A model generated the notes under the pieces. The model did not search any database and was not told the DNA's origin. It saw only the letters and a list, made by a program, of their open reading frames with translations. This document shows, piece after piece, positions 1 to 64,000 of a DNA stretch of 64,000 bases. Both the position numbers and the translations under genes were made by a program. Within the stretch, counting starts at the first letter, position 1. Each line of letters begins with the position of its first letter. Source of the stretch: Arabidopsis thaliana (Eukaryota > Streptophyta > Magnoliopsida > Brassicales > Brassicaceae); NCBI RefSeq assembly GCF_000001735.4, contig NC_003074.8:18235261-18299260 (forward strand), in the 5' to 3' direction.

Positions 1-184
1 CGTGGACTGATGAAAACACATTCATTTCGTATTTAGTCAAAGATGAGAATACAAATGGAAGATGAAATTGTGAAATCCTAGAAATATGGTATCAAATTTG
101 TCTGTTTTCAAGTTTTCATTTATTTTTTTTTGATAATTTTTTTTCTCTAAATCAAGAAAAAGAAAGGAAAAAAAAAAGCTAAAT

Positions 185-2386
185 CTACTGAGTAGAAGTT
201 CTTTCTTGAACAACAACTTTGATGCTTCTTAGAGATTCCTCCCAATCATCACATAGTTTATGAGGATCACTAATGACCGTTGGATCGACGGTTAAGGAAA
301 TCGTCAACTTGTTCATATAACTTTGAAAATGCATCGTCAACGCCTGATATAGATGGAACAATCAAATCCAAAACTTAGTGACTTAAACGAAAAATAAAAG
401 AGAAAAATAAGATAAATTAAAATCTTACATGGGGATGACCATAAACACTTGGGGCTATGTAAGTAACGGTATGTCCATAGAAGCTAATTTCTTCAACAGG
501 ACCAACCAAATTTGAAAACGACATCGTTGTGTTTGACAATGCTCTGTTTAGTACATTTGCTGCCCTCTGCATTCATTCAAATTTGGTTTATCGAGTTTTT
601 GTTAGCTGATTGAAACTTTTGTATTGGTATGACTTTTGTTAATTTTTGAACTATATTTAAAGGAGTAGTTATGTATAAAGATTAACCTGAACTCCAAGCG
701 TGTTGAGAAGTATTTTCCCAACCACGAATGTAAGAACAGCTTCTAACGAGTTCTTCTTCCTGTCGATGGTCGACTTGGCTCTTCGGAGATGTTTCAACGG
801 ATCATCGCATAATGCGATAGAGAACGGAAAGATAATGTAGCCGATCCAATTTCCCCATCTACACTTTGATCCTTTAGTCATCATATCAGCTAGATCCTGT
901 TTTTGACCAAAAACAAAACAAATAATTAAAAAATTTGTGATCGATTATATCCATATATCTACTATTCTTCTATATGATAATTAATTTACCTGGATTCCAG
1001 TAGTCGGTCTTAGGTTTACAAGCAGAGCTGCCCTTAGCCTTATTCCTTTAGGTATGTTACTTGAATTCCTCTTAGACTCTTCTTGTTCTCCTAATATATT
1101 TCATAACATATTTAAAATTCATGTTAGAGTAAAGTTTAATGCTCCTTAACAGAAAAATCATAAATATTTACCGTATCTTCTCTTCAAATACTGCGAGAGA
1201 CCAGCCTGTGATACTCCAAGTACAACATCGTTGACAGTCTACTAACACGAAAATCAATGAAAGCAAGATTAATGAAATATCATATACGTCACATCTCTCA
1301 AATGTTGTAAAAAATTCGACATGTCAATATAAAATTGATTACTAACTTAAAATGTGTGGAGAATTATTTTACCATTTTCATGGCGTTCTTGATTAGCTTT
1401 ATGTCATCAAGACTTACGGTACGATGAACCATACACATCCGTTTACCCTTGCTTAACTTGAAATCGCCTTTGATTGGTGTTTCAGTATCCTTAAGGAACA
1501 ATGCCGTAGCAATAAACTCCAAAGCATCACAAACCGTATTCAAAACCAACAAAGCTGCCGACCATAGAACCATAACTAGCCAAAAGAACCGGGAATAACA
1601 TCTTGAACTGGTTTTTAACGAGGATGATCCAGAAGACGGCCGGTTCTGGTATGGTAGACTCGGGAGCTCATTGGGGTTTGATGTTTTACGGGTGCACGCG
1701 AGGACTAGAGACATCATAGACATACCGTCGCCTAACGAGTGATGGATCCTTAAAACCGCGACGTTTTCAGCGTCCGAGGTTTTCAAGTCGAGTAAATGAA
1801 CTTCCCATAACGGCTTGGAGGTGTCTAACGGGATCGTAGTGAGGTCGGAGACGTAACTCTCAAGAAAAACGTCTGCGTTTGCGTTCTCTATGTGTTGTGT
1901 TTGGATTTTTGGAATGATGACGTGATCCTCGACCACCACGTTTGTTCGAACCCATTTTTGTTCCTGTCTATTGTTGTTACAATTGTTCACCTTCAATAAA
2001 ATTTATGCATGTTTATATCAAAACCATCGTCAAACATTGACAATTTGACTTAGTACAAAAATCTATATATTTGTGATCAAAGATAACAAAGTAAAAAACA
2101 AAAACTAATCACACACTAACATGTGAAAACTAAATCTATTAAGTGTGTGACTCACCAATTTACTGGAGAAACGAGGATGTCTCATCAAAGTTTGCTTAAT
2201 TCCTTCGATAATCATATCAGGTTCGATCTTGTTCTTTAAACCAACCACCGAAATGATGTAGCAGTTAAACTCCGGTGCGTGAAATAGACGCGCCGCCGGA
2301 CTAAGCGGTTGCTCCTCCTCTTCTACCTCCTTTTTCACTGTTGTTTCCGCTATTTGCCCTCGTCTTCGTCGTATCTTAATCTCCAT
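185..2386 (-). CDS. WSD5: WSD-family wax ester synthase/diacylglycerol acyltransferase, distal tandem copy
   Basis: Seven exons on the minus strand: 2386-2156, 1990-1373, 1238-1172, 1090-990, 896-687, 566-429, 343-185. They join in frame into a 507-aa protein, and all introns are GT-AG. The HHxxxDG acyltransferase motif (HHSLGDG, residues about 160-166) is intact. A hydrophobic segment follows in exon 2, and the C-terminal half has the TVND and NLRP blocks of the WS/DGAT C-terminal domain. By family knowledge these ER-membrane enzymes esterify fatty alcohols or diacylglycerol with acyl-CoA for surface wax; the substrate here cannot be read from sequence. It is a close tandem paralogue of the gene at 2956-5901, with the same intron positions and phases; exon 4 is 21 nt shorter. 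Likely At3g49200. The gene is well supported; the symbol is from memory and less sure. Confidence 0.93.
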
Positions 2387-2955
2387 TGTTTGGTTTTTGA
2401 TCTTTGTTTTTTTCTCTAGTTCTTTCGACTCATAATATTTATGTCCAAAAAAAAAACTAATCTTTTGGAATGTTTTCTTACTCTTAATTCTTTTCTTTTT
2501 AAAAAAATATTTATTACTCTTTTCGCTCGCAAATTTTCCATCATATGTGTTACACGTCAAACTTTCCAATAGTATTCTTTTCGTTACTAAATTCACTTCA
2601 CCAATAAGTAGCTTTTCTTATGATTAAGAATTTGATTTTTGGTTTATTCGGACATTATAAAAAATAGGTTTAAGTAGAACCGAATTTTATTTCAATTTGG
2701 TTTGAACATTCTAGTTTTGGTTTAGATTCGGGTTCGTTTTTAGATTAAACGATTCTAATGAAAATAATAACACTAACGTTATATTTTTTTAAAAACTTTT
2801 TTTGTATATTTAATGAAAATCCTAATTTTTATGAATTCTGATTAATTTGGATTTAGTTTGGTTAATCTAATGTAGACTTAATTTAAAATTAATCAGAATT
2901 CATAAAAAAAAAAGGTAGACTTAATTTGGACGAATAAAAAAAGAAAAGATTTGAT

Positions 2956-5901
2956 TCAATCTAATGAGCGGGAGTCTCTTTCTTGCACAGCAGCTTTGAT
3001 GCTTTGTAAAGATTTCTCCCAATCGTCAAGTAGTCGATGAGGATCACTTATGACCGTTGGATCTACAGTCAACGAAATCGTCATCTGGTTCATGTAACTC
3101 TGGAAATGCATCGTCAATGCCTAATCAAAGACCAATGAGATCGTCAAAACTTATGCACTTTTACAAGAAAAAGAGTTGATAATAAAAGAGTTGAAAAACT
3201 TACATGGGGATGGCCATACACACTTGGGGCCATGTAAGTAATGGGATGTCCATAGAAGCTGATTTCTTCAATAGGACCAATTAAATTTGAAAATGACATC
3301 GTAGTGTTTGACAATGCTCTATTTATTATCTTAGCTGCTACCTGTTTATATACATTTTAATTTATAAGATTGGACAGTACTATAAGGAAAAACAAAAATC
3401 AATGCTATGTTAGGTTTTGGTTTGATGCCATAAAATACTTGAAACTAACCTGAACTCCAAATGTTTTGAGAATGAATTTACCGGCGACGAACGTTAGGGC
3501 AGCTTCTAACGAATTTTTCTTGCGATCGATGATCCTTTTGGCTCTTCGGAGATGTTGTAACGGATCGTCGCGTAATCCGATAGAAAACGGAAAGACAATG
3601 TAGCCGATCCAATTTCCCCATCTACACGTAGATCCTTTAGCCATCATATCAGCTAGATCCTGTTTCAACCAATTATTGAAATTTTATACCAATAAATATA
3701 TTATATGATCGTCGTCAAAACATAAATGAAGTGAAAATTAGGTCAATGAACTAACCTGGATTCCAGTGTTGGGTCTTAAGTTAACAAGTAGAGCTGATCG
3801 TAGCCTTATTCGTTTAGGCATATCAGTGGCTTTCCTTTTAGAATCTTGATCTTCTCCTACCTTCTTCTTCTTTTCTCCTATTAATCACAAGATTATTGAA
3901 TTGCACTTGTTTAAAAAAACATGTCTATGTCATATATATACACACTTATTTACCATATCTTCTGTCCAAATATTGCGAGAGGCCAGCCTGACTGACTCCA
4001 AGTACTACATCGTTGACAGTCTACTAAACCAAAATAAATAATAATATCTAAACTGAAATCAAGCGTTGATTATAAACACAATATAGTGTTATATAGGAAT
4101 ATATCCACATTAATAAAATTTCATAAACGCAAAAAAAATTATTACCATCTTCATGGTATTCTTGATTAGCTTTATGTCGTCTAAGCTTACGGTACGATGG
4201 ACCAAACACATCCGTTTACTCTTACTAAACCGGAAATCGCCTTTGATCGGTGTTTCAGTGTCCTTAAGGAACATTGTTGTAGCAATAAACTCCAAAGCAT
4301 CGCAAACCGTATTCAAAACCAACATAATCGCCGACCATATAACCATAACTAACCATAAGAACCTGGAATCACCTCTTGAACCGGCCATTAGCCTGGAAGA
4401 TCTAGACGACGACCGGTTCTGGTTCGGCAGACTCGGGAGCTCGTCAGGGTTTGATGTTTTACGCATACATGCAAGGACAAGGGCCATGAGAGACATACCG
4501 TCTCCTAAAGAGTGATGAAACTTCAAAACGGCAACGTTTTCGGCGTCTGAGGTTTTTAGATCGAGTAGGTGAAGCTGCCATAATGGCTTCGAGATGTCTA
4601 AAGGGACCGTCGTGAGGTTCGAGACGTAGGTCTCAAGAAACGCGTCTGCGTTTCCGTTCTCTATGTTTTGCGTTTGGATGTCGGATACAATGACGTGATC
4701 GGTAACGACCACGTTTGTCCGAACCCAACTTTGTGTTTGTCTTTTCTTGTTCCCAACGGATGTGCTCACCTTCAAGTTTTATTAAAAATAAATGTTAAAA
4801 TTAATGGTAAGAAGCTCAAAAGTAAGATATACAAAATTAGACAAAAATGTACATATATGAAGAACACTTTTTCTTTCTTTGACAACATATTTATAGGGAC
4901 AAGTACGTAAATATAAGTGGTCAAGAGAAAAACGATAGAGATATGTTAGGACTAAGATTAAAACAAACAGCTATTCAATATACATGAGCAAAATCCTTTG
5001 TATGTACGATCTTTTGATTAGCTACTTTCAAATGATAAATAATAATTTTTGCTAGTTTTAGGAAATATACTTAAATAATTTTATCATTTGGGTGGAATAT
5101 TTTTGTACTATATTCTGCTAGATTTTTATAACAAAAAAGTAAAACTAATCATTCTCCCATTTTTGGAATGAAATCCGAAAGAATTATACATTTCATTGAC
5201 CAAAAATATTTCACTGATCTTTGGATTTCTTTCTTCTTACTATTTTCTAATTCTAAATTGTTTCTTTTTTTCAATGTTTGATAATTTTCGAAAACGAAGA
5301 TAAAAACAATGTTTGTTTCTTTAATTTCTGAAAATGAAATAGCCGGCAAATAAAAATAAACTTTTGAAAATGAAAATAAAAGCAAATATACAGAGTGGCT
5401 TATGCTCAACTATTGTGATTTGTGAACTGTGTGATATTGTAGCAAAATTAGAAAAAGAACCGCCCTAAAGATTATTGGTCAAAGAAACACGTCCAGTTCT
5501 CGACGATCACGCAACAACACCCAGAAAAGTCAATGAAACCATAAATACATCAAAGAGTTGAAAACATTAATCTATGTTTTATACATACGAGTTGATATTT
5601 TTTTTAATACATATAACTATATAATATTTAACCATGTTGTATTCATATGTACGAGTTAATTTGGACTCACCATTTTACTGGAGAAACGAGGATGTCTGAT
5701 CAAAGTTTGCTTTAATCCTTCGATGATCACATCTGGATCGATCTTCTTCTTGATTCCAATAACAGAGATGACGTAGCAGTTAAACTCCGGTGCGTGAAAC
5801 ACACGCGCCGCCGGACTAAGCGGTTGCTCCTCCTCAACTTCTTCCTCGTCGTCTTTCCTCACGGATGTTTCTGATGTATCTCGTCGTGTCTTAATCTCCA
5901 T
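2956..5901 (-). CDS. WSD6: WSD-family wax ester synthase/diacylglycerol acyltransferase, proximal tandem copy
   Basis: Exons 5901-5671, 4769-4146, 4020-3954, 3877-3756, 3659-3450, 3341-3204 and 3120-2956 join to 1557 nt, giving a 518-aa protein. The start is the first ATG of the conserved MEIK N-terminus shared with the neighbour. The catalytic HHSLGDG lies at residues about 162-168. A likely membrane segment is at about 212-234 (LWLVMVIWSAIMLVLNT). TVNDVVLG and NLRPNTGIQ mark the second half of the fold. Intron 1 is about 900 bp, against about 165 bp in the paralogue, so it grew or shrank after the duplication. Expected role: wax-ester or triacylglycerol synthesis at the ER. Likely At3g49210. 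No frame break or lost motif was seen, so both copies look functional. Confidence 0.94.
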
Positions 5902-8030
5902 GGTTTGCTGCTTAGTCTTTCTCTTTTATTTTCTTTCTCTCTTTCTTAAACTTTTAATATTCGCTTTCTTGATATATAGCCTCCAATTGTTCTATGCCAC
6001 TTTCTTCTTTATATAACTTTTTGGATGTGTTGGATTATATCTAACCGAAAAAATTAGTAACTCGGACCCACAATCTTCACATAACGCAATAATGGACAAA
6101 ACGTTTAGTAATATTAAAGTTTGATAGTAATAAACTAATAATTATATCTTATGACAAAATCTTTATAATTCTATTGTTTACTTAGATTATTTAAGAGTTA
6201 ATTAACACAAATCTATTTCATATTTCAGTTATCATTATTTTTCAAAATTTACTACTTTTGCTATGTTAAAAATTCTACTAAATTCATATAATATTGAAAT
6301 CAATATTTAAAAGAGTTTTTACAACAAAAAAAAACATCAAAATCGTCCATTTTTACAACTTTACTTTTCACGTCAATAAAATTCAAAATAAACCTATAAA
6401 ATCCAAAATAATATGTAATTTAGCCACTTTTCGTTATTGGTAAATTTTAAAATTTGATAATCATATATCAAATCGAAACCCTCGAAATGATGAGTTCAAC
6501 TATATCTTTAAAATTTTCAAACACAGATATATATAATCGTGAGAACGATTACAATATATGTAAAGTTACAAAAATGGACTATATATCATATTATTTTAGA
6601 GTTCATAAAATTATTTTATATATTTTGAATGTAAAAAGTAAAATTACAAAAACAAACGACGTTACGGTATTTTTGCACAAAACCTTATTTATAATTATAC
6701 TTTTTTTTTTAGTATAGCATTTTGGTTTACTCCCACTTTAAAAAAAAACACAATGATCAACTTGATGATTCATCGATATCTAAACCCAACTTCTTTTACA
6801 AAATACGATGAAGATTATTAAATTTAGAAATATTTTATTATTTTTTTTACTCAAAATCATACTTCAATGTATAAGAATACTAAGAACCGTACAATAATTT
6901 GCCCTTTCTACCAATATTGTTAACCATGAGGGGTAGAAAGTACAAAATAGAGAGTACAAGTGGTTTGCAAATGTAACAATTAAATCAGCACATTCATTTT
7001 CTTGTCTTCCATTAAACCAAAAAGATGGTTTTAAGTGTCCGCTTCAAAAGTCTAGATTCTTATTTAAATAGCTCTTCATCCGCGACCACGCAAATAAATA
7101 CCCAAAATTTACTTCTGGAATCCCTAAATTAACAAGACAAGATGAACTTACTGAAAATTTTAAAATATTAGGCACGAGAAAATTGGTAGTTAAACTTAAT
7201 GTAGAAAAAAAAATAAGATGCTGAGAAAAGAATTTAATATTTTTTCTAGTGTTAGTTTATGTAGAACAAAAATAAAATGCCAGTTATTTTCTAATAAATA
7301 ATAAAAGAAAGACGAAGACACATTCATTTCAATATCTAATTATGGTTTATTGGTCAATTTGCTGGTTGGCTGACGACAGATATACAATTTTAACTAGTAA
7401 ATTATGAATTACTCCCGTGATGGAGTATAATGTATAGTTCTGATAATAATACGACCGTTACACAGAAGAAAAAATAACCCACAAAATTGACAACGTCGAT
7501 AATATCCTGTTGTCTAGAATTGACAACGTCGACAATTGGCAACTGTGTGGACATATATTAATAACAATAACAGCAAGAAGATAAATTCATGGTCTAACAC
7601 GGCACGGTGCCAGTGACGTGACGACCACAAATCAATAATAACATTCGCCATATAAACCAGTTCATCGACGTTTAGTCGTTTACCCACCATATATCAGCAC
7701 CGCCTTTATATTTCACAACCATATATATTTAGTTTACATTTATGTATAGTTTTTCTCTCTGTTTTTTTTTTTTATAAAATAGTTTTCTCTATGTTATATA
7801 ATACAAATTTCTTGAATTAGGGTGCAATAAACGACGTTATACGTTCCTAGTAAAATATGGATAAAAGGAAAGTAAGTTGATAAAGCCATACCCTTTCAAA
7901 ATGTTTAAATACGTGTTTCTCAGTTTTATCTACTGATTTAGGTTTTATTAGTATTTCTATTTACTAGCAAGTTGATATGGGTTTCACTGTTATGTTTTTG
8001 ATGGGACATTATCATTTTAGAGAAGTTTTA

Positions 8031-8426
8031 GCATGTTCAATGGTATGGCCCTGAGAGAGTCTCTTTTAAATTTTATACTAATAAATTTTGTGAATTTGTA
8101 TAGTTTAGAGATTATGATGGGTCCTTATATTTTTTGGTGTCTAATAGTGGAATCTTAAATTGGGTCTCTTTGAGAAAAAAAATGTTGAAGATCAATTGAT
8201 TTGAGAGAGATCAGAAGAAAAACAGAGAAGAGCAGCTCGAGAAAGAGATGGGAAAGGGAAAAAAAAATTGTTTTCTCAAACTCACGACCAATCAGGCCGT
8301 GACACGTCAAGTCCCTTTAGTTTCACAAAAACCTCTTAATTTAGGAACGTTTTGATTTAATTTTGGGTTTTTATGGGAAGAGTCTTTTGCTGTAGAGCTC
8401 TTTAAAGCTCTCCATTGGACCTGCTC
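8031..8426. mobile_element. PIF/Harbinger-like MITE (degenerate)
   Basis: The left end reads GCATGTTCAATGG and the right end, reverse-complemented, reads GAGCAGGTCCAATGG. These are imperfect terminal inverted repeats. A TA-rich trinucleotide flanks each side (TTA left, TAT/TTA right), as expected of Harbinger insertions. The interior has no coding capacity. It contains GAGAGAGTCTCTTTTAAA near the left end and GAGCTCTTTAAAGCTC near the right, extending the inverted symmetry. Confidence 0.5.
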
Positions 8427-8547
8427 TATTATAGTTTTGTGTTCTGCCCCTTCACTCTTTATTTTAGCGATTTTAGCGATCACTAAATAATTTTTCCTTT
8501 CGACGTGGAAGTTTCTCTCATTAACATGAACTTTACAATGTTTTTAT

Positions 8548-9287
8548 TAGGGGTGTCAAAATAGGTCAAAATTCATGGGTCAACTCAACTCAACTCAACT
8601 CATGAACTCTAATGAGTTAGAAAATTTTGACTCAAATGAGTTGATGGGTCAAATGAGTTATTGGGTCAATTGGTTTGATGGGTAAAATGAGTTGGGTTGT
8701 AATGGTTAATGGTTTCAATGGTTTATCCAATTAACCCATCAAGTTTTGTAAATTGAATTAAACCAACTAAAATCTTTAAACCAATGTCAATTTAAGTTTA
8801 ACCAACACATCTAAACCAATTTAATAAAACATTATTTTTCCAAATTTCTTAAATATACAAGCGATGAAATTGAGAAAAAGTAAACTCGTAATTTTTCCAC
8901 AAAAAACATAAACCCGTGATTTTTCCGCCAAAAACGTAAACCCGTGATTTTCCCGCCAATAACGTAAACCCGTCATTTTCCCGCCAAAAATGAAAACCTT
9001 TGATTTTTCCGCCAAAAACGTAAACCCGTGATTTTCCCGCCAAAAACGTAAATCCGTGATTATCCCGTCAAAAACGTAAACCCGTGATTTTCCCGCCAAA
9101 AACACTATCCTAAGTTTGATGATAGTGAATTAATAATTATTAATAATGATAATTATTTATTATTATTTTATAATAATAATGAATTAAATTATTACTTAAA
9201 TGGGTTAACCCATTTAACAACTCAACCCATCAAATTAAATGAGTTATGGATCAACCCATAACTCATTTAACCATTTTGACACTTCTA
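8548..9287. mobile_element. Non-autonomous hAT-type transposon with 8-bp target duplication
   Basis: The termini TAGGGGTGTCAAAAT (8548) and ATTTTGACACTTCTA (ending 9287) are inverted repeats with two mismatches. The element is flanked by perfect 8-bp direct repeats GTTTTTAT at 8540-8547 and 9288-9295. An 8-bp target duplication with TAGGGGTGTCAAA-like ends is diagnostic of hAT elements. Subterminal sequence is rich in AACTCA/TGAGTT and GGGTTAACCC-like motifs, which pair across the element. There is no transposase; the middle is filled by a 28-bp minisatellite. Confidence 0.85.
8879..9102. repeat. 28-bp minisatellite, about 8 copies, inside the hAT element
   Basis: Eight back-to-back 28-bp units, with consensus beginning CGTAAACCCGTGATTTTCCC and ending GCCAAAAA. 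Units differ by a few substitutions and keep exact length. The array is contiguous with no spacers. It produces spurious repetitive open frames on the reverse strand (MAGKSRVYVFGGK-like), which I do not call as genes. Confidence 0.9.
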
Positions 9288-12200
9288 GTTTTTATCTTTC
9301 CTACCCGTGGACAAAAATCTATTAGGATAATATTGATATTGGAGGATAGAAACATGGGCATTGATGATGATCTGTTAAAGCTTCATGTGCTAATAAAAAT
9401 ATGATACAACTTAGTTTCATTAGAAATCTAATCTATGTATTTTAATTAAAATATTATATATTTTTTGTTAAATTAGTCATTACTCTTAATGTTCCTTTAA
9501 ACCCGTCCCTTAAATTAGGAGTCGAGCTCTCTTTTTCTCTTTTTCTTGGTGCTTTTTAGGAACATGTCTCTCAAGTCTCAACGACTCTTGCCCCTTTTCA
9601 CGAACTATCTACCAATTTTTTAACGAACCAGACAAAACTAGTAGTATATTGTTCCCATTCTGTTGTATCAGTTGACATGTGGAACTCCAAACTTTTATTA
9701 TACTTGGGTTTGAATTATTTCTTTGTGTTTTGTATGTATTTATCAAATGTGTTTATATATATAACAATCATGTGTCTTCTACTCTTCTATTATTATTAAT
9801 TTCTTTCTCTTTTGACATCTTCAACCGACTCGGTGTCGATTACAAAACTGAAAGAAACAGAACAAAAACCAACAACTAAAAAACAGAGGACAAGAATAAA
9901 GTTGAGCTTCCACCACCACCCGATTTGTAAACGCAAAAACTATTATTTGAATAATAGAAAGTCTAGTTTTGAAAATTAAAAAGTAAATTTTAGGAAACTT
10001 TTGTTCCATAAATGTTTTTTGTATTTTCTTTGCAATTTTTTGCATAGTATTTTCTCTATAAATGAAGAAAGGAAAAAGCACTTCTTACACATTTAAGCCA
10101 ATTGGAGCTACCAGAGATTGGAAGGAGATTTGTGAAATTTTCTTTAGTGATATTTGTTTCGACGCCGATGAAACACAATGAGAAAAGGCAGTACGAACAG
10201 AAGTAAGAAAATCACTCACTCAAAAGCTTTTTTTTTTTTTTTGGGTTAATTCTCTCACTCAAAAGCTTATGTAGTGTTCTTCGTACTCGATGTCAATGTA
10301 CCACAAAATTATAGTATTGCTGATTTTCAGTAGTAGTGGTCCGAAATTAAAGTTAGGCCCGTTTAATATCTTAGCCCATACTTTTGTGGAAAGTGATCGT
10401 AGATTCGTAGCCCATTCTGTATAACCAAAAAAGTTATTCTCTATCAAATGAACAAGGTCTTTTAAGTTGCCTCTGCTAGGCGTACTCATCCGGTTCGGAT
10501 TCAAATAGGATATCGTGGATTTTGAGTCCTTTAGTTTCGAGTTTCGACTATCAAGAGTCGAGGTATCTTCCCAGTATTTTAATTTGGGTGACATTTAGTA
10601 CTCTTTAAGTTTGGGTCAGTTCGGATAGTTGACACAAAATAAATTTCTTATTTTTACTTTAATGATAACACATAATCAAAACATTATTTTTAAAATCATG
10701 CTTTATAATATATAAAGAATACTATGCTATAATTTTCTATAGTTAATTCTAACTAACAAAAAAGAAAGAAAAAAACTATTTTTATTTTAAAAGTGAAATT
10801 TGCCACATTTTTTTTTTGTGTGGCTGCTGTTTTAATATCGATTTGATACTATTTTTGGTAAAAGAATCACCAAGTTACTGAGTCAAATCATTATGTAAAG
10901 TACTATTTTTGTCTGTGTGTTACAAGTTGTGAGATCTAGGTTGTTCTGTTTCTCATACAGTCCACAACCAAATCACATGGAATGTCTCTCCATCATCATT
11001 ATTTTCGCCATCACTATTATCATTTTTTGTTAAATAATGTCTTTGCATTATACGTTTCCTTCCTTGTTACCAAGAAAATAAAAATTGCCACATGAATTAG
11101 TATCATATAACAAGACATAATTTAAGGATTAGAACGAACCCTGTATATAGTATAGCTGGATACTATTTATGATGTATCCCGTGGATATATGTATATAGTA
11201 TGTATGCATGCATAAAGCTATGGTAAAGGTTCATTGACCTCAATGAAAAGTTTGATTTATTCGGTATTTCAATTATATTCGATTCTGTGAACGATTCACA
11301 ACTCTATGTTTAAAGCATCTACTTTATGTTTTATAAAAAGATGACTCGACCACTTTTCGTTTGCTTAACCCCGAATCATAAGGTATAAAAGTACTCTAAG
11401 AATAAACGAAATACAAAAAAACTACTGCATTCAACGTTTTATCCAAAAAGAAGTCCTATATTCATCTCTACGAATTTCTTAAGTTAAAAATGTAACATGC
11501 GAATGTCATATAATACTAGATCGCCTAACGGAAATTGTATTAAAAAAAAGGGTGATTTGCAGATATAGCACTTTTTCAAGTATAAAGAAAAAATGGTGAT
11601 ATGTGAGGATATTTAACTAATCACTAGTATAATGAAGCATATCCATATCAACATATAATACTACTATACTAGATCAAATCCTTAATAGAAAAATCGTAGT
11701 CGATAAAAAAGCAAGTTTAGATCAAGGTGAAGTCATGGTTAATTTATATGGGAGGATATTGAACTAATCACTAATGTATAATTAATCTTTAAAAGAAATA
11801 TGAAATTAGGTCGCGATAAAGTGAGGAGCCAAAAAACACAAACACTTTGGTGATGGGTTTCGATTGATGACAAAGCATCAACTTCTTATGTACTAAAATT
11901 CCATGTACAGAATTATTGAATAAGCACAGAAACAGTATCATATATATGGATAATAATGATATTGATTATCAATTTAAAATATAGAATTTAATTAAGAGAT
12001 TTTACTCTATTTTATATATAATCAATCGTGTTTGCTAGTTATACTCTTAAATACTAAAAATTGTATCAAAAATAACAAGTTAAAAAAAAAACAGGAGCGT
12101 GCGCCTAGCCCGCAAAATCCACAATCTTAGAACAAGGTGGATAATAAGGTTTGGTTTTTCTAAAACCACGGTTCATAACGAGTGTCCACTAGAATCCAAA

Positions 12201-12719
12201 AAAAAAAAAAAACTAATTTCGTCGTAGAACAAAAAAAAATAGTGAGACAAGACCGATTTGAAACATGTAATGATGTAATACATATGATGATTTTATATCT
12301 ATAGAATGAAGAATTTTAAGCTTTAGTTTATTCTAGAAGACGTTTATTTTGTTAATGGTTGCTTCAGATGTAAATTTATATAAGATCATTTTGGTAGGTA
12401 TTTACTCTATAGTCTATAGTAATATACACTCTACAAACTGGCCCTTTTGGCACTCATGTATAAACACGAGTATTTAATTTTCACATTAGTAGACACGGTC
12501 CTGCTTCAATAAATCTATTTTGACATTAGTTCTTAACCTCATTGTTGTAATTATTTACAAACGAGATTAAAACAAAACACATGGACATTTTTGGATAATA
12601 ATATTTCTCAACATATTGTTCTAGCTTTGATCGTTGCCAATAGATCAACATATTTGTTACTCTCGATAATCACTTAAGCCCAACTCATGTGGTTTTAATG
12701 TAATGGTGAAGTGTTTCCT

Positions 12720-12950
12720 TTCAAGGTGTAGTGTAGCTTCAAATTGCACATACTAGAATCCCAAAGATTAATGCACTAAATTCAACCTCTTCTGCATCAA
12801 CTCCATTTGAAGTCTGTATAATCCATCCAAAACAATCATATCTTGCGCTGTCCATATCCAAAATTATGTGAAGCGTCATAATTACACTTCATCCACCCTT
12901 CTGTCGGCATCCTCCATGGCATTGATCTGGAGCTTCATAAACACATTTGG
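12720..12950 (-). pseudogene. Decayed LINE RNase H-like fragment
   Basis: Read on the minus strand, this encodes PTEGWMKCNYDASHNFGYG, then after a stop and frame change WIIQTSNGVDAEEVEFSALI. That order matches the RNase H (RVT_3) domain of plant LINE-like polyproteins: a P.GW.KCN.D start, a GWI(I/V)R.S.G strand, then an E.EA.AL helix. Stops and a frameshift show it is dead. The assignment rests on motif order only. Confidence 0.45.
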
Positions 12951-14579
12951 TTTGTATTAAATATTTATGAAAATCCATAGTCAGTCACACGGATAGTGAG
13001 GTAGAAATTTAGAGAGATCATCTTATGAATCTTTTTATTTAAGCAACAAGCTTTTATCCGTGTTAGTGTTACTTTTTATCATTTCTTTTGGAACAACCTA
13101 TAGTATTTAATTTATTCAGAGCGTTCTTAAGAATTTGTTTGATAAATATATTCACGTAGTTTCGACTACGTATAGAAACTTTATAGCAAAATGAATGTTG
13201 TGCGTACGTACATTGTTTCTATGGTAGATAAGTATAATTCCAGAAAGAGTTAATGAGGAAGAATTTTATTACTGTGGCATAGGATGAATTAAATTGATCT
13301 ATATAAATTTTATGTTACAACTTACAAACAATTTTCACATGGATTTATAAAGAAGCCGCTATAAATAAAAACGATTGTAGTTTAGTTTTGGGGTATTCGA
13401 ATAAATAAGAAACTTACTCCTTAAGTTAGCAACTTTTTAATACTAAAAGAGAAAAGAGATACAGAACTTTCCAAAAAATTATTGAACATGTTCTGATACT
13501 TCACTAACCATATTGAAACAGATGGCATAATCACTTTAATTATACAACACACACATCTTATCTATATATGTTACATCTATTATAATAATTAAACCAGATT
13601 TAATATAAATCCAGCTATTTAAAATTATGCCACAGTTTGAAAAGAAAAAATAAACAACGTGAGATGTCTATGTAATTAGAAACAATGGGGGTCTTTTCTA
13701 GTCGCATTCTGGCATTCGTTGAGTCGATTTTTTTTCTTTGTTAGGTTGATGTTGGAACAACAGATAGATTTATTTATTATAAAAAAAAAAATACAATGTA
13801 TGATTTAATTAATTGCTGTGAACTGTTTAAGTGTTTCTAACTATTACGGAATAGTCTTAAAAGAATAATGCGACTAGTTTATATAGAGTTTTCCTATCAT
13901 TTCATCAAGTTTAATCTTTGGTTGGTAAGTGCCAGCTCATGTTCTTTAATAGCCACATTGCACACATATAAATTGAAACAGTTTCTAGATTTCTACGTAA
14001 ATGTTTTAAATATGACAAAAATTTACTATATGTTTCGAATCGAAATAATCTAGCGTAGTAGTATTCATAACTACCATCTACCACCAACATTATTTTGATA
14101 CTGTAATGTTTGCTTTTAATAAACTGTCGAAATAGAAAGGCGCAATTAGTTGTATGTAGAGTAACTTAATAGTCTACTCATCTCTAAACAAATGTGAAAA
14201 GACTTTTTTCTCGATCAAGTCGACGAATAACAAACAAATACGATAGATTTTTTAAAAATTAAACTTTTCGAAATCATAATACGTGTATTTTTAGGGAATT
14301 TTCTCTTCTTTTTTTCTTTCTAATTCATGTCGACGAATAACAAAAGCTCACCATCAAACGAAGAATAATAACACAAACAATTAGAACTAGAACAAAAGAA
14401 AATGATAAAGCAATTTTATTCTCATGTAAAAATGACATAATTCAATGACGCGTGTCCCACCAATTATCACCACTCACTCTCCATATATACTTCACATACA
14501 ATCTTTCACTCATATATATACCACACAGTCACACATTCTTTATAATGTAAATCAAAAGAGAACTAAACCAAGAAACAAA

Positions 14580-17500
14580 ATGGGATACGAAAGGCTCGGA
14601 CCATCCGGAGCAACTGGTTCGGTCACCACCTCCACTACTACAGCTCCAATCCTTAACCAAGTCTCCACGTCAGAGCAACCGGAGAACAACAACCGAAGAA
14701 GCAAAAAGAAGCTTGTCGTATCATCAATCGTCTTAGCCATCTCACTTATCCTCGCCGCCGCGATCTTCGCCGGAGTCAGATCACGTCTCAAGTTAAACCA
14801 ATCAGTCCCAGGCCTAGCTCGTAAACCGAGTCAAGCAATCTCTAAAGCTTGTGAGTTAACTCGTTTCCCCGAGTTATGCGTTGACTCACTCATGGACTTT
14901 CCCGGCTCACTCGCCGCTTCCTCCTCTAAAGATCTCATCCACGTGACTGTGAACATGACGCTCCACCACTTCAGCCACGCTCTCTACTCCTCTGCTTCCC
15001 TCTCCTTCGTCGACATGCCGCCACGTGCTCGCTCAGCTTACGACTCTTGCGTCGAGCTACTTGACGATTCCGTTGACGCGCTATCACGCGCTCTTTCCTC
15101 CGTCGTATCCTCCTCCGCTAAGCCGCAAGATGTTACAACGTGGCTTAGCGCGGCTTTAACAAACCATGACACGTGTACTGAAGGATTCGACGGCGTCGAC
15201 GACGGTGGAGTGAAGGATCATATGACGGCGGCGTTACAGAATCTTTCTGAGCTTGTTAGTAACTGTCTTGCTATATTCTCGGCGAGTCACGACGGTGACG
15301 ATTTCGCCGGAGTTCCAATACAGAACAGGAGGCTGCTGGGAGTGGAGGAACGAGAAGAGAAATTCCCGAGATGGATGAGACCAAAAGAACGCGAGATACT
15401 GGAAATGCCGGTATCTCAGATACAAGCTGATATTATCGTATCGAAAGACGGTAACGGCACGTGCAAAACTATATCGGAAGCTATCAAGAAAGCTCCTCAG
15501 AACAGTACTCGCCGGATAATTATCTACGTCAAGGCCGGAAGGTAAAATGACTGTTTTACCCTTCGTATTAATCGATGTTTTTAACTGTTATGTCCGTGAG
15601 ACGAAAGTGAAAACTAAAAACCTGTACGGAGGTTTAATAATTGCGTATCTCTGACTGTGTCTGTGATCTCTTTTTTTTTTTTTTTTTTGGAAAGATATGA
15701 AGAGAACAACCTCAAGGTCGGTAGGAAAAAAATTAATTTGATGTTCGTTGGAGATGGCAAGGGTAAAACTGTTATTTCGGGAGGCAAAAGTATATTTGAC
15801 AACATCACTACTTTCCACACGGCGTCATTTGGTGAGTTTTTCCTAACCTCACTCTTCCTTTTTTAGTTTTTACTATACTACTTTTTTCACTTTTTGAACT
15901 CTTTTGCAATAATACAACAATCATGATAAATAGTTAAAAGCAAAACACGTATTAATGCAATGAAACATGTACAAGAATTATAAATTGATACACTAATCTT
16001 TTCGGTGGTCGAAAATCAGAAGCGTTTTTTAGTGATATAATAGAAAAGTTAAAAGATCTTTTTGTGTTAATTAAAATCTTAAAAAGGAGCTATGAGGGTC
16101 AACATTTATGATATAATAAATGTCGTTTTTCTATAGATTTAATATAAACTATTTGTTGTACATATTTGTTACTGAAAAAGGTATTGATATAAATAAGTTA
16201 AGAAGGAAAAATATATATACTTTGAGGAGAATTATTGGAATCAGATACGTGAAGGGGGCCATGAGCTAGGCTGTCTATAGATTTCGGAGTGATAGGGTTT
16301 TAAAAAAGTGTCCAATAGATTCTCCTATAGTCAGAAATTTTTACGAATATTAGTTGTCTTTCACCACTTGTGTGTGTGTTGTGTTTTTTTTTGATAAAAG
16401 ATTTAACACCACTTGTTTTTATTCTTCATATGGATTATGGACCACTAAAGAAAGCTATATTTAAGTAAACCTTGTAAATAGTAGTAGTATGTACTCGAAC
16501 CAGTAAACAAAGTCAATATTATAGACCACTAAATTTCTAAACTGTGAATTTTTTTCTTTCTTTTGTGTTTTTTGGTATTTTCTCAAACTTTTTTGCCAAG
16601 GCACTCAGTAGTCGTTTTAATAAAAAAAAAATTGGGGGTCAGAATTTTTGTTTAATGATTTTTTTCAAAGAAACATGTTTTAGAACAAACGTCATTCACC
16701 CGTTTTCTACTACTTCAACTCAGGAACCTTCTCATGGCAGACTAACTTTAAATTAATTTTGACCAACTTTTTCTTGCTCATGCTGAATTAAGACCTAATC
16801 ACCTAAGTTGTAGTTCTTACGTAAGTTTACGTGTTTGTTTAGTTTAAGAGAAAAACACGATCTAAAAATTCCAATTCTCATATAAAAGTATCATAAAATT
16901 TTGCAGCAGAAACCTTATTATATATAACCAACTTTTTGTATATCCTTTTTTCAGTTTTGATCTTCAACTCAGTTATGTAGAAACTTAAATTTGAACTGAT
17001 CTTTATGCTTTTTCGATAACTATATAGTACTCCAACTTTATTTATTGGAATATTGACTTTTCCATAGGACTATGTACGTTCGAATTCGGTTAGGTAACAC
17101 ACTTACACTGAATTGGACATCCTATGTGATGCTGCCGCTTATCCAACCAAACTCACATGCATGTTGTTGTGATTTTTAATGTTCATTAAATGCACAAAAC
17201 TCAAATCAAATCGAAAACATAAAACATTCTTTTGATCAAACAAAGTTTATATACTTCTTTACCTTCATCTAATATTCATTCCTCACATCCACTTATGTAA
17301 CATAGTAAATGCATGCTCCACATATGTATAAACAAATATACATACAGACACGCACACATGGAAAATGCATACACATATAAAAGAATATGAACGTATCGTA
17401 AGGTTCGAAGTAGGCCGCGCAATTACTGACCACACATATTTGTATATATATAAACATGCATGATAGGAGACAGAGAATAGTAGCATTTATTTACATATAT

Positions 17501-18387
17501 AAGTTGGAGGTGGGTCATAGCTCATTATTTAGTTGAACGCGTTATAGACCACTTGTATACAACATTTCTATAGGTAACGACATTTCTCACATACTAGTTT
17601 TTTTTTTAAGTTTAATTATATATAAAGTTAGTTGAATTAGTAAATACAAAACATAATTGTGTGTTAATTTCTTGCTTTAATTTTTCCAGCTGCGACCGGA
17701 GCTGGATTTATTGCAAGGGACATCACATTCGAAAACTGGGCCGGTCCAGCGAAGCACCAAGCCGTGGCTCTCCGCATCGGAGCTGACCACGCAGTGATCT
17801 ACCGATGCAATATAATCGGTTACCAAGACACACTCTACGTCCATTCAAACCGCCAATTCTTTCGTGAATGCGATATCTACGGTACAGTCGATTTTATCTT
17901 TGGTAACGCAGCCGTCGTACTACAAAACTGTAGCATCTACGCACGGAAGCCAATGGATTTTCAGAAAAATACAATCACGGCTCAAAACAGAAAAGATCCG
18001 AACCAAAACACCGGAATATCAATACATGCGTCTAGGGTTCTTGCAGCATCCGATCTCCAAGCGACAAACGGTAGTACACAGACGTATCTAGGCCGACCTT
18101 GGAAGCTATTCTCTAGGACAGTGTATATGATGTCGTATATCGGTGGTCATGTACACACGAGAGGTTGGCTCGAGTGGAACACAACATTTGCTTTAGATAC
18201 TTTGTATTATGGAGAGTATTTGAACAGTGGACCTGGGTCGGGTCTCGGGCAACGTGTGAGCTGGCCGGGTTATCGGGTCATCAATTCGACGGCCGAGGCA
18301 AACCGGTTCACTGTGGCAGAATTTATATACGGTTCCTCGTGGTTGCCATCGACCGGAGTTTCGTTCTTGGCCGGATTAAGCATATAG
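14580..18387 (+). CDS. PME34: Pectin methylesterase, type I (PMEI domain plus PME domain)
   Basis: Exons 14580-15541, 15695-15831 and 17690-18387 join to 1797 nt, giving a 598-aa protein. Residues about 44-66 are a membrane/signal anchor. The PMEI-like pro-region carries Cys at about 91, 100, 157 and 199, and a dibasic RRLL processing site lies at about 250-253. In the PME domain Q390, Q412, D413, D434, R502 and W504 fall at a constant offset of 277 from carrot PME Q113, Q135, D136, D157, R225 and W227, so the active site is complete (GYQDTLY, DFIFG, LGRPW). It de-esterifies homogalacturonan in the cell wall after secretion. An in-frame ATG at 14445 lies upstream of TATA-like boxes (about 14480 and 14513), so 14580 is preferred. 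Intron 2 is unusually long at 1858 bp. Likely At3g49220. Confidence 0.96.
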
Positions 18388-18489
18388 GTAGAGAAAAAAT
18401 TGAAATGCTTATTTTTCCGATGAATTGTTTCATTCTTACGGTCCTTATATTAATGGACATATCAGTATTCCAATATATATGAGTATATT

Positions 18490-19120
18490 TTAACTTTTAA
18501 TTGTAATGTCTCCACTCTCCAGAGGTATTATTTAATAATAGATGAACACTCGAGGATAATTTTCCCTTGTTTTCTTGACAGTGAAGAAGTAATTATTGAC
18601 TGATGTGTGATATATATGCCATGCATAAAAAGTTAAACTAGTTTGATTAAACGTAACTTATATGCTTCTTTTGTGTGTCAAAAGAAGGGCTAAAAGTCCA
18701 GACTCAAGCAACATTATTGTGTTTAACCGACTAAATGTTTCGAAAATTATTGGATTTTTTTTTGTATTCACACATTTTAATGTTGGATACAAAATAATTC
18801 AAACATTCAAAAAACAAATATGAATTGGATGTGTCGGTGATGAGTGGTGAGAGCCGGAGAGAGGAGCTCATGTGATTGAAGTCCATAGGTCACGGCCCAC
18901 GACCGACACTCACTGTGGGGGCCACGATTTTGGGAACTCATATGTTCCAGTCATGTTCGACTTAACAAAGAATACCAAACATCATTTTCGTCACTTTCCA
19001 ATTAAAATGCTTTCTTACGTTATACATTACTATAATTTATCATTCATTAAAACTTAAAATTGATGCAAATTCAGATTATATTTTCATTACACCAAAGGTC
19101 CAAATATATAATACACAAAT
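18490..19120. other. Intergenic, nothing recognised
   Basis: 3' flank of the pectin methylesterase followed by AT-rich DNA. A short GC-richer patch at 18890-18930 (CACGGCCCACGACCGACACT) stands out from its surroundings, but I see no coding or RNA feature in it. Confidence 0.5.
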
Positions 19121-19127
19121 GCAAATG

Positions 19128-19477
19128 CTAAGTCGCATACTCGCATGTCAAGTGACACCCAGGCGGACATGGCTGTTTTTGGGTTTTTGCGGATAGACGG
19201 TCACTTGGTTCATCACTTGCGAGATGGACTCGTGCTGCAATATACTTCGACTCTCTACCATTCTATTTTTAGGTAATGTTATTTCTACAACCTTTAAAGT
19301 TAGGAATAATTTAATTGTTATTACTATATAGTAGAAGTATATTTCCAAAATTCCAAAGACTGTATAGAATCGATCAAATTAATCTCAGATACCAAGCCAG
19401 ATAGATTAACAAATTACTTACCAGAATATATAACAAGGAGGGAAAGAAAAGTGAATATGTTCAAAAAAACTATTCAT
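19128..19477 (-). pseudogene. Small secreted Cys-rich peptide gene, frameshifted in the signal peptide
   Basis: Two exons are visible: 19477-19422 and 19234-19128, with a GTAAG donor and a TTGCAG acceptor. If one T is removed from a run of seven (19463-19469), exon 1 reads as a signal peptide (FLNIFTFLSLLVIYSG). It then joins in phase to an exon 2 ending KTQKQPCPPGCHLTCEYAT and a TAG. The expected product is about 53 aa with a C-x3-C-x3-C tail. As given, the ATG frame is out of phase by one base with the downstream frame, and no other in-frame ATG exists. It is therefore either a pseudogene or a sequence/strain polymorphism. The paralogue at 40315-40437 supports the reading. The family is not one I recognise. 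Confidence 0.45.
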
Positions 19478-19559
19478 TTTCACGGAGACCTTTTGTTCTA
19501 CCTACGGATATATATTGGCTAACTTTTTTTTGGTAAAAAGTTAAATTTTATACCAATTT

Positions 19560-20137
19560 TCTAATTTTTTCTCTACAATGCTGAAACAGCTTATTTAAAA
19601 AAGCAACAATTAGAAAGGGAAGGAGATACAACCAAAGTAGAAACTAAGAAGAGAAATAGAAGAAGAAGGAGGACCAGGGAAGGATAGAAGGCGGTCTCTA
19701 ACGGTGCGGTCCACGGCAGCCTTAGTCACAGAAGCCGAAGTGGAGATGTTGGTGAAGATCCTTGCATTTCGTTCGCGCCAAATGAGATAGCACGCAACCT
19801 GAGCGATGAGCTTGATGATGACAGAAGAGAGAGTTTGAGGTTGGAGCTTGCGCTGTAAAATCTAAGATGAGACTGAGAGAAGATCCAAGGGTGGCAAGCG
19901 CCAAACTTTAGAAGTTAAAGCTTCCCAAACAGAGGAAGAGAAGGGGCATTCGAAGAATAAGTATCGATGAGTCTCGATGCCAGCAGAACAGAGAACACAA
20001 GCTGAGGTGACGTTAATACCCCAGCCCCGCAACCTGTCCTTAGTAGGCAATCTGCCCAGGAACGCAAGCCACATAATAAATGAGTAGCGCGGAACTAACT
20101 TGATTTTGGAGTCAATAATCCATAGCTTGCTTTTCAA
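19560..20137 (-). pseudogene. LINE-like reverse transcriptase zinc-binding (zf-RVT) remnant
   Basis: The minus strand encodes FIMWLAFLGRLPTKDRLRGW, then CVLCSAG, HRYLFFECPFSSSVWEAL, and after a frameshift YLIWRERNARIF. This is the signature C-terminal region of plant LINE polyproteins (zf-RVT: W...L.T.DRL, C..C, H.FF.C..S..VW, then IW.ERN.R.F). The RT and endonuclease domains are missing, so this is a 5'-truncated dead copy. A T-rich stretch at its low-coordinate end (about 19520-19575) may be the old poly(A) tail. Confidence 0.85.
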
Positions 20138-20643
20138 ATATCTTTTTGTTTTTTTTGTTTTCCACGTTTTTCAAATATCTGTTGGACCATTTTGTCTTAG
20201 ATTTAGATTCAATAACTTTTGCTATACTATACTGTGTATTCTTCTTGTACTAAATTTTGTAAAAACTGAATACCCAAACAAAAAAATACATGAAATACAA
20301 GTATTTTATTTAAAATTTAGACCTGTTCTCTTATTCGTTGGACTAAATATACAATAATAAATGGATAAATTATTTATAAAATAACAGTTATAAGATAGAA
20401 AAAAAATTACTACGGATGTGGTACAACAAATTTCTCGTTAAGAGAGATATGGGCCGGTCGAAGTGCCGGCCTCTATAGATAAGCCGGCACCGCGTATATT
20501 ACGCACAACGTATTCCGCTCTTTTTTTGTTACATCATTGTGCAGAATGCAGATTCCTAACCAAAGAAAAAGAAAGTTTTTAAAAATATTTAATTATAATT
20601 ATATGATGAAATCAAGAATGGGTCCTCCAAAAATCGAGCTTAT

Positions 20644-20751
20644 GGCCCAATAAAGCCCAAACGTAAATAGCCAAGCCCAAGCATATTTATCCACGTTCCC
20701 AAACAATCCCTAAACCTCATCATCATCATCTCCAAACTCCTAAAACCCTAA
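20644..20751 (+). promoter_or_regulatory. Site II-like GCCCA elements and telo-box upstream of NUWA
   Basis: GGCCCA at 20644, two further AGCCCAA motifs within 35 bp, and a telo-box AAACCCTAA at 20743-20751 lie 75-180 bp before the PPR gene start. Site II plus telo-box is the usual promoter signature of Arabidopsis organelle-biogenesis and ribosomal genes in growing tissue. This fits an essential organellar RNA-processing factor. Confidence 0.65.
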
Positions 20752-20825
20752 CAAGAACCCTTATCTCTCTCATTTCCTCTGAAAGGAATCATTTTTCCAC
20801 TCAGAAAATCTCAAACATTTCAACC

Positions 20826-22715
20826 ATGTCGATTTCTAAAGCCGCCTTTTTAAACCACCTTCAAACACTATCAAGATCCTACCGCCACCGTGTTCTGCCG
20901 CAGCCATTTCTCGCCGTCCGATACATGTCATTCGCGACTCAGGAAGAAGCCGCCGCTGAACGTCGCCGTCGTAAGCGTCGTCTTCGTATGGAGCCACCGG
21001 TTAATTCATTCAACAGATCTCAGCAACAACAATCTCAAATCCCTCGACCAATTCAAAACCCTAATATCCCGAAATTACCTGAATCTGTCTCTGCTCTCGT
21101 TGGGAAACGTCTCGATCTTCATAATCATATCCTGAAATTGATCCGAGAGAATGATTTAGAAGAAGCTGCTCTGTACACTCGTCACTCTGTGTATTCGAAT
21201 TGCCGTCCCACGATTTTCACTGTGAATACTGTTTTAGCGGCGCAGCTTCGACAAGCTAAGTATGGAGCGCTTCTGCAATTGCATGGATTCATTAATCAAG
21301 CTGGTATTGCACCTAATATCATCACATACAATTTGATATTCCAGGCTTATCTTGATGTAAGGAAACCTGAAATTGCGTTGGAGCATTACAAGTTGTTTAT
21401 AGATAATGCTCCATTGAATCCTTCTATTGCTACTTTTAGGATTTTAGTTAAGGGTTTAGTTAGTAATGACAATCTTGAGAAAGCAATGGAGATTAAAGAG
21501 GATATGGCTGTTAAAGGTTTTGTGGTGGATCCTGTTGTTTATAGTTATCTAATGATGGGGTGTGTGAAGAATTCTGATGCTGATGGTGTGTTAAAGCTTT
21601 ATCAGGAGTTAAAGGAGAAGCTTGGTGGGTTTGTTGATGATGGTGTGGTTTATGGGCAATTGATGAAGGGGTATTTCATGAAGGAGATGGAGAAAGAGGC
21701 TATGGAGTGTTATGAGGAAGCTGTTGGAGAGAATTCAAAGGTTAGGATGAGTGCTATGGCTTATAATTATGTGCTGGAGGCTTTGAGTGAGAATGGGAAG
21801 TTTGATGAGGCTTTGAAGTTGTTTGATGCGGTGAAAAAGGAACATAATCCACCGAGGCATTTGGCTGTAAATTTGGGAACTTTTAATGTGATGGTTAATG
21901 GGTACTGTGCTGGAGGAAAGTTTGAGGAAGCTATGGAGGTTTTTAGGCAAATGGGTGATTTTAAGTGTAGTCCTGATACTTTATCGTTCAACAATCTGAT
22001 GAATCAGCTGTGTGACAACGAGTTGTTGGCTGAGGCTGAGAAGCTTTATGGTGAAATGGAAGAGAAAAATGTGAAGCCTGATGAGTACACATATGGTTTG
22101 TTAATGGATACTTGTTTCAAGGAAGGTAAGATAGATGAAGGAGCTGCGTATTACAAAACAATGGTTGAGTCTAATCTAAGACCAAATTTGGCTGTGTATA
22201 ACCGTTTGCAAGATCAGTTGATCAAAGCTGGGAAACTCGACGATGCAAAATCTTTCTTCGATATGATGGTGAGCAAACTCAAGATGGACGATGAGGCTTA
22301 CAAATTCATCATGAGGGCGTTAAGTGAAGCTGGTAGACTCGACGAGATGCTCAAGATTGTGGATGAGATGCTGGATGATGACACGGTAAGAGTGAGTGAG
22401 GAACTGCAAGAGTTTGTGAAAGAAGAACTGAGGAAAGGAGGAAGAGAGGGAGATCTGGAGAAACTAATGGAAGAGAAAGAGAGATTGAAAGCAGAGGCAA
22501 AGGCGAAAGAGTTAGCAGATGCAGAAGAGAAGAAGAAGGCTCAAAGTATTAACATAGCTGCATTAATTCCTCCAAAAGCAGTGGAAGAAAAGAAAGAAAC
22601 CGCAAAACTGCTTTGGGAAAACGAAGCTGGTGGTGTTGAAGAAGCCGATGTGGTGGAGATGGCTAAAGGAGTAGAAGCAGGTGGATCCAATGGTCAGGAT
22701 CCACCGTCCTGCTGA
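20826..22715 (+). CDS. NUWA: P-class pentatricopeptide repeat protein NUWA / EMB1796
   Basis: Intronless 629-aa protein, typical for plant PPR genes. The Arg/Ser-rich N-terminus without early acidic residues fits organelle targeting. Degenerate 35-aa PPR units run from about residue 125 to 520 (for example [53 protein letters not shown]). A charged coiled-coil tail rich in E/K/A follows at about 530-580. No E or DYW domain is present. Family knowledge: At3g49240 (EMB1796/NUWA) is essential for embryo development. It works with DYW2 and E+-class PPR proteins in C-to-U editing complexes in mitochondria and chloroplasts. The start is the first ATG after a telo-box leader. Confidence 0.95.
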
Positions 22716-22959
22716 TCTTATTTTTTTCCTTGAATTCATTAGACTCTAGTTATCTTCTTATCATTCAACTTTTATGTAATTAGGGATTTGTTTGGGACAA
22801 TAAGCTATGATTAATCTTTTGCTATAATGCAGGTGTTTGCAAAATCTTTTTTCCATGTTTGCTTTTGATTTCAAATTAACATGCTATGTAGAACATTTGT
22901 TTTAGTGGATGGTCTATGTAATCATTTCTTTATTACTCAATTTGGTGCATTATATACGT

Positions 22960-23350
22960 AACAAGAAATTGTAAATCTTATCCATTTGGGACAAAGATTT
23001 GAAGTGAGGAAAGACTGTATTCCAACTACATGAAGCAATAGAAACTGAGCATCTGATTAGAAAGCCTAGAAGATTGATTATGTACACAGCAAACTGGTCA
23101 AGTCAAAAGCAAAACAGACAGAGATTGGAAACAGCATAACCAAAACTAACCGATCTACTACCCTTCAAGGAAATTTATTAAAATCTAGTATATCTGATAA
23201 GATGCATTCCATGGAAGCAATCTATCAAAAACTTAGCTGGAAACAAGTTCTTATAGTCAAAATAGGCTTCCTACTTATAGTCAAAATAGGCTTCCTATAG
23301 AAGCAAGGGTCACTGTAACTCCGAGCTCTATGCTTCTTTGCTTGCTTTTT
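22960..23350. other. Spacer between convergent NUWA and DMS3, short direct repeat
   Basis: 3' flanks of two convergent genes. A perfect tandem repeat, CTTATAGTCAAAATAGGCTTCCTA, occurs twice with 1-2 bp between copies at about 23251-23298. No gene seen. Confidence 0.6.
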
Positions 23351-23352
23351 TT

Positions 23353-25543
23353 TCATCTGGGTGTGTTCATTGGCTGGGGCACCACCAACACATAAACAGA
23401 CCAATGTTAGCCATATAAAACTTTCAGATAGAGGTATTTGAAGCTTTGAATTAAAACTGAAACAAAGATATGATCATATAGACAATTTCATGATATGCTT
23501 CAACAGACATATACTATGATAGAAGAGAAGGGTCAGAAGATACATGAAAACTAGTTTTAATACCTGATTAGTGCATGAACTCTGAGCCAAGCATCGAACA
23601 AATTCTTCTTTCTTCTTGCCAAAGTTGAAGACGGCATGCTCACGGAGCACTTGCTCCCGCTTAATGTCCTCCAGCGTTTTCTCCTTTTTCCATTTCAGCT
23701 CTTTCATTTTCTTCTCCGCCTCACTATAGTTGTCCATCGTGCGAGAAGCAGTTGGCTTTGCAAATCTCACGTTCACCTCATCACTGAAAATCATATTGAT
23801 TTCAGTTCAGGACAGCGGATAAGAGCAAGAAGGAAATGGAAGAATCCAAAGAGGGAAATAAGTTCAGAGGTTATAAAATTGTGAGAATCTTACCGGTTTC
23901 CAAGATTGAAGATCCCCGTTTTCCTGATGATTCCTCCATCCAAAGATACCGCACCATCACTTATGCATGGGAGGGCACTAATCATATCGGCCCTTGTTTT
24001 GTAAACTTGAAGGCGAGAGAATAGATTGTAGAACAAGGTCTCACGAAGACCATATCCATATGATGTGACACAGAGCAAGTAAGCTGGATCGATCTGTATC
24101 ATATTCACTGCAAATCCGAGAAACCCGGGAGGACACTCACCATTAGGTAATTTTGGTTTCAGAAGATCAAGCCTTCTTTGCAGATCATCAGCTATGTGCT
24201 GACCAACATACGGCCTAAAAGTCATCAAATGAAGCAATTAGAAAAGGACTGCAGATGAAGTGTACCTAACCAAATTTGTAATACATGTAAAAGATTCAAA
24301 CAAAAATTAGTACCTCAGGTTTTCAAGGCAGATGGCATCAAAACTGTCTCCAATCTCTCTTCCAATCGAAGAGCCAAGGCAATGAAGGCCAGCATTTATA
24401 TCAATGTTGCCATGGTTATCATAAGCCTCTAAAGCCGTAACACTTTCATAATTCCTGCATACAACTGCCAACATTGAGCGAGTCCCCAAATAATTCGACA
24501 AAATCCTGCATTTTTAAAGTACCACGAGAGAGAACTAGTTAGTTTCAGATCACAAAAACCATTGCAAGAAAGGTTTCTTATATAATCAGTGGCATTGAGA
24601 AGTTGAAGGTAATCTGAAAAAGTGAGAGAAATGGAACTAACTGGCTGAGATTTTCATCATTGACCTTCCCAAGTTTCGCTACAACACCAACAACACCTTT
24701 TGTCAACATCAACTGAGAAGCTTGAGCACCATGAAGAGTCTCAACCAGACTTAAAACTCCAGCAGCTGAGTTTTCGTGGCGAAGGATCTGTGCATTGATA
24801 TCTTCACCCTGAAGACTGTTATCAGAGTTTTCACTTCTAGGAGTAGGAGACGAGTTAAGCTTACTCATATGAACTGCAGAAGAAACGAAACAAAGACATA
24901 TTGGATAATCTCAATCAACATAAATCACTGAAACGTAAAAGTCTATGATATCTCAGAACCTTGCAAGTCGACGATAGCTTCATCCATTTTGTTTTTCTGA
25001 GACTTGAGAAACTTGAGATTATCCTCATGCTGTTTGATTTTGTTACCCATAGCTTCAAGATCAGATTCAAGCCTCTTGGAATTGAACATAGCAAACTCAG
25101 CGTGAGCAATGCCTCCTCCATTCTGAGTTTCATTTCTTGCAACTGGTGAAGATTGATCCAAATTCATCATCCTTGTTGGATCTTGAACATTCAACGGAGT
25201 GGTCTGAAACGAAATCTACAAAATTGGATACAAAAATGACTCAAAAACTATTCCTGTATAAACCCTAACTCTTAAAATTCGTAAAAAACTGAAACACAAA
25301 CCCTCAAATTTAATCCAATGTGGTCGCATGCAATAAAAAAAGAAACAAAATGTCGAGAGTAGATACATCAATAAACAATAAAGCACGAGTCTTTTCTCCA
25401 GATTCACAGAAAAATTCAGAGAGACTTCATCGTTTAAGAGAGATCATAGACTAAAGTTCGTTCGTTTTTTCCCAACTAATCTAGTTCCATTTTGCAATTG
25501 AACTGAGTTTTTTTCAACCAACCTGTTGACCAGTCGGATACAT
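23353..25543 (-). CDS. DMS3: DMS3, SMC-hinge-domain protein of RNA-directed DNA methylation
   Basis: Seven exons: 25543-25523, 25215-24960, 24873-24642, 24505-24314, 24214-23894, 23783-23564, 23373-23353. They total 1263 nt and give 420 aa. The first and last coding exons are each only 21 nt, encoding MYPTGQQ and PMNTPR plus stop. A coiled coil spans about residues 52-92, the hinge-like globular region fills the middle ([20 protein letters not shown] and following), and a second charged helix lies near 350-395. There is no ATPase head, as known for this SMC-like protein. Family knowledge: At3g49250 joins DRD1 and RDM1 in the DDR complex that brings RNA polymerase V to chromatin for siRNA-directed methylation. 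Convergent with NUWA. Confidence 0.96.
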
Positions 25544-25550
25544 TGCTCCT

Positions 25551-25608
25551 CAGCTTCAATGTTATCACCGGAGAATCTTTCTGCTTCAATGTTATCACCG
25601 GTGAATCT
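25551..25608 (-). repeat. Tandem duplication in the DMS3 5' leader
   Basis: GCTTCAATGTTATCACCGG is present twice, about 30 bp apart (from about 25552 and 25582), just upstream of the DMS3 start codon, followed by a CT-rich tract. The two copies differ by one base in the next part (AGAATCTTTCT against TGAATCTCTCT). Confidence 0.75.
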
Positions 25609-25820
25609 CTCTCTCTCTCTTTCTCTCTGCTTCTTCTCCGGTCTCTGTGAGTGTGAGGGTTTAATTTTTGTCTTTAGTGTTCTTCTGGAGAAAAACAGCC
25701 AATTGTTGTGAAGTAATTAAACTAAATTAAAATACACCAATAATAAAAGGAACGTATTTTGCCAAAAATGTAAGAAAAGTTTCCTTTTATCATTCAATTA
25801 TATTTTCTGGCCTTATTTAA

Positions 25821-25826
25821 GGCCCA
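25821..25826 (-). promoter_or_regulatory. GGCCCA (site II-like) element upstream of DMS3
   Basis: GGCCCAATAAT lies about 280 bp 5' of the DMS3 start codon. It matches the site II core found in promoters of genes active in dividing cells. A single copy is weak evidence by itself. Confidence 0.35.
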
Positions 25827-25869
25827 ATAATCTTCGGAGATTCCAAGTGGGCTTTGTGCTTCATACCTC

Positions 25870-27160
25870 CTTCTGAGCCTGACTTTCTCACTTTGTAGCA
25901 TATTAGTTTGATAATGAAAAAACCCGAACCAGAGGTAATTTCTCGTATTTGAGTTCGATACCGATACATGTCAAACCAGTTTTTATCTTACAAATTCAAC
26001 TAGTTCTGTGTCATGCGTTAGGTTCGTTAGGAAAACGACTCTGTGTATCGATATTGTCGAACGCCGTACTGGTTTTCTATTAAAAAAAAATCATGTGACA
26101 TGATGTTATGTTTTTGCCTAAACATTATCATTTATAACATATTTTATAAGGAATGTTGAATTTAAGCTTTGATTACATTAGAAAGAAAAAAAAAATGAAT
26201 TCCAGCTTTGTTTATGCTTAAAAAAAAATAGTTTAGCTACTCGTGTGGATGTATGAGACTCTCAATGAGTAGTGAAATCGAAAGGTGGTCCAATTTTGGA
26301 GGTGGTGTAGGTCTTGGGTCCTCATAAAGAAAGTTAGGTCGCCGTTATTAAAACAACTGCACATTTTCATTTTTGTGTTTTTTTTTCTCTCTTTTAATTT
26401 ACATCTTAAGACAAATGATCGGCATCATTTGATATTTTAATATCAAAGTTTTGTAGTTCTTGAGTAAATTCTGTATGTATACCTAAACGAATGAAACCTT
26501 TAAATTTTTCGTTCATTCTTTAAAATGTGTCGGATAAATATTGCTTCTAAACTCATGTTACCAATGTTAATCATATAAATCAGAACTTTATGTATAAATG
26601 CATATTATATGCATGTGACCAATAGTTTATTTTAAGCTCGATATAAAGGAAGGATAAATCTCATGAATATATATATTTAAAAATATTTTGTTAAGTAGCA
26701 TATTTAACCATACAAATAAAAGTATTATTAAAAACTGAATTTTATCAAACTAATTAGTAAATAAGTAAATTTATTTATAGAATATAGTTTTTTTTTGTTT
26801 TTAAATATATAAATTCCAAAGTATGTATTGGCTTCAACTTGAATTTCCTCAGATTACACTAGTACATATATATTCGAAATATGGCATCTTCTCATCAAAA
26901 ATATGTAAACATAATAGGTCCACAAGTCCACAAAATTTAAGAAAAAGTCAAATAATATTTTATATAGGATATAACAAATATGTAAATACAGAATTCGATC
27001 ATTACAAATGTCAGAAGACTTTATAACAAATGGAAATAAAGGCGATTGGCGTTAAAATAAGAGAAGACAAAAGTAGAAACCTCGTGAACTTCGTAAAAAC
27101 ACTTAACGGCGTTTAACCGAACCCCACGTGACTCCGTTAATGATTTTCATTTTATCGGTG
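25870..27160. other. Intergenic between divergent DMS3 and IQD21
   Basis: About 1.3 kb of AT-rich sequence. The first part belongs to the DMS3 promoter side; the last 100 bp, rich in TCTCTC, is the IQD21 promoter and leader. No other gene or repeat recognised. Confidence 0.55.
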
Positions 27161-27300
27161 GTGAAATGAGTGAGACATCCTCTCCTTCTCAACTTAAGTC
27201 TCTCTGTGACTTCTCTCTCTCACCTCTTCTTATCTCTCTCGTTCTCTTTCTCTAAACTTCAACAATCGCTTCTAATCGTTTGATCACATTGCACAAACAT

Positions 27301-27455
27301 GTAAGTTCCTCAATTAACATATATGTCTAACTTTTATGCATGTTGTTGTATGTATGACAATGTTATACATTTTTGGTTTTGGCTACAATTGGAATTGGTT
27401 TTGCTATTGGTGTAATTACAGCTATTTTTGGGAATCTTTAAACATAATGTTTCAG
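27301..27455 (+). other. 5'-UTR intron of IQD21
   Basis: A CT-rich leader ends in ACAAACAT|GTAAGT at 27300/27301, and a TTTCAG acceptor ends at 27455, before the start ATG at 27495. A leader intron directly upstream of the start is common in this family and often raises expression. Not confirmed by transcript data. Confidence 0.6.
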
Positions 27456-27494
27456 TATTAATAGAGCTTATGATCAAAGAGTGTTGCCGGAAAT

Positions 27495-30400
27495 ATGGGG
27501 AAGAAAGGGAGTGGTGGATGGTTCTCGACGGTGAAGAAGAAAGTCTTCAAATCCTCTCCTAAAGACTCCAAGGTTCTAATCACACCTTTAATTACTATTT
27601 TTATTTTGTCAACCACCATTATATATACATATATTTATGTATGACAACGTATTAAAGAAAATTAGGACACTTAAGTGGGATGTGTAGAAGTATATATGAG
27701 GATCTTCATGAAAACATATCCTAGCTTAAAGAAAGATAGAACTATAGTAATCAAATTACAAATATGCATAACGTTTCAAGTGATTTTAGCATTGCTAACA
27801 AAACATAACTTTAATAATAAGATATAACTAATACGACCGCATAACTACTTTTTCATAAGTAAGCAATTTGGTTTAGTGTCTTTTTCTTCTTGATTGAAAG
27901 CAATTTTCCATACTAATTACATAAATAACATTTTTTTTTGCATTGAACACTTTTTTCTTATTTTTCTACCTATTTAATAGGATTCGTAAGATATATTTAT
28001 GCATATTATAGCTTAAAAGAGGAAAAAACAATATACGATCTTTCATCTTATAAATGTATGACAAGTTGAGTTACAAAAAGTAAATGTTTAGACCGTATAT
28101 ACTTATTAATTAAAAGCCGAAAAAGATTGGTCCCCTTGTGAAAGAGATAGACTAAGAAGGCTCCTTATAAGAGCATCTAAATATGATTTTTGTGACACCG
28201 AAAAAAATCTTTTTTCCATCTCCCAATTTTCATGTGCATTGCTTTGTTCCCTCACCATCACTCCACCCCATTTATTTCCCCACCTATAGATATATACATT
28301 AAATTTATTTCATAAACTTGTATCTATAGATAGTCATATCTTCACATTACCATAATATAGAGGTTCTCTTTTTACCACTATCCAAAGTCCCCACAATCTT
28401 TATCATCTTTTTATATATTTTGGATCTCAACTCTAGCCCTTTTCTATTGGTTCTCAAAATTTATTATAGACATATAGTAAAAACAAATGTTAAATACTTT
28501 GGACGTAAACATTAAAACTAAAAAGGAAGTAATCATAAGCCAACAAGTTTATTAAGATGGAAATTATTCAAATGTTAGATTACTGTTATTATGTGAATAT
28601 GTCACACTTAATTTACTTACATGCAGAGAGAGAACAACATTGGTAGTAATAACGCCGACATATGGCAGCAGCAGCATGATACGCAAGAAGTCGTGTCGTT
28701 TGAACATTTTCCGGCGGAAAGTTCACCGGAGATCTCCCATGACGTCGAGAGCACAGCATCTACTCCAGCAACTAATGTTGGAGACAGAAAACACGCTATG
28801 GCTGTAGCTATAGCCACTGCAGCTGCTGCCGAAGCCGCGGTTGCAGCCGCACAAGCTGCCGCTAAAGTCGTTCGACTTGCCGGCTACAACCGCCAGACGG
28901 AGGAAGATAGCGCCGCCGTGCTAATCCAATCGCACTATAGGGGTTATTTGGTAATTTTCTATCCCTAAATTTTACTATCAAATCATTTCCAACTCTCATT
29001 TGTCAATAACATGCACCCTCGAATATAACCATTTTACAATCAAATTTTACCACTTCTCTTACCCACAAAAATCGAAATGCATTTTGCCTAGAATCCGTTA
29101 TGACTATAATTCATTTCAGTATTATCGCTAAACCGGTTTTAGTGGAATTTCGTGTTTTAGTATACACAATTTATTGACTAAATTTGTTTTTGTTTTTTTT
29201 TCATTGTAAACTTGCAGTAATGCCAAACCAGAAATCTTAAGAAACATTCTAGGTTATTCAAATTATGACCGGTTTTGTGTTTTTTTTTTCTTTCTAGGCG
29301 AGACGAGCACTTCGTGCCTTAAAAGGACTAGTTAGGCTACAAGCATTGGTCCGTGGCAACCACGTACGAAAACAGGCACAGATGACTATGAAATGTATGC
29401 AAGCATTGGTTCGTGTCCAAGGCCGAGTCAGAGCAAGAAGACTCCAAGTGGCTCATGACCGGTTTAAGAAACAGTTTGAGGAAGAAGAGAAGCGGTCCGG
29501 GATGGAAAAACCGAACAAGGGTATTGATATCAATACATACTAAATCACCCAATATGTATGTACATCTATAATTAGTGGTGAACCTAATATTTGTATGGTT
29601 AAGTAGGGTTTGCGAATCTCAAAACGGAACGAGAGAAGCCGAAGAAATTACATGAAGTGAATCGAACCAGTCTGTACCAAACTCAAGGAAAGGTAATGAT
29701 GAAAAATCTTAGGTACTATTTTGCTCACGTTTCAATGTTTTTCTTTTAAGTAATTACACTATTGGCATATCTTTTTAGGAAAAAGAGAGGAGTGAAGGAA
29801 TGATGAAAAGAGAGAGGGCTCTAGCTTATGCGTACACTTACCAGGTTGGTCGCCACTCTGTTTCTGTTAGAGAAAAATTCCCTCTTAATTGTCATAAAAT
29901 ATGCTATGCATTATAGGTCCTTAAACATCTTTCATAATAGTTTTGGTTTTCATATTGAAGCGCCAAATGCAACACACAAATAGTGAAGAAGGGATTGGGC
30001 TTTCTTCTAATGGGCCTGATAGAAACCAATGGGCTTGGAATTGGCTTGACCATTGGATGTCTTCCCAGCCATACACTGGCCGTCAAACTGGTCCGGGTCC
30101 CGGTCCCGGACAGTACAATCCTCCTCCGTATCCGCCTTTTCCGACAGCTGCGGCAACCACCACATCTGATGATGTATCGGAGAAGACGGTGGAAATGGAC
30201 GTGACCACTCCGACTAGCCTCAAGGGCAATATAATCGGGCTTATTGATCGAGAGTATATAGACTTAGGATCATATAGACAAGGCCATAAGCAACGGAAAA
30301 GCCCAACCCATATACCAAGCTATATGGCTCCAACCGCATCTGCTAAGGCTAAAGTTCGAGATCAAGGCCCAACCGTCAAACTACAAGGAACTTCGTTTAT

Positions 30401-30599
30401 GCCGTATTGGAACTCCTCGACCAAAAACGGGTCGGTTAATGGATCAGGTTGTGATTCGTCAAGTTCAGGTGGAGCAATAACAACTGGTTATCCCGGTCCT
30501 AGGAGTCCGAACCCAAAATCGGATATCCGACGTAAACCGGTTAGTCCTAGTCAAAGTCCTACCGGGTTTGGAAAGAGAGGCTGGAGGCATGATCATTAG
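27495..30599 (+). CDS. IQD21: IQD21, IQ67-domain calmodulin-binding protein
   Basis: Exons 27495-27572, 28627-28950, 29298-29520, 29607-29692, 29779-29844 and 29961-30599 join to 1416 nt, giving 471 aa. The N-terminus is short and basic ([19 protein letters not shown]). An Ala-rich helix precedes the IQ67 domain: [19 protein letters not shown], then [10 protein letters not shown] and [15 protein letters not shown]. The phase-0 intron inside the first IQ motif (GYL|ARR) is the hallmark of the IQD family. The C-terminal part is Pro/Ser-rich and probably disordered, with RSPNPKSD and [11 protein letters not shown]. Family knowledge: IQD proteins bind calmodulin and associate with microtubules or the plasma membrane as scaffolds. 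Likely At3g49260. Intron 1 is about 1.05 kb, large for this genome. Confidence 0.96.
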
Positions 30600-30694
30600 A
30601 AGAAAGTATATGTAATCTTGAATAAAAACTTACATGTGTGGTTGGTTAATTATCTTGTTTGAAATATATTTTCCCTGTTACATAATTGTATATG

Positions 30695-30945
30695 ACATTA
30701 ATAATTGAACATGTCTTCTCAAGTTTTTAACGTCGCGGTCAAAATCTACTTTGATTTCCTTAAATAAGGTCATATCGGATTGGTTTGGTTGAACCGAATA
30801 TACCAGGAGTATATGGCCAACAAAATAAGCTCAATGAGCATACAAAACTTGGAAGGAGGCTAAAGAGTTAGTTTTGGTAAAAGAAAACCTTAATGTCCTC
30901 ACATCACGTGGTTAACTTAAAGAATGCTCACATCTCCGGATACAT
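30695..30945. repeat. Dispersed duplicate, copy 1 (partner at 33786-33985)
   Basis: The segments GAACATGTCTTCTCAAGTTTTTAA, ACTTGGAAGGAGGCT, GTTAGTTTTGGTAAAAG and GAAAACCTTAATGTCCT recur in the same order and orientation about 3.1 kb downstream with indels. No coding potential. Confidence 0.75.
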
Positions 30946-31140
30946 TGTAAACTATTTGATAGATCTTTCCCATGCAAAGTAAACAGATCTCTAGAATACA
31001 CATGTGTAGAGTTGTCTTCGAGTTATGCGCAAACGAGAAGACTAGTCATGAAGTGACTCCAATCCCAACAGAGGCTTTGAGTCTTTGGCATTACAAGGAG
31101 AAGAGTGAAGACTCTCACTCAAAGACAAGGACGTCACGCG

Positions 31141-31456
31141 CTTGTTGCCTACAAAGGAACTGTGTTGTTTTAGATCTAGCTTTAATGTTAGAACATTTCA
31201 GGAAAACTTGGGGACAAAGTGCAGAAAGTAGTTGAGTTGAGGGTGTGTTTGGGAGCTAGTAGATTCGTGCCTTGTTGTTGTACAAGCACAAGAGAGAGCT
31301 TGTTGCCTAGAAAGGAACTGTGTCGTTTTAGATCTAGTTTTAATGTTAGAACATTTCAGGAAAACTGGGGACAAAGTTCATAAAGTAGTTGAGTTGAGGG
31401 TGTGTGGGAGCTAGTAGATTCGTGTCTTGTTATTGTACAAGCACAAGAGAGAGCTC
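31141..31456 (+). repeat. 158-bp tandem duplication
   Basis: Two adjacent copies (31141-31298 and 31299-about 31456) share CTTGTTGCCTA(C/G)AAAGG, TTTAATGTTAGAACATTTCA, AGTTGAGTTGAGGGTGTGT and TACAAGCACAAGAGAGAGCT. They differ by a few substitutions and small indels. They lie directly before an LTR-like stretch and probably belong to the same element. Confidence 0.85.
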
Positions 31457-31720
31457 GTTACAAACCTTATTCTAGTGGATTCCGGGACAACAAGTTTCCC
31501 GGCGTGAATAGGGTTTCATTCAGAGACCCGAACACGTTAAAGTCTCGATCTTGCACTTTACTTTCTCTCCATATTTCTTTGTTTCTTGTTCTGTTTTCTA
31601 GTTCTCTTCAAAGTTCTTTACAAACGAGTGTTAATCAAAGAGATAGAGTGAGTTTATTCCGCAAAGACATGAGTTTTATCAACTCTAAACCTCACAACAT
31701 GAGATCCTAATATTGAAAAC
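31457..31720 (+). mobile_element. Copia-like LTR fragment (tentative)
   Basis: CTAGTGGATTCCGGGACAACAAG, then TTCCCGGCGTGAATAGGGTTTC, GACCCGAACACGTTAAA, and then a T/C-rich tract resemble the R/U5 part of plant Copia LTRs, including the (A/T)GTGGATTCCGGG block near the polyadenylation zone. No second LTR, primer-binding site or gag-pol was found nearby. At best it is a solo or broken LTR. Confidence 0.4.
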
Positions 31721-32100
31721 TATAAAGATAAAACTCGTGAACTTTCTCGATGAGTTGTAATCTTTTTAAAAAATCTATGATTGCCTTTTCAGATTCCTTA
31801 TAAAGAACAAACAAAATTCTAAAAGATAAATAAACATATATGTAGACAGTTTATTAGTGTTTTCAAAACCAAATTGATGAAAATGATCTGCAGATGAAAT
31901 TTCTTGGTTCACAAGTTTATTAACTTGATTATTTAAGAAGAAAAAAAAATTCAATGATTCAAAGTTTGAATTCTTTTACCGAAAGTAAAAATGCAAACAA
32001 TTGACCAATTCTTTGACCAAGTTTATTATAGCTTATTATTGATTAGTTTGACAGTTACACATCATATTTTCATCTCTACTTCATCATCATAATTCTTAGT

Positions 32101-32448
32101 TCATCCGCGGTGGCGGTGGCGACAAACGAATAACACGGTTTATTGTCTGATCGTGGCTTGGGTTTGGGTATGTTTTCGGATAACCCATCATCCGCGGTGG
32201 CGGGGCGACAAACGAATAACACGGTTTGTTGTCTAACCGCGGCTTGGGTTTGGGTATGCTTTCGGATAATCCATCATCCGTGGTGGCGGTGGCGACAAAC
32301 GAATAACACGGTTTATTGTCTGATCGTGGCTTGGGTTTGGGTCTTTTTTCGGATAATCCATCATCCGTGGTGGCGGTGGCGACAAACGAATAACACGGTT
32401 TGTTGTCTGACCGCGGCTTGGGTTTGGGTATGTTTTCGGATAATCCAT
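32101..32448 (-). repeat. 87-bp coding tandem array in the first Pro-rich peptide gene
   Basis: Four units begin at 32448, 32361, 32274 and 32188 (minus strand), each coding for (M)DYPK..PNP...QT.NRVIRLSPPPPRM. Spacing is 87, 87 and 86 bp. The third unit carries a nonsense codon (32235-32233), and a 1-bp deletion lies between units 3 and 4. A degenerate fifth unit precedes them (METGTNPSHDQTTNGWGR). Confidence 0.9.
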
Positions 32449-32970
32449 CATCCGCGATGGCGGTGGCCGCGTAGGACGACCCCAACCGTTTGTTGTCTGA
32501 TCGTGGCTTGGGTTTGTGCCTGTTTCCATCATTTTCGGAATACTCTCTTCAACCTACATTATTTTTTTGGTTTGGTGAAAAAATTCACGATGGTTATCAT
32601 ATACAGATCTATTTTGAAGTGAGTGAAAATGTTGATTATTAATCAGAGAGAAAATTAAAATCTATGACAAATGTGAAATGTACATTTTGGTTAATGATAC
32701 TGCTTACCATATTTAGTGAATATTGGTCGGTGTGAGGAACTCCATCTTCATGGCTCTCTCCAAACCCTAAAAGCGAAAATGGAATTCAATAAACAACCAT
32801 ATTAATAGATTATAATTGTGAAAATGGTAATAATCAGAATAGATCTTTGATATTAAAAATGTAAGACTATCTAATTAGATGATATAAAACATTCTCAAAT
32901 TACTTGAAGAACACAATGGAAGAAGGAGCAAGAACGACATGAGAACCACCAGCTGCATCTTTGAAAACAT
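32233..32970 (-). CDS. Secreted Pro-rich repeat peptide precursor (multi-copy, C-terminally truncated)
   Basis: Exons 32970-32904, 32766-32708 and 32553-32233 join to 447 nt, giving 148 aa. Exon 1 is a signal peptide (MFSKMQLVVLMSFLLLLPLCSS). Exon 2 gives GFGESHEDGVPHTDQYSLNM. Exon 3 opens VEESIP and then carries tandem copies of a DYPK..PNPSHDQT-like motif separated by IRLSPPPPRM. It was probably longer: past the TAG at 32233 the array continues and, once a 1-bp deletion is allowed for, ends in PPPPRMN and TAA at 32096. That matches the PPPKMN ends of its paralogues at 41.7 and 44.5 kb. A TATA box (33037-33044) sits about 70 bp before the start. Annotated elsewhere, I believe, as extensin-like At3g49270, but it lacks SPPPP-Y extensin repeats. 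See findings for the PSY-like interpretation. Confidence 0.8.
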
Positions 32971-33160
32971 GTTTTTTTTTCCGAGAAAAAATATATATTT
33001 TGGTTTTGTTGTTTGGAAGAAGAACGCATGCTTCTCTATATATAGTAGACATAGTTCGTAGGCCAATGAACGCATACTGGCAGATGCGGACGTACAGCAT
33101 GGGGAAAGTAGGCACGTGCCTACTGTTTTTTGTTCTCCCTCGAATAGCTATATAAATTAA

Positions 33161-33416
33161 GACCATCTCCATCAGGCTAATACTGCGTGGGTTTCTCAAC
33201 AATATTATTTTAATCAATTTATAATAATTAAGTTATTTATTTAAATTTTAAACTATAAAAAAAAAGAATTGGGCCATTAATATAAAGACACGTGGAAAGA
33301 TATTATCTCTAAGTTTCTCAAACTAGAAACGTGTCTGACTCTCTCTCCTATTTTTTCATTATTTTATATTTTTTTGTCTCCAGATACTCTCTCAGATACT
33401 CCCGATGGAGATGCTC
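33161..33416. mobile_element. PIF/Harbinger-like MITE
   Basis: Termini GACCATCTCCATC (33161) and GATGGAGATGCTC (ending 33416) form inverted repeats with one mismatch in 13. They are flanked by the 3-bp duplication TAA (33158-33160 and 33417-33419). The GAGCATCTCCATCGG-type end plus TAA target duplication is typical of Harbinger MITEs in Brassicaceae. AT-rich and non-coding inside. Confidence 0.8.
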
Positions 33417-33785
33417 TAACAAAACAATTCAAGTAAAATCAAGAAGTGCTTTAGTCCAATTTTTTATTTATTTCACAACCATATAAATTTTATTTTTTAT
33501 CCAAAATTTTATAAAACCCAATAGACCATTGAAACGATGATTGGCCTACCATCATCGACCTTATTTTTATAGAAACAAAATTTCTTTCTCATTGATTCAT
33601 CGTAATACTATTTAGTATTTATTTTTAATATATGTAGCTATATAATTGTACTCTGGATTAAAAAAACATATTCTGGATCTTCCACTGTCTACTGGTGGGA
33701 AAATGGCTAAGTAAAGTAACTATGCACTACACATTTACTACAATTCAAACTAAATGTTTTGGTCCAAGATTTTCGTCTCTGAGAA

Positions 33786-33985
33786 TTAACATATTAATAG
33801 TGGAACATGTCATCTCAAGTTTTTAATGTCACGGTATTATACCACCAAACGACGAGCATAAACAACTTGGAAGGAGGCTGATCGAGGAGTTAGTTTGGTA
33901 AAAAGACAATTCCATAATCCATAAAAGAAAACCTTGATGTCCTGTTTCTCATGGTTAACTCAAAGAACGCTCACATCTCTTTATA
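33786..33985. repeat. Dispersed duplicate, copy 2 (partner at 30695-30945)
   Basis: Contains GAACATGTCATCTCAAGTTTTTAA, ACTTGGAAGGAGGCT, AGTTAGTTTGGTAAAA and GAAAACCTTGATGTCCT in the same order as the upstream copy, with a short insertion before GAAAACC. Its end abuts the reverse-strand LINE remnant. Confidence 0.75.
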
Positions 33986-33989
33986 GTGA

Positions 33990-34440
33990 GAACAAGTGTA
34001 GTTGCGGAATGGAAGAGTCCGTGAGTATGGGAACTAGGCAGCCCCATCTTGACGTGAATCTGTGGCCAACGAGACCACGAGATAGTGATGACCAAACTTG
34101 AGAGGAGTATGACCAGGAAAAAAAAGATGGTCCCTTGTCTCTACTTGTTCACTACAAAATACACAATTACTACTCGCTCCCACATTCCACTTTACCAATC
34201 TATCTCACGTAGCTAGGCCATTATGATTAGTAATTTTGAAATAGAGCTTAGATGTGAAGTTAGGGAACCATACATCCTTGTACCAATCAAAAATTGGATT
34301 TACTTGCTGAAATCAAATGCTGTGTGTCTTGCGAAGCAAACTTACAAGTGAATGAGTCATTTTTTCCTTCTCCAAAGAGGTTGATCCTTGCCGGTTGGTA
34401 ACTTGTTTCTTCTCCATGGAAAAAAATGTCCGTAAGTTAT
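33990..34440 (-). pseudogene. LINE zf-RVT remnant, minus strand
   Basis: The minus strand encodes IFDWYKDVWFPNFTSKLYF, then KITNHNGLAT, a stop, DRLVKWNVGASSNCVFCSEQ and VETRDHL. This is the plant LINE zinc-binding region (W...VWF....K..F, .RL..W, C.FC, E.RDHL). The in-frame TGA replaces the usual R/K before DRL. It faces the plus-strand LINE remnant starting at 34.6 kb. Confidence 0.8.
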
Positions 34441-34589
34441 TACTATTGAAACTAGGTCCGTCTTAATCTATGGGACGATCTTAGGCAAAACCAGTAAAAT
34501 GTTAAAGTTTCTTACTAATTTTTTTTTATCCAAACATTGGACATTTTTACTCTAACAAAAATTTTGAAATTGTTTTTGAACTTATGGCA

Positions 34590-35675
34590 AAAGCGAAGGT
34601 GGTTTAGGGCTACGATCAATTGAGGAGGCAAATAAAGTCTGCATATTGAAGCTAATATGGAGAATTCTTTCAGCGAGAAGTTCATTATGGGTTGATTGGG
34701 TTAAAAAACACCTCATAAGAGACGGCTCATTTTGGGCAGTGAAAGATAACACAACTAGCGGGTCATGGATGTGGAGGAAGATGCTGAAGTATCGGGAACA
34801 AGCAAAGATGTTCCACAAGGTGGAAGTGAAGAATGGGGACACAACTTCCTTTTGGTATGATTCATGGAGCTCAATGGGTGTCATCTATGAAAAGTTAGGA
34901 GATAGAGGCTGCATAGATATGGGAATTCCAAAAAACAGTATGCTTAGTGAAGCGATAAGTAAACCCCGAACAAGAAACCATCGACAAAGCTTCGTGAACC
35001 TCATTGAAGTTGAACTGCAAAACCTGCGAACAAATAGGCGAGAAACAGAACATGATATACCACTATGGAGAGGAAAAATGACTGCTACAGAAAGAATTTT
35101 GTATCCAAGGAGACGTGGCTGCAGATTCGTTCAACAAGGCCAGAGATGCAGGACTACAAAGCGATATGGTTCTCGGATGCAACTCCGAAGTATGCGTTTG
35201 TCACTTGGTTGGTGGTGAAGAATAGAATTGCAACAGGGAGAGAATGCTGAAATGGAACAAAAACGTGGGTACTAGCTGTCTTCTCTGCAACTATCCTTTG
35301 GAGACAAGAGAACATTTATTTTTCCAATGCCCTTATTCGAGAACGGTGTGGAGTGAACTGGCGGGAAGACTACTAGCTAGCAAATATACGGACAATTGGC
35401 TAGATATCATGAAGGAGTTAGTGAGTAAAGATCTTGACGCCACTACAAGGATTGTGCTTCGGTATGTGTTTCAAAACACGATACATTCTATATGGAGAGA
35501 GAGAAATGAGAGAAGACATGGAGAGACGCGCCATCGAGGACGGAGAAGATAATCAGGCTAATCGACAAAAACATAAGGAATCGATTAAGCACGCTAAGGG
35601 TGAGAGGTGAAGAGAAGTACCCAAGAGGAATCCAAGTGTGGTTTGCTTCAAGGCAAGATCAAAATCAAGGATAGA
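34590..35675 (+). pseudogene. LINE retrotransposon 3' remnant (RT C-terminus and zf-RVT)
   Basis: The plus strand encodes GGLGLRSIEEANKVCILKLI and WRILSARSSLWVDWVKKHL, then WMWRKMLKYRE, then VKNGDTTSFWYDSWS. After one frameshift it reads YAFVTWLVVKNRIATGRE, and after a second CLLCNYPLETREHLFFQCPY, SRTVWSELAG and IHSIWRERNERRHGE. This is the canonical 3' half of a plant LINE ORF2. Two frameshifts (about 35090 and 35245) and the missing catalytic RT and endonuclease make it inactive. A pseudogene locus may be annotated here. Confidence 0.9.
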
Positions 35676-35699
35676 TAAGATACACATTTGATCTATTTT

Positions 35700-37200
35700 T
35701 TTTAAAAAAGTTTGCATTTATATGTATAAACAGTTTATTTTTCTTTGAATATAATTTAACATTAAATTTTTTAAAAAAAAATGCCTATGTTGCCTACTCT
35801 TAGAGAAGCGCATAATGTATCTTTGGACTTTCGACAAGACCAAAAGTTCGACTCACACGATGTTTTTATAACAAATTTTAACCAAAACGACGTTGTTTTA
35901 TAATATATATGATGTTATATAGTCTGTTAAAGTTGAGTCTTATATTGCAGCCTTTGCAGGTGGAGAATAAATTTACCAAAAAAATTAAAAGTTGTGAATA
36001 TTTATTTGCAATTTTTCTTCGCTTTAGAAGTTTTTAAAAATTAGTATTATTAAACCGTAGTATTATTGAAAAATAATACTTTTTAGTTTTTAAAAAATGT
36101 TTCACACATGCAAGAATTTGAAGAAAAATCCGACTGCTAACCAAAATACTAAAATAGCGAATTAAACATGGGACTCATAACTTTTGTATTAAATGACTAA
36201 ACTAAAAAAGATGCAATTGAAAGAAAATGAATTGCATGTTTAATTGGTTGCACCAAAAAGTTTGTTTGGTGATAGGAAATAACTGATGATATAAATTTTC
36301 ACAAAATGACGACCGCTCCACCATAGTAACTACTCAAAATTTGTCAGTGATAATGAGCATGACAAACATGATTTATAAAGACACGGCGAGTCCCCAACAC
36401 CTGCAGCTCAACTAATCAAGTTTCTTGATATATGATACGCAACAAATTATCTTCAGTCCGTCGTCGGGATCCACACAAATACGAGGATGGACTTCGGTTA
36501 TGGTTCGCCTCTAGGAACTAGTTGTTTCAATCTCTTTACAAATCTTTTCTCAAAATAACATTTAAAATAAGGTTGCATTCATTGTACAAAGGTTTTTTGG
36601 TTGAATAAATTTTAAATTCATTCAAAAAAAAACATGATTTATAATCATGGAACTATAGTTACTATTTTAAAAAGTAATAAAGAACTACATGGTTATCCAA
36701 AGACGTGCGTCCCTTAATCATTGCATGTTTTTTCAATTTTTATCTTTTGTCTCAAAAGTTATTTTGTTAAAAATGTAATGAAATTGTTATCCTAGATATA
36801 CTCATGTTACAGACCACACGATCGTAAGCTTGTTAGTTAAAAAAAAAAACACTATTATGCCTACTTTATTAAAAAAAATCTAAGAGTCCACTCAAAAGTC
36901 AAAACACTCCAAACTCGCCTACCAAAAAAAAAAAAAATCACTCCAAACTTAAAATCCACTAAAATGAACCAAAATGCTTAGTACAAGATATCATCTTAAT
37001 TGCAATCGAACTACCTAATGCATTTGATTCAATATCTTGTTTCTTTTAAGTTTTAACTATCCACAAAGCCATGACTTGGGAATGTGATTGATCGATAAAA
37101 CTTTTTCATTTGATTCAATATCATTTTACTAACTATTCGGTTATTTTAAAAAGTTCGGTTCGGATGCGGTTTTGTTTTTACGGTTCGGTTCATTCGGTTA
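35700..37200. other. AT-rich intergenic upstream of ABIL2
   Basis: No gene recognised. The end of the stretch (about 37140-37200) carries three GGTTCGG/CGGTT repeats and leads into the T/C-rich leader of ABIL2. Confidence 0.5.
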
Positions 37201-38146
37201 TTTGCTTACCGATTTTTCTGCAAGAGAGCGCGTTTCGTTTGTCTCCGCAAACGATGGGACAAAGTGGGTTAAGTCTGAGGTTGTTTCTTCGACTTGTCTC
37301 TCTAGTCTCTATACCAACAACACTCAACGAGACAAGACCATCATCATCACTCACTTCCTTCCTTCCTTCAAATCTCAACTAAATCAATAGACATTCCTCT
37401 CTTTGTCTCTCTCTATCCAAATTTGAACTGTAACTGTCTTCAAAATCTTCATTTTTCTCAGACAAATTGGATCTCTCCTTGGAGCAGAAACACCCATTAA
37501 AGGAACAATAGAGAGAGTTTTGGATTGAATAATCACAGTTCCACAGGTTTCCTTCCACTCTCATTATCTTAAATTTCACTTAAAGGTCGAAACTTTTGGT
37601 CCACTGGTTTCATTATCTTCTTTTAAACACATCAATTTGTTTAGGATTTAACTTGTGATTTTGAATTGGTTTTACTACTTCTCCTCTCTCGATTTAGCAA
37701 GTTAAAAGCTTTTTTTTTTTTAGTGTTCTTGAGGGTTTTAGGGTACAATTTTGTTTCCTCAGGACTGGGTTTTGCTTTCTTGTTTCATATGTGTTTTATT
37801 GTTCTTGATGAATTCATTGTACATTATAAAATATTGTCTCAGCTATTGGTACACAGTTTTCTTTCTCCCTGGGAATTGTTTGTTAATTTTTAATAGAGTA
37901 CTAATAAAAGATTAGAAAATCTGTGGTTACTTTAGAGAGCTGTGGATTCTACTTGTTTGTTTGTTTCTTCTTATTGGATTAGTTATGGAGCAAAGTAAAA
38001 GCCTTGTTCATTTTCTTTGTTCATATGTAATAAAAACAACTAGTGATATACAAGTGTTCTTGGAAAATCTTGAATGAAACAGCTTTGAAGAAGACTGAGG
38101 TTTATCTTCCTCTCTGTTGAAAAAATAGAAGACTGCAGTGGCTACA

Positions 38147-39961
38147 ATGCCTGCGTCACATGAAGCTTCAAATTACGATGAGGTTTCTATGCAGCAAAGT
38201 ATGCTCTTCTCTGATGGTCTTCAGGTAGATTCTGAATTTGCAAAATATTGCCTAGTTTCTGATAAATTGTTCAAATCTCCATCTGACTTAGAAGGACAAT
38301 GCTATAATACCAAGCACATACTATCTTTCTATATGTGAAACCGATGACAAAAGTAAAATGATAATTAATGGTCTCTGTGATTGAAGATCCAAGTGTTGTT
38401 ACAATGCTGAATCATATCTTGTTTTCTAAAATCTTTGTAGGTTTATTTGACAATTAATTGAAAGGTTTTCTGCTCTTTTATTTCCTCAGGACTTGAAGAA
38501 TCTGCGAGCGCAGTTGTATTCAGCAGCCGAGTATTTCGAACTATCTTACACAACCGATGATAAAAAGCAGATGTGAGTTAGTATTAAGCAGCGCTTCAGA
38601 TTTATTGTGTCACAAAAAATTTCTTGGTTTTTCTCAGTAGTTGTTTCTCATGTTAAGTGCAGTGTTGTAGAGACACTGAAAGACTACGCTGTGAAGGCTC
38701 TGGTGAATACAGTTGACCATTTAGGCTCTGTTACATATAAAGTGAATGACTTTATCGATGAAAAAGTCGATGAAGTATCAGAGACCGAGCTGCGAGTATC
38801 TTGCATCGAACAGGTATAAAAAAGCTCCTAAAAACTTGTATTTATCCGTGAAGGTTTCTTTTTGGGGTTACTAAGTTGTAATTTTGTGTTTATGTTGGGA
38901 AAAATAACAATGGGATGGTGGTTAGAGGCTAAGAATGTGCCAAGAGTATATGGATCATGAAGGGCGTTCACAGCAATCACTTGTTATTGACACTCCAAAG
39001 TTCCATAAACGATACATCTTACCCGGTAAATTCTCTCTTTCTCGCACTCGGGTTAGAAATTTTCGATACTCACTAAGATGCAATCTTTATCAGCGGGTGA
39101 AATTATGACTGCTACAAATCTTGAAAAGCTTAAGTACTTTGGAAGCAGTTTAGAGGATGCAGATGATTGGAACCAATTCCGAAATGGTGAGTTTGTATCT
39201 TCTATGTTTCTGTTGTACACAATCCAAGATTCAAGATTTCTTACTAACTGATTGGTTTGCTCTTTTATAGCTGTTCGTGCTACAATCCGGGAAACGCCTC
39301 CACCACCTGTTAGGTAAATTATCCAAACGCTTGCTCAAGAAATAACACAACACACATTTTCAAACACAAGAACAAAACAATGAGACCTGATTGTCTTTGC
39401 AGAAAATCAACATCTCAGAGTTCATCTCCACGGCAACCACCTCAACGATCAGCAACCTTTTCGTTTACCTCTACCATTCCAAAGAAAGAACAAGGTAAAC
39501 ACCACAATCGCTTGGTTTTTTTCCGCTCGATACTCGATCCTTTATACATGTTTTCGTGTGATATAATCAGATAAGAGATCAGTTTCACCGCATCGGTTTC
39601 CACTACTAAGATCTGGATCAGTCGCTACCAGGAAGTCAGCATCAATCAGCCGACCAACGACACCAAGCAAGAGCAGATCTATAACTCCTATACGGGTATA
39701 AAAAGCTTCCATTGGAACAAAACTCCACCAGAAAATGTGTTTCATCAATTTACCTCTTCTTGATTCTTCTTCTTTTGCATTTTCCAGTATCCATCAGAAC
39801 CAAGAAGATCGGCTTCGGTCCGAGTCGCATTCGAGAAAGATAACCAGAAAGAAACAGAGCAGCAACAACCGAGCAAGAGCAAACGATTGCTCAAGGCTTT
39901 GCTTAGTCGACGCAAAACCAAGAAAGATGACACTCTCTACACTTTCTTGGACGAATACTGA
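38147..39961 (+). CDS. ABIL2: ABIL2, ABI-like subunit of the SCAR/WAVE complex
   Basis: Nine exons: 38147-38224, 38490-38572, 38663-38813, 38926-39025, 39094-39186, 39271-39313, 39403-39494, 39571-39695, 39788-39961. They total 939 nt and give 312 aa. The N-terminal helical half is the conserved ABI region ([39 protein letters not shown], then [13 protein letters not shown]). The C-terminal half is Ser/Pro/Arg-rich ([20 protein letters not shown]) and ends in a basic stretch and FLDEY. There is no SH3 domain, as usual for plant ABILs. Family knowledge: ABIL proteins sit in the WAVE complex that activates ARP2/3 actin nucleation and shapes trichomes and pavement cells. Likely At3g49290. The leader is long (CT-rich from about 37.25 kb) and probably spliced, but I could not fix its introns. 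Confidence 0.95.
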
Positions 39962-40314
39962 AATGCCAATACCGGTTTTTATTTGTGCAAGCGCTTTACT
40001 AAACCGGAAAATTGTGGATTTCCTATTTTTTCTTTTATTTTTCTATATTATATTTTATAATATAAATACACAAACTATACCAAAACATCGAATTTTTACC
40101 CATACAAAAGTCATAATCATGATTCGTGTTGTTATGAGATATAAAATTTCACGATCTGTACATCTTCTCGATTTGATATACTATGGTCATAGATTCGATC
40201 ATTAGCACCAAAGGGATATATATTATATATATTAGACATATACATATTAACATATATAAGAGAAAAATTTAACATAATACATTTACAACCAATCGTAAAT
40301 GCTACGTTGCATGT

Positions 40315-40437
40315 CTATTGACACCCATCGGGACATGCTTTGTTTTTCGGATATACGACATGCATGACGGGCTCTTGGTGTATCTGCATCACATGCCGAA
40401 GAAACAAGAAAGTGAGGATGTTCAAAATTTTATTCAT
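40315..40437 (-). CDS. Short Cys-containing peptide ORF, paralogue of the 19.1-kb locus (possibly pseudogene)
   Basis: 40-aa ORF starting MNKILNILTFLFL and ending VYPKNKACPDGCQ with TAG. It aligns with the 19128-19477 gene at both ends: MN..LNI.TFL at the N-terminus and CP.GC at the C-terminus. The DNA beyond its stop still reads TCNVAF, where the paralogue reads TCEYAT, so TAG replaces a TTG codon. The paralogue's intron is absent here; a ATGTGATGCAG remnant sits where the 3' splice site was, suggesting a deletion that fused exon 1 to the end of the intron. The signal peptide is consequently shortened. Whether it is expressed is unknown. Confidence 0.4.
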   Translation of the reverse strand: MNKILNILTFLFLRHVMQIHQEPVMHVVYPKNKACPDGCQ

Positions 40438-40499
40438 TTGTAGGTGGAACTTTGTTACGAAGAAAGAGATCGAATGAAAAAAAAAATGTTTGAGTTTCG

Positions 40500-41640
40500 T
40501 AACTTATAAATAATCTTATGGTTCAGTCAAATATATGGTAATCTAATGGTAAAAAACAATGTTGAGTTTCACAAAAACATGTGTCAAGTAGAGATTCCTT
40601 TTCTTTTTTTTTGGCAAGTAGAGTTTGGTTGATTGAATATAAAGTAGCTATAATATCCAGAAAAGCTTACATTAAGGATCCTTTTTTTTTTTTTTTTTTG
40701 ATGGAAGAATTAGTAATTTTTTGTATAACTATTGAAGGTTGAACATGTATAGGTAATTTACATATACAATAGTTGAATGTCATTACTAATAATAATATAA
40801 ATCTTAAGTACTAATTTTATTATTAACTATACCATAATATGGTATATTGATGTTATTAGATATAGTAAATTTACAATTGATAAAGTAGTGGATGCCTTTT
40901 TCTCTTTTGGTTCCATATGGTAGATCATTTATGTACATCATAAAAATATTCACCAAATAATAAGTACTTTGGATGAATACATATATTAATATATTATGAA
41001 GTGCTTTTGAACTCTTTGGATCTTATATTTAATTATTATGCATAGGTTTCAACGGTAGATCAAAAGTTTCAACCTTTTATTAATGGTGCATCAGTTTTAG
41101 TTGTGAGATGTAGGAAAATCATATGGGTGGCAGTAATGTTTATACGTTACAGTAATGTGTAACAAAAATCAGTAGAATCTGGTATTTTTAAATAGATATT
41201 AATTGCGTTGAAAACTTTGAGTACAAGAGTCAACCATACGTTTCAAGAGTGATTATAATATGAATTATAAGTAGAAATTGTTTTCTTTAAATTTCATACA
41301 TATTCGACTTTCCGGTTTCGGTTTCGAACTTATGAGCTATAATCTTGTCATGTAAACATTTTTTAAATCAATCTTTGTCTATTCAAATTCCTTAAAATTA
41401 AAGAGAACAACAATCACTAAACGATTATTGAAAAATGAAAATATCGGTAAGCATTGCATCATCATTAATTTTACATGTAGATTAAATTTGTTAAATCAAA
41501 AGTTTAATATTCATAAATAGGAAAAAAATCAAAGATCAAACAATTGACCAATTTTTCCAAATTTACTCTTTTATATTTGATTGATTACTTTGATAGTACA
41601 TATCATAGAATCATCATATTTAAGTTTTTCTTTTGCTTCA
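40500..41640. other. AT-rich intergenic
   Basis: No gene. Contains a 19-bp poly-T run near 40681. The last 100 bp are the start of the duplicated 3' flank shared with the 44.4-kb region (TGATTA(C/G)TTTGATAGTACATA). Confidence 0.5.
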
Positions 41641-41707
41641 CATGAATACTAGTTCTTCTCACGAGCATGATTTAACGATATTACATATTTTTGCTTCATC
41701 ATGATTC

Positions 41708-42330
41708 TTAGTTCATCTTCGGTGGCGGTGGCGGTGACAGTGGCGGTGGCGGTGGGGGAGGAAAACCATAACCGGGTTTTGTTGGATCGTGTTTCGGGTC
41801 TGGACCTGGTTCCGGATAATCCATGATCGTTGGAATACTCTCTTCAACCTTTATTACATATTAACAATTACTTTTTGGTTCTTAACAAAAAAAAAAACAA
41901 TATTACTTTTTGGTTTGGTAAAAAAATACCCAATAATTATCATATGCTAATTTCTTTCAAATGAGTGAAAATATTTATTGATTAAATTTATTTGTCAATA
42001 AAAATATGAGAGAAACTAAAATCTATGAAAATAAACTTTTTATTAAATGAGATTGCTTACCTTGTTTAAGGAATTTTGGTCGGTGTGAGTAACTCCATGG
42101 CCTTCTCTAAACCCTACAAAAAATGTAAAACTATTTACAGAACCTGTTTGAATATAAAATAAACAGTTTTTTCACACCTTTAATCATGCAATTGTAACCA
42201 TTCCTTTACTTAATTAGATGTTTAAACAAGATAATCCATATACAAATATACAAATTGATTTACCCGAAGAACACAATGGAAACAGAAGCAAGAACGACAT
42301 GAGAACCACCGGCTTTATCTTTGAAAGCAT
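41708..42330 (-). CDS. Secreted Pro-rich peptide precursor, PSY-like core (single copy)
   Basis: Exons 42330-42264, 42113-42061 and 41848-41708 join to 261 nt, giving 86 aa. Signal peptide MLSKIKPVVLMSFLLLFPLC; spacer GFREGHGVTHTDQNSLNK; exon 3 begins VEESIPTIM, then the core DYPEPGPDPKHDPTKPGYG, then a poly-Pro tail ending PPPPPKMN. Core and layout match the neighbours at 32.2, 44.5 and 47.1 kb. No Cys in the mature part. The DYP..P.PDPKHDP block resembles the tyrosine-sulfated PSY1 hormone; a precursor of a secreted growth peptide is a reasoned guess, not a known function. A TATA-like tract (TATATATATA) lies about 45 bp upstream of the start. I believe this is At3g49300, listed only as a proline-rich protein. 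Confidence 0.8.
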
Positions 42331-42399
42331 TTTTTTGTTTGTTTTAGTTTTGTTGTTTGGACTCACGCTTCTATATATATATGTGTACATGTAGTTACG

Positions 42400-43330
42400 T
42401 TTTGGTGGAAAAATGTGTTGGCAGATTGATGATATTGACACATGCATTTCGCATTTACTACAATTCAAACTAAATCTTTTGGCGATTTTATTTTTAAACA
42501 TATTTATAATTCATCAAATTAGTAATTAGTTTCCAAAAAATATCAGATCATATTTATTAAAAAGATAATAATTAATTAATGAGGAAAGTAGGAAACTATA
42601 TTATGATTAAAAAGAAAAATACTCATGAAGAATGATTTTAAATTTTTTGATTAATGATTAAATACATTGAAAGATAGATTTTTGGGTTAGTAGATGAAAC
42701 ATTAATTAAAAATCAGCTTTTGTTGATGAGAAACCAATCTTATGAATCCTCCACTAGGGGCTGCAGAGGCAGATAGATGCATAGTTTGTAAGGAAAGAAT
42801 GAGGTCTAATGTTGCTGAGATTAGGATCCTAAGTGTTTGCGGCTCCTCACCAAGAAACTTGAGCAAAGGCCCAAAAGAAGTCCATGAGTGTCTCCCAAGA
42901 AACTAATGCACAACAAACATCTCCAATTCCATGAATCCCCATGCTACGCTCTTGAGTGAACCAGAAGTATGAAGTGGAAGAGGAGAGATGAAATTCTTCT
43001 CTGGAGATTGATGATATTGCCTCCTTGAAAAAACTATTAAAAGTAAGTTTGACCTCCAGATTTTCCAACATAAGCTAAGCTACTATATGTAATGTCCACA
43101 TCCATATGCAATTATCAGTGTTTTTAGAGCCTCTTGTCTACTTTTGTGTTCAACATCACTCAAACTAAGCTACTTGCGAGGTTCAATTGATAATCGTTGC
43201 TACTCTTGTTAATTTGTGTACCCTATTAATCTTTTAATCATCTCGTTTTGAGAATGATGAGAATCAACATGGATAGCATAATCGAATTGAGACCCTGAGA
43301 ACGATGAGAATAAAGATAAATCAAATATGG
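42400..43330. other. Intergenic; duplicated flank and a degraded piece of the NYN-type gene
   Basis: 42410-42710 is duplicated at about 45250-45550 (CACTTACTACAATT.AAACTAAATCTTTTGG and GGAAAGTA...ATTACGATTAAAAAG-like blocks). 42740-43080 has higher GC content and contains a minus-strand open frame (SMGIHGIGDVCCALVSWETL) that may be a downstream exon of the broken NYN gene. I could not match it to a family. Confidence 0.4.
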
Positions 43331-43389
43331 CTCACAGACTCATATAGAACAAAAGTACGATCCAAGAAAACAAAAAGAAAAACAAACCA

Positions 43390-43834
43390 TATTGTCTAGG
43401 ATCCAATTGTGTAGAGCCTGGGATATACACGATAACAGTCTGAAAACCAGCATTTCTCAAGAAGCGTAAACTCTTACCGTAAGCTATGTCACAGCTGATT
43501 ACAACAATCACACCTTGAGGGCCGTGTGACTTTTTCCAATTCTCAATTCTGTTGCAAATCTCGTACCTGTTGCCGTCGTGCTCTTCTTTCAAAACCACAG
43601 GTACAAACTCTACCCCAGTAACAATGAGCCTGTCGACGATGTCCACACTTACGTACTTACCTCATATCCCTTTACTGTAAGTGCCTCAACGTTTAGGGAA
43701 CCGCAGAATCCTCAACCATTCATGGCCGACTTTATGGTCTCTAAGACTCCGAGAGCGTCGCAGCCACTTGGAAGGCCACCGCTACCTAAATCCCACCACA
43801 CAACGATGGGACATCCACGATTCTGCTCCTCCAT
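43390..43834 (-). pseudogene. NYN-domain (limkain/MARF1-type) gene fragment, disrupted
   Basis: Starts MEEQNRGCPIVVWWDLGSGG and continues GCDALGVLETIKSAMNG, followed by an in-frame TGA (43714-43712), then GFCGSLNVEALTVKGYE and a 1-bp frame change. It goes on with VDIVDRLIVTGVEFVPVVL, EICNRIENWKKSHGP and GVIVVISCDIAYGKSLRFL. The order (VWWD, I.SAL...G..G, VD..L, V.ISCD..Y...L..L...G) fits the plant NYN RNase-fold family often called putative endonuclease or glycosyl hydrolase. The first strand has lost the usual ENC after VWWD (here LGS), removing a likely metal ligand. Nonsense and frameshift indicate a pseudogene. Confidence 0.65.
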
Positions 43835-44489
43835 TGCTTGCGAATTAGGCTTTGTTTTCTAGGGTTTTCTCCCAATTTTAGTGACCTAGACCTTTTTATA
43901 ATGAATTGTATTTTTTTGTTTTTTATACTTCTTTTTCTTTCCTTTTTCCCCAAGCTTTACGCATTAGGCCTCATTTTTCTTCCAACTATTGGCCAAACAA
44001 ATTAAAAGATCAGCCTTGTGGTAAAGCCCAAACCAACTTGGAAATTTTAAAAATTAGAACCGGTCTAATGGAAAATGGAAGAATTGAACCAAATCAACCT
44101 CGAACATTGATATTAAGAAGTGAAAGTAAGATCCTCTCTCGAGAACTTGTTCAACCTTATTGTGCATAGGTTTTCAACGGTGTATCAAACATTTAAAATT
44201 TGAGTAGGTGTGGTGAAGCATTTCAAATTTTCATTAATGGTAAGATGCGTAATTTTCCCGATCAAGTGATATCTAGATCAAATTTGTAGAATCATAAGTT
44301 TATTATGTTGATAACTAAGAAAAAATTCAATGATTCAAACAGTTGACCAACTTTATATTAGCATTTTATTTATTTCATTGATTAGTTTGATAGTACATAG
44401 CATATAGTTTTTTGCTTCACATGCATACTAGTTCTCCGCGCGAGCATGATTAACATAATTACACATTTTTATTTGCTTCATCATGATTG

Positions 44490-45125
44490 TTAGTTCATCT
44501 TTGGTGGAGGTGGCGGAGGACGACCATAACCGGGTTTCGTTGGATCATGTATTGGGTTAGGGCCTGGTTCTGGATAATCCATGATCGTGGGGATACTCTC
44601 CTCAAGCTATATTACATATTAACAGTTACTTTTTAATTTGGTAAAAAATATCACAATATTTATCATATGCTGATTTTGTTTTCAAAAGACTGAAAGTACT
44701 TATGGACTAAATTTCTTATTAGTCAATAAATATGAGAGAAACTAAAACTGTATGAAAATAAGCATTTTATTTAATGAGATTTCTTACATTGTTTAAGGAA
44801 TATTGGTTGGTGTGAGTAACTCCATGGCCCTCTCCAAATCCTACAAAAAACAAGTAAATGCAATAAACAACCATATTATTTGATTGAAATCCATAACTAG
44901 CTGACTAGAGAGATATTGGATATATGTTAAAAATGTAACACGATTGAATATAAAATAAACAGTTTTTTCACACCTTTAATCATGCAACTGTAACCATTCC
45001 TTTACTTAATTAGATGTTTGAAAATATAATCTATATACAAATATGCAAATTGATTTACCCGATGAACACAATGGAAGCAGAAGCAAGAACGACATGAGAA
45101 CCACCAGCTTCATCTTTGAAAGCAT
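44490..45125 (-). CDS. Secreted Pro-rich peptide precursor, PSY-like core (tandem duplicate)
   Basis: Exons 45125-45059, 44840-44788 and 44606-44490 join to 237 nt, giving 78 aa. Signal peptide MLSKMKLVVLMSFLLLLPLC; spacer GFGEGHGVTHTNQYSLNN; exon 3 LEESIPTIM, core DYPEPGPNPIHDPTKPGYG, tail RPPPPPPKMN. It differs from the 41.7-kb copy mainly by a shorter Pro tail. Introns and about 300-400 bp of flank on both sides are also similar, so the two arose by a recent duplication of about 1.2 kb. The broken NYN gene lies between them. Open throughout, with good splice sites. Probably the locus listed as At3g49305. Confidence 0.8.
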
Positions 45126-45559
45126 TTTTCTCTTGTTTTAGTTTTGTTGTTTGGAACTAACTCATGCTTCTATATTTATATGCGTACATGGGTAGTTACC
45201 AGTTGGCGGAAAAATGTGTGTTAGCAAATTGATGATATTTACCACTATGTATTCGCCCATAGGTTTTCAATAACTAAGCACTACGCACTTACTACAATTG
45301 AAACTAAATCTTTTGGTGAAAGATTGTATTTTCAGACAAGTAACATATTTATAATTCATCAAATTATCAACTAGTTTCTCAAAAACTATAAATCATATCT
45401 AAAAAAAACAAATCAGGAACTAATGATTACATAATGAGGAAATTAGGAAAGTATATTACGATTAAAAAGAAAAATACTGATGAATACTGATTTTCAAAAT
45501 TTTGATTAATGATTAGATACATTGAAAAATAGATTTTTTGGTAAGTACATGTATTACTC

Positions 45560-47040
45560 ATGCATCTAAAAAATAAATTAATAAAAAAGAGAATAAGAAT
45601 ATGATGTACTCATATATATGCATCTATATATATATAGAAATATTTGTATACATATGTATATATAGTTATACTATCTTAATCTATCTAATGTATACATTTT
45701 TTATTAATATATAAGTTGTAAAAAAATCAATATGTGACTACTTATGGAGACTCGAGGTCACCAAAAATGTAGTTATTGTCTTATCGACCGTCAAATGATT
45801 CATTTAGACTCGACATCATTTTTTATTTTTTTTTAAACTAAGTGTGAAAATTATTGTATTAACAACGATGTCGTATCATAATTTGAGTTCAAACTCGTAT
45901 TAATGTGCACGTATGAGCTATCAAGAAAAAACACATTAAAACTTGTGACATTCTTTTCTTTTTTTCATTAATTAATGACGTTCCCCATCACTATAAACGG
46001 TTCGATTTCTTCTAGTACAAGGAACATCATACATTTACTTGGACGTTTGATTACTTTTTTTTTTAATTTATCTTTCAGAATTCAGAGTTATACAAAATGA
46101 TGTGTAGGATATTCATGTTCATATTGTTTCGTTTTTATAACCGAAGAATAAGAAAACCGGATTGGACAATCGTCATTGGGGTGAGGCCGGAATATCTCAC
46201 CTAGGTTTGAACCGGTTCAGTATAATATCTCACGTTACCTTGGTTCAATAAAACCGCAATGAGCTTTTTAAACAAAAAATAAAGCAACTAGCTAGTTTAT
46301 TCTATTTAATAGTAGAAAACCAGTTAACAAAACAAATGTGACACATGACATGGTGTACCTATAACTTCTGATATTGTGATATATAACTATAAATATTTAT
46401 ATAACAACTTTTAAGTTTAAGTTAAATTGATCAAAACAATATTTTCAATACTTTGTCAAATTTCTAGTCACCCTATTTCCTGTCTTATTTCGCTTAGTAG
46501 AGTCTCCTTATCGAGTGCATTTCAACGTCTTACCAAGAGCTTTGCTTATGGTATAGTCGATTATTTAGTTGGTTCTCGAATGTTTATGTTTTTTTTTCTT
46601 TCTTTGGCATGTGATCATCTTTTTAGAATTCGCTTAACCTTAACTTTCATTTCTTAAAATGATGTATTGACATGCATTCTTATATATATATATAAAATTC
46701 TATCTAGATTTGCCTATTGAAAAATGAAATTGATGAACAAACAACAATGAAAATATTTACATTAGAAAAATAACTAGTTGTCGAATTCCTATCTTTGAAG
46801 CATTTTAATTTTCTTATTACGACAATTCCTTAGAAAAGTGAAATAACAATAACCATATCACTAGACGTTGCATATCAATATATTTTAGTGTTTTCAAAAT
46901 CATATTTAAAATAAATTCTGTGATTTATCGAATCATGGGACTATTAACTAGTTAGAATTTATTGATGATTATAAGGATGGATTGAACCAATATTACATAT
47001 ATTTTTCTCCACTATATTATAGAATGTTGCATCATCAATA
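45560..47040. other. AT-rich intergenic
   Basis: No gene recognised. Holds TATA microsatellite-like tracts at about 45610-45670 and 46681-46695. The 46427-46657 open frame has no domain or signal that I recognise. Confidence 0.5.
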
Positions 47041-47063
47041 TATATTACATATTTTGTTCTCCA

Positions 47064-47749
47064 CTATGGGTTCTTCTTCTTCATCCTAGGACGCGGGGCA
47101 TGTGGTCCATGTGGACGTCCAGGATAACGTCGTCCAGGTTCGTTGGGACCAGGATAGTCCATCAGATTCTCAATACTATTTTTAATCTGTATTACATCAT
47201 TTTTTTCCCACCAACAATTACTAAAATTTGATTTATTTATTTTAACAAATAAATAAATTAATTCATTTAATTTAAATCATGACATGTTATTATATAGTCT
47301 ATAAAATATGAAAATTAAACGTGTTTTATTTTATTGCTTACCTTGTCTGAGGAATATTGATCGATATGAATAGCACCAAGGTCCTCCTTAAACCCTAAGA
47401 AAACAAATAGAGAATAACAAAAGAATATGCAAAATTAATTAATAAACGGGGTATATATTTATGTATTGCGATAAAACATATAATTAAACGTTGACAAGAA
47501 AAATAATACTATTAAACTTTATGTGTGAAATCCTTAAGAACCAGACTATGACTTGGGCACCAGTACTACTTGTATGGATCATTTTTTAAATCAAACAACA
47601 ATTTTTTTATATGGCATTCAAAGTTGTTATTATTTAAACTTAATCAATATGTTCTTATTAAAATATCGATTTTATTTATTTAACTTGAGATTACCTGAAG
47701 AACACAATGAAAACATGAGCAAGAACGAGAAGAGAACCACCAACTTCAT
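47064..47749 (-). CDS. Secreted Pro-rich peptide precursor, divergent member
   Basis: Exons 47749-47695, 47394-47342 and 47186-47064 join to 231 nt, giving 76 aa. Signal peptide MKLVVLFSFLLMFSLCSS; spacer GFKEDLGAIHIDQYSSDK; exon 3 IKNSIENLM followed by DYPGPNEPGRRYPGRPHGPH and a basic tail MKKKNP. Intron phases and the HxDQYS block match the three paralogues, but the HDP step and poly-Pro tail are replaced by a Gly/Arg/Pro-rich region. This suggests either a different mature peptide or relaxed constraint. Probably the locus listed as At3g49307. Confidence 0.75.
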
Positions 47750-47799
47750 ATTTGTGGATATATAGGAGAATCAGGTTTGAATAAAATGGAATTCGAGTT

Positions 47800-49780
47800 A
47801 AACTGTTTTTTAGTAACACGTAACTAAATTGGACATATGAAATGGATTGCTTGTTTGTTGATAATTTTGGAGGATTGAATATGATATATCAAAATGAATA
47901 AAAGTTTTCTAAGGATCTTTGACAAAGAAAATATGTCATCTCATGGTGACATTGATCTCCAATTTATAGCCTAATCCTCCCTTAATGGACCAATGATTAC
48001 ATCTGTGATGTGTCAATGTGTGGTACCAATTTTACTAAAATTTAAACACGTACGTAACGTTTGATTGATTAAAAGAAAATAAAAAAGGTAACTAAAAATG
48101 TAAAAAGATAAATAAAAAATCTTTTAAAAGTTTTGATATAGAAATAATGGATTCTGTAGTTATAAGTAGCTGTTGAGGATAACAGATAATTACCATATAT
48201 ATATATAATATATCACAGTTGAATATCATTATTTTTATCTATTAATCTAAAATTTGTCACATATATCTAGTACTCTACGTTATTTGATAAGCTCACACGT
48301 CTCACTGTCTCAGAAGTTAAAAGATTGTAACAATTAATTTGGTAAAATATTAAGGCAATGTCATTATTTTAAATCGAATGATCCACATATATATTAAAAT
48401 GAGCAATTCGTTTCAACCGATTGGAAAAAAATATACTTTTGGGGGAAAAAATTATACTTTTGGGGGAAAAAATATTCGTTTCAACCAATTCGTTACCAAA
48501 TTCCACAATTAATTTGGTAAAATATTAAGGCAATGTCATTATTTAAAAAAAAATATACTTTTGGGGGGAAAAAAGATTCATTCAAATCAGTAAAAATCAA
48601 AAGATATCCATCGATATTTACTTCTTAAAGCTTTTTTTGTCCTCAATCAAACAAGATTCATTATTAAATTCCAGCATTTGTGAATCTCCTCCCACATAAT
48701 TGTGTAATCTTCTTTTTTTTTGGGTCAAATTGTATAATCTTCAAATGATCCTTCTTTAAACAAAATAAATCCACGTGTGCACACGAATTAGGTCAGCAGA
48801 AGAGTTTACATATAATTTGGATATAAAGCATGCTGAATGAAAATGGATGTTTTATGTATTGCGAAAAAGTTATTTTTTTGTTAAACAATGGACCAATTAC
48901 AAAATACACATGTATCAAGTAAAGTTTGATTGATTAAATAAAAATTAATTAAAAACTCTCAAATAAAAATATTTGAAAAAATTTCGATATAGAAGAAATG
49001 CATTGATAGTATTTAAGTAGGTAATTAGAAATTATTATTATTAATCTAAATTGTATCACTAGTTCTATTATTAACGATCGCGATCATCCGAAGGGAATAG
49101 AAAGATGTTTCAGAAAATTTATGATGGACGCTCGAGTATTTGTGATGCATCGAAGATTCTTCCAATTACTTTCCTTGCATCTATCCCAAAGATTGCCTCA
49201 AAACCCTGTACGAAAAGGTGAAGCACCGTCTCCTCCACTTAGTGCAACATTGACTCCTCTATAAATGCTCACTGGTTGATGATAATCTTTTGATATAGTA
49301 AGGTGAAGTTTCTTGTACCAAATGATAACTTTTTGATCGCATGACATCAAATTTAAGAAACGAAACATGTAGTTTAGTGATTTGTGTTCCTGTCGTTATG
49401 CCATCATCCGAATTCATACCGTTGTGTATTGCATATTCTTACAAAATTAAAACTATATAAAAACCCATCCCAAATCGATTCTTTGTCTGTTTAAGAGGAA
49501 TCCAACTGTATAAAAGCTCTACTAAAATAATGTCAAATTTCAAAATATGTAAATAAATATACATTCGAGAAAGAAATTCACAAACTGTAAACAAAATTTT
49601 TGTAAAATAATAAGACTTGATTGGTAATTGTGCGTAAAGGTAAATATAGAGTTACATACCCTATCAAACAATCAGCATCAATAACCATACATGTAAAAAG
49701 CTAAGAGCAAATCATTACCTTTCTTCATTCTGATTGTTCTTTTTCTATTTCTCAAAAAAAAAAAAAAAAAAAAATCACCA
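47800..49780. other. AT-rich intergenic with a partial tandem duplication
   Basis: About 2 kb without a recognised gene. TTAATTTGGTAAAATATTAA plus GGCAATGTCATTATTT occurs at 48334 and again at about 48509, each followed by AAAAATATACTTTTGGGG. This indicates a roughly 175-bp duplication, with an internal deletion in the second copy. The GC-richer stretch 49080-49265 looks like an old coding fragment, but I could not assign it. Confidence 0.5.
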
Positions 49781-49823
49781 AAAAATGAAATTAGGAATTT
49801 GACGAGCTTAGGAGTGGACACAA

Positions 49824-52731
49824 TCAGAGGGTAAGAGGATCAACTTCCGAGTTTCGCTCCTTCATCGGACTCCAATCTTCTGCCTCTGCAATAAACAACA
49901 GAGAGATAAGTAAGACATTACCATTTACCACAAACAAACAATGGTTTCTATTTTGCTGCTCTCTTTGAATATAAATGGCCGTAGTTTCTTCAGAGTTTTG
50001 GATTATATATGTATGTAAGACCGTAAGAGAAAAGAAAAGGAACATACTTGGCTTTTCAGAGATGACCATAAGCCGCCGTTGTAATATGGAGGCTACGAAG
50101 AGGAAGATTGAGCACATACCAAACATGATTGTGATCGGAAATGCGTCCACCTGCAGAACCATAAAACAAATTTTCCAGATTATTAGCTTTTTTCCAGATA
50201 AAGAGGATGAAGATATGAATTTTCTTACGTTGTACAAGACGATGCAGACAAAGATGTTGAGTGGAACACGGAAGAAATTCATTATGGTGCTTCGTGCTTC
50301 TTCAGGTATATACTGCGACCTCATCTTCATTATCGAAGGCCAAAATATTCCGACACAAGACTCAAAAACACAGAAACCAAGCAGCTGAATGGAGCTAGTT
50401 AACGACAATCCTTCGTCTTTCACCTTTGACGGTGTCACCAAGACCTGTGCCACACGTTAATATAGGGTCAATGTGCAAATTGTACAAACTTAAGAGTAAC
50501 AATGAAGTTTCAGACTCTTGAGACATACACTTGTTGTAATGGGAAGAAGAAGTGAAGCAGCCGAGACTAGAAAGACAATTTGCATGTAGTTTTCGACTCT
50601 GAGAGATGAGCGAGACATGAGACGAGCTGCAAGGGAGCTTCCCAACATTGAGGCTAACATGAAGGTTGCAAAGACGAAGCCATGTGGAATTTCTTCATCG
50701 TTTGGGCTAAGAGCTGGTGTCCAGAGGAAAACAAAGGTGTACATCGAGGCTTCGAATAGAGACTGAATAGCGCCCAGCAATGCAATCTTTTCATCTGAGA
50801 AATAATCATAGATTGTGTTAGAGAGATGAGGAAACATAGCTTGCAAATAAATGCAGGATGGGATGAATGGAGACAGAGTATATTGAGAAGCCTTTTGAAT
50901 CAACAGTTTTAACGCTAACTTTGAACCTGCCTGAAGCAATTGCTATGGCAGCAACTTTGAACTGAGTCAGCAAGTCTTTGCTGTCAGATGGATCTCCAAA
51001 ATTCTCAGACCATGTTCCCAATATGATCGCCATTCCAATTGCAAGAAAGCACGCAGCGGCGTCAAAGGGAGCAACAGGACCAAAGGAAAAAGTGTCAACA
51101 AGAAGATTGCCAAACAATCCCGAAAGGATAGCCACCAGACCGTTTCCAAGAAATACAGCCTTAGAGAATGTAAGTGACAGCCACTGTTGCTCAAAGTTCC
51201 TCTGCATAGTTGTTCAGAACCGAGAAAAATTCACATCAAGCTATAGCTAAACGAAATCACTAAAAGCTTATAAGTCTTTACTTTTTTCATTATCCAACCT
51301 TGTCTACAGATTGCACTTTGAAGTCCATAAATGATAGTTTATAGATACTACAGAACTTACACTCATCAAGAACTGAACGAGTTAACTGTGTAAATCATCA
51401 CGCTAATTGAGGAACATACATGGTAGGAAGGAAAACTATGTTTGTATCAAACCAGTAACAAAGTATTTAAGGGAATTTCCGCAGGAATCAAAATAAGAAA
51501 ATATAGCTCAAATACCTAGACTGACTAATATGCACATAAAAATAAGAGTAATAAATCTAAGGCTAACCTTATTGTGCTCTGCAATTAGCCAGGACTCGAA
51601 AGCAGAAAACAAGAGAGATGTAGCAATACCACCCAAGATACGGCCAACCATCAAAACTTTGTACTGTGGAGAGTGCTTGGTGATGCAACTTAGTATGTAA
51701 ACTATACAGTATGTAACACATGCCCTCTTTCGACCCCTGAATCCAACACACACAAAGATATTAGTTGCCTAAACATAGTTCTCCTCCAACAACACGGACT
51801 TAAAACATAAGAGAGAGAGCTTTCTCACTGTTTGTCAGCCAGAGATCCAACAATAGTTCCAAACAACATTGACGAACCAAAACCAGCAATGAATAGCTGA
51901 CCAATATCTCCTTTTCCAAAACCATAAGTGCTGTAAAGGTAATACACATAAGGACCCTGAAGCCAATCCCCAGCTGAAACAACATAATCATCGATACAAA
52001 CAAGTGTATCAGCATGATACGATTCATCAACGTATTCAAGAACAACATACTACCATCCTTAATTGCTTCATACTCGTAATAATAACTTGTATCATAGTCA
52101 CTGGTCCTAATTATTCCATCAATATCATCCAAATATTTGATCAATGACACATTTGATCAAACCTAGTTATGATACATGAAACAAATATGCCAGAATTAAA
52201 ATAAGGATTATCGTCAATCACTGATACCAGATATGGAAAGAGCAAAGCAAACCATCGTATTCAAATGATAAATTGCAGATTTGATATGAGCTATAACAAC
52301 AAATCCAATCAGTGGATGAAGAAAACGACGGCATAAATTGTATCTACTTCTGGATTCGATCTAGCACGTACTTAAGTGGATGACGCTAAAACAAAAAAAG
52401 AAGAAGTATCGAAATGAACTCTCGTCTCGTCCAAACACAGAATCACTTAGATCAGATCGATGACAGGTAACATCAATCAAATTGCAGGTGCCGATCAATC
52501 AATCAATCAATCACAGAGCTGATTCCGCAATAAGGAATAAGAGAGTGAAATCGAGAAGCGATAATGGCGGAGAGACGTACCCATCATAATAGAGAAAACG
52601 AGGAGGTAATTGTTCTTGAATGAATTGAAGGAAGACGAAGTGTTGATCCGATCCTTGTTCGTCTTGCTAAGCTCCAACGCTGCCACTACGGCAGCCATGA
52701 CTCCAAACACCAAGTAGTAGAAAACCTCCAT
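49824..52731 (-). CDS. Major facilitator superfamily transporter, MFSD5/MOT2-like (molybdate-anion transporter family)
   Basis: Eight exons: 52731-52581, 51973-51829, 51736-51568, 51201-50931, 50794-50529, 50444-50229, 50150-50048, 49885-49824. They total 1383 nt and give 460 aa. About 12 hydrophobic segments follow an N-terminal MEVFYYLVFGVMAAVVAALE. Family blocks seen: AGDWLQGPYVYYLYSTYGF, GSLADKQGRKRAC, GRILGGIATSLLFSAFESWL, and EEARSTIMNFFRVPLNIFV. These fit the MFS_5 family that includes human MFSD5 and algal MOT2. Substrate in plants is uncertain, so I give no symbol. Intron 4 (50930-50795) must use a GC donor to keep the frame. Likely At3g49310. Confidence 0.93.
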
Positions 52732-53120
52732 TGTTGCTTCTCTCTCACTCTCTCAGAGTACCGAGAAGAAGACGAAGAAGAAGAAAATGTCACGGAGTGG
52801 TATGCGCGATTGTACCAAACCAATTAAGGTGGAAATTATCCTCTACAACGCGGGTTCGTACACGTAAGCATTAGTCGGTGAGTTTCACTATTTCTTACAT
52901 CAATAAAAAAATTGAAGCTAAATAAGATCACATTATTTATGAATTATGTACATTCACATGGATTTTGACTCAAAAAAACTATTTTTAAAGGAAACTTTTG
53001 AATATTAAGTATTAATCAAAATCTAAATACAATGTAACTTTAGTGACCATTTAAATTCGATGTATAGGATTAGGAACCGGTCCAAACCAAAAGAAACCGA
53101 TGTTTGGTTATGCAGTGACT

Positions 53121-55369
53121 CTAAGCCATCAAAGAAGCTCTTGCCATTGCTAAGGCACCTTCATAGGTTTGGTTTGCACCAATGAAACCACTCATATGCA
53201 CAAAAACACAGCGTGGAATTGAGCTTTCCTCTGAGAGCTTCTCCTTTTCTAAACCTCTCCATGCTAATGGTAAAGCTTTACGGCTCTCAAACCTCTCTGG
53301 TGAAACCGAAACTGCTTGTATTCTCCAGTTTTCGCTTCTATCATCCTGCACCAACCACCACATACACACACTCATTGGCTTAAAGAGAAATAAAGGTTAC
53401 GACAACATAGTAAAATTGGTGCATAAACCTGGTTGTACCTGGTAAAGAACATATTTTATTGGAGGATCAATCTTCATTTCTTCCTCGAGCTCGAATATAT
53501 GGAGTTTCCACTGTCAATTGCACATAAATCTTACAACTTTGAAGACTAATCCCACCATTTCATCAATTCTAATCCCTCTAGCAAATTATAACCCCAAACC
53601 ACGACGTAGATGATATATGTAAAGGAGCTCATTTTAACTTACTGGGCATTGTTTACTGAGCTTCATAATTTCTCCACTGGAGTCTATATCATACCGTTTT
53701 GCAAGACACTCCATAACAATTGACCGAGCTGGTAACCACGATTTCGCGTGAAAATGAACACACTGTCAAAAGGTAGAAACACAGGTAGCTTTAGAATCTG
53801 CTTGGTTGTATTCTCGATTCATACTCAAATAGGCAGGCAAACATATTCTTGTACCAATCACTTCTAATGAAACAGTGCCACTTTTTTATCAGATGCAGGC
53901 AACAATTGTTATAAGAATTAATAGCATCTCATTAGGTTGATTCATTCAAAGTAGTTACCAAACAAGTTTTGGCTTAGGTACTAGCATTTTTCCTAGTTGC
54001 ACCTCATTTCCATGAAGAATCAGAACCAAATGGTTTTATGTAACAGAACGAGATATAGAAGGGGGAAAAACCTCCAAGAACTCAGAGCCAGCAAGCTCCA
54101 TTGCCCGATGAAAGGCTTCATCTTCTTTGGCACTAGACTGATCAGGTTCAATCCAGTCTAAGTTCAATCTTCCAATCCTATGCCCCAGGCTAGTATTGTT
54201 TACATATCTTGGAGGTTGGTCAGTATCATATTGATGGATACCATTGTCTAAAGCATCTACTGCCTGAAATTGTATACAACAAGACATTAGTACATTACCT
54301 TAGAAACATGTAAAAAAAACACAGTATACGAAAGTTCAAGAACTGGTCTACTATCTCTAACATCAATATTGCAATTTCTTTCTTTCTTAGCATACTCAAT
54401 TTGAAAAAAAAAATGTCAGACAGAGCCATATTTGCCAATAAAACAACAGATTCAGCAACTTGTTCCCATCAAACACTAAACTTTCGAAGGCATAGCCAAA
54501 AACTTTAGACTGTTTTGTGAGCATAGTTTGGATAGTTCACTCAATAGATACCAAAAGAATCTAGCATCTTAATAAGCAACCTTTCTAGAGCACGAAGCAC
54601 TACCTCAATGAAGTTTTTGTACACAGCTAGAAACAATCGAAACACATCAGGATGTCTCTGCTCAAGTTGAAGCTCCTTGGAAATTATTTCCAATCCATAA
54701 TGCTACAAGACAAAAAATATCAGCCCAATTCTCAAATTAAGCACCAAATCACAAGAAAGTATCATCCTTTACCTTATAGACAAGCCCAGCACTACTGAGT
54801 TTAGTATTAAACCCAAGGCCAAACACTTCACTAAATCCTTTCTGGTGATGGTCATAACGTTCACTCTGAGGATCATACACACCTCCAACATCAAGTGCCG
54901 CATCAAGCTTCTCCAAAACCTTATATAACCACATCACAAAATTACTAACTAATACAGAGTTGATGCAAAATCGCACACTCAAAACAAATTACTGCACAAA
55001 TTCATAGCTACACACACAAAAATTCAAGAATTTTACATAAAAATCAAACTAAATTAACCATTTCTCGAGAATTTCGAAAAAAAATCCAAAATTGAACCCA
55101 AAGAAGGGAACTTTGCACACAGAGAAACTCAAATACAGGGTAAATTGAACAAAGGGTACCTGATGATCTCTGGTTCGGACGATTTGAGCATCGGAGAATC
55201 TATTGGAACGACGAAGGATGAAGCAAGCTAAAGCTTCGTCGCAGTGGAATGTTCCATTATGGGTCCCAACACGTTTCGTAGAGAAACTAGCTCGGAAGTT
55301 TGAAGAACGTTTGAGAAACAGAGAACGATTCCAGATTCTGCTGCAACAGAGACCTCTTGACCCAAACAT
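53121..55369 (-). CDS. MYG1-type metal-dependent hydrolase/exonuclease (UPF0160)
   Basis: Seven exons: 55369-55160, 54919-54773, 54702-54604, 54263-54072, 53762-53643, 53510-53439, 53345-53121. They total 1065 nt and give 354 aa. The first about 30 residues (MFGSRGLCCSRIWNRSLFLK..., Arg/Ser-rich, no acid) look like a mitochondrial presequence. Then come the MYG1 signatures: GTHNGTFHCDEALACFILR, YDPQSERYDHHQKGF, AVDALDNGIHQYD, and near the C-terminus PRCVFVHMSGFIGANQT. The His/Asp clusters are DHH-like metal ligands. Human MYG1 is a 3'-5' RNA exonuclease in mitochondria and nucleolus; the plant role is inferred by homology. Likely At3g49320. The promoter carries three ACGACGCCGT motifs. Confidence 0.93.
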
Positions 55370-55440
55370 GGCTAAGAGAGAGAAGAAGAAGCTCTTCTAC
55401 AACTAAACCCTCGACGTCGCGGGTTTAAGCTTGACATTAT

Positions 55441-55524
55441 AACGCCGTCGTTTCGTCAACTTTGGGATTTGATAAAACGACGCCGTATGTGTTTTCTTTG
55501 TGAAAGACTAAAACGACGCCGTTT
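55441..55524 (-). promoter_or_regulatory. Triple AAACGACGCCGT element upstream of the MYG1-type gene
   Basis: AACGCCGTCGTTT (55441-55453, inverted), AAAACGACGCCGT (55474-55486) and AAAACGACGCCGTTT (55510-55524) lie 70-155 bp upstream of the start codon. The ACGACGCCGTTT word is a known over-represented short-range promoter element in Arabidopsis. Three copies in both orientations within 85 bp is dense. Confidence 0.6.
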
Positions 55525-55559
55525 GAATTTTACATTTTTGGAATTATTTTCTTAGGGAA

Positions 55560-56150
55560 TCTTCTAATAGAGTTGATGATCTTTGGTTGACCTACCAAAT
55601 ATGGTTGATCACCACACTGACCACAGTTTGGTTATCAATTATCAAAATTCTGTTTATATCATATTAAAGTGATTTCATGTACCAAATGTATTGTTTTAAT
55701 CGTGGGACCTTAAGTTATAATCATAGAAAACTCAGGATCAAATCCAAATGACAATACAACAATAAACCAATGGATTATCATAATTGCATAAACACTCTCA
55801 CTTCTGGATAAGTTTGTTCATAACAAATTATTAACATGACAAAATAGTACTATTAAAGTAATGCAACCCACATTACTTTGGAAAGACTTCAAACCAAAGG
55901 AATTGAGAAATGTGGTCTATAAGCAATAACATCATTGTCTTCAACCAAATCACCAAACATATTTTCATGATCATTCCTCTTCTCAAACTAATCTCGAAAC
56001 CGCGATCATTTTAAACCCGATCAATGCAGGATACTAAAAAAAAAAACAAATCTTAAAATGTCAACATCATAAGATTGATGATGAAGGTTAACTAACAACT
56101 ACGTTTTGGAACAAAGTCGATATATTCTATGAAGACAAGGACATGTAGAG
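55560..56150. other. Intergenic between the MYG1-type gene and the inhibitor gene
   Basis: AT-rich shared upstream region of two divergent genes. A TATAAATA box occurs at its right edge (56160-56167). Nothing else recognised. Confidence 0.5.
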
Positions 56151-56159
56151 ATAAAAGAG

Positions 56160-56167
56160 TATAAATA
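56160..56167 (+). promoter_or_regulatory. TATA box of the inhibitor gene
   Basis: TATAAATA lies immediately before the ATG at 56168. Transcription should begin about 30 bp further on, which rules out that ATG as translation start and favours 56228. Confidence 0.6.
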
Positions 56168-56227
56168 ATGATATTACCAATTAAGCTTTCTCTTGAACAT
56201 ATCATCAAAACAACACCTTATGAGCAA

Positions 56228-56788
56228 ATGGCTTATGTTCACCTACTCATGTCTCTTCTCATTTTCATTACCTTCAAATCTTCAATCTCTGTCGTCCCTG
56301 ATCCACCAACACAAAACCTAATCAACAGAATCTGCAAACAAACCATTGATTTCAAGTTCTGCAACCAAACAATCACATCTCAGCTAGTCAGACGACAAAC
56401 TTCAATCAAAACAATCGCGAAACTAACCGCAGCTAAAGCTTGGATCAACGCGATACAAACGCTCGATAACATCGAAGATTCTCTTCTTCCGAAAGCGAAA
56501 GATAAACGAGACAAAGCAGAGTTTGATGCTTGTAGGAAAGCTTATAAGTTGGTGGATGCTCATTTAGACAACGCGTTGAAGTATTTGTATTTACGAGATT
56601 ATAGATTCATGAGAGCGTATCAAGCTCTTGCACTTGTGAATATTTCCATGTGCAGGACTAGTTTTTTCCATCCGACGCCTATGGTTTATGCGAATTGGAA
56701 CATGAAGATGTTGACGGATATAGCGATTTATGCTGGCAAGATTCTTTCTCCTCCTCCTCCTCTTACGAAGAAGAGCAAGTCGCCATGA
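56228..56788 (+). CDS. Plant invertase/pectin methylesterase inhibitor-like protein
   Basis: Single-exon 186-aa protein if begun at 56228 (206 aa from the upstream ATG at 56168, which follows a TATA box directly and is unlikely to be transcribed). The N-terminus MAYVHLLMSLLIFITFKSSI is a signal peptide. The PMEI fold is shown by the first Cys pair in RICKQTIDFKFCNQTI, the later Cys in DACRKAYKLVDAHLDNALKYL, the ALALVNISMCRTSF helix, and length. Typical PMEI proteins form a four-helix bundle that blocks invertase or pectin methylesterase in the apoplast; which of the two cannot be told from sequence. The tail is SPPPPLTKKSKSP. Likely At3g49330. Confidence 0.88.
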   Translation: MAYVHLLMSLLIFITFKSSISVVPDPPTQNLINRICKQTIDFKFCNQTITSQLVRRQTSIKTIAKLTAAKAWINAIQTLDNIEDSLLPKAKDKRDKAEFDACRKAYKLVDAHLDNALKYLYLRDYRFMRAYQALALVNISMCRTSFFHPTPMVYANWNMKMLTDIAIYAGKILSPPPPLTKKSKSP

Positions 56789-56929
56789 AAGACGTCAATT
56801 TTGAAAGTTGGAGCTTTGTTTCTCTTTTATTCTTATTATTCAATAGAATAGTATTTTTTCTGAATTATTTCAAACAAAATTCCAAAACAATTATATACGA
56901 CAATGTTTTCTTTGTTATGTAGGGAAAAA

Positions 56930-58010
56930 TATAGGCTGAGTCATTTTTTTCTATATATACTTGTTTCTTCTCTTTGTATCATTTTTTATATATAAATAAC
57001 AAATTTTTATAAAAGAAAGACATAAATCCAAAGTCGGAGCTTCGATTCTTATCATTCAGTTTCCAATGGTATTTGTCTGATTTATTCAACCAAAATTCAA
57101 AAAATTCAATATACAATAGTTTTTGGTTTGGTCATGGTCATTTGCTTTGGAAGGAAAATATAGGTTCAGTCACTTTTTACACGTCATTTCTTTTATCATA
57201 ACTTTTGATAAATAACTATATTGACTCTTTTTTTTGACATACATGAGATGCGAGTTTTTTTCCACAAGTAAGTCAGCCATGGATTATGGCCTTTAAAATT
57301 TACAAGAGTGCAAGGTTCATTGAATTTGAATCTGGTTGAACCAAGTCTCAAAGCTCTCCAAGCCAATACTTGAGTCAAATTAAACTTCATGAAAACTTTT
57401 CCACTTCGTGTACGCAAGTAAGTTCAGGTTTGCATGGCTATCAATCAAGGATTTACGACTAGAGTAGTAGCCATGGATTGGAGAGATGCCCTTGCTGATT
57501 TTTCAGAATGGAACAATAAAGTACACAGTTTTTGAATAATGTATTAATGTTTTATCTGTTACACCAATGTAATACATGATTCCACCAACATAACTTCCAA
57601 AATACATTTATCAACAACAAATTTCAAAATATATCATGCGACTGCAAAAATTCAGGTATTGAAAAGGGTATTGTCAATCCCTCTGAACAAACACATCGAC
57701 ATATATATTCGAATAATATATGAATATATTGTTGCATTGCATGTGTGAAGAGCATGGAACGAATATCCCATCAAGAGAATTGACCTTTCTGAATGGAGTA
57801 TTATTTTGTTTCTAATTTTGGAAGCGAGCGGGAGCATGTTCTTTGGTAGGGAATTTCAAGCAATTAATCCCACCATGTGTAAATGAACTCAGACAAAAAA
57901 AAAAAAAAAAATACGAACTTAATTCAATTTATTATACCAACGTAATACATACTTCAACCAACATAAATTCCGAAATACTTTAAAATACAAATGGCTGCAA
58001 ATTTAAAGGA
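56930..58010. other. AT-rich intergenic
   Basis: 3' flanks of two convergent genes. A minus-strand 73-codon frame at 57196-57417 has slightly coding-like composition but no domain I recognise. A poly-A run of about 17 lies at 57897-57912. Confidence 0.5.
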
Positions 58011-58086
58011 CAATTATTCATATGGGTGTTGTGAAATAGTCAGAACAAAACCCATTTACATATATTCGAAGCAACTACAAAAGGAT

Positions 58087-59317
58087 TCAAGCAACTGGAT
58101 AGTAAGCAAGGCTGGCCAAACCACACATTCCCTGAGGTGAATCTACGTCTCTCATGATTCTCATATAACCATTTTCTCCCCAAGATTCTCCCCATGAGTT
58201 CTTCAACAACCAATACTTGATGCCTTCTTCGCTCACCCCATAACCAACTATAGTAACTGCATGAGTAAGCTGCGTCCCACACTCTCCGTTAAATATCCCT
58301 CCCGAGTAGTGTATAAACTCATATCCTGACCCTTCGATCGCCACGGAAACAGGCTGTTGAGACACTGCTTTTAGCAATGCTTCCTCGTCATTTTGGGGAA
58401 CCGTTTCGTATCCGCTGATGGTAGCAGCAGCTAGATGATTTGACTCACATGTTTGTTGTGCTCCTTGGTAAGGATAGTTATCCTCTGTGGTGATACCTTG
58501 GTTTTCTTTAATGTAGTCGAAAGCTTTCCACATTATCCCTCCGCCACATCCATTGTTTTCCGTACTACAATCCAACAGTTGCTGCTCAGACAGCGATACA
58601 AGCTCTCCATTCGCAATCTTCGTCATGCCTTCCACTGCTGCCACCGCCGAGAAAGCCCAGCAACATCCTGTTCCATTTTAGTAATCTTTATTTTTAGTTT
58701 CTACGAGACGAGAATATATATTACTGAATAAGTTAACATGGACATTTAGGCTAATGATGTATATTAGTGTCGTAGTGTCCCATTAATGTGTTATCAACAT
58801 CTAGATTCAAGTATTACAGTATATATGTATGTTACTAAAAAAAGACTAGAGTAATGATAATTAATAAATTACCACATTGTTGTTGGTGCTTAACGGATGT
58901 AACAGCCCCTTCCTGTATCCAATCCATGCTCTCACCGGTTTCACCAACGTTTTCATATCTAAACGATACCGTTTCATGAGAATCAGTTGTTGAAATTCTG
59001 GTCATACCTTCGGGCACCACCAGCCCCGTGTACCTCGCCTTAAATTCCTCGTCGGTGAGATCAGAGAACTCGTTAACATCCAACGTGTACGTTTTGTTCG
59101 TATTCATATTGATGCTCTCGACAAACTTTAAGTTATTCGTAAAGATCTCGAACCTACTCGTTTTCTCAGAATCGTCTGAGTACACGCGATTGAATCGAGA
59201 CATCCATTGCTCATGTTTCTCTACGGCAGAAGCTTCAAAGAGCCCGCCACGAGATGTGACTCCTGAAGTTCTGGAACTCAAAAGAATGGCTAGAAGAAAG
59301 AAAACGATCGAAGTCAT
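58087..59317 (-). CDS. Papain-family (C1A) cysteine protease
   Basis: Exons 59317-58873 and 58667-58087 join to 1026 nt, giving 341 aa. Signal peptide MTSIVFFLLAILLSS; I29 prodomain with an ERFNIN-like helix (SRFEIFTNNLKFVESIN) and NEFSDLTDEEF; mature start near ESMDWIQEGAVTSVKHQ. Catalytic residues by family alignment: oxyanion Q145, nucleophile C151 (CCWAFS), H284 (LTHAVTIVGYG), N305 (KNSWGESWG). GCC motifs and paired Cys suit a SAG12-like or related plant protease without a granulin domain. Unusual: the normal Q-G-x-C-G-S-C-W reads Q-Q-Q-C-G-C-C-W, with an extra Cys next to the nucleophile. Expected location is vacuole or apoplast. Likely At3g49340. Confidence 0.94.
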
Positions 59318-59419
59318 TTGATACTAGAGAGAAAATGTAATATGAAATGTTTAGGTTTATATGACTTTGGTGCCAAGAAACGACTATGAGAAGGTGGTGC
59401 TATATAGAGTTTCTGAAGT

Positions 59420-62290
59420 GGTGCGTATACGTAGTTGCATGTTTTATGTTTGAATAGTCAGTCTAACAAGGTTTTGATAATCGTCTCATTGCTAATTTTT
59501 CTACACGCTATGAAGTCAAGTAAAGGGCCAACTAACACAATTTTGAGGGTCCCATTAGCGCAATATCTGCAAACGTTTTTTGGGGTCTAACAGTAAATAT
59601 GGGATCCTAAAGATTTCGAACTTAAGATTTGTCAAATTTATTCGGATTGTTGTGCCTAGGTATTTATCGGAGGGTGAGCTTACACATTAACTTTTTTTCT
59701 TATCGGAACTCATAATAACCAGAAAGTCTGAAACTGATATTCTAAAGATTGTTGTAGAGGTTTTAAGAAGTGTTAATTGTATCTTCTGTTGTCATATGTT
59801 GATATGTTTTTTTTTTTTTTTTCACAAGTTTCCATAATTTTTGGAGAAATGATTAGCAAGGAATACTTATCTAGACATTAATTATCTTGCCTTGTTGAGA
59901 TAACAACATTTTTTTTTTTTTTTGGTGTTTTTCAAGGGACATGGCAGAAATGCCCAAAAGCACCTTCAAATTAAACACGAAAAACTATGTTGAAACAGAG
60001 TTTTCAAACAGACATGAGTTGTGTTTAGAACTGTTTGTATGGCTGTCGAAGAAACGACAAGATTTTTTTCCGAATATGTATCGTTGCATGTGTGAATAGC
60101 TCGGAACGAAGAAGAGAATTCGAATTGAGTTAAGGTATGGTTGGTTGGATACCTCGTTTAATCATGTGTTGTCCTATGTTATGTGTTTCATATGTTACTT
60201 GCTTTCCACTTTAAAACAAAAATATTCTAGTTTCCTTAGATATTTCAAACATGACAGTTTCCACTTCACATTAAAATATTTGGGGAAATTAAATCTGAAG
60301 GAGTTCTACGAAAAAATTTGTCCGTATACACCTTTTTTTGGAGAATGCCAATTTGGACCAAAATACCCCTACTCGATATTTTAAACATTTTTGAAAAAAT
60401 TTAACGTTGATAACATGTAGATCTACAAATATATAGTTGATTTGTAAAAAAAAAATTGTTATTTAATTGAAAAAGTTGATTTTTTTTATAGATAAAGTTT
60501 TGTCTAAATTTCTTAAAAGACGATTTCTAATGATCTACTTAGTTTAGAATTTCTATTCTAATATTGTGTACATATTCTACGATATTTAGACTATTTTTCT
60601 TTCTAACAATCTTAGAAAATAGGATATTTAATATCTAAAAATTGTCGAACATGTATTCTAAAATTTTCTTCATGTTCTAAACTATGTGTGAAATTGTATT
60701 CTAAAAATTTCTATAGTTTCTGAAAACGGTAGAAAACGTTTTCTAATAAATTTTCACTTTTAGAATTTATATTCTAATCAAATTTAGAATTTTGTTTCTA
60801 AACTATTTAGAATTCCTAGATATAGAAAGTGAATCTTTGAAAAAGGTAAGTAAATATTTATTAAATATTACATTTTAATAGTATATTTTCTGTTAAGATT
60901 ACGATTTTTACTGGATTTAGAAAATAAATTCTAATTTTTTTAGAATACAAAAAAAAAACGCCCAAAAATAAATTGTAAACAAACGATTTGTGCCCTACTC
61001 AATTTGTGGCCTATTATTGATCTCTTCTTCTTCACGTTCTTCCTTTTCCATCTCGCGTTCTTTTTTCATTATGCATATCTATGTGAGGAGTGGTATGTGG
61101 AGATTGTAGAGGAGAAATTTGAGAGTCAGAGTTGGTCTTTTTTTAGGGTTTGAAAACCTCTATTTCAAACAAAAGGTTTCAAAATAGGAAAATATATCAG
61201 AATTTTGTAAATATATTAGGACATTTTTATTTTTTTATTAATATAATTTCGAAAAGTTAAGGGTAAATTGGATTAGAAAATCTTAAGAAAATCTATTTGA
61301 CTAATCTACAAAAAAAAAAGGAATAGATGGACAATTTATTTTGTAGATATCCTTTAGATTTAATTTTCCCAAAATATTTTAGTCTCCTTAAAAAATTCCA
61401 AACATTATACAGAGACTGAAACTCATAAAGCCTAGAATATTCTAAGCAAACCCCAAGTTATGTATACAGTCGGTACCGTGACAAGCGGAAAGCAATGATA
61501 CCTAAAGTATGAGGTTCCAAGAATTTGAATAGAACCAAAATACCCTATATGTAATACTTGAATTGTGGACTCCAAACTTGTCTTCCTCAAACCAAAATAA
61601 AAAGAATTAATTGAAGTCAACTTTACATGAAACATACTTTTATTAGATTCAGTTGAGAACTTTTTTTTTTTCTTGTGTGATTCTTTACGTTTGACTGGAG
61701 ATGATATAGAGTCGTTCGTTTTCTCAAAGTTTTCAAAGTTAGAAAACAAAACAAAAATCGTCGAATTTGAACCCTAGATTATGCCTATACATACATAATC
61801 CATTAATCTACATACCTGTTTTGTAATCAGACCGGTTGGGCCTAAACAATCCTTGGACTTGGCTTAATACGTTAATGATTTTATAAGTTGTAACATTGCT
61901 TTTTTTAACAACAAGTAATACTATACCAGAAGCGTTCATACGGTCAACTCAACATGTCTTTTTTTTTCTTTCTCTCTAACCATATTGTATACATACAGTA
62001 GTTTGACCGGGTTTAGATTCTCCACTCCGGTTTAATATTCCAAGTGACTCCCGGAAAGTAAAAAAACTTTGCAGAGCTTTGTTTCCATATGCATATTTTT
62101 TCCAGTGTATATCCTGATTTCTCAAGTAAAGAATCTTCCCTGTATAATTTAGAAAACCCTCCTCAACCTTTTCACATTCTTCACAACACACACACATACA
62201 CTTTATTTTAATTAAATTACACACACCTCTCTGTTCACCACTCTTTCCAATCTCTCTAGCCTCATTCCATATCGGCAAGGATTCAGATAG
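59420..62290. other. AT-rich intergenic
   Basis: About 2.9 kb without a convincing gene. 60540-60960 is dense in TTCTAAA/TTTAGAA words on both strands, possibly an old short transposon, but no ends or target duplication could be defined. Poly-T runs occur at 59808, 59910 and 61660. Confidence 0.5.
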
Positions 62291-62402
62291 AGCTCACGGC
62301 CCAATTCGAGCCTGCACGAAACTGGGGACTTCCCCAAGAATCCACCATTTTAAACTAGTCGCAGGATCCACAAATCCCGCGGAATAATATAGAGATAAAT
62401 AT

Positions 62403-63967
62403 TTATGAGAATGAATGTTCAATCTTGGTGTGTAGAGTAACAACGAGGTCATGTGCATCATCAAGGAGCTTCCACACATCTAACTGCCCTGCCATACTTT
62501 GGCACTCCCTTAAAATCTCATCCATGCTGTTATACCTTTCTATAATACGTTTCCTTCTTTGCAACACCGAGGCCGCTATTGCATAGAGCACCAAATCATC
62601 AGTGGGAGGTGCACGTTGCCTTATCCTACTCCACGCGGATTTTCCCATCCCGGCTCTGATTGCGGCTTGATCTGCCCACATTACTTCCCATAGACACAAT
62701 GTCTGATCAAGTGTCAGCTCTCGTCTGAACATCACAACAACCATTCTGTATACAAAGAAACAGTCTTCAGCTTGGAGTTTCTCAAGGTGCCTATAAAGCT
62801 GAGAGTCTTTAGATTTGATTATCTTTGAGACTATGTTGAGTTGTCTTCTGATTCCAACCTCGTCAAGTCTGAAATTGTGACGAGCTTTCTTCATGAACCC
62901 GACGAAACACCAAAAGACTTCATGGTCATCAGGGATTACAGAGAGTATAGGAGAGAGAAGATCACTCATTCCTTGGCAATATCCAATGTCAGGGTCATAC
63001 AAAGCATAAGCTTCAAGAACAGCAACTAGCCGTGCAGCTTGAAAGATTTTGTACGGTTCCAGGTGATTGTAATCTTTCAACCCAACCGCCTCAGCGGCAC
63101 GACATGCTCTATCCTCCGATATAACTGCCTGGGATGGAGAATAGGAGGTCCACTCTGAGTCAGCACGCACGGCGTCTAGACGGATAATACGCTGCCACGT
63201 CACAAAATCCTCTTCTGTCCGGGGAATAGATGAACTGGCTGGATAAGTACTATTCACATCCGGAGTAGCAGAAGATTGAAAGACCTGTACCACTTCACTC
63301 TCATCTGAAGAATCTGAATCTGATGACTCGGAATTAAGTGTAGAGATAGTAGCATTGGTGATTCGTCTTGAACTACTACCGTCGTCTCTCTCAACTGTAC
63401 ATGAAACCTCACTCATATACCCAATATCTTCAGTAATGTCTTCGTCACTAGAGAGAGACTCACGGGCACTAACAACTTCATCAGAACATGAACTGTCAGT
63501 GTCTTGAACTCGAGGCCAATCATACTCATCTTGGATAGTTTCACTGCCGTTGTATAACTTACGAGTCCCGTTATTGTGTTTTTGAAGCCGTTTGCACTGC
63601 CTACGTAGTCTCTCATACTCCTTTCTGCATTTGTAACAAAACCGATGAGCTAAAGAATCGAAAAAAGAGCTATAAAGTAAAAAAAACTATCCCCCAATAT
63701 AGTAATTCAATCAGTCTATCTCACCTCCTCCGGTTTCTTATAGTAACTCTCTCTTCTTTAGAACTATTAAAACCATACCTGTTAGTATAAAAACAAATCA
63801 GCAAACATACCAAAAAGAGTGCAACTTTTCAGTTTCTTCTAACTAAACCACAACTCTTTCATAGAAGCAATCGTAGCTAATAGGATTTAGCTACTAGAGT
63901 TTTGACTGTATACTTACAATCCAAGAAGGAATGGCCACACCTCTAGCCGAATGCTTGGCTCAATACC
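62403..63967 (-). CDS. TBC-domain Rab GTPase-activating protein (5' end outside the window)
   Basis: Three exons are visible: 63967-63918, 63778-63725 and 63624-62403, joining in phase; the start lies beyond the right edge. The visible part begins GIEPSIRLEVWPFLLG, the conserved TBC entry block. An acidic Ser-rich insert follows (SSDSDSSDESEVV). The rest of the domain then carries IIRLDAVRADS, with the arginine finger in IxxDxxR, and DIGYCQGMSDLLSPIL, with the glutamine finger in YxQGM. Both catalytic fingers are kept, so GAP activity on a Rab/Ypt GTPase is expected (Gyp1p-like class). A split TBC domain with a long insert is usual for this plant subgroup. Likely At3g49350. Product about 440 aa within the window. 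Confidence 0.92.
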
Positions 63968-64000
63968 CTACAAGGAAACAAGAGAAATATAAACAATCTT

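What the first reader, a model, noticed from the sequence alone, without database searches (positions are those of the whole stretch)
32233..47749. Four-gene cluster of small secreted precursors with a PSY-hormone-like core
Seen: four minus-strand genes (32.2-33.0, 41.7-42.3, 44.5-45.1, 47.1-47.7 kb) share three exons with the same intron phases, a signal peptide, an H.DQYS/N spacer, and an exon 3 starting .E/N.SI...MDYP. Two cores read DYPEPGPDPKHDPTKPG and DYPEPGPNPIHDPTKPG. Known: mature PSY1 is DYGDPSANPKHDPGVPPS, with a sulfated Tyr after Asp and hydroxylated/glycosylated Pro. The D-Y, central P, N/D-P-x-H-D-P positions coincide. Inference: these annotated 'proline-rich' or 'extensin-like' genes may be precursors of PSY-type tyrosine-sulfated signalling peptides, forming a local, fast-evolving cluster. 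I cannot tell whether any has already been catalogued.
Basis: partly seen in the sequence, partly recalled or inferred. Interest (0 to 1): 0.8.

Follow-up and report, generated by a model that had tools for sequence, protein, structure and literature searches.

The report
Arabidopsis PSY7/PSY9 peptide-hormone gene cluster
Two of these four neighbouring small genes are already named precursors of sulfated plant growth peptides (PSY7 and PSY9); the other two are their diverged tandem copies, one of which has multiplied a core-like unit inside a single gene.

Summary
The PSY reading is right for two of the four genes, but those two are already in print. The window lies on contig 3 of a 119.66-Mb genome, taken to be Arabidopsis thaliana. 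The gene at 44.5-45.1 kb is PSY7/At3g49305 (core, length, both published primers); that at 41.7-42.3 kb is PSY9/At3g49300 (core, length). The outer genes (32.2-33.0 kb, labelled At3g49270; 47.1-47.7 kb, labelled At3g49307) are tandem copies with significant DNA similarity and the same 3-exon, phase-1/phase-0 layout. No paper passage I saw calls them PSYs. A core profile from the seven PSYs outside the cluster ranks the four genes 1-4 among 59,147 window 13-mers, but the outer two score below all seven known PSYs. At3g49270 lost DYP at the original site and carries an 87-bp array with three translated DYPK units, cut by a stop codon. At3g49307 keeps DYP but not the N and H of the motif; AT3G49307 is reported as a chalazal-endosperm marker. 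What is new is modest: two uncatalogued PSY-like paralogues, one multi-unit, activity unknown.

The parts
41708..42330 (-). PSY9 (At3g49300), 3 exons 42330-42264 / 42113-42061 / 41848-41708, 86 aa
   Evidence: Model; 86 aa and core DYPEPGPDPKHDP agree with PMC11534595 Table 1
41783..41821 (-). PSY9 core DYPEPGPDPKHDP
   Evidence: Profile score 34.7, rank 1 of 59,147 six-frame 13-mers; 0 of 20,000 shuffles
44490..45125 (-). PSY7 (At3g49305), 3 exons 45125-45059 / 44840-44788 / 44606-44490, 78 aa
   Evidence: Model; both published PSY7 qPCR primers map at 44551-44570 and 44495-44514; 78 aa and core agree
44541..44579 (-). PSY7 core DYPEPGPNPIHDP
   Evidence: Profile score 34.4, rank 2; 0 of 20,000 shuffles
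32233..32970 (-). At3g49270 ('extensin-like'), 3 exons 32970-32904 / 32766-32708 / 32553-32233, 148 aa; PSY-like paralogue
   Evidence: Model; blastn to the PSY9 and PSY7 loci across exons and introns, E 1e-30 and 6e-28 within the window. Locus number recalled from gene order; supported by peptide LSPPPPR, assigned to AT3G49270 in PMC7503369, which this gene encodes
32101..32516 (-). 87-bp x 4.8 tandem array in exon 3 and beyond; units MMDYPKxxPNPSxxQTxNRVIRLSPPPPR, three translated units with DY (the third cut by the stop)
   Evidence: TRF; units and coordinates
32320..32358 (-). best PSY-like unit of At3g49270, DYPKKDPNPSHDQ
   Evidence: Profile score 17.9, rank 3; 7 of 20,000 shuffles reach it
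32233..32235 (-). TAG stop inside the fourth of five copies (CAG in the other four); beyond it the array runs on to ...PPPPRMN stop, where PSY7 and PSY9 end in PPKMN stop
47064..47749 (-). At3g49307, 3 exons 47749-47695 / 47394-47342 / 47186-47064, 76 aa; diverged paralogue
   Evidence: Model; blastn exon 1 84% over 64-65 bp to the other three (E 7e-15 to 2e-14), exon 2 region 74% over 107 bp to PSY9 (E 1e-10) and 74% over 78 bp to PSY7 (E 3e-7). Locus number recalled from gene order, not shown by a call
47121..47159 (-). DYPGPNEPGRRYP, the position of the core in At3g49307
   Evidence: Profile score 14.7, rank 4; 31 of 20,000 shuffles reach it

Best explanation
A tandem cluster of four genes derived from one PSY-type sulfated-peptide precursor gene. 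PSY7 and PSY9 are the intact and most similar pair: a secreted precursor whose exon 3 carries the core is sulfated by TPST at the Tyr after Asp, trimmed by proteases (subtilases are the suggested ones), and the peptide binds PSYR1-3, whose stress signalling it represses so that growth proceeds. At3g49270 and At3g49307 are copies whose cores have drifted further. At3g49270 lost DYP at the original site and multiplied a core-plus-Pro-tail unit, now cut by a stop codon. At3g49307 keeps the DYP start only and is expressed in chalazal endosperm. Shown here: gene models, tandem origin, core similarity, repeat array. From papers: PSY7/PSY9 naming, PSYR action, expression. Inferred: sulfation, processing and activity of any peptide from these four genes, and all function of the two outer genes.
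For: PSY7 and PSY9 named with these cores and lengths; both PSY7 primers in place; PSYR1-3 reported as receptors for all nine PSYs and as repressed by PSYs. A profile from seven outside PSYs ranks the four genes 1-4 of 59,147 window 13-mers. Tandem copies by blastn, PSY7-PSY9 80% over 595 bp including promoter sequence. Intron phases 1,0 match the length-fitted models of PSY6 and PSY8 and the best PSY5 model, whose middle and last exons hold the published PSY5 primers; PSY1 and PSY2 have a phase-1 intron after the signal peptide. PSY9 is reported in inflorescences, siliques and seeds, AT3G49307 in chalazal endosperm.
Against: Outside core and signal peptide, none of 20 comparisons of a cluster gene with PSY1, 2, 5, 6 or 8 stands out (lowest 54 of 2000 shuffles, next 326). 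PSY7 and PSY9 are not among the mature AtPSYs listed as identified (PSY2, 3, 5, 6, 8; PSY5, 6, 8). The two outer cores score below all seven known PSYs. A genome search with the At3g49307 protein at E<=10 returned only its own three exons, and the PSY7 search reached At3g49307 exon 1 only at E 0.3. PSY7 expression is called minimal. PSY3 and PSY4 gene models did not resolve, so exon layout was compared for 5 of 7 outside PSYs.
Confidence: 0.88

Rival explanations
1. The genes encode small proline-rich or extensin-like wall proteins, as annotated, and the PSY-like core is incidental.
For: Annotated as proline-rich or extensin-like; Pro 12-24%; two SPPPP motifs in At3g49270 and one in PSY9.
Against: No SPPP motif in PSY7 or At3g49307 and no YxY motif in any of the four. 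No extensin match in Pfam at E<=1 (that scan gave no PSY family either, also not for known PSY1 and PSY8, so it tests the extensin side only). Between PSY7 and PSY9 the core is kept while the Pro tail differs in length. Two are accepted PSYs.
Confidence: 0.05
2. The two outer genes are decaying copies without peptide-hormone function.
For: At3g49270 has lost DYP at the original site, has a stop inside the array and a 1-nt deletion after it, and a repeat-family element in its promoter region. Both break the PSY motif.
Against: Reading frames and splice sites are intact up to the stop. NG86 dN/dS is 0.29-0.59 for the five pairs that involve them, though the At3g49270 alignments include poorly aligned repeat sequence. 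Specific expression is reported. One phosphopeptide in a floral study is assigned to AT3G49270, but it is only 7 residues long and was seen in one or two of three replicates.
Confidence: 0.4
3. The cluster core converged on the PSY motif from an unrelated small secreted protein, so it works like a PSY without common descent.
For: No significant similarity to PSY1, 2, 5, 6, 8 outside the core. PSY-like peptides are known from Xanthomonas and root-knot nematodes, presumably acquired or evolved independently.
Against: A phase-1 intron after the signal peptide in the five outside PSYs modelled, and a phase-0 second intron in the three of these with three exons. A phase pair alone is modest evidence.
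Confidence: 0.12

Closest known systems
PSY family (plant peptide containing sulfated tyrosine), Arabidopsis PSY1-PSY9
   Same: PSY7 and PSY9 are listed members. Hydrophobic leader, short precursor, core starting DY with [AP] at 7, H at 11 and P at 13, phase-1 intron after the leader.
   Different: At3g49270 has several core-like units and Q for the last P; At3g49307 lacks A/P7, N8 and H11.
PSY5, PSY6, PSY8
   Same: Three exons with phases 1 and 0 (PSY6, PSY8, PSY5 best model).
   Different: No detectable similarity of the propeptide outside the core.
RGF/GLV/CLEL peptides (sulfated, mostly starting DY)
   Same: DY start and prolines (cores listed).
   Different: Those listed end mostly in HN or NN rather than H.P; not scored here.
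Extensins / proline-rich proteins
   Same: Pro-rich stretches, one or two SPPPP motifs in two of the four genes.
   Different: No YxY motif and no long SPPPP array.

Membership tests
PSY family: PSY7 | Core fits DYXXXX[AP]NXXHXP (PMC7913133) | tested here: met
   DYPEPGPNPIHDP fits; profile score 34.4 within the known range 28.8-39.3
PSY family: PSY9 | Core fits DYXXXX[AP]NXXHXP (PMC7913133) | tested here: not met
   DYPEPGPDPKHDP has D for N8, one position off. It is nevertheless listed as PSY9, has D1, Y2, H11 and P13, the columns invariant over the nine listed cores, and scores 34.7
PSY family: PSY7 and PSY9 | Precursor of 60-200 aa, motif in second half, signal peptide (criteria of PMC7913133) | tested here: met
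   78 and 86 aa, core starts at residue 50, hydrophobic N-terminus; signal peptide by reading only, no SignalP
PSY family: PSY7 and PSY9 | Tyrosine sulfation and release of a mature peptide | not testable with these tools
   Not among the mature peptides listed
PSY family: PSY7 and PSY9 | Perception by PSYR1-3 | not testable with these tools
   Reported for all nine PSY homologues in PMC10629525 (passage), citing a paper I did not see
PSY family: At3g49270 | DYXXXX[AP]NXXHXP | tested here: not met
   Best unit DYPKKDPNPSHDQ misses only the last P; the other two DY units also lack H11. Score 17.9
PSY family: At3g49307 | DYXXXX[AP]NXXHXP | tested here: not met
   DYPGPNEPGRRYP lacks A/P7, N8 and H11; score 14.7
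PSY family: At3g49270 and At3g49307 | Descent from the same gene as PSY7/PSY9 | tested here: met
   blastn to the PSY7 and PSY9 loci over exons, introns and flanks for At3g49270, exon 1 and exon 2 region for At3g49307; same exon layout. Protein search did not link At3g49307 to the others
Extensins | Repeated SPPPP with Tyr cross-link motifs (recalled definition) | tested here: not met
   0-2 SPPPP-type motifs, no YxY in the four proteins

The most novel reading that the evidence does not exclude
The cluster is a reproductive-tissue workshop for new PSY-type signals. At3g49270 is a multi-core precursor that releases up to three sulfated DYPK peptides from one protein, and At3g49307 makes a diverged sulfated peptide in the apical chalazal endosperm that tunes PSYR (or a related receptor) at the mother-seed interface.
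Probability: 0.2. Interest if true: 0.62.

Novelty: new member of a known kind. Interest (0 to 1): 0.33.

Why it matters
For PSY7 and PSY9 nothing new is claimed. If the two outer genes still make active peptides, the PSY family of the best-studied plant would be larger than the nine listed, one precursor would carry several cores, and a marker gene of the chalazal endosperm would gain a testable signalling role. It also bears on 'proline-rich' and 'extensin-like' labels and shows how a hormone core can be amplified or lost inside a tandem cluster.

Tried and rejected
Extensin/proline-rich reading: rejected for want of SPPPP/YxY arrays and of an extensin match in Pfam. RGF/GLV membership: considered from the cores listed, not tested. 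Similarity of propeptides to other PSYs outside the core: tested, nothing significant in 20 comparisons. Splice models: PSY3 and PSY4 did not resolve, so exon comparisons use PSY1, 2, 5, 6, 8 only. For PSY1 two candidate models fit the length; the one used (one intron) ranked second and first and agrees with the precursor as I recall it. For PSY6 one search gave no model and one search gave one. The PSY5 model (83 aa) is not the published 104-aa isoform, and a model with other phases scored nearly as high (5.53 against 5.64) but lacks the exon that holds the forward primer. Splice-site weights, profile background and pseudocounts are recalled or chosen, not fitted. Alignment identities come from global alignment with gaps left out, of A+T-rich DNA, and are inflated; the blastn results are the ones to trust. 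YN00 failed for two of six gene pairs. The genome searches score only the best candidates and did not return the known PSYs outside the window, so distant relatives could be missed. Literature searches with locus numbers, with PSY7/PSY9/PSYR, and with multi-PSY terms led to no passage that calls At3g49270 or At3g49307 a PSY; most of the 25 rows listed of 13,707 were off-topic, and most subscription journals are not held. Papers were seen as passages or single sections; of PMC10519359 I saw part 1 of 2. Structure prediction was not tried. No plant genome other than the window's own was searched, so orthologues were not tested.
Full report
Where it is. The window is G000:C3:18235261-18299260 of a genome of 119,662,809 bases in 7 contigs.

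What is there. Four minus-strand genes were modelled with three exons each, GT..AG introns, phase 1 then phase 0. The proteins are 148, 86, 78 and 76 aa. The 148-aa model was first mis-set by one base and corrected; its end, 32233, agrees with the start given in the finding.

Two genes are catalogued. PMC7913133 (passages and section 14) lists PSY7 as At3g49305. Its two PSY7 qPCR primers lie at window 44551-44570 and 44495-44514 (in all, 13 of 14 PSY1-7 primers were found, each in the expected locus; the PSY3 forward primer was not found). PMC11534595 Table 1 (passage) gives PSY7 At3g49305, 78 aa, DYPEPGPNPIHDP, and PSY9 At3g49300, 86 aa, DYPEPGPDPKHDP, citing Ogawa-Ohnishi et al. 2022, which I did not see. 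Both agree with the window. PMC10629525 (passage) says PSYR1-3 are receptors for all nine PSY homologues. PMC10519359 (part 1 of 2 of the text) describes PSYs as repressing PSYR signalling so that growth proceeds. So the central claim of the finding is correct for these two, but known.

How strong is the core. A 13-column profile from the seven PSYs outside the cluster was scored on all 59,147 six-frame 13-mers without a stop in the window. Ranks 1-4 are PSY9 (34.7), PSY7 (34.4), At3g49270 (17.9) and At3g49307 (14.7); rank 5 (11.5) is the At3g49270 repeat copy beyond its stop; the best hit outside the cluster is 7.4. Leave-one-out scores of the seven known PSYs are 28.8-39.3. Shuffles of exon 3 that reach the observed score: PSY9 0, PSY7 0, At3g49270 7, At3g49307 31, of 20,000 each. 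The two outer genes therefore resemble PSYs more than chance, but are not PSYs by core alone.

Common origin. blastn inside the window joins all four loci (E-values are for the 64-kb window). PSY7 and PSY9 match over promoter sequence, exons and introns (80% over 595 bp, 74% over 663 bp). At3g49270 matches the PSY9 and PSY7 loci at E 1e-30 and 6e-28. At3g49307 matches the other three in exon 1 (84-85% over 64-65 bp) and PSY9 and PSY7 around exon 2 (73.8% over 107 bp, 74.4% over 78 bp). Genome searches with the PSY7, At3g49270 and At3g49307 proteins gave no further relative; the matches outside the cluster had E of 0.44 or more (4 matches). Against this, the At3g49307 search found only itself, and these searches did not return the known PSYs outside the window, so they would miss relatives that share the core alone.

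Relation to other PSYs. Models fitted to published lengths give PSY1 and PSY2 one phase-1 intron just after the signal peptide, PSY6 introns of phase 1 and 0 and PSY8 the same. The best PSY5 model, not of the published length, is also 1,0, and the published PSY5 primers fall in its second and third exons. PSY3 and PSY4 did not resolve. This fits descent from a three-exon PSY gene. Outside core and signal peptide no similarity to PSY1, 2, 5, 6 or 8 is detectable: in 20 comparisons the lowest count was 54 of 2000 shuffles (At3g49307 with PSY1), the next 326. PMC7913133 also reports much lower similarity of whole precursors than of the core.

At3g49270. The original core position reads MMETGTNPSHDQ: a 9-nt gap takes out DYP. 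It is followed by 87-bp units (TRF: 4.8 copies, 88% matches): DYPKTYPNPSRGQ, DYPKKDPNPSHDQ, DYPKAYPNPSRG-stop, and beyond the stop GYPKTYPNPSHDQ ending PPPPRMN. RG and HD alternate along the copies, which suggests growth by a two-unit step (inference). A 1-nt deletion follows the stop within the same unit. AT3G49270 was reported up-regulated in a transcription-factor quadruple mutant studied for transmitting-tract development and discussed as possibly post-pollination-related (PMC7219087, passages). A phosphopeptide LSPPPPR was assigned to it in a floral study (PMC7503369, passages); the peptide is short, may not be unique, and was seen in only one or two of three replicates.

At3g49307. The locus number is recalled from gene order. 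The gene keeps MDYP at the right place but reads DYPGPNEPGRRYP. PMC13197225 (passages and section 12) reports AT3G49307 as a small secreted-protein gene marking apical chalazal endosperm; its main text contains neither 'psy' nor 'sulfated'.

Rates. NG86 dN/dS lies between 0.22 and 0.59 for the six pairs; YN00, where it ran (4 of 6), gives 0.41-0.70. In the 18-codon PSY7/PSY9 core stretch 6 codons differ silently and 2 change a residue. The genes drift quickly but are not free of constraint (inference).

Verdict. PSY7 and PSY9: known PSYs. At3g49270 and At3g49307: diverged tandem paralogues that I found called PSY in no passage seen, best called PSY-like; whether they make active peptides is open.

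Noticed in passing
33148-33422: About 275 bp with inverted ends (arms 33160-33176 and 33401-33417, 88% complementary) has at least 32 matches in the genome including itself, the best three others at 77-86% over nearly full length; a small repeat element about 180 bp upstream of the At3g49270 ATG. It lies between the gene and a distal block (TTAGTTT[GC]AATTGTAGTAA) that sits at -783 in At3g49270 but at -143 in PSY9 and -182 in PSY7 and was not found upstream of At3g49307.
   Followed up: partly
42650-43870 (-): Between PSY9 and PSY7 lies a broken reading frame starting MEEQNRGCPIVVWWDLGSGGLPSG, with frame changes and stops. By recall it resembles plant NYN-domain proteins; two pieces gave no Pfam support.
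   Followed up: partly
41720-41755: A CGGTGG x 6 hexamer run encodes part of the Pro tail of PSY9, the tail being 8 residues longer than that of PSY7.
   Followed up: no
32192-32532: RG/HD alternation between successive repeat copies of At3g49270, a sign of dimer-wise expansion of the array.
   Followed up: no
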